DNA from: Porticoccaceae bacterium | GTDB lineage: Bacteria; Pseudomonadota; Gammaproteobacteria; Pseudomonadales; Porticoccaceae | NCBI GenBank assembly: GCA_029248755.1 | Contig: JAQWIR010000015.1 | Location: 1-64,000, forward strand | Direction: 5' to 3' | DNA length: 64,000 bases | Shown here: positions 1-64,000 of the stretch, piece after piece | Numbering within the stretch: the stretch's first letter is position 1 | Layout: every line of letters starts with the position of its first letter | Notes under the pieces: model-generated | The model's input: the letters and a program-made list of their open reading frames with translations, nothing else | Told to the model about the DNA's origin: nothing | Database searches by the model: none | Program-made: the position numbers and the translations under genes

Positions 1-2
1 AT

Positions 3-53
3 TTAAAAAGTACTGAACGTTTTTCAGGTCTCTATAAAAAGCTAGCACAATGA
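3..53 (+). CDS. C-terminal end of an upstream ORF (probable antitoxin partner of Doc), truncated by window edge
   Basis: In-frame codons 3-53 read LKSTERFSGLYKKLAQ* and the stop overlaps the Doc ATG in an ATGA arrangement (50-53); antitoxin role inferred from position. Confidence 0.45.
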   Translation, partial: LKSTERFSGLYKKLAQ

Positions 54-427
54 GCTTTGACTATATTAGGGTCGATGACATTCTGGCTATTCATGCTGAT
101 CAGATAGAGCGTTATGGTGGTGGCGAAGGAGTAAGAGATCCAGGGCTTTTGGAGGCGGCCTTGTTTCGGCCTCAAACGGGGTATTATCCGACATTAATTG
201 ATGAGGCCGCTGCCCTTTGGGAAAGTCTTTCTCAGAATCATCCTTTTGTTGACGGTAACAAACGAACGGCATTCGCGGCGACCTATGTATATTTGGCAAT
301 TAATGGACTTGAGATCACTGCGAGTGATGAAAAAACGCAGGAATTTGTTTTAAAGCTATACGCCACCTCGAGTCTAACTTTCGACAACCTGCGTGCTTGG
401 CTGGGTGAAAATACAAAGGCTTGCTAA
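50..427 (+). CDS. doc: Doc/Fic family toxin (death-on-curing type)
   Basis: Fic core motif HPFVDGNKRTA and Doc-like length of 125 aa. Confidence 0.85.
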   Translation: MSFDYIRVDDILAIHADQIERYGGGEGVRDPGLLEAALFRPQTGYYPTLIDEAAALWESLSQNHPFVDGNKRTAFAATYVYLAINGLEITASDEKTQEFVLKLYATSSLTFDNLRAWLGENTKAC

Positions 428-480
428 CTACTGTGAGCAGAAACGCTAAATAATGATAACTACCCTTATTAATAATTGAA

Positions 481-511
481 CCCTAGCTTCCAGTGAAGCT
501 AGGGTTTTTTT
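481..511 (+). terminator. Rho-independent terminator after doc
   Basis: CCCTAGCTTC-cagt-GAAGCTAGGG stem followed by TTTTTTT. Confidence 0.85.
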
Positions 512-519
512 ATTCAGTA

Positions 520-1002
520 TTAGGGAGCGCTTGGTAGGTTGTCGTAATTTAGCTCTTGGTATGGATTTTGGATGGCGATCGCATCGGGGTGGATAATAGA
601 AATCATAATATCACTGCCATAACTGCCTTCAATCATTGAAGCGATATTTACCTTTGGAGTGATATCAATCGTGGCATAACGGCCATCCTTAGTGTAAACA
701 AGTGTGATCTCTTCACCAACTTTTGAGCTTGCTAGTGTCCATCCAGTAGTAGGTGTTTCATTACCATAGAAGATGAGGTTTTCTGCTGGAGTGTAACCAG
801 AAACCAGCACAACTCTCCCAGAAATCGAGCTACCGGTTCCTAAAAGAACCGTTGGGTCTTTTATGATATCAGCATCTTCCGGTAGTGGAAGATCAGACAA
901 TAAATATTCAAGCACTACTCTTTGGTTAGATTGAAACTCATCAATAAAGATTGTGCATCCGGAGATAGCAAAAAGCAGAAATACAGGGAGTAATCTTTTC
1001 AT
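520..1002 (-). CDS. Putative lipoprotein of unknown function
   Basis: 160 aa ORF, signal peptide with lipobox-like ISGC. Confidence 0.6.
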   Translation of the reverse strand: MKRLLPVFLLFAISGCTIFIDEFQSNQRVVLEYLLSDLPLPEDADIIKDPTVLLGTGSSISGRVVLVSGYTPAENLIFYGNETPTTGWTLASSKVGEEITLVYTKDGRYATIDITPKVNIASMIEGSYGSDIMISIIHPDAIAIQNPYQELNYDNLPSAP

Positions 1003-1113
1003 TGGTTCTACCGTTGTTGGGTTGATTAGCCTCCATCATATCAAATAGATCTGCGTTTGAAAGTGAATTTTTATCCTATTAATAAATAAACTATCTAATT
1101 AGCAAGTATTAGC

Positions 1114-1308
1114 CTATTCGTCCTTCTTTTTTCTTGGAATAGTGGTTTCAATATCACTATCCTTTAAGCGTTCTTCAAGCTCTTCCATGGATAAATAATC
1201 CAAATCCCAGTGGTTACAGATATCATTTCTGTAGCGCGTGTGGTTTTTATCCGATGACTTTGATGCCTTCCGATTAAAGTATTTTAGTAATTTTTCGCTA
1301 ATGGGCAT
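1114..1308 (-). CDS. Small hypothetical protein
   Basis: 64 aa ORF, charged; no family recognised. Confidence 0.35.
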   Translation of the reverse strand: MPISEKLLKYFNRKASKSSDKNHTRYRNDICNHWDLDYLSMEELEERLKDSDIETTIPRKKKDE

Positions 1309-1359
1309 ATTAATCTTACTAACTAAATTGTTAATTAGATTGGTTGAGACTCTTTATGC

Positions 1360-3012
1360 TTAACCGGAAGTTTTGACTAATGCACTCTCAGCCCAGCCAT
1401 AGCGAACCGATTTAGCCTCTAAAATAGCGCTTTTGGGTACTAACACAGGCTGGCTATATAACTTCCAAGTGCCACCATTAATTCGATACCCAATTGAATC
1501 CTTAGCGGCAGCAGGCACTATATTAGCCATCCCCGATTTGTTAATGGATATGGTGGGAGGTTGGGTAACTGGCTGTTCGCCATTGGGCCAAAAATCTTCT
1601 GCCATTTGTAATTCAGTTGTATCACTGAAATCGCCGACGTTTTTAGTCCAGTTTGTAAGGGCCTCCCTCATTCGCACCAGTGTGTTTTGGTGTTTGGCAG
1701 AATTAGCCAGATTATTAACCTCATGGGGGTCGGCCTGAATATCATAAAGTGCTTCTTCTGGTCTTGGCTCAAACCATAAGCGTTGTGCGGTGTTTAGCTT
1801 GCCGTTCTCAAGGTGCTGCCAAAGTGCCTGCATAGAGGCCATTTTATCGCGATAAATAATGTGCTGAGCGCCGGGCCTGTCAGGGAGAAAATTCTTGATG
1901 TACTTAAATTGTCCATCTCGAACTGCGCGCTCATAAAAGTTAAAGTCATCAAGACGATCTTTGGCGGCATAGATATAACTTCTTTTAGGGCTGGCATTGG
2001 GAATAAGTTGAGCACTACCATGCATATAGTCGGGAATTGGAATGCCCGCCATAGCCAAAATACTTGGCCCTATGTCGACAAAACTCACCAATTTTTCATT
2101 GATACTACCTATTTCCACACTTTTGGGTTTTAAACTTTTAGGCCAGTGCATAATCAATGGTACTTTGATGCCGCTATCGTAAATTTCACGCTTGCCTCTG
2201 GGTAAGCCATCGCCATGGTCGGTAGTCCAGATAACAATGGTATTGTCAGCCAAACCGTCCTTCTCAAGCTGGCGCAGTAATTGACCAACCACCTGATCCA
2301 TTGCAAAAATATTATTGTAATGCTGAGCGATATCGGCACGAATAGCTGGATGCTCAGGGTAGTAGGGCGGCAACAATACATCATTGGGATTGACTATTTG
2401 CGAGCGATCCCCGTTGCGATTGTTTCTTAATATAGCTTTAGGGAACAACTGTCCCTCATGAGTCTGTTTAATAGATACAAAACCAAAAAATGGCTGATCT
2501 TGCTCACGACCCTGCCATGTGGGTTTCGGCCCAGCATAGTCCCAAATACTAAAAGGCCCAGAATTAGCAAATATACCGCTGAACTGATAGTCGAGCTTTG
2601 CACTAGAAAAGGTGTAATACCCATGACGCCGCAATAACTCGGGGTAGGCTTTAATATGGTTGGGCGGCACTGAGCGGTAATTTGAGGTCTTAAATGACCG
2701 GGTGCGCATATGCTGCGCGCCCACAGACATTTGATGCATCCCAAGAATATGTCCTGCGCGACTAGGAGCGCAGACACCAGCAGTGGTAAACGTATTGGGG
2801 TAGCGAATACTAGTACGAGCGAGACGGTCTAGGTTGGGCGTGACAGCAATTTTATCGCCAAATGCACCGACTCTAGCGCTCATGTCTTCGGCCATAATTA
2901 ACAGAATATTTGGACGCTGTTCAGCCGCTACATTGTTAGCTACTAAAACAAGGAATAAAAAGAAAAAGGCCAATTTTAAAGGCTTGTACTTATACACTGA
3001 TAAATTAACCAC
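1360..3012 (-). CDS. Secreted sulfatase (arylsulfatase / N-sulfoglucosamine sulfohydrolase-like)
   Basis: Signal peptide, RPNILLIMAEDMS metal-binding start, CAPSR (C-x-P-S-R) formylglycine signature, TTDHGDGLPRGKR. Confidence 0.9.
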   Translation of the reverse strand: MVNLSVYKYKPLKLAFFFLFLVLVANNVAAEQRPNILLIMAEDMSARVGAFGDKIAVTPNLDRLARTSIRYPNTFTTAGVCAPSRAGHILGMHQMSVGAQHMRTRSFKTSNYRSVPPNHIKAYPELLRRHGYYTFSSAKLDYQFSGIFANSGPFSIWDYAGPKPTWQGREQDQPFFGFVSIKQTHEGQLFPKAILRNNRNGDRSQIVNPNDVLLPPYYPEHPAIRADIAQHYNNIFAMDQVVGQLLRQLEKDGLADNTIVIWTTDHGDGLPRGKREIYDSGIKVPLIMHWPKSLKPKSVEIGSINEKLVSFVDIGPSILAMAGIPIPDYMHGSAQLIPNASPKRSYIYAAKDRLDDFNFYERAVRDGQFKYIKNFLPDRPGAQHIIYRDKMASMQALWQHLENGKLNTAQRLWFEPRPEEALYDIQADPHEVNNLANSAKHQNTLVRMREALTNWTKNVGDFSDTTELQMAEDFWPNGEQPVTQPPTISINKSGMANIVPAAAKDSIGYRINGGTWKLYSQPVLVPKSAILEAKSVRYGWAESALVKTSG

Positions 3013-3199
3013 TCAGATAAAATAAAAAAATGAATTTTTCAATAATATATAGTGCATTGGTGGGTGTCTACTGGAGTGATGATTGGTAAGTATGAAGAAA
3101 AAAAGCTAAGATCATGGAAAATGTTAACGAAAAGTATTTCGATAACTATTTTTAATAAAATATATTGTAGGCAGATTCAGGTTAACGGAGAATAATAAT

Positions 3200-3481
3200 A
3201 TGGTTAAGAAAATCGTTGAAATGTATCGTATCATCATGGATTTGAGATATAACCCTTTAAGGTTTATTCCAGATCCAATATTACAAGGTTATCTATTAAT
3301 GGCACTCTTTGTCATGTGGTGCCTATTTTTTGGTTTGATTGCCATCTACCATTTGGGTTGGTTAGGTTACAGTATACCCTTGTCAATTGGCGTTCATCTG
3401 TCACTTATAGTGCCAGCGATCATTACCAATGCAGTATTTTTAGCTGCTGAGAAAGAGCTAAACCAGGAAGAAGATATATAA
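3200..3481 (+). CDS. Small membrane protein of unknown function
   Basis: 93 aa ORF with two hydrophobic segments. Confidence 0.5.
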   Translation: MVKKIVEMYRIIMDLRYNPLRFIPDPILQGYLLMALFVMWCLFFGLIAIYHLGWLGYSIPLSIGVHLSLIVPAIITNAVFLAAEKELNQEEDI

Positions 3482-3517
3482 AAACCGAATACTTCAAAGT
3501 TTTTTGAATAACAAATA

Positions 3518-3545
3518 AAAAAGCCTTGCGATCGCAAGGCTTTTT
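3518..3545. terminator. Bidirectional intrinsic terminator
   Basis: AAAAAGCCTTGCGATCGCAAGGCTTTTT: perfect palindromic stem flanked by A and T tracts. Confidence 0.8.
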
Positions 3546-3551
3546 CGAATT

Positions 3552-3627
3552 TGGCTCCGCCTGCTGGGCTCGAACCAGCGACCCAATGATTAACAGTCAT
3601 TTGCTCTACCAACTGAGCTAAGGCGGA
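3552..3627 (-). tRNA. tRNA-Asn (GTT)
   Basis: Reverse complement TCCGCCTTAGCTCAGTTGGTAGAGCAAATGACTGTTAATCATTGGGTCGCTGGTTCGAGCCCAGCAGGCGGAGCCA; anticodon GTT, encoded CCA. Confidence 0.97.
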
Positions 3628-3848
3628 ATGGTGTTTCTTGTTGAGCGGGGCATTTTAGGCATCTCGACTAGGTGAGTCAACAGTTTCCTATCGGAAATAT
3701 AGCTATTGATTGGTTGATCTTTATTCTTAGTCGTTTTGACGCTTAATTATTCCAGAACTATAAGTGCCTAGCACTAATCTTTTAATAAATTAATACTGAG
3801 CAATGTATACTTAAAATATTGGGTATTTTTTAATTTCGGAATTTTACA

Positions 3849-4541
3849 ATGTGTTTAAAGGGACTAAAACTTCAACTGTTGTCGGCTGCTGCTGCTCTGA
3901 GTTTAGTAGTACCTTTGAGTTTGGCTGTCCCGCTGGATAAAAAATCGATTTTGCGCCAGCAGTATGAGCCCATTATTTCTTCTGTTAGTAAACAGTTGCT
4001 TGCAAAGCATGAGATTTTTAAGAAAGACCCCAGTGCCTATCAGGCATTCTTAGATCAGTACGTTCGTCCTTATTGGGATGTTAGCTCTACGTCCAGAGCA
4101 CTGATTGGCGGTAAAAACTTTATAGTTTTAGACAAAAAGCACCAGCTTAAATTAGTCGATTCAGTGGATAAAACACTGGTTCGTTATGCCTTCGAGGGGA
4201 TTGATTTCTACAGTGGTCAACAATTCACATTAGTCGATGTGGCTATTAGCGATTCAGGCAAAATGGGCTGGGTGCAGGTTGTGATTAAATCAAAGATTTT
4301 GCCCGATCTAAATCTGGATATTCTTGTAAAGCGTAATAAAAAGGGTGTATGGAAAGCTGTTGATGTCCGCCTTAAGGGAATTACTTATGTGGCGGTGAAA
4401 AAGTACCAATTTAAAAAAATACTTAAGAAGCAGGGGGTTGGTGCTTTAATTACCAGCCTTGATGAAAAAAACAACAAATTCTTTAGCGAGCTGTGTAAAA
4501 CAGCAGATAAAGTAAATAAAGTGGATAAGCAATTTTGTTGA
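3849..4541 (+). CDS. mlaC: MlaC/Ttg2D-like phospholipid-binding periplasmic protein
   Basis: Signal peptide and MlaC-family pattern ([32 protein letters not shown]..., [13 protein letters not shown]). Confidence 0.7.
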
Positions 4542-6571
4542 ATTCGCCAAAAATAACCCCAATCAAACCCTTTAATTTAGAAAGTAAGTACAAACCAGCA
4601 GGCGATCAACCCAGTGCGATTAGCGGGATGATAGACGGCTTGAAAAATGGTTTGTCAGCGCAAACACTTTTAGGTGTTACCGGCTCGGGTAAAACGTTTA
4701 GCATTGCGAATGTGATTGAGCAGGAGCAAAGGCCGACAATTGTGCTCGCCCATAACAAAACCCTTGCTGCTCAGCTTTATGGCGAGTTCAAAAGCTTCTT
4801 CCCTAATAATGCGGTTGAGTACTTTGTGTCTTACTATGATTATTATCAACCTGAGGCCTATGTGCCTTCTTCTGATACCTTTATTGAAAAAGATGCCTCG
4901 GTAAATTCACATATTGAGCAGATGCGACTATCAGCGACTAAATCGTTGATGGAGCGTCAAGATGTAATTGTGGTAGCTACGGTGTCATCTATCTATGGCT
5001 TGGGTGACCCCAGTTCTTATCTAAAAATGGTTTTGCATATTTCTCGCGGCGAACAAATCGATCAGAGAGACATTTTAAGACGCTTGGCGGAACTACAGTA
5101 CAAACGCAACGATATAGACTTTGATCGTGCCTCTTATCGCGTTAGGGGCGATGTGATTGATGTTTATCCTGCCGATTCTGATTATGAGGCGGTGCGAATC
5201 CAGTTATTTGATACCGAAGTAGAGGAAATTTGCCTGTTTGATCCCCTCACTGGTGAGGTTCTTCGTACAGTTCCTAGATTTACTATCTACCCTAAAACCC
5301 ATTATGTTACTCCGCGTGAGCAGATTTTGCTGGCAGTAGATAAGATTCAAGATGAGTTAAAAGAGCGGTTAGAGCAGCTGCGTTCAAACGATAAGTTAGT
5401 TGAAGCTCAGCGTCTGCAGGAGCGAGTGCGTTATGACACTGAAATGATGCGCGAGCTGGGGTATTGCAATGGCATTGAAAATTACTCCCGCTACCTGTCA
5501 GGGGCAAAGCCTGGCGAGCCACCTCCCACATTATTTAATTACCTACCAGATAACGCTTTGCTAGTGATTGATGAGTCCCATGTCACTGTGCCTCAGTTGG
5601 GGGCTATGTATAAAGGTGACCGCTCACGTAAAGAAACATTGGTGGAATATGGATTTAGGCTTCCCTCAGCCCTTGATAATCGCCCGCTAAGGTTTGACGA
5701 ATGGGAAGGTATTGCCCCGCAAATGATTTTTGTCTCTGCTACCCCCAGTCGCTATGAAGCGGCAAATGAGGGTCAAGTTGTAGAGCAGGTGGTTAGGCCT
5801 ACAGGTTTGCTAGATCCAGTGATTGAAGTACGCCCTGCCGTAACTCAAGTGGATGATGTTCTATCTGAAATTAACCAAAGAGCACAAAATAATGAGCGCA
5901 TTTTAATTACAGTGCTTACCAAGCGTATGGCGGAGGATTTAACTGACTACCTAGACGAGCATGGTGTCAGAGTACGTTATTTGCACTCAGATATTGACAC
6001 TGTGGAACGTGTTGAGATTATTAGAGACCTTCGTTTAGGGGAGTTTGATGTATTAGTGGGCATTAACTTACTTCGAGAAGGTTTGGATATGCCGGAAGTT
6101 TCGCTTGTCGCTATTTTGGATGCTGACAAAGAGGGGTTTTTACGTTCTGAGCAGTCACTGATTCAAACCATCGGACGAGCAGCGCGTAATCTTGAGGGAA
6201 GAGCCATCCTATATGCTGACAAGGTCACAGGTTCGATGCAGCGCGCTATGAACGAAACTGAGCGGCGTCGAAATTTACAAGAAGCGCACAACGCAAAGCA
6301 TGGCATCACGCCCACCAGTATTAAAAAGGATGTGGCGGACATTATGGAAGGTGCTCATGCGGCCGTGGGGCATAAAAAACGCGCCCGCAAAGTCGCTGAA
6401 GACTCTGCAGCTTATGCCGCAAATGCAGAGCAGTCCTTCGAAAATATGGCTAAAGAAATTAAGCGCCTTGAAGAGAAAATGTATCAGCATGCCCGTAATC
6501 TAGAATTTGAAGAAGCCGCCAATACTCGAGATGTTTTAGGTAAGTTGCGAGAAAAAAGCTTAGCCTCATAA
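4535..6571 (+). CDS. uvrB: Excinuclease ABC subunit B
   Basis: Walker [32 protein letters not shown]-terminal UvrB/UvrC motif; TTG start overlaps the previous ORF by 7 nt. Confidence 0.98.
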
Positions 6572-6923
6572 GAAGTCTTTTGGCGATGTATCTAGATCTT
6601 AAGGATTATTTTAATCAGTCGCTTAGGTAATTATAATGCTTGCGTATCTCGGGATGAGGTGCTTCTAGGAAGGTGGCGTCAAGGATGATGTCGGAAAAAA
6701 GGAAATTTCCCAGTGGGTAGTAGGTCTTCCTAGAACATTTAAATTACTTTTCTGTCTTTTGGTTTCTTAACTATAAATTATTTCCCAACTATAGGCATAT
6801 AGCCACATAAGTAGGCAAAAAACTGACACTTTAAGACATATTTTGGCAATCATAGAGGCAGAAAAGAATCTGTGTTGCTGTCTGGGCATAAAATGGTTCA
6901 TGGTAATTCCATATCGTCTTTAT

Positions 6924-6940
6924 ATGATAATGATTATCAT
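6924..6940. promoter_or_regulatory. Fur box
   Basis: ATGATAATGATTATCAT, perfect palindrome containing the 7-1-7 core TGATAATGATTATCA. Confidence 0.8.
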
Positions 6941-7043
6941 TTACATTAAATAAAAAATCAAGTAATATCACCTAAATTTTGGAAAAAGAGCATTAATTCA
7001 AACTTTTGCCCTTATCTATTTTAATATTTTAGGAATACAACCA

Positions 7044-7499
7044 ATGAAACTCTCTTTCTTATGCGATGCCCATCGTCAAGAGTTAAGTAATAATGTTACC
7101 AAGGCTATACGTTTTTGGCAGGAAGGTTTTGATACTGCTCAGTTCTTCAATGAACAGCGTTTGTGGGTTGATGCAATTCCTCATGCAGGCTGTGCATTTG
7201 AGGTAGCAGAAATTTTTATTACCAATAAAGAAATAGATTATTCAGTAGCCTGTGAGTGGTTTTATGAATCTACCTTATTACTTGCGGATGCTTTAAATAG
7301 CCTCGGTTACACTGATGAGGCCTATGAGGTGATGGGTTTGGCGGTTGAGAGATTTGATCGTGAGTTGACTTTACCTTATGTGGATCAAAAGCTGGTGATG
7401 GATTATTTGAACAAGTTGCATTGGTCTGAAAATTTTGCACCCAATTATATTGAATTTAAACGTGGCATTGACCGCTTTTCTTCAATGTCAGTGCACTAG
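7044..7499 (+). CDS. Hypothetical protein, likely helical, downstream of a Fur box
   Basis: 151 aa ORF, no signal peptide, family not recognised. Confidence 0.65.
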   Translation: MKLSFLCDAHRQELSNNVTKAIRFWQEGFDTAQFFNEQRLWVDAIPHAGCAFEVAEIFITNKEIDYSVACEWFYESTLLLADALNSLGYTDEAYEVMGLAVERFDRELTLPYVDQKLVMDYLNKLHWSENFAPNYIEFKRGIDRFSSMSVH

Positions 7500-7620
7500 C
7501 CGATAAGAATATACATAAACCTTCACAAATATATTTAAAAATGTATTTAAGGCATTAGAGCTTAGGTTTCTACTTCCCAATAAATAGCTTGATGTGTAAA
7601 ATGAATTCCTCAGATGTAAT

Positions 7621-7697
7621 AGGAGCATAGCTCAGTTGGTTAGAGCACTTGCATGACATGCAAGGGGTCCGCAGTTCGAGTCTGCGTGTTCCTACCA
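7621..7697 (+). tRNA. tRNA-Val (GAC)
   Basis: AGGAGCATAGCTCAGTTGGTTAGAGCACTTGCATGACATGCAAGGGGTCCGCAGTTCGAGTCTGCGTGTTCCTACCA; anticodon GAC, cloverleaf and CCA. Confidence 0.95.
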
Positions 7698-7863
7698 CTT
7701 CTGAAATCCGCCGATCAACAAATAGCCGCCTGTATTAATCTCCCTAAACACATAAGTCTTCTTGCTACTTAGAGCGTTGAATACATCAAACTAATAGACG
7801 ATACTAGTTTAAGACTATGGTATAAAAACCACGAAATAAAGTTGTTTTGGAGGAGTTGGTTTA

Positions 7864-8919
7864 ATGGGATTATTGGCCCTTTATATAGGCTTAGCTTTAG
7901 GCGTATCTTTTCTTTGTTCGATTCTTGAGGCGACACTGCTATCACTTACGCCAACTTACTTGGCTAGCTTAGAGACTAAACGTCCTAGAGTAGGGGCTAT
8001 GTGGCGTAAGTTTAAAGCCGATATTGATAGACCCCTTGCCGCTATTCTGTCACTAAATACTATTGCTCATACAGTGGGTGCAGCGGGTGCGGGTGCTCAG
8101 GCAACTCAATTATTTGGCGAACTTTATTTTGGTATTATTTCTGGCGTTCTTACTTTATTAATCCTTATTTTTTCGGAGATTATCCCCAAAACCCTTGGCG
8201 CGCGCTATTGGAAGCAACTCGCGCCGGTTTGTGGCTATATTCTGCGCTGGGTGCAGTGGTTTATGCACCCATTAGTTGTGGTATCAAAAAAGTTAACTGG
8301 ATGGTTGGCCCCCAGTGGCGAGGGCCCAACGCTTTCGAGGGATGACTTTCATATGTTGGCCACTATGGGGCGTCAAGAAGGGGTAATTAATGCCGATGAG
8401 GCCCAAGCTATGAGTGCGCTCTTAGCTTTTAGGGGGTTGGTGGCTAAGGATGTTATGACGCCGCGAACGGTTATTGCCTCATTACCTTCGGATATCACTG
8501 TCGCCGAGGTTTCCCCAACAGACCCGTCGTTAAGATTTTCTAGAATTCCTATTTTTCTCGATCATAGTGAGGATTTTATTGGCTTCGTTCGTAAAGATGA
8601 ATTGTTTAAAGAGGCGGCTGAAGGTCGAAGAGAAACTGAGCTGATTAAACTTAAGCGAGATTTTGTTAGTGTATTAGAAAGCAAGCCATTGCCAGATTTA
8701 ATGCAAACCATGGTGAATGAACGGGTATCAATAAGCTTGGTGGTGAGTGAATATGGCGATCCATTGGGAATTGCGACCATGGAAGATTTGGTTGAAACCA
8801 TGCTGGGCATGGAAATTGTCGATGAATCAGATAGCCATATTGATATGCAGGAGCGCGCTCGTCAGTTATGGCTTTTAAGGGCTAATGCATCAGGGATAAA
8901 ATTCGAAAATAAAAAATAA
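7864..8919 (+). CDS. CNNM/DUF21 and CBS-domain membrane protein (hemolysin/CorC-type transporter)
   Basis: N-terminal DUF21-like TM region (FLCSILEATLLSLTPTYLA), conserved EIIPKTLGARY, CBS region VAKDVMTPRTVI. Confidence 0.85.
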   Translation: MGLLALYIGLALGVSFLCSILEATLLSLTPTYLASLETKRPRVGAMWRKFKADIDRPLAAILSLNTIAHTVGAAGAGAQATQLFGELYFGIISGVLTLLILIFSEIIPKTLGARYWKQLAPVCGYILRWVQWFMHPLVVVSKKLTGWLAPSGEGPTLSRDDFHMLATMGRQEGVINADEAQAMSALLAFRGLVAKDVMTPRTVIASLPSDITVAEVSPTDPSLRFSRIPIFLDHSEDFIGFVRKDELFKEAAEGRRETELIKLKRDFVSVLESKPLPDLMQTMVNERVSISLVVSEYGDPLGIATMEDLVETMLGMEIVDESDSHIDMQERARQLWLLRANASGIKFENKK

Positions 8920-8959
8920 AAAATAAAAAATAAAAAATAAAAAATAAAAAATAAAAAAT
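8911..8959. repeat. Heptanucleotide tandem repeat (AAAAAAT)x7
   Basis: T residues at 8910, 8917, 8924, 8931, 8938, 8945, 8952 and 8959, separated by A6. Confidence 0.97.
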
Positions 8960-9024
8960 AAAAAGGGTGTCTTTGCCAATAAAAGCCTAAAAAAAGCTTA
9001 AATTACAAATGACACCCCTAACTG

Positions 9025-11250
9025 TTAGTCGGCTGTCAGTGTGAAGTTAACGCCTTGAAGATCCTCAGAGCTGGAGCCAATAAACAGCTTAAACTTGCCT
9101 GCCTCGGCTTTGAAACTCATATCTCTGGTGTAGAACGCAAGATCATCTGTGCTAATGGTAAAACTAACCTCCTGACTTTGCCCGGCTTCCAACGCAATCT
9201 TTTCAAAGCCTTTAAGTTCTTTGACGGGGCGAACAACAGAGCCTACTAAATCTTGGATATAAAGCTGAACGACTTCTTCACCCAATCGCTTTCCAGTATT
9301 GGTTACTGTAACAGTAGCGCTGAGGGTCTCAGTAAAATTGATACTATCAGTGCTGAGCTTGATAGGTGAATAAGAGAATTCTGTATAGCTTAGGCCATAA
9401 CCAAACGGATACAGCGGACTATTAGGGCTGTCGATGAACTTACTGGTATAACGAGCATCACCCATGGGTCGACTTACCCGTTTAGCATTGTAATAAATCG
9501 GAATTTGGCCTGTTTTGCGTGGCACTGTCATGGTTAATTTTGCTGATGGGTTGTAATCACCAAATAAAACATCAGCTAATGCATTGCCAGCTTCTGAGCC
9601 CAAAAACCAACCATTTAGAACAGCAGGTATATTCTCTGCAGACCATTCAATGGCCAGAGGACGTCCATTCATAAGTACCATAACCACTGGGGTACCAGTT
9701 TGATGAATCGCTTTAACCAGTTGTTGTTGTGCAGGGTAGAGCTCAATATTGGTTCTACTTGAAGATTCACCGGTTTTATCGGCATCTTCACCCACAGCAA
9801 GAATAACCACATCAGACTTCTTGGCTAGTTCTATTGCTTTGCTTAATTTATCACTGTCTAGCGATTCGAGACCTGAGCCCTCGGCATAGCTAACATTGGT
9901 ATTTGCAGAGACTTTAGCTTTGATACCCTCTAGAAGGGTTACAACATCTTCTGCCTGTCCTTTACCGCGCCAAAAGCCATTCATATGGTATTGGTTGTCA
10001 CCTAAGGGACCAATAACAGCGATATTTTTAATGGTTTTATCAAGAGGCAGTAGTTGATTATCATTTTTTAGCAAAATAATAGATTTGCTAGCCATATCTC
10101 TTGCAGCAGCACGATGTTCGGGGGCTAAAATAAGATTTTTTTCACGTTCCGCATCGATATATTTGTAGGGATTATCAAAAAGGCCTAAATCATATTTAAG
10201 GCGCAGAACTCTGCGGACTGCTTCATCAATTTGCGCTTCATCAACCCGACCATCACGCACTAATTGAGGAAGGAAATTAACAAAAACATCACTTTCCATA
10301 TCGATATCACTTCCGGCCTCAAGGGACATTTCCGCGGCTTCTGCATCGTCTGCCGCAACGCCTGAAGTGACCATGGCGCCAAATGAATCCCAATCTGAAA
10401 CTAACACGCCATCAAAGCCCCACTGACCCCTCAGAACGTCGGTTATAAGATAGGTATTAGCGGAAGAAGGGACACCCTCAAATTCATTAAAGGCATTCAT
10501 AAACGAGCGAACACCCTCGTCTAAAGCCGCTTTAAATGGCGATAAATGCGTTTCCCAGAGTTTGCGTCTTGAGATATCAACATTATTGTAGTCACGACCT
10601 GCAATCACTTCGCCATAGGCGGCAAAATGTTTTGCTGTGGCGGCAATGGTATTAAATTGACTTAAATCATCACCCTGAAACCCTCTTACCCGTGCTTTAG
10701 CGATTTGAGATCCGAGATAAGAGTCTTCACCCGCTCCTTCCATAACCCGGCCCCATCTTGGATCTTGGGAAATATCTACCATTGGCGCAAAGGTCCAGTT
10801 TTGGCCTGCGGCAGAGGCTTCAATAGCGGCAATTCGAGCTGCATTTTCAATAGCTTCTAGATCCCAGCTAGCAGATTCGGCTAAGGGAATAGGAAATATA
10901 GTGCGGTATCCATGAATAACATCAAATGCAAATATAAGTGGAATACCAAGGCGAGTTTCCTCAACCGCATAGCGTTGAGCTTTTTCTACATCTTTAGTAC
11001 CCAGAACATTTAATACCGAGCCCACTAAGCCTTTTTTAACCAGTAAATTACGCTGGCTAATTTTAGACTCGTCAATGTCACCAGTAATAATCTCATAACC
11101 GCTATACTGATTAAGCTGACCCGCTTTTTCTTCTAGCGTCATCTCAGCTAATAGAGTTTCAACTTTGTCATCAATGGTTTGAGAATTATTAAATTGAATA
11201 ACAATGGCAATGGTTATAAATGCCGCAATGGCAATTAGGGTATTTCGCAT
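9025..11250 (-). CDS. bglX: GH3 beta-glucosidase, BglX-like, exported
   Basis: GH3 domains (KHFAAYGEVIAGRDYNNVD, VLVSDWDSFGAM), C-terminal fibronectin III-like domain, N-terminal signal sequence. Confidence 0.93.
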   Translation of the reverse strand: MRNTLIAIAAFITIAIVIQFNNSQTIDDKVETLLAEMTLEEKAGQLNQYSGYEIITGDIDESKISQRNLLVKKGLVGSVLNVLGTKDVEKAQRYAVEETRLGIPLIFAFDVIHGYRTIFPIPLAESASWDLEAIENAARIAAIEASAAGQNWTFAPMVDISQDPRWGRVMEGAGEDSYLGSQIAKARVRGFQGDDLSQFNTIAATAKHFAAYGEVIAGRDYNNVDISRRKLWETHLSPFKAALDEGVRSFMNAFNEFEGVPSSANTYLITDVLRGQWGFDGVLVSDWDSFGAMVTSGVAADDAEAAEMSLEAGSDIDMESDVFVNFLPQLVRDGRVDEAQIDEAVRRVLRLKYDLGLFDNPYKYIDAEREKNLILAPEHRAAARDMASKSIILLKNDNQLLPLDKTIKNIAVIGPLGDNQYHMNGFWRGKGQAEDVVTLLEGIKAKVSANTNVSYAEGSGLESLDSDKLSKAIELAKKSDVVILAVGEDADKTGESSSRTNIELYPAQQQLVKAIHQTGTPVVMVLMNGRPLAIEWSAENIPAVLNGWFLGSEAGNALADVLFGDYNPSAKLTMTVPRKTGQIPIYYNAKRVSRPMGDARYTSKFIDSPNSPLYPFGYGLSYTEFSYSPIKLSTDSINFTETLSATVTVTNTGKRLGEEVVQLYIQDLVGSVVRPVKELKGFEKIALEAGQSQEVSFTISTDDLAFYTRDMSFKAEAGKFKLFIGSSSEDLQGVNFTLTAD

Positions 11251-11341
11251 AAGTCCCTCGGTGGAGTATTTATTCTAATGTTAAAAAGTGCACAATCTTA
11301 AGCGTTGTTGTTCTAAATTTCACTCCCGGAAAGCAAAATAT

Positions 11342-11355
11342 ACCCAATATTGGGT
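11342..11355. promoter_or_regulatory. Perfect 14-bp palindrome, possible operator
   Basis: ACCCAATATTGGGT, about 90 bp upstream of the bglX start. Confidence 0.35.
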
Positions 11356-11504
11356 GTTATCTCCGGATTTTTTGTTCTAAACGCTTTAATTAGGGTTATT
11401 TAATAACACTTATTGAATCAGGGCGTTCTTGTGCATGAATTAGAACTTATTTTGTTTAAATAGGGAGTTCGAATAAAAAAATCGCACGTAGTTACTACCA
11501 ATAG

Positions 11505-11520
11505 CGTGATGCACGTCACA
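11505..11520. promoter_or_regulatory. CRP/Vfr-like binding site
   Basis: CGTGA-TGCACG-TCACA versus consensus TGTGA-N6-TCACA, 82 bp upstream of the pilin operon. Confidence 0.55.
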
Positions 11521-11601
11521 AAAACCATCTTTTTTTCTATTAGCTTCTATTTTTTCTGCTTCACTTATGACAATGAAAATAATTTTAAGTGTTAGAGGGT
11601 A

Positions 11602-12171
11602 ATGATTAATCGCAAAAAATTATCAGGTTTTACATTGGTAGAGTTATTGGTGACATTAATGATTTTTTCTACTTTATCACTTTTAGTAGTGCCATCTTAT
11701 TTTAGCTATCAAAGTAGGCAGGCAATAAGCTTAAAAGCATGGGAGATCAAAAGGGCCTTGGAGTTGGCGCGCAGTATTGCAGTGTCAGAGTATATTCAAA
11801 TTAAAGCCTGCCTTGCGGGCTCTAATTACGGCTGTGTGGCTAATTCTGGCACTAAGTTTTTGGTGTTTAAAGATTCCAATAATAATCATCAGTGGGATAC
11901 AGATGAGCCAATATACAAAGATATTGGAATTGAAGATTTTAATATTAAATTATCCGCTTCAGGGCGAGCATCAGTGCGTTTTAGGTCAACTGGAGAGGCT
12001 ATGGAGTCGGGAAATATACAGATTTGTAATATAAAAAAAACTGATTTTTCTAAACAAATTATTTTTATTTACAGTGGGCGAATTCGTATGTCGACAGATG
12101 AAAATAGGGATGGCTATGATGAAAAAAATGGTCGTAATATAGCTTGTAATAATGGGGCTTTGGGACTTTAA
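11602..12171 (+). CDS. Type IV minor pilin, FimT/FimU/GspH-like
   Basis: Prepilin motif SGFTLVELLVTLMIFSTLSLLVVPSY; GspH-like C-terminal region. Confidence 0.85.
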   Translation: MINRKKLSGFTLVELLVTLMIFSTLSLLVVPSYFSYQSRQAISLKAWEIKRALELARSIAVSEYIQIKACLAGSNYGCVANSGTKFLVFKDSNNNHQWDTDEPIYKDIGIEDFNIKLSASGRASVRFRSTGEAMESGNIQICNIKKTDFSKQIIFIYSGRIRMSTDENRDGYDEKNGRNIACNNGALGL

Positions 12172-12199
12172 GTTTGGCGTTTCGCACAGGGAGGTAAGA

Positions 12200-12595
12200 A
12201 TGGTAAATAGCAGTAAAAAACATGGATTTACTCTGATTGAAATTATAGTCGTTGTTGCGGTGATTGGCTTATTATTGAGTTTAAATTATTCCAGTAAACA
12301 AACAGTATTTGATAAAAATCACGAGGCCTTAGTCAAAGCTTTTTTACTGGAAGTTTCCAGTCGTCAGGCTAATTATTGGCAAAAGCATGGTGCCTATGCC
12401 GGTAATCTATCGGGTTTAAAGGTAATAGTTCCGAAAAAATTGGCCCAGCATTACACAATAGAGATTGAAAAGTTGGTTTTGCTCTCTGGTCAGCAGGGCT
12501 TTTTAGTCAAGGCAATACCTCTCTTGCAACAGGACATGGATAGGCATTTGTGGATCAATCATCTCGGGGAAAAAAGTGCTAACTGGGCATTTTAA
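12200..12595 (+). CDS. Type IV pilin-like protein (PilE-like minor pilin)
   Basis: Prepilin motif HGFTLIEIIVVVAVIGLLLS; start trimmed to internal ATG. Confidence 0.8.
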   Translation: MVNSSKKHGFTLIEIIVVVAVIGLLLSLNYSSKQTVFDKNHEALVKAFLLEVSSRQANYWQKHGAYAGNLSGLKVIVPKKLAQHYTIEIEKLVLLSGQQGFLVKAIPLLQQDMDRHLWINHLGEKSANWAF

Positions 12596-12920
12596 AGCAC
12601 AAAATTCTGCTCAAATTGGGTTTTCTTATATTGAATTAATGGTTAGCGTGCTAATTATAGGTGTAGGTTTTGTTGGCTATGCAGAACTTATTTCTAGGAT
12701 TAAAGCTTCTCAGTATCACGCAGGAAAGCAATTACAATTTACTTTAGAGCAAGATTACACTGAGCAAAATATTAGGATTAATAGGAATGTTTGCTTAATA
12801 CCCCAGTTTTCAAGTAACGCTCTACCTGCTAATTCGCATGACTCTTACCCAATAAATGCTGTTTCTGAAAGAAAGGACTTGATTGTAGTTACCCCTATTG
12901 CGACCCAACAAAAGCACTAG
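12576..12920 (+). CDS. pilV: PilV-like minor pilin (short)
   Basis: Prepilin motif IGFSYIELMVSVLIIGVGFVGYAEL; GTG start overlaps the previous gene. Confidence 0.7.
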   Translation: MLTGHFKAQNSAQIGFSYIELMVSVLIIGVGFVGYAELISRIKASQYHAGKQLQFTLEQDYTEQNIRINRNVCLIPQFSSNALPANSHDSYPINAVSERKDLIVVTPIATQQKH

Positions 12921-12921
12921 T

Positions 12922-13884
12922 ATGCAACGCGTTAGATTTAAAAATTTAGGTGGGTATAGTCTTATTGAGTTGATGGTTGCGGCTTGTCTGGGATTGGTCA
13001 TTGTTAGTGCAATACATAGGCTATCAAGTAAAACATTGTTTATTTTGCAAGAGATAAAGGCTGCAGGTGAAGTGCTTGAAAATGGTCAATATCTCAGTGG
13101 TTTATTAAGCCGAGAGATTGGTATGGCGGGTTTTTATGGTGACTTTGATTATGCTTATTCTGCTTATATGCCATCGCCTATGCCATCGCCAGATATGTGC
13201 CAATTTATGAGTAAGCAAAAAGTAATTCAGGCAATGCCATATCCACTGATTGGCATAGATAATATTAGTTCTGGTTACCAGCTCTGTGATGGCGAAACTT
13301 TATTGTCTGGTACAGATGTAATTTTGCTGCGCAGATCCTCTGTGATCAAAAAATCCCTCCGATATAAATTAACAGCCGAACAAATATATATTCAGGGCAC
13401 ATGGGCGGGCGTTACACCAGTTGTAGATCGAGGTGATAATGCAGCGGCGTTTAATCTTTTACAAAGTGGAGAGCGTGCGCCGGTTCGCGCCTGGCAGCAG
13501 ACCATCTATTATGTTTCTAAAGATAATGTATTTAAACGTCGTCGATATTTAAAAGGTAAGTATTTACGTTCAGAGCCACTGGTAAATCATGTCCAAGATT
13601 TTCAAGTTGAGTACGCAGTCAGTTCATCTGTGGGCGTCTCACCCTGTAGCTTGGATTATTTATCGGCTCCTTTGACCGACAGTCAATGGCAAAGGGTAAT
13701 TGCAGTTAGGTTTTTTATTCTGGCGCGAAGCTCGTGGCAGGGGGTGAGTCATAGGGGCAAGCTGTTTGATTATGCGGGCAAAATTTTTGCAGTTCAGAGT
13801 GATGGCTATTATCAATTATTCTCAGTATTAGCGCCCATAATGAATAAGCTACCCAATCGGGTGATATTTGATGTTAAAAAATAA
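12922..13884 (+). CDS. pilW: PilW-like minor pilin
   Basis: GGYSLIELMVAACLGLVIVSA; size and position in minor pilin operon. Confidence 0.8.
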   Translation: MQRVRFKNLGGYSLIELMVAACLGLVIVSAIHRLSSKTLFILQEIKAAGEVLENGQYLSGLLSREIGMAGFYGDFDYAYSAYMPSPMPSPDMCQFMSKQKVIQAMPYPLIGIDNISSGYQLCDGETLLSGTDVILLRRSSVIKKSLRYKLTAEQIYIQGTWAGVTPVVDRGDNAAAFNLLQSGERAPVRAWQQTIYYVSKDNVFKRRRYLKGKYLRSEPLVNHVQDFQVEYAVSSSVGVSPCSLDYLSAPLTDSQWQRVIAVRFFILARSSWQGVSHRGKLFDYAGKIFAVQSDGYYQLFSVLAPIMNKLPNRVIFDVKK

Positions 13885-14386
13885 CCTACAGGGGGGTTCA
13901 ATTCTTATTTTGACCCTTTTAATGCTTTTGTTTTTACAGTTTGTTGCCATAACACTGGTTAATTCAACCAATATTAGTAGTCTGGTCGTGAGGAATTTTC
14001 AAAATAGCATGCAACTTAAAAAAAGTGCCAATAAAGTCATTAATCATGTGCTAAAAAATAAAGATTACTTTATTAACTACAGTATTTATCTAAATAAAGC
14101 AGGTGATTTTAATATTCCATTAAATTCTCTATTAATACCTGAAACTAACGCCAAGATAATTAGTTTTAAGTGTATTGATACGGTTGCTTCTAAGGGCATC
14201 TTAAATTGCGATCTATCTGATAAATATTGGCAATTAATTGTTCAGGTTGAGGATTTGAACACCAAGGCTACTATGCAAATTGTGCAGGGTATAAGTCTTA
14301 GCTTATTACCACAAAACTTGTTAGATGGAGCTGCAAGTGGACCACAAAGAGTGCTGATTAAAACAGTTTGGTGGTATCAGCGTTAG
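13871..14386 (+). CDS. pilX: PilX-like pilus assembly protein
   Basis: N-terminal LQGGSILILTLLMLLFLQFVAI hydrophobic segment; position after pilW. Confidence 0.65.
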   Translation: MLKNNLQGGSILILTLLMLLFLQFVAITLVNSTNISSLVVRNFQNSMQLKKSANKVINHVLKNKDYFINYSIYLNKAGDFNIPLNSLLIPETNAKIISFKCIDTVASKGILNCDLSDKYWQLIVQVEDLNTKATMQIVQGISLSLLPQNLLDGAASGPQRVLIKTVWWYQR

Positions 14387-14390
14387 AAGA

Positions 14391-15224
14391 TTATTCGTCG
14401 TAGATGGTCGCAATTGGCAGGCGCTTATGCTGGGTTTTGTTATAGATCTCAATTAGGCGCTTTTCATTTTCTTTGGAAATTTCTTTACCTTCCAAAAAGT
14501 CGTCAATAACATTATAGGGAAGGCCCAAAACCGCTTCATCTTCTTTTTGCGGGCTAAGGCATTCGAGGTCCGCTGTAGGGGTTTTATTAACGATCGAGTC
14601 TGGTGCACCCATGGTTTTGGCCAGTAGTCGAACTTGGCGCTTACTGAGGCCAAATAGTGGCGCTAGATCACAGGCGCCATCGCCATGTTTGGTATAAAAT
14701 CCAGTGATATTTTCTGCTGAATGATCGGTACCTAAAACAAGACCATTAACCAGTCCGGCAATTTGATATTGGCTCGTCATGCGTACTCTTGCCTTTACAT
14801 TGCCTTTAGCAAAGTCGATGGCTTCTTTGGATAGGGGGTTATTTGATTGCTCAAGTGTTTCACACACTTGTTGATTTACTGCATCTGTGGCGGCTTGTAT
14901 ATTCACGCTGAGGGTATTGTCTGGCGCAATAGCATCGAGGGAGGTTTGTGCATCCTGTTCATCTTTCTGCGCTGCGTAGGGCAGGCGAACTGCAAAAAAC
15001 TGATAGTCATCCCTATTAGTTTCTGCTCTGAGTTGCTCTACTGCCAGTTGAGCTAATCGACCGCACGTCAATGAATCAACGCCACCACTGATACCAAGCA
15101 CCAGGCTTTTGCAGCCAGATGCTTGAATTTGTTGTTTGATAAAGTTTACTCGGCGCTCTATTTCAGTATTGGCATCAATAGTGGGTAAAACGCGCATTTC
15201 TTCGATAATAGCTTGCCTACTCAT
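14391..15224 (-). CDS. nadE: Ammonia-dependent NAD+ synthetase
   Basis: P-loop [35 protein letters not shown]. Confidence 0.96.
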
Positions 15225-15322
15225 TTACTTATTTGTCCTGCATTGTCTGATGGATATGTCTAAGAATAGACTATCACTGAATCTTTTGATTTTAATCCAA
15301 CCTTTTTTGAAGCAAGCTTTAG

Positions 15323-16228
15323 TTACTCGGGCAGATTGTTATATTGTCTGCGCGTATCAAAAGCCGGTGGAATCACTTGGGCTGTAAAATTGTTTTTAAT
15401 TTTACTTAAAAACCAATTACTTGGAAAAAGTGTTCTGCTGTCAAAATCAAAACCATCATCATTTAATTGAGGATAGTCTGGAAAATTGGTTTCTAAAACT
15501 TTGATCGCATTATCCGCTAATTCATCTTTTCCCATCATATGATACGCCTGAGCCATAACAGCTAGACCATCGGCAACGGCTGGAGTTTTTTGAAAATTTT
15601 CTACCACAAATTGGCCACGATTGGCCGCTGCCACAAGGGCTCCCCGTGAAAAATAGTAGTTGGCTACATTGATTTCTGAACGAGCCAGTTGATTGCGAAG
15701 GCTGATAAGGCGTTGGCGAGCATCAGGAGCGTAGGGGCTATTGGGATATTTTGCTATTAGCTCACCCAATGTTGCGAAGGCTTGTCGGGCAGTACCAATA
15801 TCCCGTTTGCTAGAGTCCAAGGCAAAAAAACCATCAAAAAGCCGGGCATTTTGATTGATTTCACTAAGACCTTTTACATAAATTGCATAGTCCACATTGG
15901 GGTGTTGTGGGTGTAAACGGATAAATCGTTCAGCGGAGGCAATACTGGAACTATGATCACTGGACATATATTGTGCATAAATAAGTTCTAGCTGTGACTG
16001 TTCAGCATACTTACCAAATGGGAATTGTGATTCTAAAAGTTGTAAGTTACCAATGGCAATCTGCCAATTTTTAGACTTTAAACTGCTTTGAATTTTGTTG
16101 TAGAACTCCCGTTCTGTAAAGCCGCTTTCTTCGTTTTCGGTTGATTTTTCATCATTGAACCCCATCCAAGAGCAGTTGGCTAATAGGGCAATGGAAAAAA
16201 TCAAACCGATACGCATGTTGTTTTTCAT
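15323..16228 (-). CDS. bamD: Outer membrane assembly lipoprotein BamD
   Basis: Lipobox LLANC, TPR-like region (LESQFPFGKYAEQSQLELIYAQY); start trimmed to MKNNMRIG. Confidence 0.93.
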   Translation of the reverse strand: MKNNMRIGLIFSIALLANCSWMGFNDEKSTENEESGFTEREFYNKIQSSLKSKNWQIAIGNLQLLESQFPFGKYAEQSQLELIYAQYMSSDHSSSIASAERFIRLHPQHPNVDYAIYVKGLSEINQNARLFDGFFALDSSKRDIGTARQAFATLGELIAKYPNSPYAPDARQRLISLRNQLARSEINVANYYFSRGALVAAANRGQFVVENFQKTPAVADGLAVMAQAYHMMGKDELADNAIKVLETNFPDYPQLNDDGFDFDSRTLFPSNWFLSKIKNNFTAQVIPPAFDTRRQYNNLPE

Positions 16229-16400
16229 GTAATATTCCCTGCAAGAGGAGTTTGATAGCAAAATTCTATGGCTGAGTATTTAAACACAGAGCATAGATCA
16301 AGCCAATCTGCTTTACCCTAAATAAGACCTATTAAAGACTAATTAAGTTCAGTCGAAAAACTTTGAAATTAGTATATTGATATTAGAAAGCTTAAAACAG

Positions 16401-17405
16401 ATGATCATGGAACAGTCGAGCCATACAAATACTGAAGCCACAGAGGAAATTTCAACGCAGATTAATAAAGCTGCTGAAGTTCCGTTTGATTGCTGTGGAC
16501 GTAGATTAGATCAGGTAGCTTCAGAATTATTTTCTGAATTTTCCCGTTCAAGATTACAGCAATGGATTAAACAAGGCCTGCTAACAGTGGACGGCACGCA
16601 GTGGCAGCCCAAGCGAAAAGTATTAGGTGGTGAGAAGTTAAGTATTTGTGCATCCATAGTACCTGAAGGCGAATGGGTGGCTGAGGATATCCCGCTTAAT
16701 ATAGTCTTCGAGGATGACCATATCTTGGTTTTGGATAAATCTGCAAATTTTGTGGTTCATCCAGCTGCAGGTAATTACACTGGTACCGTATTAAATGCAT
16801 TGCTTCATCATTGCCCCTCGCTTAGCTTGATCCCTAGAGCAGGTATTGTTCATCGCCTAGATAAAGATACTACTGGCTTAATGGTGGTTGCTAAAACATT
16901 GGAAGCCCACACGCATTTAGTGGCCCAATTGCAGGCACGGTCTGTCCATCGCGTATATCAGGCAGTGGTTAATGGCCTTGTTACTGGGGGAGGAGTAGTT
17001 GACCAGCCTGTGGGCCGTCACCCTCGTCAAAGAATAAAAATGGCGGTTGTTTCCGATGGTAAAGAGGCGCGAACTCATTATTCTGTTTTAGATCGGTTTC
17101 AAGGCCATAGCCATCTGCAATTAAAATTAGAAACAGGTCGTACTCACCAAATTAGGGTTCATATGGCACATTTGGGTTATCCTCTGGTGGGCGATAGCCT
17201 ATATTCGGGACGGTTTAAGATTCATAAGGGAGCTTCAGCTGAGTTTATTGACTATTTGCGCAACTTTGGGCGTCAAGCGCTTCATGCTGCAGAGTTAGCA
17301 TTGGTTCATCCTGCCACTGGGGAGGATATAAGCTGGACTTCTCCGCTTCCGCAAGATTTTCAAGCACTACTGGCTCAGCTTAGTAATGAACAAAGCAACA
17401 TTTGA
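16401..17405 (+). CDS. rluD: 23S rRNA pseudouridine synthase RluD
   Basis: S4 domain plus catalytic GIVHRLDKDTTGLMVVAKT. Confidence 0.95.
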   Translation: MIMEQSSHTNTEATEEISTQINKAAEVPFDCCGRRLDQVASELFSEFSRSRLQQWIKQGLLTVDGTQWQPKRKVLGGEKLSICASIVPEGEWVAEDIPLNIVFEDDHILVLDKSANFVVHPAAGNYTGTVLNALLHHCPSLSLIPRAGIVHRLDKDTTGLMVVAKTLEAHTHLVAQLQARSVHRVYQAVVNGLVTGGGVVDQPVGRHPRQRIKMAVVSDGKEARTHYSVLDRFQGHSHLQLKLETGRTHQIRVHMAHLGYPLVGDSLYSGRFKIHKGASAEFIDYLRNFGRQALHAAELALVHPATGEDISWTSPLPQDFQALLAQLSNEQSNI

Positions 17406-18156
17406 TTTTCTAATTCCCCAATGGCCCGCGCCTGACAATGTTCAGGCAGTTATTACCCTTCGCTCCAAGGGAGATAGCTGTGCTCCCTATGGTAATTTTA
17501 ATCTTGCTACTCATGTTGGGGACAACCCACAGCAGGTTGCGTTCAATCGTCATCAATTGATACAGCAATTTGATCTTCAATCTTCGCCATTATGGCTAAA
17601 TCAGATACATGGAACTGAGATAGTCAGTCGTTCTTGTAGTGATTATCCGCCCGATGCTGATGGTGGTTTTAGCGATAGAGTGGGTGATTGCTGTGTGGTT
17701 TTAACGGCGGATTGTCTGCCGGTTTTATTGTGTAATCAACAGGGTACAAAAGTGGCCGCAGTTCATGCTGGATGGCGTGGACTTTGTGGCGGAATTATTA
17801 GTAACGCGCTCAAACAATTTGATGCTAGTGATTCGGTACTTGCTTTCTTGGGCCCAGCAATTAGCGCTGTGCACTTTGAGGTTGGCCCAGAAGTGCGGGA
17901 AAGCTTTCTGTCAAAAGCTATTGATAGAGAGCAAAAGAATTTGTTGGAAAAAGCTTTTTCTAAATCAGAAAGTGATCGGTATTTGGCCGATTTGTATGCT
18001 TTGGCGAGGGCAGAGTTGGAGCAACATGGCGTTAATCAAATCTATGGCGGTGACTTTTGCAGCTATAGCCAGTCCGAGCAATTTTATTCCTATCGCAGGG
18101 ATAAAGATTGTGGAAGAAATGCTTCTTTGATATGGCTAAAATCAAACGCTAAATAG
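17386..18156 (+). CDS. pgeF: PgeF/YfiH family (laccase-domain, purine nucleoside phosphorylase-like)
   Basis: LNQIHGTEIV, ADCLPVLLC, VAAVHAGWRGL. Confidence 0.95.
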   Translation: MNKATFDFLIPQWPAPDNVQAVITLRSKGDSCAPYGNFNLATHVGDNPQQVAFNRHQLIQQFDLQSSPLWLNQIHGTEIVSRSCSDYPPDADGGFSDRVGDCCVVLTADCLPVLLCNQQGTKVAAVHAGWRGLCGGIISNALKQFDASDSVLAFLGPAISAVHFEVGPEVRESFLSKAIDREQKNLLEKAFSKSESDRYLADLYALARAELEQHGVNQIYGGDFCSYSQSEQFYSYRRDKDCGRNASLIWLKSNAK

Positions 18157-18308
18157 TTAAACTATTTGATTGGCGTAATTGCCTCTATTAATGCTTGCTA
18201 AGCGCACGTTGTTCCATTAGAATTGCCGCCCTTAAAAGCAGGCTGAAAGGCTTGCAACTGGAAATTAGTTGATAAGGTCTTTAAGACCCAGCGATATTGG
18301 AGTTAGAA

Positions 18309-18623
18309 ATGTACGCAGTGATCAAAAGTGGTGGTAAACAGCATCGAGTAGTAGAGGGTGAAACCCTACGCCTTGAAAAATTGGATGTAGCCACGGGTGA
18401 CAGCATCGATTTTGAAGATGTGTTGATGGTTGGCGAAGGCGCCAAAGTTAAAATCGGCACACCAAATGTTAAGGGTGGCAAAGTGACTGCTGAAGTTATG
18501 GCTCACGGCAGAGGCGATAAGGTTAAAATTATTAAATTCCGTCGTCGTAAGCACTCGCGCACTCAACAGGGCCACAGACAGTGGTATACAGAAGTTAAAA
18601 TTACCGGCATTGCTGCTGGGTAA
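18309..18623 (+). CDS. rplU: 50S ribosomal protein L21
   Basis: [25 protein letters not shown]; start trimmed to MYAV. Confidence 0.98.
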
Positions 18624-18641
18624 TTCTGAGAGGATATAGAA

Positions 18642-18899
18642 ATGGCGCATAAAAAAGCTGGTGGTAGTACTCGTAACGGTCGCGATTCAGAGAGTAAAAG
18701 ACTCGGTGTAAAAGTGTTTGGCGGCGAAAAAATTAACGCAGGCAGTATTATTGTTCGTCAGCGTGGCACTAAGCTTCACGCCGGCGAAAATGTCGGTATG
18801 GGCAAAGATCATACGCTTTTTGCTAAAGCAAATGGTGTTGTTGAGTTTGTCCAAAAAGGGCCAAAAAACAGAAAATATGCTCAGGTTGTTTCCGCATAA
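18642..18899 (+). CDS. rpmA: 50S ribosomal protein L27
   Basis: [24 protein letters not shown]. Confidence 0.99.
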
Positions 18900-18920
18900 G
18901 ATTTGCAACCTGACATTAAA

Positions 18921-18943
18921 AGCCCCATTGCGGGGCTTTTTTT
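18921..18943 (+). terminator. Rho-independent terminator after rpmA
   Basis: AGCCCC-attgc-GGGGCT followed by T-tract. Confidence 0.85.
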
Positions 18944-18983
18944 ATGGGCGACTATTTTTGCCGAAATGACAGACACTACCTAG

Positions 18984-20204
<1,221 letters not shown>

Positions 20205-20209
20205 ATAGT

Positions 20210-21334
20210 ATGGATAGACAGATTATTAATAATGCAAAACGCTTGGTCATTAAGGTGGGTAGTGCACTACTTACTAATGATGGCGCAGGAATCGATCGTC
20301 AGGCGATTGACGCCTGGGTAGAGCAAATTGCTAATCTTTTATCTGAGGGCAAAGAGGTGGTTCTAGTATCCTCTGGCGCTGTGGCAGAGGGTCTTGCTCG
20401 TCTCGGTATAGGATCTCGCCCACAAAGTATCCATATGCTGCAATCTGCCGCTGCTGTAGGTCAAATGGGTTTGATTCAAACCTATGAGACTAGCTTTCGA
20501 AGATTTGAGCGTCAAACGGCACAAATTTTGTTAGATCATGATGATATGGCCAATCGTGAACGCTACCTTAACGCTCGTGGTGTCATGCAAACATTAATGG
20601 ATCTTAATGTTGTGCCTATTGTTAATGAAAACGATACAGTGGTAACAGATGAAATCAGATTTGGTGACAATGATCGTTTAGCGGCGTTGGTGGCTAATCT
20701 GATCGATGCCGATGCCTTGATTATTTTGACTGATAAAGATGGTATGTATGATGCCAATCCTGATATTGATAGTAATGCTAAATTGATTTCACAGGCCCAT
20801 GCCTCTGATAGTTCACTTGATGATCAGGCGGGGACTAGCAAGGGTGCGCTGGGTCGTGGTGGCATGCAGACTAAACTTGAAGCGGCTCGTTTAGCTTCCA
20901 GATCAGGTTGTAATACAGTCATAGCTGGTGGTCGCAATCAGAATATCCTGATGCGCATCTGTTCGGGTGAAACAGTCGGTACTTTCTTGTCGGCGGATAA
21001 AACACCTATTGCTGCGCGAAAGCAATGGTTAGCGGGTCAACTTCAGGCTAAGGGAACTTTGGTGCTTGATGAGGGTGCTTCAAGAGTTCTTCGTCAACAG
21101 GGCAGTAGTCTACTAGCTGTTGGAGTTACCGCTGTAAAAGGTAGCTTTACTCGAGGTGAGTTAGTGAGTTGCGAAGATTCAAATGGCATAGAGGTTGCTC
21201 GTGGACTTGTTAACTATAATTCAGACGAAACACAACTTATTCAAGGCAAAAGCACAGAAGAAATAATTACTATTCTTGGGTACTGCGAGGATGATGAGTT
21301 AATCCATCGAGATAACTTAGTACTTGTTATGTAA
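20210..21334 (+). CDS. proB: Glutamate 5-kinase with PUA domain
   Basis: [55 protein letters not shown]. Confidence 0.97.
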
Positions 21335-21340
21335 TATATA

Positions 21341-21368
21341 GGAGTGCACTCTTTTGCTAGGGCACTCC
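21341..21368 (+). terminator. Hairpin after proB, possible terminator
   Basis: GGAGTGC ... GCACTCC inverted repeat; no clear T-tract. Confidence 0.4.
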
Positions 21369-21707
21369 TTCATATTAAGTTTGCTTATTTATATTGCTAT
21401 TAAATTTTTCATTGTTACCACTCATCCACTCATCCATAAGTCCATTATGGTGTACATCCCTGTAATTTTTCGATTCCATTCATATGGTGGTGGGGAGTAA
21501 TCGAAACAGCCACAAGACACTGCCCTCCCTATTTCTCGCAAGCGAGTATTGTATTTGGAAGGACCCCCCACCTTAATGATGGGTGAATCCTTGTGAGAGT
21601 TTCGCTGCTCCTCGCCTCTAAGACTAGACCATTATTTATCTAATGCCAGCGTGCTAGTAAAAACAATTCAGACAATAATTTTTACTAATAACTTTGTATG
21701 GTCCGAC

Positions 21708-21740
21708 TTGTTAACCACAAAGAGTAATTTTGGTTGACAG
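21708..21740. promoter_or_regulatory. BirA-type biotin operator
   Basis: TTGTTAACC-N15-GGTTGACAG resembles TTGTAAACC-N15/16-GGTTTACAA; directly upstream of bioB and overlapping a TTGACA -35-like hexamer. Confidence 0.75.
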
Positions 21741-21799
21741 GGCATTGCCAAGGTCTATCATAGCTATCTTTATATTTGTTATCCCTGAGGACTGCCAGA

Positions 21800-22855
21800 A
21801 TGTTAGCTAATCAGACGCAAAACCTAAGAAATAATTGGTCTCGTGACGAGATTCTAGGTCTATTTGATCTTCCATTTAATGATTTGCTATTTCAGGCGCA
21901 AACCGTTCATCGACAAAATTTCAACCCTAATGAAGTGCAATTAAGTACCTTACTTTCTATTAAAACGGGCGCTTGCCCAGAGGATTGTAAGTACTGCCCT
22001 CAAAGTGCTCGGTATGACACAGGTCTGCCAAAAGAAAAGCTACTGCAGATCGAAAAGGTAGTTGAAGCCGCTAAAGCGGCTAAAGCCAGTGGCTCAAGTC
22101 GTTTTTGTATGGGAGCTGCTTGGCGTTCTCCTCATGATAGAGATATTCCAGCGATCGAAGCCATGATTCGAGAGGTTAGAGACCTTGGTTTGGAAACCTG
22201 TATGACTTTGGGTATGTTAAGCGAAACTCAGGCAGACAAGCTATCTGAAGCTGGGTTGGATTATTATAATCATAACTTGGATACCTCTAAAGAGTTTTAC
22301 GGTGACATTATTACTACTAGGACCTACCAGGATCGATTGGATACCCTTTCTAATGTGCGTAAATCAGGAATGAAAGTTTGCTCTGGTGGTATTGTGGGGA
22401 TGGGGGAAGAGCAAAAAGATCGGGCAGGATTATTGATGGGACTTGCAAACTTACCCGCCCACCCTGATTCAGTGCCTATCAATATGCTTGTTAAAGTCGC
22501 GGGCACGCCCATGGAAGCAGAAGAAGATTTAGACCCTTTTGAGTTTATTCGTACTATCGCAGTGGCTCGAATTCTAATGCCAAAATCCTATGTACGTCTG
22601 TCTGCTGGTCGTGAAGAGATGAATGAGCAAATGCAGGCTATGGCATTTATGGCGGGCGCTAACTCAATCTTCTATTGCGATAAATTGCTAACTACGCCAA
22701 ATCCTAAGGCCAACAGTGATATGCAGTTATTAAATCGCTTGGGTATTAGCCCGGAAAAGAGTTCGGTTGAAAAAGATAATCAGCAACAAGAAGCCGATTT
22801 ACATCAGGCAATAGCTGAGCAACAAACAGATCATCTTTTTTATCGAGCAGGCTAA
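21800..22855 (+). CDS. bioB: Biotin synthase
   Basis: Radical SAM motif [23 protein letters not shown]; an upstream start at 21776 is also possible. Confidence 0.98.
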
Positions 22856-22866
22856 TTACCTGTCTT

Positions 22867-24027
22867 ATGTCGCATTCGATGGATAGGCTACTTCAAGAAG
22901 ATCTTGATAAACGTCGACTTCAACACCTTTATCGAACAAGGGTTAGAGTTGATTCTGCCTGCTCTGATCAGTTGAGTATTGATGGCAAGTTAGTACATAA
23001 TTTTTGCAGTAATGATTATCTAGGTTTAGCCAATAATACGGTTGTTGCTAATGCCTTTAAGAAAGGTATTGATGAGTATGGCACTGGCAGTGGTGCATCC
23101 CACCTTATTAGCGGGCATTCAAAAGCTCATTGTGATTTAGAACAGCAACTGGCTGAATTTACTGGCCGTCCCAAAGCTTTGTTATTTTCCTCTGGCTACA
23201 TGGCTAATATAGGCGTTATTGCTGCTCTAGCAGGACGCGGTGATACTGTTCTAGAGGATTATCTTAATCATGCTTCGCTTTTAGATGGTGGTCTTTTAAG
23301 TCGGGCTAAGTTTCAACGGTATAAGCATAAAAATTGTATAGACTTAGAGGCAAAATTGAATGCCTCGTGCAGTGCCCGAAAATTGGTAGTAACTGATGGC
23401 GTTTTTAGTATGGATGGCGATGTAGCCCCGGTTGCAGAGTTGTCTAACCTATGCCAAAACACTAATGCTTGGTTAATGGTTGATGATGCACATGGCTTTG
23501 GAGTTCTTGGTAATACCGGTGCAGGATTAGTCGAAGAGCTTGGTCTTGGTGTTGATCAGGTCCCCATCTTAATGGGTACATTGGGTAAAGCCTTTGGTAC
23601 CTATGGTGCATTTGTGGCTGGAAGTGAGACGCTTATTGAGACCTTAGTTCAGTTTTCTAGAAGTTATATTTATACAACAGCGCCGCCGCCAGCAGTTGCA
23701 ATTGCCACTAGTGCCAGTCTTGAGTTGGTCAAGAAAGAGCAGTGGAGAAGAGATAAACTCAAACAGTTAATTGCACGATTTCGTGCTGGGGCAGAGCAAA
23801 TTGGCCTGAGTTTAATGCACTCTAATACCCCCATTCAGCCGGTATTAATGGAATCTGATTCACAGTTGTTAGAGACCAATAAAAAATTACTAGAGCGTGG
23901 CTTTATGGTGGGCGCTATTCGCCCGCCTACAGTTCCTAAGGGTACTGGACGGCTGAGGATTACTCTTTCTGCCAGTCATAGTGAAAAGCAGGTTGATGCT
24001 CTTTTGGATGCCTTAGATAGATGTTAG
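22867..24027 (+). CDS. bioF: 8-amino-7-oxononanoate synthase
   Basis: FCSNDYLGLANN, DDAHGFGVLG, TLGKAFGTYGAF. Confidence 0.97.
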   Translation: MSHSMDRLLQEDLDKRRLQHLYRTRVRVDSACSDQLSIDGKLVHNFCSNDYLGLANNTVVANAFKKGIDEYGTGSGASHLISGHSKAHCDLEQQLAEFTGRPKALLFSSGYMANIGVIAALAGRGDTVLEDYLNHASLLDGGLLSRAKFQRYKHKNCIDLEAKLNASCSARKLVVTDGVFSMDGDVAPVAELSNLCQNTNAWLMVDDAHGFGVLGNTGAGLVEELGLGVDQVPILMGTLGKAFGTYGAFVAGSETLIETLVQFSRSYIYTTAPPPAVAIATSASLELVKKEQWRRDKLKQLIARFRAGAEQIGLSLMHSNTPIQPVLMESDSQLLETNKKLLERGFMVGAIRPPTVPKGTGRLRITLSASHSEKQVDALLDALDRC

Positions 24028-25619
24028 CAGACCATACTATAACGCCAGAATGCCATAATTTATTGTCAGATAATAAATCACTGACCTTTTATCCTGCTGG
24101 ACCCATGAAATTGCACAGTGATCCCATTATTTTGGTTCATGGGTGGGGCACTGATAGTGAAATTTGGCAATCGCTTCCTGAAAAGCTAAGTGAGTATGCT
24201 GATGTATATACTATAGATCTACCCGGATTTGGCGATTCACCTGCAATTGAAGAATATACCGAACAGTCATTGAACGATTGGTTGCATAATCAATTACCCC
24301 AAACCTGTTATCTGATCGGTCTGTCTCTGGGCGGCATGTTATGTCGTTCTTTTGCCGCACAATACCCTCATAAAGTAATTGGACTTATCACCATAAGCAC
24401 AAATCTTAAATTTGTGGCAGATAGTCAGTATCCAAGCGCAATGGCGAGTTCAGATTTTGAATTATTCAGCGCTGTTTGGGATCAGGATCCATCAGCTTGT
24501 CTCAATAGGTTTTCTGGTCTTCAGGCACAGGGAGATCAACAGCAACGTCAATTGATCCGTCAATTGCGCAATATGAATTCTATTGTTGAGTCTAGAGCAG
24601 GCAGACAGATGCTTAACCTTCTAGCTAGCTTGGATGGAACTCATCAGGTAAAAAAAATTAATTGCCCATCTTTGGCAATTTTTGGCGAAAAAGATTGCCT
24701 TGTTCCAGTTAACGCTGCAAATCACCTACCTAAATCCTATGAGGCTGTTGTTGTTAGAGATGCGGCACATTTGCCTCATTTGAGCGATCAAACACAGGTA
24801 TTGGAGAAAATTTCCACCTTCATTAATAAATCTAAATACCAATTAGATAAAAAGCGAATTGCAATGTCTTTTGGTCGTGCAGCACCCACCTATGATAGTG
24901 CTGCAAACATACAAAAATGGTCTGGCAATCAACTATTAGACGGTTTGAGTACAGTACAAGATCCTAAGTCAATTGCTGACTTGGGTTGTGGTACGGGTAC
25001 ACAGGTAACTTTACTAAAAAAGAAGTTTCCTGAAGCATCTTTAACGGGCGTAGATTTTTCTGCGCAAATGTTGGCTTATGCAAAGACAAATCATGTGGAT
25101 TCAAGCCTTAAATGGCTATGTTGTGATACTGAAAATCTTGCATTAGATGATCAATCCGAAGACCTGATTTTTTCAAATTTCGCCTTGCAATGGTGCAATG
25201 ATATAACCCCAAGCCTCGGTGAAATTTATAGAGTCTTAAATACTGGAGGGCAGTTTCATTTTGCCATTCCGGGGCCAAAGACACTGTGGGAGTTGCGTCA
25301 GGTATGGGGGCAGATTGATCAAGATATCCATATTAATCGATTTTTATCATCAGGCCAGTGGCAGACGGCCTTAGAGATTGCTGGTTTTACAAGTATAGCG
25401 TTAAAAAACACTACAAAGATTGAGTACCATAACAGTGTGAAAGACCTCTTGTGGAATTTAAAAACCGTGGGTGCAACTAATCATAACAGTGGTAAAAGTA
25501 AGCATTTAACCGGTAAAAAACACATCAAAAGGTTACATCAAACGTATGAACAATTCAAAACTCGCCAAGGTACTTTTCCCGCAACTTGGGATATTATTTT
25601 TGGTCGTGCGGTGAAATAA
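24021..25619 (+). CDS. bioH-bioC: Fused BioH (pimeloyl-ACP methyl ester esterase) :: BioC (malonyl-ACP O-methyltransferase)
   Basis: N-half: ILVHGWGTDSEIW, GLSLGGM nucleophile elbow, AAHLPHLSD. C-half: SFGRAAPTYDSAANIQ, LGCGTGTQV, SNFALQWCND. One continuous 532 aa ORF. Confidence 0.92.
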   Translation: MLADHTITPECHNLLSDNKSLTFYPAGPMKLHSDPIILVHGWGTDSEIWQSLPEKLSEYADVYTIDLPGFGDSPAIEEYTEQSLNDWLHNQLPQTCYLIGLSLGGMLCRSFAAQYPHKVIGLITISTNLKFVADSQYPSAMASSDFELFSAVWDQDPSACLNRFSGLQAQGDQQQRQLIRQLRNMNSIVESRAGRQMLNLLASLDGTHQVKKINCPSLAIFGEKDCLVPVNAANHLPKSYEAVVVRDAAHLPHLSDQTQVLEKISTFINKSKYQLDKKRIAMSFGRAAPTYDSAANIQKWSGNQLLDGLSTVQDPKSIADLGCGTGTQVTLLKKKFPEASLTGVDFSAQMLAYAKTNHVDSSLKWLCCDTENLALDDQSEDLIFSNFALQWCNDITPSLGEIYRVLNTGGQFHFAIPGPKTLWELRQVWGQIDQDIHINRFLSSGQWQTALEIAGFTSIALKNTTKIEYHNSVKDLLWNLKTVGATNHNSGKSKHLTGKKHIKRLHQTYEQFKTRQGTFPATWDIIFGRAVK

Positions 25620-26297
25620 ATGGCAAAAAAAGTTTTTTTTATTACAGGAACAGATACCGATATCGGTAAAACTGAAGTTGCCACAGGTCTACTTGAGGCG
25701 GCTAATCAAAAAGGTTTGCGTACTGCCGCCATAAAGCCCGTTGCCGCTGGCTGCGAGGATCATGGTGATGGCCCGCAAAATGATGACGCACTGAAGCTAC
25801 AATCCCATGCCAGCGTGGATCTAAGCTATCAGCAAGTTAATCCTGTGGCTCTTGATGAGCCCATGGCGCCACATATTGCGGCCCAAGAACAGGGTAGGTC
25901 GCTCACGGCCGATAGACTCACCGGCTTTTGTCGCGGTGTAACCATGTTACCTATGGATTTTTTAGTAATAGAAGGTGCTGGCGGTTGGCGGGTACCCATT
26001 AATAAACGCGAAACAATGGCCGATATTCCTAAACAATTGAACGCTGAGGTTATTTTAGTCGTAGGTATAAGGCTGGGTTGTATTAATCATGCCTTATTAA
26101 CTGCTCAAGCTATTCGTTTAGATGGTTTAAAGATAGCGGGATGGGTTGCCAATATTTTGGATACAGAAATGCTTCGCATTGATGAGAATATTGATACACT
26201 TAAGCAGATGTTAATTGAACCCTGTTTAGGAGTCGTACCTAGATTGACAAATATATCGCCACAGCAGGTTGCGGCCCATTTAACTATTCCAGATTGA
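25620..26297 (+). CDS. bioD: Dethiobiotin synthetase
   Basis: FFITGTDTDIGKTEVATGLL, EGAGGWRVPI. Confidence 0.97.
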   Translation: MAKKVFFITGTDTDIGKTEVATGLLEAANQKGLRTAAIKPVAAGCEDHGDGPQNDDALKLQSHASVDLSYQQVNPVALDEPMAPHIAAQEQGRSLTADRLTGFCRGVTMLPMDFLVIEGAGGWRVPINKRETMADIPKQLNAEVILVVGIRLGCINHALLTAQAIRLDGLKIAGWVANILDTEMLRIDENIDTLKQMLIEPCLGVVPRLTNISPQQVAAHLTIPD

Positions 26298-26497
26298 TGG
26301 TAAGAGACAATATGAGCGAACAAGATAATTTATCTAAAGAAGATATGAAGCGAGTAAAAAACTACCTTAACAGTGGCTTTAATGTGACTGATCGCAAACC
26401 ATTTAGAGGCCTAGTTCTGTTAGGTATTATTTGGAGTGTTGTGGCTATTTTAGGTGGTATTAGTTGGTATATTGGACAGCATGCTGGATTTTTATAA
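26294..26497 (+). CDS. Small membrane protein (DUF3094-like)
   Basis: 67 aa ORF, single C-terminal TM segment; LSKEDMKRVKNYLNSGFN pattern. Confidence 0.6.
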   Translation: MMVRDNMSEQDNLSKEDMKRVKNYLNSGFNVTDRKPFRGLVLLGIIWSVVAILGGISWYIGQHAGFL

Positions 26498-26513
26498 GTC
26501 ATTAGGGGCTTAA

Positions 26514-28244
26514 TTGATGCGCATCGTTAATCGAAGTTGCGATCTTGATAAGGCTACATTTTCTGCGGCAACAGCCCCGCTTCTTCAAAGAATATATCAG
26601 TCTAGAGGGTTAAATTCTGACGCCGACTTGAGTCTTAGTTTATCAAATCTGCCCAGTCCAGATTTAATGTTGGGACTTGATACTGCAGTAGAGCATTTAG
26701 TCGACGTTTTGAAGGCTAATCAACGAATAGTAATAGTCGGCGACTTTGACGCAGATGGTGCTACCAGTTCAGCTTTAATGGTGTTGGCGCTCACAGCCAT
26801 GGGTTTTGAATCAGTAGAATTTTTGGTACCCAATCGATTTGATTATGGTTATGGTTTAACGCCAGAAATCGTTGAGTTAGCACAGCAAAAAAAACCTCAC
26901 TTAATTATCACTGTAGATAACGGTATTTCCAGTATTGAAGGTGTCGATTTTGCCAATAACCTCGGTATTAAAGTTATTGTTACCGATCATCATTTACCCG
27001 GTTCGCAACTGCCCAATGCTGCAGCAATAATTAACCCTAATCAGCCAGATTGCCAATTCCCCTGTAAAAATCTTGCCGGTGTAGCGGTTGCCTTTTACTT
27101 ACTCAGTGCATTACGCGCTAAATTACGTCAGCTGAACTGGTTTGAAAAAAACTCCAGCCCCGAACCGAACATGGCACATTATTTGGATTTAGTCGCTCTG
27201 GGTACTGTGGCAGATGTTGTGCCCCTAGATCAGGTCAATAGAGCACTGGTGCATCAAGGATTATTAAGGATAAGAGCCGGTCATGGCCGTCCAGGCATTA
27301 ATGCATTATTAAAAATAGCGGGTAAAAATCCTGCCCAATTAGTCGCCTCTGATATGGGGTTTGCGGTGGCGCCAAGATTGAATGCGGCAGGGCGATTAGA
27401 CGATATTTCCTATGGTATTCAGTGTTTGCTGACAGATGATCCATCGATTGCGCTCAAGCGCGCTCAAGAATTGGAACAATTTAATCAGGATCGTAAAGCC
27501 ATTGAGCGAGAAATGCAGACAGAAGCCCTAAAGATTGTTGAGGATTTAGTGCTAGCTGATCAAGATGAGCTGCCAGCCGCTTTATGCCTTTATCAGGCCG
27601 ATTGGCATCAGGGTGTTGTCGGCTTACTAGCCTCTAGAATTAAAGAAAAATACCATCGGCCAGTAGCGGTTTTTGCAAAAGACGATAGCGGTATGCTGAA
27701 GGGTTCAGTTCGGTCTATATCGGGATTACATATTCGTGATGCACTAGATGCAGTGGCAACAAAAAATCCCGGGTTAATTACTAAGTTTGGTGGCCATGCA
27801 ATGGCAGCTGGATTAAGCCTTGAAGAATCATTGTTTGATCAATTTGAACAGGCATTGCAACAGCAAGTAGCAACCACTATAAATCCACGGGATTTAGAGG
27901 CTACATTGCAAACAGATGGACAGTTAAAAGAAGACCAATTTAGCATGCAAACAGCCTCCATACTGCGCGATGCGGGCCCTTGGGGGCAGTCATTTCCTGA
28001 ACCCTGTTTTCAGGGTGAATTTAATCTTATATCTCAGCGTATTGTTGGTGAAAATCATCTAAAAGTTACACTATCGTCAGATACTTCCAGTGCCACACCG
28101 ATGGATGGAATTTACTTCAATATTGATAGTGAGCAATGGCCAACGACTGCGACTAGGGTCCGCTGCGTCTATCGTTTAGATATTAATGAATTTCGCGGCA
28201 GGGAAAGTCTCCAGATGATCATTCAATATATGGAGACTGTATAG
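26514..28244 (+). CDS. recJ: Single-stranded-DNA-specific exonuclease RecJ
   Basis: DHH/DHHA1 motifs: VGDFDADGATSSAL, VTDHHLPG, GGHAMAAGLSL. Confidence 0.97.
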   Translation: MMRIVNRSCDLDKATFSAATAPLLQRIYQSRGLNSDADLSLSLSNLPSPDLMLGLDTAVEHLVDVLKANQRIVIVGDFDADGATSSALMVLALTAMGFESVEFLVPNRFDYGYGLTPEIVELAQQKKPHLIITVDNGISSIEGVDFANNLGIKVIVTDHHLPGSQLPNAAAIINPNQPDCQFPCKNLAGVAVAFYLLSALRAKLRQLNWFEKNSSPEPNMAHYLDLVALGTVADVVPLDQVNRALVHQGLLRIRAGHGRPGINALLKIAGKNPAQLVASDMGFAVAPRLNAAGRLDDISYGIQCLLTDDPSIALKRAQELEQFNQDRKAIEREMQTEALKIVEDLVLADQDELPAALCLYQADWHQGVVGLLASRIKEKYHRPVAVFAKDDSGMLKGSVRSISGLHIRDALDAVATKNPGLITKFGGHAMAAGLSLEESLFDQFEQALQQQVATTINPRDLEATLQTDGQLKEDQFSMQTASILRDAGPWGQSFPEPCFQGEFNLISQRIVGENHLKVTLSSDTSSATPMDGIYFNIDSEQWPTTATRVRCVYRLDINEFRGRESLQMIIQYMETV

Positions 28245-28295
28245 TTAGACTTCCTGTATTGGGTGAGTTATTAACAATTGGACCCTGACAGAAAG

Positions 28296-29753
28296 CTACT
28301 TGGTCGGAAGTTGAATATGGAAGGTTGTACCTTCTTGTTCATTACAAGTGACCGCAATTTGACCTTGATGCTGTTCGGTAATAATAAAATGACAGAAGGA
28401 CAGGTGCATAGCACTATCTATTCCCTCTTTGTCTATTCCCTCTCTAGCAGAATCACTTTGGTTAAAGGGTTCAAAAAGACTCTTCTGCTCTTCTAAACTA
28501 ATACCGGTCCCATTGTGTTGTATTCGTACCCATAGATCATCAAAGGCCATAGAAACATCAACGCTTATTTCAGGTTTATGATCTAACTCTTCAACATTAT
28601 CCAAGGCATAGCATGAACAGCGAAAAATACTTAATAGTGCCTGCTGTAGTTCAGTGATGTAGCAGGGGATCTCAGGTAAATCGTCGGCAAATGTAGTATT
28701 AATATTTACAGCACTAAAGCGTAAATTATCAGTAATCGACAAAACATCACTCGCTAATTCCAAACTATTTTTTATCACAGAAATAATGCTATTGTGAGCT
28801 TTGTCTCCACCACCACTGGCCGAGAAATTAAGTAAATTAGTGATAACCGAGCTTGCTTGTTGGCCGCGAATAATGGTCTCTTCTAACAGCTCATTTAGCC
28901 CTTCGGTATCTAAGTTTTCGTCCACTACACTTTGCCGAACTGTTTTTATATCTTTAATAATTGCTGTAAGAGGCGTATTAATATCCTGTGCCATAACCGC
29001 GGCCATCTCGCCCATGGCAGACATTTTATCCCGTTGGATTAGCATATTTTCATTTTTAGCGCGCTGAGTAACATCATCGAGTAGAATAACTACTCCTGTG
29101 TCTTTTTCACGCTGGAGTGGGTAAATAGTAATATCAAATTGATACTGGCCGCGTTGACTGTATTTTACAGTAATAATTTTATTGTCATCCTGAGCTTGCT
29201 TGACCTGATCTGGCGTCACTGTGATAGCGGGAAAGGTTTTCCAAAGGTCTGCACCTTGAGCATCTTTAAAGCTAACACCACTGACTATTTCAGCTCGATT
29301 ATTCCATTGGGTAATCTGATTTTTTTGATTAAGCCCAATAAGAATCATAGGCAGAGACTGAAGGATACTATTAATATAAGCCTCAGATTTCTGTAGCTGT
29401 CGAGTGGTTTTTTTGTGATCGGACACTTCAGTTTTAAGTAGTTTATTCGACTTATCAAGGGTTTTAGTACGCTCGATAACTCGCAGTTCTAACTGCGATC
29501 GAATATCCTCTAGTTCATTATTGTAACGACGTGCCTGACGGCGACTGAAGTACAGTCTCACAGTTAAAACAGCCAGAGCAATAATAAGAATATTGCCGAC
29601 AAAGTTAGCAACATATTGCCAGTTGGTAGAGCCATCGGCTTCTCGAAACAACCAAAAGATATCTGCATAGGCAGATTGGCAGAAAACAATTAATAGCAAA
29701 CTAAAAAGGATATGCTGTAACTTCAATGTATCCACTCCCAGTGGTTTATCCAA
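28296..29753 (-). CDS. PAS-containing, membrane-associated histidine-kinase-like protein with degenerate catalytic motifs
   Basis: TM segment, coiled coil, PAS domain, HisKA-like MGEMAAVMAQDINTPLTAI (His replaced by Gln), degenerate HATPase region. Confidence 0.8.
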   Translation of the reverse strand: MDKPLGVDTLKLQHILFSLLLIVFCQSAYADIFWLFREADGSTNWQYVANFVGNILIIALAVLTVRLYFSRRQARRYNNELEDIRSQLELRVIERTKTLDKSNKLLKTEVSDHKKTTRQLQKSEAYINSILQSLPMILIGLNQKNQITQWNNRAEIVSGVSFKDAQGADLWKTFPAITVTPDQVKQAQDDNKIITVKYSQRGQYQFDITIYPLQREKDTGVVILLDDVTQRAKNENMLIQRDKMSAMGEMAAVMAQDINTPLTAIIKDIKTVRQSVVDENLDTEGLNELLEETIIRGQQASSVITNLLNFSASGGGDKAHNSIISVIKNSLELASDVLSITDNLRFSAVNINTTFADDLPEIPCYITELQQALLSIFRCSCYALDNVEELDHKPEISVDVSMAFDDLWVRIQHNGTGISLEEQKSLFEPFNQSDSAREGIDKEGIDSAMHLSFCHFIITEQHQGQIAVTCNEQEGTTFHIQLPTK

Positions 29754-29822
29754 AGCACGTTATTATAACCACGAGACTAACTGGTTTTATAGTAAAAGCG
29801 TAGCCTAAGTTGCCGGTTGTTT

Positions 29823-31295
29823 TTATGACGAACAGCTTACACTTATGGCACTTGCCCAGTCTGGTGGAAGCCCTTCATATTTTTCCCCATCGGGGTGAGC
29901 GATATAAGGATTACTTAATATACTAAGTAACAAATCAACTTCACTATAATCACCCGCCTCAGCAGCTTCAATTGCTGCTTGAGCCATATAATTTCGCAAC
30001 ACATAAAGCGGATTTATCTGCTTCATGGATTCGCATCTTTGTTTTTCAGTCAATTCTTGCGATGCTAGTCTCTGCAAATAATCTGCAGACCAGTCATCAA
30101 ACTGATCGCGATCAATAAAGTAGTCACGAACGGTTTGATTGTTTTTGGAAAAATCACATAGCTTGCGAAACAACAATGTGTAATCGACCTGATCCGTTGC
30201 CATCATATTGAGAAGTCGATTAATTAATAATTCATCTTTAGTTTGATAATTTAGCAAGCCAACTTTTGATGCCATAATTTGTCTGTAATTCCGCAAAAAC
30301 TCAGTTTCGTAGTGCTTAAGACATTCAGTTATCTCAGAAGTTTCTAATAGTGAGCTAAAACAGGTGGCCAAAGCATTAAGGTTCCACAGGCCAATAGAGG
30401 GTTGGTTTATAAATGAATAGCGGCCCTGATGGTCTGAATGGTTACAAATAAACTCTGGATTATAGGTATCTAAAAAACCGAAGGGACCATAGTCGATGGT
30501 ATCGCCGAGTATCGACATATTATCTGTATTCATAACACCATGACAAAAGCCTACCGATTGCCACTGTGCAATGGTTTTTGCTGTTTTAAGGACACAATTT
30601 TGTAACAGTAGATAATAACGTTTGGGGTCATCAGTCCAATCAGAAAAGTGACGTTCAATTAGATAATCAGCCAGTTCCTTAACGGCTTTTGGATTATTGT
30701 CATAGTGAAAATGCTCAAAATTGCCAAATCTAACATGACTGCGCGCTACTCTACATACAACGGCCGCCGGCTCTATTTGCTCGCGAACCGCCGTTGTTTT
30801 TCCGGTGATCAAGCTCAGTGCTCTGGTGGTGCTTATACCCAGTCCATGCATGGCCTCTGAGCAAAGATATTCACGAATACTTGAACGCAATACTGCGCGC
30901 CCATCGCCAAATCTCGAATAAGGCGTGGGCCCCGCACCTTTTAGCTGAAGATCCCAAAGTTCATTGTTGTCCCCAACCGCAATTTCACCCAAGGTTATGG
31001 CTCGACCATCCCCTAGTTGGCCTGCCCAAACGCCAAACTGATGGCCTGAATACACCACAGAAAACGAATCAATATCATCATGGTTTAAACCGCCACTCAA
31101 AAGTTGCAGGCATTCATCACTGTTTAACTCTTCAGCTGAAATACCCAGCATTTCAGCTAAATCGATATTAGTGCTTACCCATAATGCGTTATCGATGGGT
31201 TGTGGCGAAACTGCACTAAGAACTGTGCTATCGGAGACGTTGAAGTGGTTGTAAAAATGGCATTCAAGCCGTTGTTGAACGGATTTGTTGTTCAT
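29823..31295 (-). CDS. selO: SelO/YdiU family protein adenylyltransferase (pseudokinase fold)
   Basis: YSGHQFGVWAGQLGDGRAI, LKGAGPTPYSRFGDGRAVLRSSIREYLCSEAMH, HGVMNTDNMSILG. Confidence 0.95.
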   Translation of the reverse strand: MNNKSVQQRLECHFYNHFNVSDSTVLSAVSPQPIDNALWVSTNIDLAEMLGISAEELNSDECLQLLSGGLNHDDIDSFSVVYSGHQFGVWAGQLGDGRAITLGEIAVGDNNELWDLQLKGAGPTPYSRFGDGRAVLRSSIREYLCSEAMHGLGISTTRALSLITGKTTAVREQIEPAAVVCRVARSHVRFGNFEHFHYDNNPKAVKELADYLIERHFSDWTDDPKRYYLLLQNCVLKTAKTIAQWQSVGFCHGVMNTDNMSILGDTIDYGPFGFLDTYNPEFICNHSDHQGRYSFINQPSIGLWNLNALATCFSSLLETSEITECLKHYETEFLRNYRQIMASKVGLLNYQTKDELLINRLLNMMATDQVDYTLLFRKLCDFSKNNQTVRDYFIDRDQFDDWSADYLQRLASQELTEKQRCESMKQINPLYVLRNYMAQAAIEAAEAGDYSEVDLLLSILSNPYIAHPDGEKYEGLPPDWASAISVSCSS

Positions 31296-31486
31296 TGACC
31301 TTAAATTCTGTCCTTATTATCAATTATCTAATATTTTTCAAGAAAACACTTTATCACTTTAGAAGTTCTATCATCTTGAAGCCTAACAGTTGGTTAATCA
31401 AGCCTGTTTTTTCTTGGTGTGAACTCAGTGCTAAGGTAGAATGCAGGCATTACTCACGCTTTACATAAAGGCACAGATTAACCGCT

Positions 31487-32582
31487 ATGGAAGTAAATCC
31501 TTTTTACAACAGTCTAGATGACCTGAAAGCTCGCACCGAGTTACTTCGGGGGTATCTTTGACTATGTTAGTCGCAAAGAGCGTCTAGCGGAAGTTGAGCT
31601 AGAGCTAGCAGAACCGGATGTGTGGAATGATCCCGATCGTGCGCAGGAGTTAGGGCGAGAAAGATCCTCTCTAGAATCCGTGGTTAAAACTATTGAAGAT
31701 TTGGATACTGGTATTGCTGACACTCGAGAAATATTAGATATGGCGGTCGAGGAAAATGACGCTGATATGTTAATTGATGTACAGTCAGAAATTGATTCAA
31801 TGGAAGCCCAATTGGCAACATTAGAGTTTCGAAGAATGTTCTCTGGTGAAATGGACGAAAATTCTGCTTTTCTCGATATTCAGTCGGGTTCTGGTGGAAC
31901 CGAAGCGCAGGATTGGGCAGAAATGCTCTTGCGCATGTATCTGAGATGGGCAGATGACAAGGGCTTTAAAGCAGAACTTATAGAATGTTCTGCGGGGGAC
32001 GTTGCAGGCATAAAAAGTGCCACAGTTCAGATGACTGGAAATTACGCTTTTGGTTGGCTGCGAACGGAAATTGGCGTTCATAGACTCGTGCGAAAATCGC
32101 CTTTTGACTCAAGTAATCGCAGGCACACCTCCTTTGCAGCGGTCTATGCCTCGCCTGAAATTGATGACAATATAGATATTGAAATAAACCCTGGTGATGT
32201 GCGTACAGACACCTATCGAGCCTCTGGAGCAGGTGGTCAGCACGTAAATAAAACAGATTCTGCGGTGCGATTAACCCATGAACCCAGCGGTATCGTTGTA
32301 CAATGTCAAAATCAGCGATCGCAACACCAAAATCGTGATAAATGCTGGCAAATGTTACGTGCGCGGCTCTATGAGTTAGAATTACGCAAACGCCAAGAAG
32401 AAGCGCAGGTAACAGAGGATGGTAAGTCGGATATTGGCTGGGGTAGTCAGATACGCTCCTATGTTTTAGATGATGCCCGAATTAAAGACCTACGTACCAG
32501 TGTAGAAACCAGAAATACTCAAGCAGTATTGGATGGCAAGCTAGATCAATTTATTGTTGCTTCGCTTAAGGCGGGGCTGTAG
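31487..32582 (+). CDS. prfB: Peptide chain release factor 2, with programmed +1 frameshift
   Basis: Frame 1 [24 protein letters not shown] then TGA at 31559-31561; +1 shift at CTT-TGA-C continues [26 protein letters not shown]. Confidence 0.97.
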
Positions 32583-32612
32583 TTATTAATTTATAACAGT
32601 GAAAAAAATCCT

Positions 32613-34121
32613 ATGACCGATCAACAAGGCGAAAATAAGTTAGATGAAAATAAGCTAATAGCCGAGCGCAGAGCCAAGCTAGATAGTTTGCGAGAGCAGG
32701 GTGGCGTTGCTTTCCCTAATTCCTTTCGACCCGCTGATAAGGCGGGTGAACTTCAGGCTGATTTTGGAGAAAAAACTAAAGAAGAGCTTGAGCAACTAGC
32801 ACGACCGACTAGCATTGCGGGCCGTGTGATTCGTAATCGCGGTGCCTTCATCGTTATTCAAGACAGCAGTGGGACGATTCAACTGTACGTCATAAAAGAA
32901 GCACGTGCTTTCGCAAAATCGTTAGATCTCGGTGATATAGTTGGAATTAATGGCGCTCTCCATAAGTCAGGCAAGGGCGATCTTTATGTTCAAATGGATG
33001 ATTATCAATTACTGACTAAGGCGCTTCGTCCCTTACCCGATAAATTTCATGGGCTAGCTGACCAAGAGATGCGTTACCGTCAACGCTATGTTGATTTGAT
33101 CGTGAATCCAAAAGTACGAGAGACATTTATCACTCGCTCTAAGGTGGTCGACTTTATTCGAAATTATCTCAATGGTTCTGGTTATCTTGAAGTTGAGACA
33201 CCTATGTTACAAACCATTCCAGGGGGTGCGGTTGCTCGTCCTTTTGTGACTCATCACAATGCCCTTGATATAGAAATGTATATGCGTATAGCGCCAGAAC
33301 TTTATCTTAAAAGATTAGTGGTTGGCGGCTTAGAAAGGGTGTATGAGATTAATAGAAATTTCAGAAATGAAGGCCTATCAACGCGACATAACCCAGAATT
33401 TACTATGTTGGAGTTTTATCAGGCGTACGCAGACTTTAATGACTTGATGGATCTTACCGAAGACATGCTGCGCAAGCTCTCACAGCAGGTATTGGGTAGT
33501 ACAAAAATAACCAACACAGTCAAAAATTCCGATGGAGAGGTTGAGTCTGAAATCGCTTTTGACTTTGCCAAGCCTTTCACCCGCCTATCCGTATTTGATT
33601 CAATTTTGGCCTATAACCCAGAGATTAAAGCTGAAGATCTAAGTGACGAAAAGAGCGCTAGAAAAATTGCTTCAGACCTAGGTATTCCCCTAAAAGACCT
33701 TTGGGGTTTAGGAAAGGTGCAAATAGAGATCTTTGAGAAAACCGTTGAGCATAGACTTGAACAGCCAACCTTTATTACAGGGTATCCAACGGAGGTTTCA
33801 CCTCTAGCAAGACGCAATGACCAGGACCCCTTTGTAACCGACCGTTTTGAATTTTTTGTCGGTGGCCGGGAAATTGCCAATGGCTTTTCTGAGCTTAATG
33901 ATGCAGAAGATCAAGCGGCGCGTTTTAAACAGCAGGTAGCAGAAAAAGAGGCTGGGGATGACGAAGCCATGCACTTTGATGCAGACTATATTCGCGCTCT
34001 AGAATACGGTATGCCGCCTACAGCAGGTGAGGGTATTGGTATTGATCGACTAGTAATGTTGCTAACCGATTCACCATCTATTAGAGATGTTCTTCTATTT
34101 CCACATATGAGGCCAGAATAG
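32613..34121 (+). CDS. lysS: Lysyl-tRNA synthetase, class II
   Basis: [46 protein letters not shown]. Confidence 0.98.
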
Positions 34122-34127
34122 AAGTAC

Positions 34128-34159
34128 TTTACCCTTGGAGTATAGGCTCCAAGGGTAAA
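34128..34159. terminator. Intrinsic terminator/hairpin between lysS and cytochrome c gene
   Basis: TTTACCCTTGGAG-tatagg-CTCCAAGGGTAAA perfect stem. Confidence 0.6.
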
Positions 34160-34172
34160 TCTAGGGCAAAGC

Positions 34173-34478
34173 TTATTTTAAGCTAGTGTAATAGGCCGCT
34201 AAATTAGCTATATCAGCATCAGTAAGGTTCTTTGCCATTGCTGACATCATGGCATTTTTACGACGACCATCACGATACATTTGCAGTGCGCTCGCAAGGT
34301 AGGCTTGCTTCTGACCTGCTAAGTTGGGCCACATGGGGTTATTGCTTATTCCATTGGCGCCATGGCAGCCAGCACAGGTTACCGATTTAGCCTTTCCTGC
34401 CGCCGCATCTCCGGCAAAGCTTGAGCAAGCAAGTGTAGATAAAAGGATAGCGACTGTTAGGTTTAAAACTTTCTTCAT
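34173..34478 (-). CDS. Class I c-type cytochrome, exported
   Basis: Signal peptide [27 protein letters not shown] heme motif, distal Met; start trimmed. Confidence 0.9.
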
Positions 34479-34507
34479 TGGAAATCTCCAGAAATTAAAC
34501 ATCAAAA

Positions 34508-35542
34508 TTAAGATCTATTAATCAGCGAATGGCTGACAAATAGTGTTGCAGTTAAAAGAGCTACAGAACCAATCTGATGGGCTGCAGCAATGGCAACAGG
34601 CACATGAAAAATCAAAGTGCTAATGCCAAGGGTAATTTGTACTAGTAATAAAAATAGCATGCTATAGATGCCAATACGTACATTTTCAGAAATATTTTTT
34701 CTTAGAGAAACTACCGAAAAACTGACCAATACTAAGGCAATAATATAAGCGAAGATGCGATGATTAAATTGAATGGTAGTGATATTTTCAAATGCAGATA
34801 GCCATATTGGGCTCATGTCATATAGACCCGCTGGGATAAAGCTATCACCCATCAGCGGCCATGTAGAATAAGCGTAGCCAGCCCGTGTGCCAGCTACTAA
34901 GCCGCCCGATAAAATCATTAAAAATATCAAGCCGCTTATTATGCAGGCAGGCATACCAAGACCTGATGGCTGGTTAGAAGGCTTATTGATAAGTCCCAGT
35001 GTAGTCCAGACAATAAAGCCATAGATAGCAATCGCAAGCCCAAGGTGAGCCGTCAATCGGTACTGGCTAACATGGGGCACATCAATTAGGCCACTTTTTA
35101 CCATATACCAACCCATAAGACCCTGACAGCCGCCAAGAAGAAGCATCAGAAGCAATTTAGGTAATAACTGGGGCGAAATACGTCGGGTTAAAAAGAAATA
35201 CACAAAGGGAATAAAGAACAGCAAGCCAATCAGCCTACCCAAAACTCGGTGCAAGTATTCGTACATAAAAATGACTTTAAACTCGCCCAAGGTCATGCCT
35301 ATATTAATCTTTTGATACTCGGGGAATTGCTGATATTTCAAAAACAGTTGTTGCCAATCGTACTGGCTAAGAGGGGGGATAACGCCCATTAAAGGTTGCC
35401 ATTCGACCATCGACAAACCTGAGTCGGTAAGTCGCGTCACACCGCCAAGAAGAATCATACCCAAAATAACCACAGCGCAGGTCAAAAGCCAGCGTGCAAT
35501 TAATTTATCATTCATAGCTTGGGTAGGGTTTGCTTGAATCAT
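34508..35542 (-). CDS. ctaA: Heme A synthase (COX15/CtaA)
   Basis: [25 protein letters not shown], multiple TM segments, conserved EYLHRVLGR. Confidence 0.93.
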
Positions 35543-35783
35543 TTAATATCCTAAATCCACTGCAGTTGTAAGAAAAGTTAGTGTGATAGGTACGCGAAAA
35601 ACTACTTTTTAGACTAAAATTTCGCCTAAAATATGTATAAATTTCAGGGATTGTATTTCTTAATGCAATTAATCCGATCTCTAGTATTATCCCATCTTTA
35701 GCAGTCTATTAGAAACAATTGAAAGCGCATTTAAGGGGCACTATTATAACATGAAGGTCATACAGGTTGTTAGGCGATAAAAT

Positions 35784-36521
35784 ATGAGCAGTCAAAGGGA
35801 AATTAAGCTTCATTCACAATGGCGTCAAGTTATAGGTGATGAGTTTGACAAAGAGTATATGCAGACTCTGCGTGAATTTTTAATTCAGCGCAAACACCAA
35901 GGTGCGGTTATATACCCACCTGCTGATGAGTGGTTTTCGGCACTTAATCACACACTATTCCAAGATGTTCGCGTGGTTATACTAGGTCAGGATCCCTACC
36001 ATGGTGTCGGCCAAGCTCATGGTCTTTGTTTTTCTGTAAGACCCGGCATTAAAGTCCCGCCATCTCTGGCTAACATCTTCAAAGAGATAAAGTCAGATTT
36101 ATCCATTGATCAGCCAAACCATGGTTGTTTAGTCAGCTGGGCTCAGCAAGGGGTATTACTTTTAAATGCCACTCTAACTGTTGAAGATGCAAATGCAGGT
36201 GCACATCAAGGTAAGGGCTGGGAGCAATTTACCGATCAAATTATAAAGGCTGTAAATGAACACCGAAAGGGCGTAGTGTTTATGTTGTGGGGAAGCCATG
36301 CGCAAAAAAAATCAGCAATGATAGATGCATCACGTCATTTAATCCTAAAGTCCGTCCATCCTTCACCCTTATCTGCCTATAGAGGTTTTTTGGGTTGTGG
36401 TCACTTTTCGATGGCAAATCGCTATTTAGAAGAGCAGGGTTTAAAGCAAATTGACTGGCAGTTACCCGAGCAAGAGGACGCTTTAAAAGCCATACAAGAT
36501 AGCTCAAACTCCCTGAGCTAG
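35784..36521 (+). CDS. ung: Uracil-DNA glycosylase
   Basis: [42 protein letters not shown]. Confidence 0.98.
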
Positions 36522-36934
36522 TTACCCACTTTAAGAGGCGGCTTGTGGGCTTTTGCGCGCAACCAATTAAGACCTTTTAATATTACAGGAGTCGTCACTA
36601 GCTTCTTCTCAACTGCAAATTTTTTCGGGTAATCCATTAGAACAATACCCATAAAAATAGTTAATAGACCCTGTCCCGGAATAAACAGCATTAAAAACCC
36701 ACCCGCTAACAAAACAAGCCCCAAAAGATTTTTAATTAGAATAAAAAGCAGTCGAAACACAGGATGAGTATTAGCTTTCCATAGCGTGGTATTACGCTTG
36801 CTGTGTAAAAAATAATCTTCAGGTATTCTAGCTGCCAGCCAAGGCAGAGATAAAAGACTAATAACGAAAATAATAGCTGAAGCAGCACCTAATAGAGGTA
36901 GAATCGAAATATAAGAGTAGAGAAATTCGTTCAT
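36518..36934 (-). CDS. Integral membrane protein of unknown function (PGPGW-like)
   Basis: 138 aa, several hydrophobic segments, [20 protein letters not shown]. Confidence 0.6.
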
Positions 36935-36955
36935 GCCGCAGCCTTTTCAGCCCAT

Positions 36956-37675
36956 TTAGCCTAGTTCATAGGGCAAGTCGAGTCGTTCTACTGATATTTC
37001 TGTTTGATCTATAACAACTCTATTAATGTCTGAGCTCGAGGTGGCTAGAACCGCTAGAGCTTCAACCTGTCCCTGCTTGTTAGCTTGAGCATTAACAATA
37101 GTGCCTAGTTGCTTGCCTTCCATGTTGAAAAGGGCTTCCCCTATTTCAGGAGCGCAATCAGTAGAAAGATTTAAACGATACATTCTGCGTTTGACCGCCC
37201 CCAAATAATGGGCGCGAGCCACAACTTCTTGTCCAGTGTAACAACCTTTTTTAAAGCTTATAAAATTTAATAGATCAAGGTTTAACATTTGCGGAATAAA
37301 TTGATCCGTAGTGTGTAAAGTAATATCAGCAATACCCGCCCTCAATCGATCCAAGTCACTTAATTCGGGTTCAATAGACAGTTTTTGATCGCTGATATCT
37401 GTGATTTTAGTTTTAGAAAACACCGCATATTTTTTAAGACTGGCAATAGCCGTATCCACAATAGAAGGGTGGGTTTCGAGCACAATACAGTTACTATCTT
37501 TTAAACCCGCGGAAAAAAGAAAAATAACCCTACCTTTGGGGGTGCAGTGACAACCGCGAATAAAATTATCATCACTGAGTTGATGCAGGTCACAGCTAAC
37601 CTGACCCTGAAGAAACTTAAGGCTATCTTCGCCGCGCAACTCAATTAAGCCACGATTTTTATCGCTCATATACAA
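36956..37675 (-). CDS. ygfZ: tRNA-modifying/folate-binding protein YgfZ
   Basis: FLQGQVSCDL, KGCYTGQEVVARAHYLGAVKRRMYRL. Confidence 0.93.
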   Translation of the reverse strand: MYMSDKNRGLIELRGEDSLKFLQGQVSCDLHQLSDDNFIRGCHCTPKGRVIFLFSAGLKDSNCIVLETHPSIVDTAIASLKKYAVFSKTKITDISDQKLSIEPELSDLDRLRAGIADITLHTTDQFIPQMLNLDLLNFISFKKGCYTGQEVVARAHYLGAVKRRMYRLNLSTDCAPEIGEALFNMEGKQLGTIVNAQANKQGQVEALAVLATSSSDINRVVIDQTEISVERLDLPYELG

Positions 37676-37769
37676 TCCAATTTAATATTAAAGCTATCCG
37701 AAAAGCAGATAGTTTAGCCTATTTTGCTCAAGTTCCCTATAATATCGGCTCTAAATTAAAGGTATAGTT

Positions 37770-38015
37770 ATGCAAAAAAATCGTCTGTTGTGGGCAAGTC
37801 GTCGCGGTATGTTGGAATTGGATCTTCTACTGCAACCTTTTGTGGAAAATCATTATGATCTTCTGTCTGAAAACGATAAGCAGCAATTTCATCTATTCTT
37901 AGCGTTAGAAGATCAGCAATTATTTCAGTGGCTGATTCAAAAGGAACAAGCATCAGATAGCAATATACAAAGGATTATAAATATTATTCATGAAAGCAGA
38001 AAGCGGTCCCAATAA
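37770..38015 (+). CDS. sdhE: FAD assembly factor SdhE (YgfY/CptB)
   Basis: LWASRRGMLELDLLLQPF motif. Confidence 0.93.
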   Translation: MQKNRLLWASRRGMLELDLLLQPFVENHYDLLSENDKQQFHLFLALEDQQLFQWLIQKEQASDSNIQRIINIIHESRKRSQ

Positions 38016-38418
38016 ATTTATAGTATCCCCTGCAAAATCCATCCTAATTTTTGATCTTTCTGTGGTTGCTATTGTTTCAGCCATGTTGATAGTAATGCCA
38101 ATAAATTTCTCTATTAAATGGCTCTTTATCGCACTATTAGCATGCTATTGCCTAATAACATGCCGCAGCTTTAAGCAGGCAGAAAATAGTGAGCTTTGTT
38201 ACTTACCATCAATTAATAAGTGGGAATTTGATGGTAAACAGGCAAGCCTGCGCAAACAGCAGTTTGTTACGCGAAATTTGATGGTACTGTATTTTTTAAC
38301 AAATAATGGCGAAAAATTGAGTCAAATAATACCCATAGATTCAATGCAAAAAAAACAGCATATCCGCTTGAGAAAGTTAATTATTGCCTGGTCGAAAACC
38401 CCTAATCGCGATGGATGA
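37990..38418 (+). CDS. YgfX/CptA-like membrane protein
   Basis: Two N-terminal TM segments; overlaps sdhE as in the ygfY-ygfX arrangement. Confidence 0.55.
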
Positions 38419-40024
38419 CCACATCTTGCCCAGCAAAATTAATGGGTACCATAATAGTATCTCTGGCCACTTGGGATAACTCTGGATAATCCACTGTATA
38501 GTGAAGGCCGCGACTTTCCTTGCGTTGTTGAGCACAGCGAATGATTAACTCAGACACCATGGCAAGGTTTCTCAGTTCCAGAAGATCACGAGAGATTTTG
38601 TAATTACTGTAATAATCCTGAATTTCATTGAGCAAAAGTTTAATTCTGTGATGGGCGCGTTCTAGACGTTTATCGGTGCGAACAATCCCAACATAATCCC
38701 ACATAAAACGACGAAGCTCGTCCCAGTTATGTGAAATCACTACATCTTCATCAGAACTGTTTACTTTTGATTCATCCCAATCCGGAATAAGATTGGGAGT
38801 ATTAATCTGTGTAATATTAGCATTGATATCTTGAGCCGCAGCCTGAGCATATACCAAGCACTCCAGCAAGGAGTTACTCGCCATTCTATTGGCACCATGC
38901 AGTCCAGTAAAAGCCGTTTCGCCAATTGCATAAAGATTCTTCAGATCCGTCTGACCCTGTTTATCAACTACTACACCACCACAGGTATAATGAGCAGCTG
39001 GAACTACGGGTATTGGCTCCTTAGTAATATCGATATTAAACTCAAGACAGGTTTCATAAACTGTTGGAAAATGCTCAGTGATAAAGTCAGCCGGTTTATG
39101 ACTAATATCCAAATAAACACAGTCGCAACCCAAGCGTTTCATTTCGAAATCGATCGCGCGAGCTACCACATCCCTAGGTGCCAATTCCCCGTCATTATGG
39201 AATTTCTGCATAAATTGTGAACCATCGGGAAGCTTTAAAACTGCTCCCTCACCTCTAAGGGCCTCAGTAATCAGTGATGACTTAGCTTTTGAGTGGTACA
39301 GGCAGGTAGGGTGAAATTGATTAAACTCAAGGTTTGCCACCCTACAGCCACGACGCCATGCCATAGCCAAACCATCGCCGCTGGCTCCATCTGGGTTGCT
39401 GGTGTACAAATATGCCTTACTCGCGCCTCCCGAGGCGAGAACCACTGTTTTAGCCTGAAATAGGGAGACTTTAGATGATTTTATATCAAGCAAATAAGCG
39501 CCACTACAGCGAATTTTTCGCGAATCGCTATCCGCTTGAGTCACAAGATCAACCGCACAGTGATGCTCATAAATATGAATATTTTCCCGCGCAATAACCT
39601 GATCAACCAGTGTGGTTGTAACCGCTTTTCCCGTAGCGTCTGCAGAATGCAGGATTCGGCGATGGCTATGACCGCCCTCTTGCGTTAAATGATAGTGAAC
39701 CTGATCAGAGTCAAGGGTAAAGTCCACACCCTGTTCTATCAGCCACTTGACAGCAGAGGGTCCATTTTCCACCACATAACGAACGCTATCTTCGTGACAT
39801 AAGCCAGCGCCAGCAATCAAAGTATCTTTAACATGAGCCTCAGCGCTATCATCTTTATCGAAAACAGCAGCAATTCCACCCTGTGCAAGCCATGAGGCAC
39901 CGCCCTTGAGGGTTGATTTGCTAATAAGTGCAACATTGAGCTTTTGGTCTAATTGAAGTGCTAAGGTAAGTCCTGCAGCACCGCTACCGATTACCAAGAC
40001 ATCATAGAAATTGTTTTTGATCAT
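38402..40024 (-). CDS. nadB: L-aspartate oxidase
   Basis: [44 protein letters not shown]; start trimmed to [10 protein letters not shown]. Confidence 0.96.
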
Positions 40025-40222
40025 TAATAAACCGCAAATAATAAAACTATCGTGATAATATAATACGAGATGCCCAGTGACTACGCTAAATTGCATTAAT
40101 CTGAAATATTGATTGCTACAATAATAAAATAGGGCGAACTTGTGTTGAATATTATACGCAAGCTTAAATCTAGGGCGCAAAATATTTAAAATAGTACTCA
40201 GAAATATATAACGGATTAGTGA

Positions 40223-40813
40223 ATGAAGGAACACAACTCAGAGCCCACCGATCAACAGTTAGTTTTGCGTGTGCAAAAAGGTGATAAGAGAGCCTTCGAC
40301 CTTCTGGTGCTAAAATATCAATATAAATTGCAAGCTATTGTCGGGCGTTTTATTCGCGATACCGATGAAGTTGCCGATGTCACTCAAGAGGCCTTTATCA
40401 AAGCCTATAAGGCGCTTCCAAGATTTCGCGGTGACAGTCAGTTTTATACTTGGCTCTACAGAATAGCTATCAATACCGCAAAAAATTACCTAGTGTCAAA
40501 AAGTCGTCGTCCGGCAAATACAGATATTGATGTTGAAGATGCCGAGCAATTTTCCAACAATGAAAAGTTAATCGATGATACTTCCCCAGAAAGCTCGATG
40601 ATGACTGATGAACTAGCTGCCATCATAAAAAGCGCGCTTAGTGCATTGCCTGAAGATTTGCGCACAGCCCTAACATTGCGTGAATTTGAAGGAATGAGCT
40701 ATGAAGACATAGCCGCGGTGATGAATTGCCCCGTAGGCACGGTAAGATCAAGAATATTTAGAGCCCGAGAGTTTTTAGATGAGCGCGTTTTAAGTGCAAC
40801 AAATAAAAGTTGA
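40223..40813 (+). CDS. rpoE: ECF sigma factor RpoE (AlgU)
   Basis: [61 protein letters not shown]. Confidence 0.97.
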
Positions 40814-40896
40814 ACCTTTTAAAACACCATGGGTCTTAGTAGTAAGAATTTTAGATTGAACCTTTTGTATTGGGTCTTTAATCATGAGGAAATTGT

Positions 40897-41592
40897 ATGA
40901 GCGAGAGTAAAAAACGTCTAACAGAGTCAGTGTCAGCCTTGGTTGATGGCGAAGTCAGCGAGCTCGAGTTGCATCGTATTCTTAAAGAGCTAGAACTCGA
41001 GACCGCCAATCAGTCTGAGCACAATGATCAGGGGATTGCTGGAAAGTGGTCGCGATATAATCTTATTTCTCAGGCTATGGTGAATACGCCCCTGGGCAGT
41101 AAGGATATTTCTAAATCAATAACCGATGCCATAGCTCAAGAGAAAACCCATAAAACCAACTTTTTGCAAGATATCCTTCAGGCTAAATCAGTGGGCAGCT
41201 TTGCTGTGGCTGCTAGTGTTGCAGTGATTGCTATTGTTGGGGTTCAGCAACTCAATAGTCTAAATCCACTGCAAAATAATACTCTTCCAGCAGCAATGAC
41301 TGCGAGTAACAGTGCAGAGCAACTTCAAAGACCAGCTAATCAGTTTCCTATTGGGTTTCAACCAAATCTTGAGGCTCGAACGGTCAATGCTGGCGGCGTA
41401 ATTAAAACGTCACAGCCCTCAACAAAGCTCATTAAACTGTTTACCAACAATAAAACCCAGAAAAATTATATAGGTTTGCAGCCAAATCCTGTAGAAAGTA
41501 ACCGATCTCTTGACGCTAGAGATACCTCACAAGACGGTGCTCCTAAAACTTTGGAAGATGGTTCAGCTGACGATTGTAAAGTATCTCGGTGA
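40897..41592 (+). CDS. rseA: Anti-sigma-E factor RseA (MucA)
   Basis: SVSALVDGEVSELELHRIL, single TM segment, directly after rpoE. Confidence 0.9.
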   Translation: MSESKKRLTESVSALVDGEVSELELHRILKELELETANQSEHNDQGIAGKWSRYNLISQAMVNTPLGSKDISKSITDAIAQEKTHKTNFLQDILQAKSVGSFAVAASVAVIAIVGVQQLNSLNPLQNNTLPAAMTASNSAEQLQRPANQFPIGFQPNLEARTVNAGGVIKTSQPSTKLIKLFTNNKTQKNYIGLQPNPVESNRSLDARDTSQDGAPKTLEDGSADDCKVSR

Positions 41593-41723
41593 TACAGTTG
41601 CTGTATCTATAGCTGATGTTCTATAGCCTGAGCAACAGTTTTTAATAGACTATGTGAAAAACGCCGTATAATAATTATATGTGTTAAATAACCCTCTTTG
41701 CTCGATTATGAAGTAACGTTTAG

Positions 41724-42179
41724 ATGATTTTTGAAACAGCCACTATAACTTCTCTAGAAAATGACGCCCTATGGGTGGAAGCGGTGCAAAAATCTGCCTG
41801 TGAAACCTGTACAGCACAAAAAGGTTGTGGCACTGCGGTGCTTTCAAAGTTAACAGGAAGAACAAGTCGATTGCGTGTTCTCAAATCTCAGCAATCTTCT
41901 GAGTTATATCAGGTTGGCCAGCAAGTCACTATCGCGATCCCGGAAGATGTGGTTGTTTTGGCATCAGTTTGTGCCTATCTCGTTCCCTTGAGTACAAGCT
42001 TGATTGGATTATGGTTATTGGGTCCAAGTGATATGCTCAGTGTTATTGGGGCTATTGTGGGGCTTGGGATTGGTGGTGGTTTGGTGAGCTTATATAATGC
42101 CAAGCATCGCAATAATCCCAAATTTAACCCTGTTTTAATGACAACGGATACTGTTCAGCACTCTTTTATTCCGACTTAA
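41724..42179 (+). CDS. rseC: RseC/MucC family protein
   Basis: N-terminal CETCTAQKGCGTAVL cysteine cluster, two TM segments. Confidence 0.88.
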   Translation: MIFETATITSLENDALWVEAVQKSACETCTAQKGCGTAVLSKLTGRTSRLRVLKSQQSSELYQVGQQVTIAIPEDVVVLASVCAYLVPLSTSLIGLWLLGPSDMLSVIGAIVGLGIGGGLVSLYNAKHRNNPKFNPVLMTTDTVQHSFIPT

Positions 42180-42329
42180 GTTAATAAAGTATGTAGGCTT
42201 TTCTTTTCAGGCAAATAATATTCCAATTTAAAGCCTGATTTAAACTGCCCTTTAGACAGTTTGTTTGATAGCGTCTATGCTTTAAATAGGCTAAAATCTC
42301 ACTCGCAAATTTTAACGGCAGCAAATACC

Positions 42330-44123
42330 TTGACCGATCTTAGTCACATTAGAAATTTTTCCATTATCGCCCATATTGACCACGGCAAATCAACCATTGC
42401 CGATCGATTTATACAGCTCTGTGGCGGCTTAAGTGAACGTGAAATGGCTTCTCAAGTCCTAGACTCTATGGATATAGAGCGCGAGCGCGGTATTACCATC
42501 AAAAGTCAAAGTGTTACCTTGCCCTTTAAGGCCAAAGACGGAAACACTTATCAGCTTAACTTTATTGACACCCCTGGCCATGTGGATTTTACCTATGAAG
42601 TGTCGCGATCTTTGGCTGCTTGTGAGGGCGCGCTATTGATAGTCGATGCGGCTCAAGGGGTTGAAGCGCAGTCGGTGGCTAATTGTTACACCGCGATTGC
42701 CCAAGGTTTAGAAGTTATTCCAGTTTTGAATAAGATGGATCTTCCTCAGGCAGAGCCAGAAAAGGTCATCAATGAAATTGAAAATATTATTGGTATTGAA
42801 GCCACGGATTCTGTTCGTTGTAGCGCTAAAACCGGTGATGGTATCAGTGATATTCTTGAAGAATTAGTGATGCAAGTGCCGCCACCTGTTGGCAATGTAG
42901 ATGCGCCACTTCAGGCGTTAATTATTGATTCTTGGTTTGATAATTACCTCGGTGTTGTGTCGCTGGTGCGAGTGATGCAGGGTACTTTGCAAGTTAAAGA
43001 CAAAATTATGGCGAAGTCCTTGGGTAAATCCCATGTGGTGGACAGTGTTGGAGTCTTCACCCCTAAACGCCATCCAACCGGTGTACTTAAAGCGGGTGAA
43101 GTTGGCTTTATGGTTGCCGGTATCAAAGATATCTTAGGTGCACCTGTAGGCGATACTATCACTCATATGAGTAGTGCTGAAGCTGAGGCATTACCAGGAT
43201 TTCAGAAAATAAAGCCTCAGGTCTATGCGGGTATGTTCCCCGTTGATTCCGATGATTTTGAAGATTTTCGCGAGGCATTGGCTAAGTTAGCAGTCAATGA
43301 TGCATCGCTATTTTATGAGCCCGAGAGCTCTGATGCTCTTGGCTTTGGTTTTCGTTGCGGCTTTTTGGGTATGCTGCATATGGAAATTATTCAGGAGCGT
43401 CTAGAGCGGGAATATGATCTTGATCTTATTACTACCGCGCCTACGGTGGTTTATGAAATTGTCACCAACAAGGCTGAGACCCTGTATATCTCTAACCCAT
43501 CCAATTTGCCAGATCCGGCAGCGATTGATGAAATGCGCGAGCCAATCTGCGAGGCCAATATACTAGTGCCTAAAGACTATGTGGGCAATGTGATTGCGCT
43601 ATGTGTTGAAAAGCGCGGAGTACAAAAAGATATGCAATTTATCGGTGGTCAGGTATCCATAAGTTATGATTTGCCTATGAGTGAAGTGGTCATGGACTTT
43701 TTTGACCGTCTGAAGTCAGTGAGTCGTGGTTTCGCTTCTCTAGATTACAGTTTTACACGTTTTCAAATAGCTTCATTAGTTAAGCTTGATATCTTAATTA
43801 ATGGCGATAAAGTCGACGCACTGGCAGCAATTATCCATCGTGATCATGCGGTGCAAAAAGGCCGTAATCTGGCGGATAAAATGAAAGAATTAATTCCTCG
43901 ACAGATGTTTGATGTAGCGATTCAGGCGGCGGTTGGCGGTAGTGTTGTGGCACGAACCACGGTTAAGGCACTGCGCAAAAACGTAACGGCTAAGTGTTAT
44001 GGTGGTGATGTTACAAGAAAGAAGAAATTACTAGAAAAACAAAAAGCCGGTAAAAAACGCATGAAGCAAGTAGGGCGAGTGGAGATTCCACAGGATGCCT
44101 TCCTTGCTGTGCTTAAGACATAA
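42330..44123 (+). CDS. lepA: Elongation factor 4
   Basis: [29 protein letters not shown]; start trimmed to TTG before TDLSHIRNF. Confidence 0.98.
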
Positions 44124-44150
44124 TAGTCAAAGCAAACGGAGAATCTGATT

Positions 44151-44882
44151 TTGGATTTCAATTTTGAGTTAATTCTGACAGTCATATTTTTTATCTGTGG
44201 CCTGTGTTGGCTTATGAATAAGTCAATTCGTGCTGATGAAGACTCCTTAATTGGTTTTTTTGCTTCTTTAGCACCCGTACTTGGTTTTGTGCTGGTTTTG
44301 CGCTCATTTATTGCCGAGCCATTTCAAATCCCCTCAAAATCAATGGTGCCAACATTAAAGGTTGGCGATTATATTCTGGTCAATAAATGGATTTATGGCG
44401 TGAGATTGCCTGTTCTCCATACCAAAATAATTGATGTATCCCTGCCTGAACGTGGCGATGTTATGGTTTTTTATCCGCCACACGAGGATCGATACTTTAT
44501 TAAGCGGGTGATTGGCTTGCCTGGCGATAAAATTAATTTAATTAAAGGCCAATTATTTATTAATGGCGAAAAAATGGCGCAAAAGGCTTATATTGACGAG
44601 CCCGCGGCACCGAGATCTGTAGTGATGATGGAAGATTTGGGCAGCACTGAACATCTAATGCAGCGCCGCAACTTGCCTACGCGATTAAGCCTTAACTTCT
44701 CTACCACCGTTCCTAATGGTCATTATTTTATGATGGGTGATAATAGGGATAACTCCAGTGACAGTAGAGTATGGGGTCCCGTCCCCGAAAACCGAATTGT
44801 CGGTAAAGCGTTCGCTCGATGGATGTTTTGGGATAGCTTTACCAGCCTACCAAGCTTTGAGCGCGCAGGTAAAATCCAATGA
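44151..44882 (+). CDS. lepB: Signal peptidase I
   Basis: EPFQIPSKSMVPTLKVGDYILV, RGDVMVFYPP, YFIKRVIGLPGD, MGDNRDNSSDSR; non-ATG start. Confidence 0.97.
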   Translation: MDFNFELILTVIFFICGLCWLMNKSIRADEDSLIGFFASLAPVLGFVLVLRSFIAEPFQIPSKSMVPTLKVGDYILVNKWIYGVRLPVLHTKIIDVSLPERGDVMVFYPPHEDRYFIKRVIGLPGDKINLIKGQLFINGEKMAQKAYIDEPAAPRSVVMMEDLGSTEHLMQRRNLPTRLSLNFSTTVPNGHYFMMGDNRDNSSDSRVWGPVPENRIVGKAFARWMFWDSFTSLPSFERAGKIQ

Positions 44883-44898
44883 TTAATAGTCCCCTATT

Positions 44899-45585
44899 AT
44901 GAGCGCTGATATAGGTATTAAAAAGCTTCAACAGCGAATAGATTATAAATTTCGTGATCCAGAGTTACTTGTATTAGCACTTTCTCATCGCAGCTGTGGC
45001 GCCAAAAATAATGAGCGTCTCGAATTTCTTGGGGATTCAATACTAAGCCTGATTGTAAGTGATATTTTATACCAAAAATTTGCTGATTCGCGGGAGGGTG
45101 ATCTCAGCCGCATGCGCTCCCAAATAGTCCGTGCTGAATCACTGGCAGAGGTGGCAAAAAGTTTAGATTTAGGGTCTGAATTATTATTGGGTCAAGGTGA
45201 GATGAAAAGTGGCGGTCACCGTCGAGAATCTATTCTTGGCGATACGGTTGAAGCCCTTATTGGAGCAATTTATTTAGATTCTAATTTAGATGAATCTCGT
45301 CGATGTATTCTCAGCTGGTTTAAACACCTATTAAGCATTGCCGATGAGACAAAAACTGCCAAAGATGCCAAAACCTCATTGCAAGAATTTTTGCAACAGC
45401 GCGGTCATGCACTACCGCAATACAGAGTGATTGAAACAGGGGGCGAAGCCCATAGCCGCTTATTTACTGTAAGCTGTAAAATAGACTTATTAGACCGAGA
45501 GTTTACCGCTACCGCTAGCAGTAGACGTAAAGCAGAACAGATGGTGGCTGAAAAATTTTTAGCGACCCTAGAGATAGACCTTTGA
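44899..45585 (+). CDS. rnc: Ribonuclease III
   Basis: [31 protein letters not shown], dsRBD. Confidence 0.98.
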
Positions 45586-46481
45586 CTGATACTAAACAAT
45601 TTTGTGGCTATGTCGCTATTGTTGGCCGACCCAATGTCGGAAAATCCACGTTGCTCAATCATTTATTGGGCCAAAAGCTATGCATTACCTCGCGCAAGCC
45701 GCAGACCACAAGGCACACATTATTAGGTATTAAAACAAAGCAAAATTATCAGACGATATTTGTTGATACGCCCGGTATTCACACCAATCAGGATCGCGCC
45801 ATTAACCGTGTTATGAATCGCTCTGCCACCAGTGTAATCGCTGATGTTGATGTGGTGGTATTTGTTTTAGATAGGTTCGAGTGGAGTGAAGCGGATGAAT
45901 ATGTGGCACGGCAGTTAAGTCAATCGCCGGCGCCGGTTTTAGTCGCTATAAACAAAGTGGATATGATTGAAGACAAAGACGCTATATTGCCACATATCGA
46001 ATTTTTAAGAGGCAAGATAGAAGCTGAGCAATTTATACCCCTTTCAGCCCTCCGCAAAACCAATATTGATGCTCTTGAAAGTAAAATTAATACCTACATA
46101 CCAGAGAATACCCATGTATTTCCTGATGACCAGATAACTGATCGCAGCGAACGTTTTTTAGCCGCTGAAATAGTGCGTGAAAAAATTACCCGCCAATTAG
46201 GTGCAGAATTACCCTATCAGGTCACCGTAGAAATTGAAGAGTTTCGCGTTGAAAAGAAAGTTACCCATATCAGTGCGCTTATTTTGGTCGAGCGCGAAGG
46301 GCAAAAGAAAATTATTATTGGCACCAGTGGTGAACGGCTTAAAAAAATAGGTCAGCAGGCGCGAGCCGATATGGAGTCATTATTAGACGCTAAAGTAATG
46401 CTTAAAACCTGGGTTAAGGTTCGAAGTGGCTGGTCTGATGACGAGCGAGCACTTCGCAGCTTGGGCTATACAGACGAGTAA
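45582..46481 (+). CDS. era: GTPase Era
   Basis: [37 protein letters not shown] domain. Confidence 0.98.
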
Positions 46482-46487
46482 CGCGCC

Positions 46488-47210
46488 ATGCGAGTTGAGT
46501 CAGAACCTGGATTTATTCTTCACACTTTTCCCTATCGCGAAACCAGTTTATTAGTCGATATTTTTACCCTTAATTATGGCAGAGTTCGCTGTGTTGCTAA
46601 GGGCTTTCGCAAGCCCAATAAAAAAGGCATAGCTAAAACACTTTTTCCCTATACCGAACACCATTTTCAATGGCAGGGTCGGGGTGAGCTAAAAACACTG
46701 ATCCAAGCAGACCCTGTTCAGGCGCCTGTTTTTTTAAAGCAAGAATCACTGTTTATTGGTCTTTATATCAATGAATTACTGTATAAATTATTGCATCAAA
46801 ATGACCCTCATCAATCGCTATATGGTTTTTACCAGCAATTGATGACACAGTTGTCCACCTCAGAAGTAGAGCAATCTGTTCTAAGGCATTTTGAGATGCA
46901 GTTGCTCGAAGAGTTAGGCTATGGCTTAGTCTTAGACACAGAGGCTGAAACAGGAGAGGCAGTTTCATCGGAATGTTTGTATTATTATATACCCGATCAA
47001 GGGCTTAAATTACTTCAAAACCAGGCTACAGATAATCGTCACGCTTTATCGGGAGCTGATATTATGGCGCTCAATAGGGGTGAATTTGAGCATAAATCAG
47101 TGCAAAGAACGGCTAAGCAACTAACCCGTCAAGTTATTGATTTTTACTTGGATGGCAAAGCGCTTAATAGCCGTGAACTGTATCGCCAACACCTTTTGAA
47201 TACAAAATAA
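46488..47210 (+). CDS. recO: DNA repair protein RecO
   Basis: GFILHTFPYRETSLLVDIFT, VRCVAKGFRKPN. Confidence 0.95.
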   Translation: MRVESEPGFILHTFPYRETSLLVDIFTLNYGRVRCVAKGFRKPNKKGIAKTLFPYTEHHFQWQGRGELKTLIQADPVQAPVFLKQESLFIGLYINELLYKLLHQNDPHQSLYGFYQQLMTQLSTSEVEQSVLRHFEMQLLEELGYGLVLDTEAETGEAVSSECLYYYIPDQGLKLLQNQATDNRHALSGADIMALNRGEFEHKSVQRTAKQLTRQVIDFYLDGKALNSRELYRQHLLNTK

Positions 47211-47219
47211 GAGCACATA

Positions 47220-47594
47220 ATGACCATAGCTATAGGGACAGATATTGTAGATATTCAGCGAATTGCCGATGCGGTTGAGCGTCAGGGCGATAAATTTGTG
47301 CAACGTATTCTTACGCAAAGCGAAATCTCAGAGTATCAAGCGCGTGGTCATTCAGTATCTTTTTTAGCCAAACGCTTTGCCGCCAAAGAGGCCATTGCCA
47401 AGGCATTGGGTACAGGTATTGGTCGCGGTATTAGCTTTCAGCATATGGTGATATCTAATAATGCAGAAGGCGTTCCTCAGGTAGAACTCAAAGATAATGC
47501 TGCTGAGCGATTAAACCAGATAGATGGAATTAATGTTTTATTAAGTCTATCAGATGAAAAAAACTATGCTTTAGCCTATGTGTGTATTGTCTAA
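47220..47594 (+). CDS. acpS: Holo-ACP synthase
   Basis: IGTDIVDIQRI, FLAKRFAAKEAIAKALGTGIG. Confidence 0.97.
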   Translation: MTIAIGTDIVDIQRIADAVERQGDKFVQRILTQSEISEYQARGHSVSFLAKRFAAKEAIAKALGTGIGRGISFQHMVISNNAEGVPQVELKDNAAERLNQIDGINVLLSLSDEKNYALAYVCIV

Positions 47595-47738
47595 ACCCTC
47601 TTTAAATTAAAATCTTTGCATAACAAAACCTGTTTATAAGAAAAATTTATTAGTTATAACTTCTTAGTAGGGGTAGATTGCGGTAATTTAGGGCACAATA
47701 GTCACTTATTGATACCAAACCATTATCGAGGCGAGACT

Positions 47739-48626
47739 ATGCAATACCCGACGATTGATCAAACAGTTGGCAATAGCCGCTTGGTGAGATTGCAACGTAT
47801 CCCGGGGAAAACCTCCAATACTATTTTGGCTAAACTCGAGGGTGATAACCCTGCCGGTAGTATCAAAGATCGTCCAGCGATCAATATGATTAAACAAGCT
47901 GAATTGCGCGGCGATATCAAACCCGGTGATCGATTGGTAGAGGCCACCAGTGGCAATACTGGTATCGCCTTGGCCATGGCCTCAGCTATGTTGGGTTATA
48001 AAATCACACTTATCATGCCAGAAAATGCCACTGATGAGCGAAAATGGGCCATGACCGCCTATGGCGCTGATCTTATTTTGGTTAGCAAAGAAGAGGGCAT
48101 GGAAGGCGCTCGAGATTTGGCAAGTACTATGCAATCTGAGGGCAAGGGTGTGGTGTTAGATCAGTTTAATAACCCCGATAACCCTATGGCCCATGTGAAT
48201 TCCACTGGTCCAGAAATTTGGCGTGATACTCAAGGTGAAATTACCCATTTTGTTAGCTCTATGGGCACCACAGGCACTATTATGGGTGTATCGGCCTTTC
48301 TAAAATCGAAAAATCCAGAGGTTCAGATTATTGGTCTGCAACCTGAAGATGGTGCCAGTATTCCGGGTATCAGACGCTGGCCCAAAGCCTATCTTCCCGG
48401 TATCTTTGAGGATACCAATATTGATAAAGTCATGGATATATCCCAGTCCGCCGCCGAGCAGACTATGATTAGATTGGCTCGCGAAGAGGGTATATTTGCT
48501 GGTGTATCCTCTGGTGGTTCGGTTGCCGCTGCGCTTGAGATAAGCAAGCAGGTAGAAAATGCTATTATTGTGGCGATTATTTGCGATCGAGGAGATCGTT
48601 ATCTGTCTTCAGGGTTATTTGCTTAG
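47739..48626 (+). CDS. cysM: Cysteine synthase B
   Basis: NPAGSIKDRPA, EATSGNTGIALAMA, GVSSGGSVAAAL; start trimmed to MQYPTID. Confidence 0.96.
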   Translation: MQYPTIDQTVGNSRLVRLQRIPGKTSNTILAKLEGDNPAGSIKDRPAINMIKQAELRGDIKPGDRLVEATSGNTGIALAMASAMLGYKITLIMPENATDERKWAMTAYGADLILVSKEEGMEGARDLASTMQSEGKGVVLDQFNNPDNPMAHVNSTGPEIWRDTQGEITHFVSSMGTTGTIMGVSAFLKSKNPEVQIIGLQPEDGASIPGIRRWPKAYLPGIFEDTNIDKVMDISQSAAEQTMIRLAREEGIFAGVSSGGSVAAALEISKQVENAIIVAIICDRGDRYLSSGLFA

Positions 48627-48657
48627 TTTTTCAATAGTGAGCTAAAAAGGAATTTTT

Positions 48658-49470
48658 ATGTCAAATAATTATTCTATATCCGATCTGCGCTACCTCATGG
48701 CGCGCCTGCGCGATCCTGAAACGGGTTGTCCTTGGGATATTAAACAATCTTATGCCAGTATTGCTTCTCATACGGTTGAAGAAGTGTATGAAGTGGTGGA
48801 TGCCATTGAGCGCAATGATCTGAGTGATTTAAGTGAGGAATTGGGCGATCTACTATTTCAAATTATCTTTTATTGCCAGTTAGCAGAAGAGCAGGGTGAG
48901 TTTGATTTTGATACGGTCATAAACCATATCACTTCTAAGCTGGTAAGGCGGCATCCCCATGTTTTTCCAGACGGTACCCTTAAATCAACCCGAGCCGGCT
49001 CTTCTATTGATGAACAGCAAATCAAACAAAACTGGGAAGCGATTAAGCAGCAAGAACGTCAAAATAAGGGTAATAGCGGTATTTTAGATGATGTGCCCAA
49101 TGCTTTGCCGGCTCAGTTACGCGCCACTAAATTGCAAAAGAGAGCGGCTAATTATGGCTTTGATTGGCCTGATATTAGCGGTGTATTTGATAAGGTTAAT
49201 GAAGAGCTCGCCGAGTTACAGTGCGAGGTTGATAGTGGAGATAAGGCGCGGCAGGAAGAGGAGCTGGGTGATCTGATGTTTGCCTGTGTTAATTTAGCGC
49301 GACACCTATCAATTGATCCTGAAAGAGCCTTGGCAAAAACTAATAATAAATTTAAGCAAAGATTTGAGTCTATGGATGCGAATTTGGACTTAAAAAACAA
49401 TCAATCCCTTGATACAGATAGCCTTGAGCAGGCTTGGAATAACGCTAAAAAGGCTGAAAAAAACAGTTAA
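48658..49470 (+). CDS. mazG: Nucleoside triphosphate pyrophosphohydrolase MazG
   Basis: RLRDPETGCPWDIKQSYASIASHTVEEVYEV, EELGDLLFQ repeated domain. Confidence 0.96.
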   Translation: MSNNYSISDLRYLMARLRDPETGCPWDIKQSYASIASHTVEEVYEVVDAIERNDLSDLSEELGDLLFQIIFYCQLAEEQGEFDFDTVINHITSKLVRRHPHVFPDGTLKSTRAGSSIDEQQIKQNWEAIKQQERQNKGNSGILDDVPNALPAQLRATKLQKRAANYGFDWPDISGVFDKVNEELAELQCEVDSGDKARQEEELGDLMFACVNLARHLSIDPERALAKTNNKFKQRFESMDANLDLKNNQSLDTDSLEQAWNNAKKAEKNS

Positions 49471-49609
49471 AAAAAGACGTTTCTTATTGACTAAACCGGG
49501 CGCTAGACTTGTTTGAATAGGCCAATAGGTGTATTGTTCTCACCCTCTTTTAGAGGTTGTTATTTAACCCGTAAAAACCTTAATAATTAAGCTTATAGGA
49601 AACTCATTA

Positions 49610-50260
49610 ATGCGATTGATTCTTCTAGGTCCCCCCGGAGCAGGAAAAGGCACTCAGGCACAGTTTATCTCTGAGAAATACGCCGTTCCACAGGTCTCTA
49701 CTGGCGATATGCTTAGAGCTGCGATTAAAGCGGGGTCTGAATTAGGCAAAAAAGTAAAAGATGTTATGGATTCTGGTGCCTTGGTATCCGATGAACTAAT
49801 TATTGCCTTGGTAGAAGATCGTATTCAGCAAGCAGACTGTGTTAATGGCTTTTTACTGGATGGTTTCCCGCGCACCATTCCTCAGGCACAGGCATTAAAA
49901 GATGCCGGTATTCCGATTGATTTTGTAGTTGAAATTTCTGTTGATGATGACCAAATTGTTTCGCGCTTAAGTGGACGTCGTGTGCATGAGGGCAGTGGTC
50001 GGGTTTATCATGTTGAGCACAACCCACCGCAAACAGCCGGTCAAGATGATGTTACTGGTGATACGCTAATTCAGCGCGAAGATGATCGTGAAGAAACCAT
50101 TCGCAACCGTCTTGAGGTTTATCATAACCAAACTGAGCCACTGGTGGCTTTCTACACTGATTTAGCTAGTTCAGCTGATCAAGCACCGGCGTTTAAATCG
50201 GTGGATGGTCTTGGGCAGTTGGATGAAGTTCAGGCGCGAATTGTCACTGCGCTAAGCTAA
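49610..50260 (+). CDS. adk: Adenylate kinase
   Basis: [28 protein letters not shown]. Confidence 0.99.
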
Positions 50261-50359
50261 TCTGCTAGCCAGCACATTTCTAAAATCTGTTATGCGATTA
50301 AACTCTGGGTTAGGTATACTCTGGTTTTGATTTCTATTGGGTTTTGCACAGGCTAAAAC

Positions 50360-51070
50360 ATGACCACAATTCTGGCGGTTGATACTTCTACTGAAGCCTG
50401 TTCTGTCGCGCTTCAGATTGGCAATAAAACCATTGCTAAATTCGCCGATGAGCCGCGTTCCCATTCCCGCTTGTTAATGCCTATGGTGCAGCAGGTTTTA
50501 GCTGAGGCCCAAATTAAGGTTAATCAGTTAGATGCTATTGGCGTTAGTATAGGTCCCGGGTCATTTACGGGTTTACGTATAGGTTTTGCCGCCGTTCAAG
50601 GCATGGCCTATGGTGCGGATATTCCTGTAGTACCGATATCTACTTTAAAGTTGATGGTGGCGACTTATTCGCGGCAACAAAACACAGCAGTGGGTGAAAT
50701 AACTGCTCTACTTGATGCGCGAATGTCTGAATTTAATCTGGGAAGATACAAACTAGAGGATAATGATCAGATTGTCGCACTAGAAGACGATCGGCTAGTG
50801 TCTGCAGAGCAGGTAATAGCGCTAATAGAAGCCAATAATCCGAGTGCGATAATTGGTGATTCTGGCAACCTTTTTGAAACTGCGCCTCAGCTAGCGGATC
50901 AATTTACCCAGATCTATCCTAATGCCATTGATATATTACCTATGGCTCTACAACAGTTTAATCAGGACTTAGCGGTTAATATTGAATCTATCGATTTGGT
51001 GTATTTGCGCGGGACTGAGGCATGGCAAAAGAGAAAACGCTTAAGAGCACCAGCGGAAGAGGTTAACTAA
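50360..51070 (+). CDS. tsaB: tRNA t6A modification protein TsaB
   Basis: ILAVDTSTEACSVAL, HSRLLMPMV, GPGSFTGLRIG. Confidence 0.95.
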   Translation: MTTILAVDTSTEACSVALQIGNKTIAKFADEPRSHSRLLMPMVQQVLAEAQIKVNQLDAIGVSIGPGSFTGLRIGFAAVQGMAYGADIPVVPISTLKLMVATYSRQQNTAVGEITALLDARMSEFNLGRYKLEDNDQIVALEDDRLVSAEQVIALIEANNPSAIIGDSGNLFETAPQLADQFTQIYPNAIDILPMALQQFNQDLAVNIESIDLVYLRGTEAWQKRKRLRAPAEEVN

Positions 51071-51876
51071 TGGATTTTATTCAAGCATTTTGGCTTGCTT
51101 TGGTACAGGGCTTAACCGAATTTTTACCCATCTCTAGCTCTGCCCATTTAATTTTACCTTCGGCTATTTTGGGCTGGCAGGATCAGGGTTTAGCCTTTGA
51201 TGTGGCTGTGCATGTGGGCTCATTAATTGCTGTTTTGGCTTATTTTAAAAATGACGTATTAAAGCTCATTAAATCTTGGATCGGTTCAACCTTTTTAGGT
51301 CGTGCCAGTAACGCCGAAAGCCAAATGGCGTGGTTTATTATTATGGCTACTATACCCGCCGCACTGGTGGGACTATTAGCGGGTGGCTTTATTGAGCTGC
51401 ATCTGCGCTCCATTGCGGTGATTGCAACCACTACTATTGTTTTTGGCTTGTTATTGGGATGGGTTGATTGGCGTGTTCGCGGCGCTAAAACCTTACAGAA
51501 TATTACCTGGAAATCAGCGCTAATTATTGGTCTAGCTCAGGCGTTAGCACTGATACCCGGTACCTCAAGATCAGGCATTACCATTACTGCCGCATTAGCC
51601 TTGGGTTTTGACCGCAATTCAGCCGCGCGACTCTCTTTTTTATTGGCTATTCCGATTATTGTTCTTAGCGGTGGTTATCAAGGTTTACAGCTAATGGCAG
51701 AGTCATCAGTGCCTTGGCTTGAAATCGCCTTTGGCACAGTAATTTCTGGGGTTACTGCTTACTTATGCATCCATTACTTTCTGCGCCTAGTAAGTAAAAT
51801 AGGTATGTTACCCTTTGTTATTTATCGACTAATTTTGGGTGTTATTTTAATCCTCATATACAATGGCGTGATTTAA
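51070..51876 (+). CDS. uppP: Undecaprenyl-diphosphatase UppP/BacA
   Basis: ALVQGLTEFLPISSSAHLIL, PGTSRSGITI. Confidence 0.97.
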   Translation: MDFIQAFWLALVQGLTEFLPISSSAHLILPSAILGWQDQGLAFDVAVHVGSLIAVLAYFKNDVLKLIKSWIGSTFLGRASNAESQMAWFIIMATIPAALVGLLAGGFIELHLRSIAVIATTTIVFGLLLGWVDWRVRGAKTLQNITWKSALIIGLAQALALIPGTSRSGITITAALALGFDRNSAARLSFLLAIPIIVLSGGYQGLQLMAESSVPWLEIAFGTVISGVTAYLCIHYFLRLVSKIGMLPFVIYRLILGVILILIYNGVI

Positions 51877-51905
51877 AGCTAGATCTTCAATAGATAGGAA
51901 CCACC

Positions 51906-53222
51906 ATGGATCAAACGGAAAACCAATTTAACCAACAGCTTTGTGCCTTTTTAGATGCATCGCCGACCCCATTTCATGGGGTGTCGACTATGGTGTCCCT
52001 GTTATCTGAAGCGGGTTTTACTGAGTTATCTGATGATCAATCATGGTCGCTAAAGCAGGGCGGCAAATACTATGTGGTGCGCAATGGCTCGTCTATTGTG
52101 GCCTTTGTTAATGGCTCTGAAGCGGTATCCAAATCTGGTGTAAGAATTGTCGGCGCCCATACTGATAGCCCATGCCCCATGCTAAAACCTCAGCCAGAGA
52201 TACAGAAGGGTGGTTTTTGCCAGTTGGGGGTGGAAATCTATGGCGGTGCATTACTAAACCCTTGGTTTGATCGTGATCTATCGATTGCCGGTCGTGTGGT
52301 TTATAAAGATGCCAATCAAGAACTAAAGCAGACATTGATCAACTTTAAACACCCAGTGGCGACAATCCCCAGCTTGGCCATTCATTTAGATCGCAATGCC
52401 AACAAGGATCGGACTATTAATCCGCAAACGGATATTCCGCCCATAGTAAAATTAAATATGGGCAACCAAAAGTCCCAAAACTTCAGGGATATTCTGCAAC
52501 AACAATTTTTAACCGACCAAGATCAGGTGATGGATTTTGAACTCTGTCTATTTGATACCCAGCCAGCGGCCATGGTGGGTTTAGATCAAGAATTTTTGGC
52601 CTCGGGGCGTTTGGATAATCTATTAAGCTGTTTTGTGGCCACTCAGGCGTTAATAAAAGCCGATGGTACCCAAACCTGCATAATGGCCTGTAATGACCAT
52701 GAAGAAGTGGGCAGTGTCTCTGCTGTGGGTGCTGATGGACCATTTTTAGAGTCAGTAATCGCCAAGATAGCCGCTAATGAATCCGGTTCGTTAGATATCA
52801 GTGCAGTAATGGATAAATCCCTATTAATATCCTGTGATAATGCCCATGCGGTGCATCCCAACTATATGGATAAGCATGATGCCGACCATTTGCCCAGTAT
52901 TAATGGTGGGCCAGTGATTAAAACCAATGTCAAACAACGCTATGCCACCAATAGTGTCACCTCAAGCCGCTTTAAACAGCTGTGTGAACAGGCCAATGTG
53001 CCAGTGCAACAGTTTGTGTCGCGCAGTGATATGGGTTGCGGTAGCACCATAGGCCCCATTGCATCCTCTCGCCTTGGAGTAGCCACCATTGATGTGGGTA
53101 TTGCCCAACTAGCTATGCATTCTTGTCGTGAACTGACAGGATCTAAGGATTCTTTAAGGCTTGCGATGGTGTTGGGTGCATTTTTTAGTAGTGATGAACC
53201 TATGGGTTGTGATTGGGTTTAG
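51906..53222 (+). CDS. apeB: M18 family aminopeptidase
   Basis: IVGAHTDSPCPMLKP, NDHEEVGSVS, RSDMGCGSTIGPI. Confidence 0.95.
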   Translation: MDQTENQFNQQLCAFLDASPTPFHGVSTMVSLLSEAGFTELSDDQSWSLKQGGKYYVVRNGSSIVAFVNGSEAVSKSGVRIVGAHTDSPCPMLKPQPEIQKGGFCQLGVEIYGGALLNPWFDRDLSIAGRVVYKDANQELKQTLINFKHPVATIPSLAIHLDRNANKDRTINPQTDIPPIVKLNMGNQKSQNFRDILQQQFLTDQDQVMDFELCLFDTQPAAMVGLDQEFLASGRLDNLLSCFVATQALIKADGTQTCIMACNDHEEVGSVSAVGADGPFLESVIAKIAANESGSLDISAVMDKSLLISCDNAHAVHPNYMDKHDADHLPSINGGPVIKTNVKQRYATNSVTSSRFKQLCEQANVPVQQFVSRSDMGCGSTIGPIASSRLGVATIDVGIAQLAMHSCRELTGSKDSLRLAMVLGAFFSSDEPMGCDWV

Positions 53223-53312
53223 ATAAACAAGCGGTATTAATTGCTTGTAAAAGGTTGAGTAACTGAACAGAACCCTTATCATAGCTTGCTATATCCACCC
53301 AGAAGATTTTTT

Positions 53313-54320
53313 ATGAGCCAAAAAAGAGTTTTAACCGGTATTACTACCTCGGGTACCCCGCATTTGGGCAACTATGTGGGCGCTATTCGCCCGGCTGTTG
53401 AGGCGAGTCGCGATCAAAGTACGGAGTCCTTTTTCTTTTTAGCGGATTACCATGCGTTGATTAAGTGTCAGGATCCTGAGGCGGTGCATCAGTCTACGCT
53501 TGAGATTGCGGCGGCTTGGTTGGCGCTGGGCTTGGACCCTGAACAGGTGGTGTTTTATCGTCAATCGGATATCCCTGAAATCCCCGAATTAACCTGGTAC
53601 CTGACCTGTATGACAGCTAAGGGACTCATGAATCGCGCCCATGCTTATAAGGCGGCGGTGCAGGCTAATCAAGAAGCGGGTGAGGATGACGATCTGGCGA
53701 TTACTATGGGGCTATTTAGTTACCCAACTTTAATGGCGGCTGATATTTTGATGTTTAATGCCAGTGATATCCCTGTGGGTCGCGATCAGATTCAGCATGT
53801 GGAAATGGCGCGTGATATTGCTCAGCGGTTTAATCATCATTATGGCGAACATTTTGTATTGCCCTCGGCTAAAGTGGATGACAATGTAGCCGTGCTTCAG
53901 GGGCTAGATGGTCGCAAGATGAGTAAAAGTTATAACAACACAATTCCGTTGTTTTTAACCGAGAAAAAACTCAAGAAACATATCAATAAGATTAAGACTA
54001 ATTTACTGGAGCCGGGTGAGCCTAAGGATCCAGATGATTCTGCGGTTTTTCAGCTATGGCAGGCCTTTGCCACTGAGCAACAAACTGTAGAAATGCGTCA
54101 ACAGTTTGCTGAGGGTATTGCTTGGGGTGAGGCGAAAAAGCAGTTGTTTGAATTGATTAATAGTCAGCTAGCCGAGCCACGCGAGCGTTATAATCAGTTG
54201 ATTGAAAGTCCAGCTGAGGTAGAAAAGATACTCCAGAAGGGGGCTGAAAAGGCGCGAGAATATAGCGCTACTTTAATCACTCAGGTTCGAAAGGCTGTGG
54301 GTATTCGTCCCTTAGGTTAA
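53313..54320 (+). CDS. trpS: Tryptophanyl-tRNA synthetase
   Basis: [28 protein letters not shown]; start trimmed. Confidence 0.97.
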
Positions 54321-54445
54321 CAGTAAAATTTTATGGATTAAATATGCTCTGTTGTAGTGAGATATTATCCATTTCGCTGTATAATGCGTATTACTAGTAG
54401 TCAGTTTTGTAATAACTTCCACGTCAATATTTAACGGAGACTTCA

Positions 54446-54871
54446 ATGAGTCAGCTCAGAGTTTTTGGACTTGTCATCTTTACCCTATTTACTATGGTTG
54501 CCTGTAGCGGCCAAGAGGGCTCTGCCGAGCTTACGGATAATCAGAAAAACCTTGTTGCTGAGCGTATTGCACCTCATGGCAGTTTGGTAATGGCGGGCCA
54601 GGCGGTGGTTTCAGCGGTTGCTGCTGCTGTTCGTTCGGGTGAATCAATTTATTCTAGTAATTGCCAGGGCTGTCATGATTATGGCGTTGCCGGTGCACCT
54701 AAGATGGGTGATATAGCGGCTTGGGCTGATCGCCTAACAAAGGGTATTGAGACGGTTTACGCGAATGCAATTAATGGTATTGGCGCTATGCCGGCTAAGG
54801 GTACTTGCATGGATTGTAGCGATGATGAAATTATTTCTACCATCGACTACATGCTAGAAAACAGTCAGTAG
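54446..54871 (+). CDS. Cytochrome c5-like lipoprotein
   Basis: Lipobox MVACS, CQGCH heme motif, MPAKGTCMDCSDDEI typical of cytochrome c5. Confidence 0.9.
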   Translation: MSQLRVFGLVIFTLFTMVACSGQEGSAELTDNQKNLVAERIAPHGSLVMAGQAVVSAVAAAVRSGESIYSSNCQGCHDYGVAGAPKMGDIAAWADRLTKGIETVYANAINGIGAMPAKGTCMDCSDDEIISTIDYMLENSQ

Positions 54872-54890
54872 TTTTTTGCTTAGATACTAA

Positions 54891-54917
54891 AAACCCGCTT
54901 TGAACAGCGGGTTTTTT
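54891..54917 (+). terminator. Rho-independent terminator
   Basis: AACCCGCT-ttgaac-AGCGGGTT followed by TTTT. Confidence 0.85.
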
Positions 54918-54949
54918 ATTGCCAAAATTTTACTATTGTTATTAAAAAA

Positions 54950-55822
54950 TCAGTGCACCGAGGGTTGGTTAAATATTTCATCTATATCCGATTGATCAAA
55001 TTGATAATGCTGATCGCAAAATTCGCAATTAACTTCTATTAAGCCCTTTTCTTGGCATATCTCATTAACCTCGTCAGCACCCAGTGAAACAAGCATTTTT
55101 GCGGTTCTGGCTTTGGAGCAACTACAAAAAAACTGCAAATTTTCAGGCTCAAATAGACGTACTTGTTGTTCGTGAAACAGTCGATACAACTGTTCCTCAT
55201 GATCTAGCTCAAGTTGCTCTTCGGCTTTAAGACTTTCTAGTAATAAACTTAAGTGTTGCCAGTTGTCGCGTGCCTGTTCATCGTCACTACTGTGGGGCAT
55301 TTCTTGAATTAGGACGCCGGCGGCTGTATGTTGATCTGCGGCTAGTTTGATTTTGGTGCTTAATTGCTCTGATTGGTCAAAATAATACTCTAGGCATTCA
55401 CTAAGGCTGTCTTTGTCCATGGGAACTAAGCCTTGATAGCGTTCTCGACCTTCGGGTTCAATGGTGATTGCCAGAGTGGCGGAACCTAAAAGAGTTTTAA
55501 AATTTTCATTATCACCAATGGATTGATAATCCCCTCTAACTATGCCGCGCATCTGAGTATTATTACTGCATTCAGCCATAATTGAGGTGATAGTACCTCG
55601 TCCTATGGCCTGTATGCTTACAATACCCTTGAACTTTAGGGTTGCACTTAAAAGGCTTGCCGCAGCAAGAAATTCGCCGAGTATAGCGTTGATAACTGGC
55701 GGGTAGTCTTGGCGCTGTTGGATAGCTTTAAAGCTTTCGCTGAGGGTCGTAATCTCGCCACGAATATGAGTATCGTCAAAGAGAAAACGTTGTCGGGTGT
55801 CGAGTGATTTCATGGCGCGCAT
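54950..55822 (-). CDS. hslO: Redox-regulated chaperone Hsp33
   Basis: FCSCSKAR and CEFCDQHY zinc-binding cysteines, RFLFDDTHIRGEI. Confidence 0.96.
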   Translation of the reverse strand: MRAMKSLDTRQRFLFDDTHIRGEITTLSESFKAIQQRQDYPPVINAILGEFLAAASLLSATLKFKGIVSIQAIGRGTITSIMAECSNNTQMRGIVRGDYQSIGDNENFKTLLGSATLAITIEPEGRERYQGLVPMDKDSLSECLEYYFDQSEQLSTKIKLAADQHTAAGVLIQEMPHSSDDEQARDNWQHLSLLLESLKAEEQLELDHEEQLYRLFHEQQVRLFEPENLQFFCSCSKARTAKMLVSLGADEVNEICQEKGLIEVNCEFCDQHYQFDQSDIDEIFNQPSVH

Positions 55823-55878
55823 TCTACAAAATTATGCAACAGAATGCATATTAGATTGCGCCTAAGAGGTATTTATTT

Positions 55879-56253
55879 TTAACCGCGAATAAAGCGATGA
55901 ATTTGGCGGCGTTGTTTTTTATTGGGTTTTTCATGCTGGGGTTGACTGCTATTAAGTGCTTTGCGCTCAGCCGCTGCTTTTTCTCTTACCGCAATGCTTT
56001 GGTCGGTTTCGCGATAAAGTTCTTGAGCTTGTGGAGCCCCGCGCCGTTGATCGGAGAGCATAATAACGTCGACGATTTTTGCATCATAACCCTGGCGAAT
56101 AGTCAGGCTTACCCCTAACTCCAGCATTCGACTGGGTTTGGGTTTTTGACCATCAATCTGAACCTTGCCGTTTTCTATGGCGTTTTTGGCAAGAGCGCGA
56201 GTTTTAAAAAAGCGCGCGGCCCATAACCATTTATCAATTCGTACCTTATCCAT
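55879..56253 (-). CDS. hslR: Heat shock protein 15, S4 domain
   Basis: VRIDKWLWAARFFKTRALAKNAIENGKVQIDG. Confidence 0.95.
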   Translation of the reverse strand: MDKVRIDKWLWAARFFKTRALAKNAIENGKVQIDGQKPKPSRMLELGVSLTIRQGYDAKIVDVIMLSDQRRGAPQAQELYRETDQSIAVREKAAAERKALNSSQPQHEKPNKKQRRQIHRFIRG

Positions 56254-56929
56254 TAGGGGTTTTACCGAACAGGGTTAAGAAATCTTCAATCATAGGGTAT
56301 TTACTATCAACTTGGCGCAGCTGGCTACTTATCGGTTCTTTTATGCTCAATAGTTGTTTGATACCAAATTGATGAGCTGAATCCAGTACCGCTTCAGAAT
56401 CATCGATAAATAATGTGGTCTTGGGGTCAAAGTCGATACTTTTTTCCAGCCTATGCCAAAACTGTTGTTGCTCTTTGGCAGCTTGATAATCATGTGACGA
56501 TATAACCTGATCAAGGAGTGATTCTATATCACAATGGGCAAACTTAAGTTGGATACTGGGGCGATCAGAGTTGGTTATCAAAACACGTTTTTTGCCCAAA
56601 TTGCCGACTTGGATTAGAAAGTCTAATACCTGTTCTCGCTCTCCAATTAGGTGTTTTAATTCTGCTTGAGCATCAATAATATTAAGTTGAAACTGGTCGG
56701 ACCAATAGTCAGTGCTATACCATTCAAGTTGTCCCTGTTTTTGTTCAAGTCGTTTGGCAATATAGCGTGTCGCTCCAGCTTGATCAGCATTGTGAATCTG
56801 GCTATATTTTTTGGGTAGATGCTCTGTCCAAAAATGGAAATCAAAATGTAAGTCGAGCAATGTTCCATCCATGTCGAGTAGCACTGTTTCAATGCTATCC
56901 CAATCTAATTGGATAGTCTGATGGCTCAA
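56246..56929 (-). CDS. yrfG: HAD-family GMP/IMP nucleotidase
   Basis: VLLDMDGTLLDLHFDFHFW, LITNSDRPS, LFIDDSEAVLDSA. Confidence 0.9.
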   Translation of the reverse strand: MSHQTIQLDWDSIETVLLDMDGTLLDLHFDFHFWTEHLPKKYSQIHNADQAGATRYIAKRLEQKQGQLEWYSTDYWSDQFQLNIIDAQAELKHLIGEREQVLDFLIQVGNLGKKRVLITNSDRPSIQLKFAHCDIESLLDQVISSHDYQAAKEQQQFWHRLEKSIDFDPKTTLFIDDSEAVLDSAHQFGIKQLLSIKEPISSQLRQVDSKYPMIEDFLTLFGKTPNG

Positions 56930-59424
56930 AAGAGATCCTCGGGTAGTGGTTCTGAGCCAGTAGAAGGGGTCATGCCTTTGGTGATTGGTTTGGGTACAGT
57001 TTCTGAGGTAAAGAATTCAAAAATACCCGATTGATTGGGGGCTACACGGGCTCCAGTTTTAGGATCAATTTTTACGCTTACAATGCCCGTGGGCTGTGGC
57101 AGATTTGTTTGTGGCTTATCTTTGAGCGCTTCAGCCATAAAGTCGATCCATATAGGTAGTGCTGCTGAGCCGCCATATTCATTGCGCCCCAATTGTGAGT
57201 AGTCATCAAATCCTACCCATGCGGTGGCAACTAAATGGGATGAGTATCCAGAGAACCATGCATCGCGAGGCCCGTTGGTAGTCCCTGTTTTGCCACCGAT
57301 ATCAATGCGTTTAAGCTTTTTAGCTTTTCTGCCAGTACCTTTTTGAATAACATCTTTTAGCATAGAATCAATTAAAAAAGCAGTAGGGGCATCAATTGCT
57401 CGCTTGGCTGAAATAGTCGCAGACTTTGGGTGATTGCGCAGTGTTTGGCTGATCAGCTGAAAGTGATCTTTCTCTGAATCTGGAATTGATTCTTGAGTTA
57501 ACGTATCTAGGAGCTGTTCTAATTCTGAGTCTATTTTTTCGGCAGAAAAGTCATCAGGTTCATCCGCCTTTACCGACTCAAAACAGGGATCGCAGGCAGT
57601 ATCTGGAGTAGCTTCGAAAATAATATTACCATCTCTATCTATAACCTTATCTAAAATATACGGCTCAACTAAATAGCCACCATTGGCAAAAACACTATAG
57701 CCGCGAGCAATGGTCATAGGGGTTAAGGCATGACTTCCCAAAGAAAGAGATAGATCTGCGGGCATATCGCCTGTTTCAAATCCAAATTTTTGTAGCCCTT
57801 GTAATGTACGATCAATACCCATGCGTCTGAGTAGTCTAATAGATACTAGGTTACGGGATCTGTATAGCGCTTCGCGAATTCTAGTGGGGCCATAGAATTT
57901 ACCGCCATCATTTTCAGGCCGCCATAAATCCTCTAATTTACTGTCATCAAATACTACTGGGGCGTCATTCACTGTAGAGGCGGGGGTAAAGCCATTTTGT
58001 AGGGCTACAGTGTAAATAAAGGGTTTGAAGTTTGAGCCCGGCTGTCGCGCTGCTTGGGTAACTCGATTGAAGCGACTTTGACGATAATCAAAGCCACCAA
58101 CTAAGGCTTTAATGCCACCTTCTTTTGGTGATAGTGCAACCATAGCGGCTTGGGCTGTTGGAAGTTGAGCAAGTTGGACGAAGCCAGCTTGTTTTTGTAT
58201 TTGAATTAGATCGCCTACTTGGAAAATATCATGGGCAGACTCAATGGGTGATGAGCGTGTGCTGGCCGTTTTGAATAGTCGTAAACCATCTAAACCGTTG
58301 GCCCAGTTAAGAGGAAATTTTTGCCCATCGCTGTCTTGTATTTGCAGATGATCATCGGCAACAAAGCTAACAATGGCTGGTTCAAGGTCACCAAAGCTAC
58401 GTGCGTCTTTTAGTGCCTGTTGCCAGTTTTCCTCGGGTATTGCCGATTGCTGCACACCGCGATAACCATGACGTTTATCATAGGCAATTAATCCAGACTG
58501 AACAGAATTTGTCGCTTTTTCTTGTAATCTAGAATCGATAGTAGTGATCGCGGTATAGCCTTCTGTATAGGCTTTTAAGCCATATTTTTTAATCACTTGT
58601 TGGCGAACCATTTCTGCGGCATAAGCGGCATCGATTTTGGCAATTGAACCGTGATAGGTAGCGTTATCTAGTTCGTTAATGGCTGCGTTATAGTCGTTTT
58701 TGCTGATTTTTTTCAGGCCAAGCATACGCCCTAGTATCCAATCTCTTCTTTGCAGTGCTCTTTCAGGATTGGCTATGGGGTTATATTTTGATGGAGCTTT
58801 GGGGAGGCCGGCGATCATAGCCATCTCGGCCAGTGTTAATTGATCTAGATTCTTGCCATAGTAAACCTGTGCCGCAGCACCAACGCCATAGGCTCTGTTG
58901 CCCATATAAATTTTATTGGTATAAAGAGATAAAATTTCTTCTTTACTCAACTCTTCTTCAATTTTAAACGCGAGTAAAATTTCATTAAATTTACGGGTGA
59001 ATTCTTGGCGCTTACTTAAGAAAAAGTTTCTAGCAACCTGCATGGTAATGGTGCTGCCACCACTGCGAATTGACCCTGTAGTAATTAATTCTACCGCGGC
59101 TCTGGCTAGCCCAGAGACAACAATCCCGCCATGCTTAAAAAAGCTATCATCTTCAGCAGCTAAAAAGGCATCTACCATAGCTGGGGGTATTTGATTAAAG
59201 TTTACCGGAGAGCGTTTTTTTTCACCGAATTCGGCAATAATTTGTAAATCTTCTGAGTAAACTTTCAGGGGGATTTGTAATTCGACTCGCTTTAATTCTT
59301 CCACTGAAGGGAGCTTAGGGCTGAGATATAAAAATAGACAAGAGGCTAGTATAAGAAAGCCGCCCACACTAAAAATAGTGAGGGTAATTAGGCCTTTTAT
59401 TAATTTTTTATATCTTTTAAGCAA
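56926..59424 (-). CDS. mrcA: Penicillin-binding protein 1A
   Basis: Transglycosylase AAEDDSFFKHGG, transpeptidase region ARQPGSNFKPF, GKTGTTNGPRDAWF. Confidence 0.97.
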   Translation of the reverse strand: MLKRYKKLIKGLITLTIFSVGGFLILASCLFLYLSPKLPSVEELKRVELQIPLKVYSEDLQIIAEFGEKKRSPVNFNQIPPAMVDAFLAAEDDSFFKHGGIVVSGLARAAVELITTGSIRSGGSTITMQVARNFFLSKRQEFTRKFNEILLAFKIEEELSKEEILSLYTNKIYMGNRAYGVGAAAQVYYGKNLDQLTLAEMAMIAGLPKAPSKYNPIANPERALQRRDWILGRMLGLKKISKNDYNAAINELDNATYHGSIAKIDAAYAAEMVRQQVIKKYGLKAYTEGYTAITTIDSRLQEKATNSVQSGLIAYDKRHGYRGVQQSAIPEENWQQALKDARSFGDLEPAIVSFVADDHLQIQDSDGQKFPLNWANGLDGLRLFKTASTRSSPIESAHDIFQVGDLIQIQKQAGFVQLAQLPTAQAAMVALSPKEGGIKALVGGFDYRQSRFNRVTQAARQPGSNFKPFIYTVALQNGFTPASTVNDAPVVFDDSKLEDLWRPENDGGKFYGPTRIREALYRSRNLVSIRLLRRMGIDRTLQGLQKFGFETGDMPADLSLSLGSHALTPMTIARGYSVFANGGYLVEPYILDKVIDRDGNIIFEATPDTACDPCFESVKADEPDDFSAEKIDSELEQLLDTLTQESIPDSEKDHFQLISQTLRNHPKSATISAKRAIDAPTAFLIDSMLKDVIQKGTGRKAKKLKRIDIGGKTGTTNGPRDAWFSGYSSHLVATAWVGFDDYSQLGRNEYGGSAALPIWIDFMAEALKDKPQTNLPQPTGIVSVKIDPKTGARVAPNQSGIFEFFTSETVPKPITKGMTPSTGSEPLPEDLF

Positions 59425-59494
59425 GGTCTACAGACGCCAAGGTTTCTTCCAGTGTATTATAGAGCCTTGTGAAGCTGTTTTGTATTATTTGTTT

Positions 59495-59554
59495 GTGCAT
59501 TTTAGTGTGCATTTTAGTGTGCGTTTTGTTGTACATTTTAGTGTGCATATTAGA
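59495..59554. repeat. 12-bp tandem repeat, 5 imperfect copies of GTGCATTTTAGT
   Basis: GTGCATTTTAGT/GTGCATTTTAGT/GTGCGTTTTGTT/GTACATTTTAGT/GTGCATATTAGA. Confidence 0.95.
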
Positions 59555-59697
59555 TTGCTCGGTTAACTTTACATCCCTTGCTTTATTATCTGGGTTTTAG
59601 TGTGACCATAATCTTAAGATAGATCACTGTTGCGGTGGTGGCAAATATTAATTTCTACAAACAACAGCTGTAATTAACCAACCGGTTTAAATTTTAA

Positions 59698-60216
59698 ATG
59701 AGTGAACAACATATTTATTTAGTGGGCCCCATGGGCGTGGGGAAAACCACTGTAGGCAAGCAATTAGCAAGCCTGCTGCATCGACCTTTTGTCGATATTG
59801 ATGCCGAAATAGAGTCTCGCTGTGGTGCCGATATCCAATGGATATTCGACATGGAAGGTGAGAAGGGATTTCGTGAAAGAGAAACAAAAGTCCTTGAGGA
59901 TATTATTTTTAACAGTCCCAGTTCGGTGATTGCAACCGGTGGCGGTGTTGTTTTGTCTGCCAAAAACCGACAGGTTCTGCAAGCTAATGGCCAAGTGATC
60001 TACCTTTCAGCATCTAAAGAACAGCTCTATGAGAGAATGCGCAGAGATAAATCTCGGCCTCTTTTGCAAGTTGAAGATCGCGAAAAAGTAATTAATCAGC
60101 TTCTTGAAGTGCGCGACCCGCTCTACAGAGATGTAGCTGATGTGGTTTTTTCGGCAGAGGGAGGATCTGCGGCAAGAGTTGCCAAGGTATTGTTAGATGA
60201 ATTATCCAAGCATTGA
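59698..60216 (+). CDS. aroK: Shikimate kinase
   Basis: LVGPMGVGKTTVGKQLA, DIDAEIE, GGGVVLS. Confidence 0.97.
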   Translation: MSEQHIYLVGPMGVGKTTVGKQLASLLHRPFVDIDAEIESRCGADIQWIFDMEGEKGFRERETKVLEDIIFNSPSSVIATGGGVVLSAKNRQVLQANGQVIYLSASKEQLYERMRRDKSRPLLQVEDREKVINQLLEVRDPLYRDVADVVFSAEGGSAARVAKVLLDELSKH

Positions 60217-60273
60217 TAATTTATTCGACCCAAGCATAATATAAGCCTATTACTGGCATGAGAATTTTTTAAT

Positions 60274-61380
60274 ATGACTGAACAAAATAAAATCCCTTCA
60301 ACGGCGCAAATTAATGTTGAACTTGAAGACCGTAGCTACCCTATATTTATAGGTTCGGGGCAGTTGGCGTCCGTTGGGATATCTCGTTTTGTTCAGGGCA
60401 ATAAGGTTCTCATTGTTACCAATACAACCGTGGCCGAGCTCTATTTGTCTGCACTTGAGGCTCAGCTTAGCGATAAGCAAGTAGATTCAATTGTTTTAAG
60501 TGATGGTGAGCAGTTTAAAAATTTAGATACACTCAACAGTATTCTGACCCAGCTGCTTGAGAAAAAGCATGACCGAAAAACCACTCTAATTGCTCTGGGT
60601 GGCGGAGTGGTTGGTGATATAACCGGATTTGCTGCTGCTTGCTATCAGCGTGGCGTGCCATTTATTCAGGTGCCAACAACACTTTTATCTCAGGTTGATT
60701 CTTCTGTAGGTGGTAAAACAGCCGTTAATCATCCTCTTGGAAAAAACATGATTGGTGCTTTTTATCAGCCCCAAGCGGTCGTTATTGATACTGATAGCTT
60801 ATCTACCTTGCCCGAACGAGAGTTTAGTGCGGGCATGGCGGAAGTAATAAAGTATGGCTTGATTTCCGATCCAGAATTTTTTGATTGGCTAGAAGATAAT
60901 ACCCCTGCCTTAAAACAGGGCGATCAAGCAGCTCTGACCTATGCTATTGAAAGATCCTGTCTAAATAAGGCAAAAGTAGTCAGCGCCGATGAGACCGAGC
61001 AGGGCGTTAGAGCCATTCTTAACTTGGGTCATACCTTTGGTCATGCGATTGAAACCTTTCAAAACTATTCTGGTTGGTTGCATGGCGAGGCCGTTGCTGC
61101 GGGAATGGTGATGGCATCCAAGCTTTCAATGATGATGGGTGGATTGTCGCAATCAGAGTTTGATCGGGTGCAGAATTTAATCAAAAGCTGGTCATTGCCG
61201 GTATCTCCACCACAAAATATGACGGCTGAAGACTTCAATCAGCTTATGTACAGGGATAAAAAAGTGCTAGATGGCGAATTGCGTCTGGTTTTATTGCGTG
61301 CACTTGGCGATGCAGAAGTAACTGGTGATTATTCAGTAGAAAGCTTGCAAACAGTGATTTCTAGTAGTTTTTCAGAGTAA
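60274..61380 (+). CDS. aroB: 3-dehydroquinate synthase
   Basis: [57 protein letters not shown]. Confidence 0.98.
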
Positions 61381-61548
61381 TCAATAAGTTTTTTTTAAGA
61401 TTTTTCACCTTTAGATAAACTACCCGTTTTCTAGTTTGCGTATAAGAGTTTGTCGAAAGCGTTTCTCGAGTGTAAAATGTGCGCCTTTTCGCCCAAATGA
61501 GCTGAAACTGGGCTCAAAATCCACCTGTTAAATTTCAGAGTTTTAAAT

Positions 61549-64000
61549 ATGACTCAAAGCTTATGTCAGCTTGATGATTTCAAAGATAACTGCGGTTTTG
61601 GATTGATTGCCCATACCAAGGGTAAGGCCAACCACAAGTTACTTCAAAACGCTATTAAAGCGCTTACCTGTATGACTCACCGTGGTGGTGTGGCAGCAGA
61701 TGGTAAGACGGGTGACGGTTGTGGCTTATTGCTGCAAAAACCAGACTCTTTTCTACGCACAGTGGTCAAAGAATCCCTCAATATAGAGTTGCCTGAACTT
61801 TATGCAGTGGGTGCAATTATGCTTAATAGCGATAGCACTCTTCGGGATCAATCAAAAAAGATTATTGAACAGGAGCTTACGGCACAGGGTCTTGAAGTTA
61901 TTGGTTGGCGTGAAGTGCCAACGGATGATAGCTGTCTTGGGCCGATTGCTATTGAGTCGCTGCCAACGTTTGAGCAGGTTTTCATAGCACCGGGCAAGAT
62001 CTTAGAGCAAAAGATATTTAGCGCCAGACTCTACATGGGTCGTCGCAAAGCTGAAAACCGTCTTGAAGGCGATGATGCTTTTCATATTGCCAGTCTTGGT
62101 ATTAATGTTCTTAGCTATAAGGGCTTGATGATGCCGGTTGATTTGCCGCAGTTTTATACTGATTTGGCAGATCCACGCTTAGAAACTGCAATTTGTGTTT
62201 TTCATCAACGATTCTCAACCAATACTATGCCTAAATGGCCACTGGCTCAGCCATTTAGAATGCTTGCACATAATGGCGAGATCAATACGATTGTCGGTAA
62301 CAGAAACTGGTCTGTAGCGCGGACACCAAAATACAAGACTGATTTGCTGCCAGACCTTACTGAAGCAGCACCTTTAGTGAACCGTACGGGCTCTGACTCA
62401 TCTAGCTTAGACAATATGTTAGAAATGTTGGTCACTGGCGGTATGGACCTACATTTGGCTGTGCGCGCACTGGTTCCACCAGCGTGGCAGAATGTTGAAG
62501 ATATAGATCCAGATCTGCGAGCTTTATATGATTACCTCTCGATGCACCAAGAGCCTTGGGATGGACCTGCGGGCTTGGTTATAACCGATGGTAGGTTTGC
62601 AGTTTGTACCCTAGATCGAAATGGTCTGCGACCCTCACGTTGGGTGATGACCGACGATGACGTTATTACGGTAGCTTCTGAGGTTGGTGTGTATGATTAT
62701 GCGCCTGAATCAGTGGTCGCAAAGGGACGTTTAGGGCCGGGAGATATTCTGTCGATTGATACCGAAAAGGGGCAAATCATGTTCCGCGAAGAGGTTGAAA
62801 CAGAATTAGCGGCACGAAACCCTTATAAGCAGTGGCTAAGAGACGGGCATTTCTCTATAGCATCAACCTTTGATATGGATAGTATTGAGCTTGAAGGTAC
62901 ATTGTCCCGCGAGCAAATCCGTACCTATATGAAGATGTTCCAAGTTTCTTTTGAAGAGAGAGATCAGGTACTACGTCCTTTAGCTGAAGGTGGGCAAGAG
63001 GCTACTGCCTCTATGGGTGATGATACGCCAATGGCAGTACTTTCAGCCAAGCATCGCAATGTTTTCGATTACTTTAGACAGCAATTTGCTCAGGTAACTA
63101 ACCCGCCAATTGATCCCCTAAGAGAATCCATTGTGATGTCTCTAGGCGTTGAATTGGGTCGTGAGGGGAGTATTTTTCAGGAAAAGGCCGATCTAGCCTG
63201 TCGGATTGGACTATCCAGCCCAGTACTATCCCCTAAAAAGTACTATGCATTAAAGGCTAATGAGTTTGAAGAATTTCCAGTACAGAAATTTGATCTTAAC
63301 TTTGATCCTGCTGTCGAGGATCTGGCCAGTGGTATTAAAAGAATCTGCTCTGATGTTGAAAAAGCGGTTAAATCTGGCGTTTCAGTCTGTATTCTGTCTG
63401 ATCATGATATTGTTCAGCCTAAACTCCCAATTCATATCCTTCTTGCTGTAGGTGCAGTTCATAACCATTTAACCGTCAAAGGCCTTCGTTGTGATGCCAA
63501 TATCGTGGCCAGTACTGGCTATGCTCGCGATTCACACCAAATTGCTACATTGATTGGTTGTGGTGCCTCATTGGTTTATCCATACCTTAGTTATCATGTA
63601 TTGTGCGATCTTATTAGCAGTGGCGAGACATTAGTTGATGTGGATACGGCATTTAGACATTACCGTAAAGGGATCAACAAAGGACTGCTTAAAATTCTTT
63701 CAAAGATGGGTATTTCGACCATTGCCTCATATCGCGGAGCATTATTATTTGAAGCGGTTGGGTTGAGTGAAGAAATTATTGATCTTTGTTTCCCGGGTCT
63801 AACCAGCCGTATTCAAGGTGCCAGTTTTGTCGATTTCCAGCAAGACCAGCTTGAATTGAGTCAGAAGGCTTGGAAAATTCGTAAACCCATTAATCAGGGT
63901 GGCCTTCTCAAGTATGTTCATGGCGAGGAATATCACGCCTATAACCCCGATGTGGTTCAGACCATGCATAAAGCGGTTCAGCATGATGACTACAATGCAT
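61549..64000 (+). CDS. gltB: Glutamate synthase large subunit, 5' part, truncated by window end
   Basis: ATG at 61549 reads MTQSLCQLDDFKDNCGFGLIAHTKGKANHK with Cys for the amidotransferase after processing; frame continues to window end (not in the ORF track because it has no stop). Confidence 0.95.
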   Translation, partial: MTQSLCQLDDFKDNCGFGLIAHTKGKANHKLLQNAIKALTCMTHRGGVAADGKTGDGCGLLLQKPDSFLRTVVKESLNIELPELYAVGAIMLNSDSTLRDQSKKIIEQELTAQGLEVIGWREVPTDDSCLGPIAIESLPTFEQVFIAPGKILEQKIFSARLYMGRRKAENRLEGDDAFHIASLGINVLSYKGLMMPVDLPQFYTDLADPRLETAICVFHQRFSTNTMPKWPLAQPFRMLAHNGEINTIVGNRNWSVARTPKYKTDLLPDLTEAAPLVNRTGSDSSSLDNMLEMLVTGGMDLHLAVRALVPPAWQNVEDIDPDLRALYDYLSMHQEPWDGPAGLVITDGRFAVCTLDRNGLRPSRWVMTDDDVITVASEVGVYDYAPESVVAKGRLGPGDILSIDTEKGQIMFREEVETELAARNPYKQWLRDGHFSIASTFDMDSIELEGTLSREQIRTYMKMFQVSFEERDQVLRPLAEGGQEATASMGDDTPMAVLSAKHRNVFDYFRQQFAQVTNPPIDPLRESIVMSLGVELGREGSIFQEKADLACRIGLSSPVLSPKKYYALKANEFEEFPVQKFDLNFDPAVEDLASGIKRICSDVEKAVKSGVSVCILSDHDIVQPKLPIHILLAVGAVHNHLTVKGLRCDANIVASTGYARDSHQIATLIGCGASLVYPYLSYHVLCDLISSGETLVDVDTAFRHYRKGINKGLLKILSKMGISTIASYRGALLFEAVGLSEEIIDLCFPGLTSRIQGASFVDFQQDQLELSQKAWKIRKPINQGGLLKYVHGEEYHAYNPDVVQTMHKAVQHDDYNA

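Follow-up and report, generated by a model that had tools for sequence, protein, structure and literature searches.

A minus-strand open reading frame of the window (the whole stretch of 64,000 nucleotides that was analysed) encodes a histidine-kinase-like protein of 485 amino acids in which the phospho-acceptor and the ATP-binding boxes look abnormal, raising the question whether the gene is decaying or encodes a histidine pseudokinase that is maintained by selection. The frame (28296-29753) is listed from a TTG codon, and the true start may lie about ten codons inside it. In agreement with the first-pass annotation, all four motifs were found as read: MGEMAAVMAQDINTPLTAI (H-box), with a CAG codon for glutamine at the position of the phospho-acceptor histidine, LLSIFRCSCYALDNV (N-box), VRIQHNGTGI (G1) and GIDSAMHLSFCHFII (G2). 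A functional HisKA kinase needs the acceptor histidine, where this protein has Gln256, and Mg-ATP boxes with Asn, Asp and GxGLG, where it has Cys379, His413 and SAMHLSF. Four further sensor kinases that were read in this genome have normal boxes. As the degenerate boxes recur throughout the family described below while these four kinases are normal, the degeneracy goes beyond chance.

The protein is a genuine homologue of histidine kinases. An HMM comparison, proposed in the first-pass annotation, placed both HATPase_c (52.2 bits) and HisKA (28.5 bits) above the Pfam cut-off. The top NCBIfam models are sensor kinases, which score far under their own cut-offs, and phmmer matches crystal structures of histidine kinases, with ThkA and FixL chimeras as the nearest solved ones by sequence. 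An AlphaFold2 model built on 77 sequences (mean pLDDT 79.5, pTM 0.55) shows a helix (9-29), a short loop, a single helix running from the membrane into a coiled coil (45-132), a PAS domain, a DHp hairpin and a CA domain. Foldseek searches with this model returned the sensor kinases WalK, FixL chimeras, ThkA and HK853, and also the NifL-NifA complex (9qq6) and plant phytochromes, which have the histidine kinase fold and are not ordinary kinases. Hence, the DHp and CA folds are kept according to Pfam, AlphaFold2 and Foldseek. The earlier description of the transmembrane, coiled-coil and PAS regions as intact holds as well, given the AlphaFold2 fold and the PAS models, by which 76 of the 77 family members are recognised at E <= 0.01, the PAS domain of the 485-residue protein itself being under the Pfam cut-off. 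HATPase_c was detected in all 77 members scanned.

The N-terminal region has a feature of its own, a short motif past the signal peptide, DGxTNWQYxAN, that is a hallmark of the family and of its intact sister; T43, W45, Q46 and N50 are invariant in the family alignment. As A28-x-A30 resembles a signal-peptidase site, the mature protein may cross the membrane once, with about 15-20 residues bearing DGSTNWQYVAN on the outside. A consensus search with the N-terminal segment gave strong E-values only for the orthogroup and the intact sister. Fusion of the motif to other outputs was considered and rejected, the weaker matches (GGDEF and other histidine kinase proteins) lacking DGxTNWQ.

Features of the pseudokinase gene, in order along the protein after the whole gene (positions in the window).
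Feature	Positions	Strand	Basis or remark
Whole gene, histidine pseudokinase	28296..29753	-	485 aa; Pfam HisKA and HATPase_c
Hydrophobic N-terminal helix, signal-peptide-like, residues 9-30	29664..29729	-	A28-x-A30 almost invariant; AlphaFold2; putative cleavage
Family motif F-R-x-x-D-G-S-T-N-W-Q-Y-V-A-N, residues 31-50	29604..29663	-	Periplasmic face predicted
Transmembrane helix, residues ~50-70	29544..29606	-	Sequence; AlphaFold2 helix 45-132
Coiled-coil helix, residues 71-125	29379..29543	-	AlphaFold2
PAS domain, residues 126-231	29061..29378	-	AlphaFold2; PAS models
HisKA/DHp two-helix domain, residues 240-313	28815..29036	-	Pfam; AlphaFold2
Gln256 codon CAG, phospho-acceptor His position	28986..28988	-	Sequence; family alignment
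HATPase_c-like CA domain, residues 318-484	28302..28802	-	Pfam; AlphaFold2
Degenerate N-box, residues 368-385; Ser375 and Cys379 replace both Asn	28599..28652	-	Alignment
Degenerate G1 box, residues 412-418; His413 replaces adenine-binding Asp	28500..28520	-	Alignment
ATP-lid region, residues 431-446	28416..28463	-	Predicted disordered, pLDDT <50 (AlphaFold2)
Degenerate G2 box, residues 445-453, GIDSAMHLSF region	28395..28421	-	His450; Gly in active kinases, Arg in most of the family

Orthologs are present in nearly every genome of the same genus, mostly at full length and with 55-95% identity. A scan of the genome collection found them in HTCC2207, MOLA455, H231 and H921 of the SAR92 clade/Porticoccaceae, and further in Porticoccus, HTCC2148, Teredinibacter sp. 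ISS155, Marinobacterium species and several gammaproteobacterial MAGs. Wider sampling, in the order and the class, added members, five of them from genomes outside the order, and the family is thus spread over many marine gammaproteobacteria. Going by its nearest relatives, the host itself would be a SAR92-type member of the Porticoccaceae. No name or description of it was found in the open-access literature. In a tree built without the motif columns, all 81 distinct sequences of the family fall into a single clade with a support of 100. This clade has a long stem (~1.0 change per column) and is nested, like its intact sister, among active kinases with HEINNPL-type H-boxes. The sister pair comes from two genomes (G037, loci L040/L073, and G082, locus L072) and has both the HD-type H-box and the N-terminal motif in common with the family. 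The kinases L073 and L072 are 44-45% identical to the 485-residue protein and have the same DGSTNWQY module and PAS domain, but their H, N, G1, F and G2 boxes are all intact, and the sister therefore gives the ancestral state.

The 81 family members were aligned with 24 active relatives. The G1 aspartate, which binds adenine in GHKL ATPases, is present in 23 of 24 active kinases (Asn in the other) and in none of the family (His 80, Phe 1). The Mg-binding asparagine of the N-box, found in 24/24 active kinases, remains in 3/81 family members (His 64, Tyr 9, Ser 3, Cys 2); the other asparagine, the first of the box, is kept in 1/81 against 24/24 (Ser 73), and a G2 glycine in none against 24/24 (Arg 76, His 4, Pro 1). 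At the acceptor, histidine is invariant in the active set, while 57 of the 81 family members have it, the others carrying Gln (11), Tyr (4), Asn (4), Arg (2), Ser (2) or Phe (1). The residue following the acceptor, Asp257, is Asp in all 81 and Glu in most active kinases, and Pro261, five residues past the acceptor, is likewise found in 81/81. The most eroded member, L064 of genus g25, has Arg at the acceptor, FFG for HNG and a very long branch; its lineage possibly represents a second stage of change.

The emphasis that the first-pass annotation had placed on Gln256 did not survive this comparison. The acceptor switched between histidine and other residues at least 13 times, both in a quick tree and in a careful tree without three long rows; as parsimony counts are undirected, a few of these changes may be regains. 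Switches occur within strongly supported pairs (Q/H in L054/L056 and L026/L029, Y/H in L130/L134), and the protein's own subclade holds both Gln and His. A conserved functional role of the glutamine was rejected, the position varying among H, Q, Y, N, S, R and F. Since relatives at 86-87% identity have histidine, Gln256 is a local, incidental state, and it is the seemingly dead ATP pocket that is the family trait. Of the two features for which the annotation had proposed a conservation check, the loss of the N, G1 and G2 boxes is hence conserved across the clade and the glutamine is not; equally, close relatives do carry a normal histidine, but no clade member has a normal ATP site. Judged from tree and alignment, the loss of the ATP site is ancestral, having apparently happened once and become fixed, with the histidine lost repeatedly later.

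The gene is under purifying selection. Across the whole gene, dN/dS was 0.04-0.08 in 14 close ortholog pairs; as dS is saturated in several of them, the closest pairs (dS 0.13-0.5, dN/dS 0.05-0.08) weigh most. Within the DHp domain, dN/dS was ~0.02-0.04 where calculable, including pairs that differ at position 256. The histidine found at 86-87% identity is what speaks for recent decay or a sequencing or assembly error in a single MAG; an independent assembly at 94% identity, however, has the same boxes with a dN/dS of 0.065 between the two, and the boxes recur throughout the relatives in full-length frames. Decay or assembly error of the whole gene is thus refuted by independent genomes and a dN/dS of ~0.05, and the probability left to it is negligible. 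The view of the first-pass annotation, that the long intact frame speaks against decay and that a pseudokinase is being maintained, gains from the full-length relatives, the low dN/dS and the clade-wide, fixed loss of the ATP site. In the broad sense, a protein with the histidine kinase fold that is selected while lacking catalytic residues is a histidine pseudokinase, and this one fits. Relative to the PAS domain, divergence of DHp helix 1 is 0.99 in the family versus 0.49 in the active relatives, and that of helix 2, where the core varies most, 1.37 versus 0.81, a comparison that is only indicative, as the two sets differ in diversity. Constraint thus seems to have shifted from the phosphotransfer core to the membrane and PAS part. 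The former N, G1 and G2 boxes still rank with the best-conserved stretches of the family's core.

Probably, then, the protein belongs to an old, conserved family of histidine pseudokinases whose output passes by protein contact rather than by phosphate. The ATP site of an active PAS histidine kinase would have been lost a single time, ahead of the family's spread, and new conserved residues would have taken over, S-x3-H in the N-box, HNG in G1 and RLSF in G2. As the folds from the membrane anchor through coiled coil and PAS to DHp and CA are all retained, a stimulus at the membrane motif or the PAS domain could still reshape the expected dimer. As ATP would be unusable, no autophosphorylation is expected, which would make the phospho-acceptor histidine dispensable and explain its many losses, here to Gln. 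The DHp/CA surface would contact a separately encoded partner (kinase, response regulator or transcription activator), most likely in the manner of DivL, RetS or NifL, and the protein may scaffold, inhibit or read another signalling protein. The first-pass annotation had suggested a scaffold or inhibitor of another kinase; neither a conserved neighbour nor a close paralog in the genome was found that would point to one. Two observations count against parts of this reading. Histidine is still the commonest acceptor residue, so that many members could take phosphate from another protein, and the N-box asparagine is kept in three members; altered GHKL boxes do not always abolish nucleotide binding. 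An active but unorthodox kinase, or a protein with the phosphatase reaction only, would be in line with the recognition of HATPase_c in every member scanned and with the threonine that the 485-residue protein has at H+4, where HisKA kinases have their phosphatase position. H+4 is, however, Ile, Leu, Ala or Lys in 48/81 members, the histidine was lost repeatedly and four nucleotide-binding positions are replaced clade-wide, which leaves this explanation highly improbable. The histidine of the N-box and a Trp near G1 had suggested an HWE-type kinase. HWE kinases retain the N-box asparagine together with a histidine, and have WxE in G1; since the asparagine is lost in 78/81 members, and with no WxE pattern seen, this assignment was rejected.

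What the pocket may do instead is suggested by its replacements, which are not random: His413 (80/81), Arg450 (76/81), His379 (64/81) and Ser375 (73/81) suggest a new use. Binding of another ligand or of a protein by the former ATP pocket, with its conserved His, His and Arg, would make the family a new kind of two-input sensor and fits the conservation of the boxes, yet the 485-residue protein itself has Cys379 and His450, and the residues could merely stabilise an empty pocket or another lid fold; we regard this as possible but doubtful. Slightly better placed, though still tentative, is the wider proposal that a kinase catalytic domain was converted a single time into a module for docking or for binding something other than nucleotides. 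Combined with the new DGxTNWQYxAN motif at the membrane face, this would yield a widespread signalling protein of marine Gammaproteobacteria that works without phosphate. The hosts are marine bacteria with few two-component systems, and the intact sister provides a reference for a natural experiment in which a signalling enzyme became a non-enzyme.

In the open-access literature surveyed, accounts of bacterial histidine pseudokinases are rare, the best-known natural one being DivL. DivL of Caulobacter and other Alphaproteobacteria is a pseudo-histidine kinase that senses DivK~P without kinase activity (PMC4211667). It resembles the 485-residue protein in combining PAS and DHp/CA with a non-histidine acceptor and in that kinase activity is not expected. 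A DivL-like reversal of the signal, with DHp/CA as the input that reads a phosphorylated response regulator, would be one specific form of the contact-based output; the detection of DivK~P by the DHp/CA part of DivL (PMC4211667) and the good conservation of the DHp around position 256 are consistent with it. DivL, however, has a conserved tyrosine and lost only the histidine, keeping N, G1, F and G2 (PMC4211667), while the family shows the opposite, with lost boxes and a variable acceptor (here Gln256), and the variability of helix 2 does not suggest one conserved docked regulator, which makes reverse signalling unlikely. Compared with DivL, the order of events read from the tree is reversed, the ATP site being lost and replaced once and the acceptor then free to vary.

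A second specific form, in which the protein forms heterodimers with a particular active histidine kinase and inhibits or conditions it, has precedents in RetS, which controls GacS through mixed dimers (PMC12189002), and in the ChrS pseudokinase, which heterodimerises with HrrS in Corynebacterium glutamicum (PMC9491836). Both resemble the proposed mode in that a kinase-fold protein controls another kinase, although RetS is a hybrid kinase and the ChrS pseudokinase a laboratory frameshift. The DHp fold is kept and strongly selected, and at least four of the genomes sampled encode an active relative besides the pseudokinase. In the host genome, however, the nearest kinases match only with E 2e-5 and 24% identity, and no close active paralog was found in genomes of the same genus, so that mixing via a shared DHp interface is doubtful there; we consider heterodimers rather unlikely, if less so than reverse signalling. 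Pseudokinase and intact relative coexist in L039/L044 (G055), L041/L048 (G044), G080 and G097, that is, as paralogs in part of the order. NifL of Azotobacter, a histidine-kinase-like anti-activator whose GHKL domain binds ADP and which blocks NifA (PMC12540587), likewise joins PAS to a kinase-like core acting by protein contact, and its complex is a structural match to our model. The family differs in having lost the nucleotide residues and in having no fixed neighbour; NifL lies beside NifA, while recJ and selO flank the present gene and no such activator was found among the neighbours read. PAS kinases of the AtoS/ZraS/ThkA type provide the best general models and structures, but they are annotated as active, and the protein scores far below the curated equivalog cut-offs.

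Gene order was examined for a partner in ~80 loci with flanks of up to 6 kb, the neighbours being grouped into gene clusters. The pseudokinase gene lies between recJ (26514-28244, plus strand) and selO (29823-31295, minus strand), and a genome-wide search found no receiver domain on its contig, which bears out the earlier remark that no response regulator is adjacent. No recurrent response regulator was found among the neighbour clusters, nor any recurrent signalling partner in the loci read beside family members. Close relatives have their neighbours in common, but conservation does not reach beyond such groups, with selO/prfB/lysS/recJ in SAR92, the pdxA-ksgA side and ribosomal genes in Porticoccus and other genes elsewhere (assigned by eye or by homology to genes of this stretch), so that gene order yields no partner. 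Next downstream of the active relatives L040:3796-5211 and L042:3878-5230 lies a queD-like gene (6-carboxytetrahydropterin synthase type, by eye), which was not seen next to family pseudokinases in the loci read. By eye, one SAR92 subgroup (L034, L036, L105-L112, L147-L150) has a gene for a small secreted DUF411-like protein just upstream, another (L022, L027, L052, L064) a divergent ArsP-like permease gene, and the Marinobacterium-type loci L153, L154, L061 and L065 are flanked by what appear to be genes of hydrogenase, of its maturation or of cytochrome bd.
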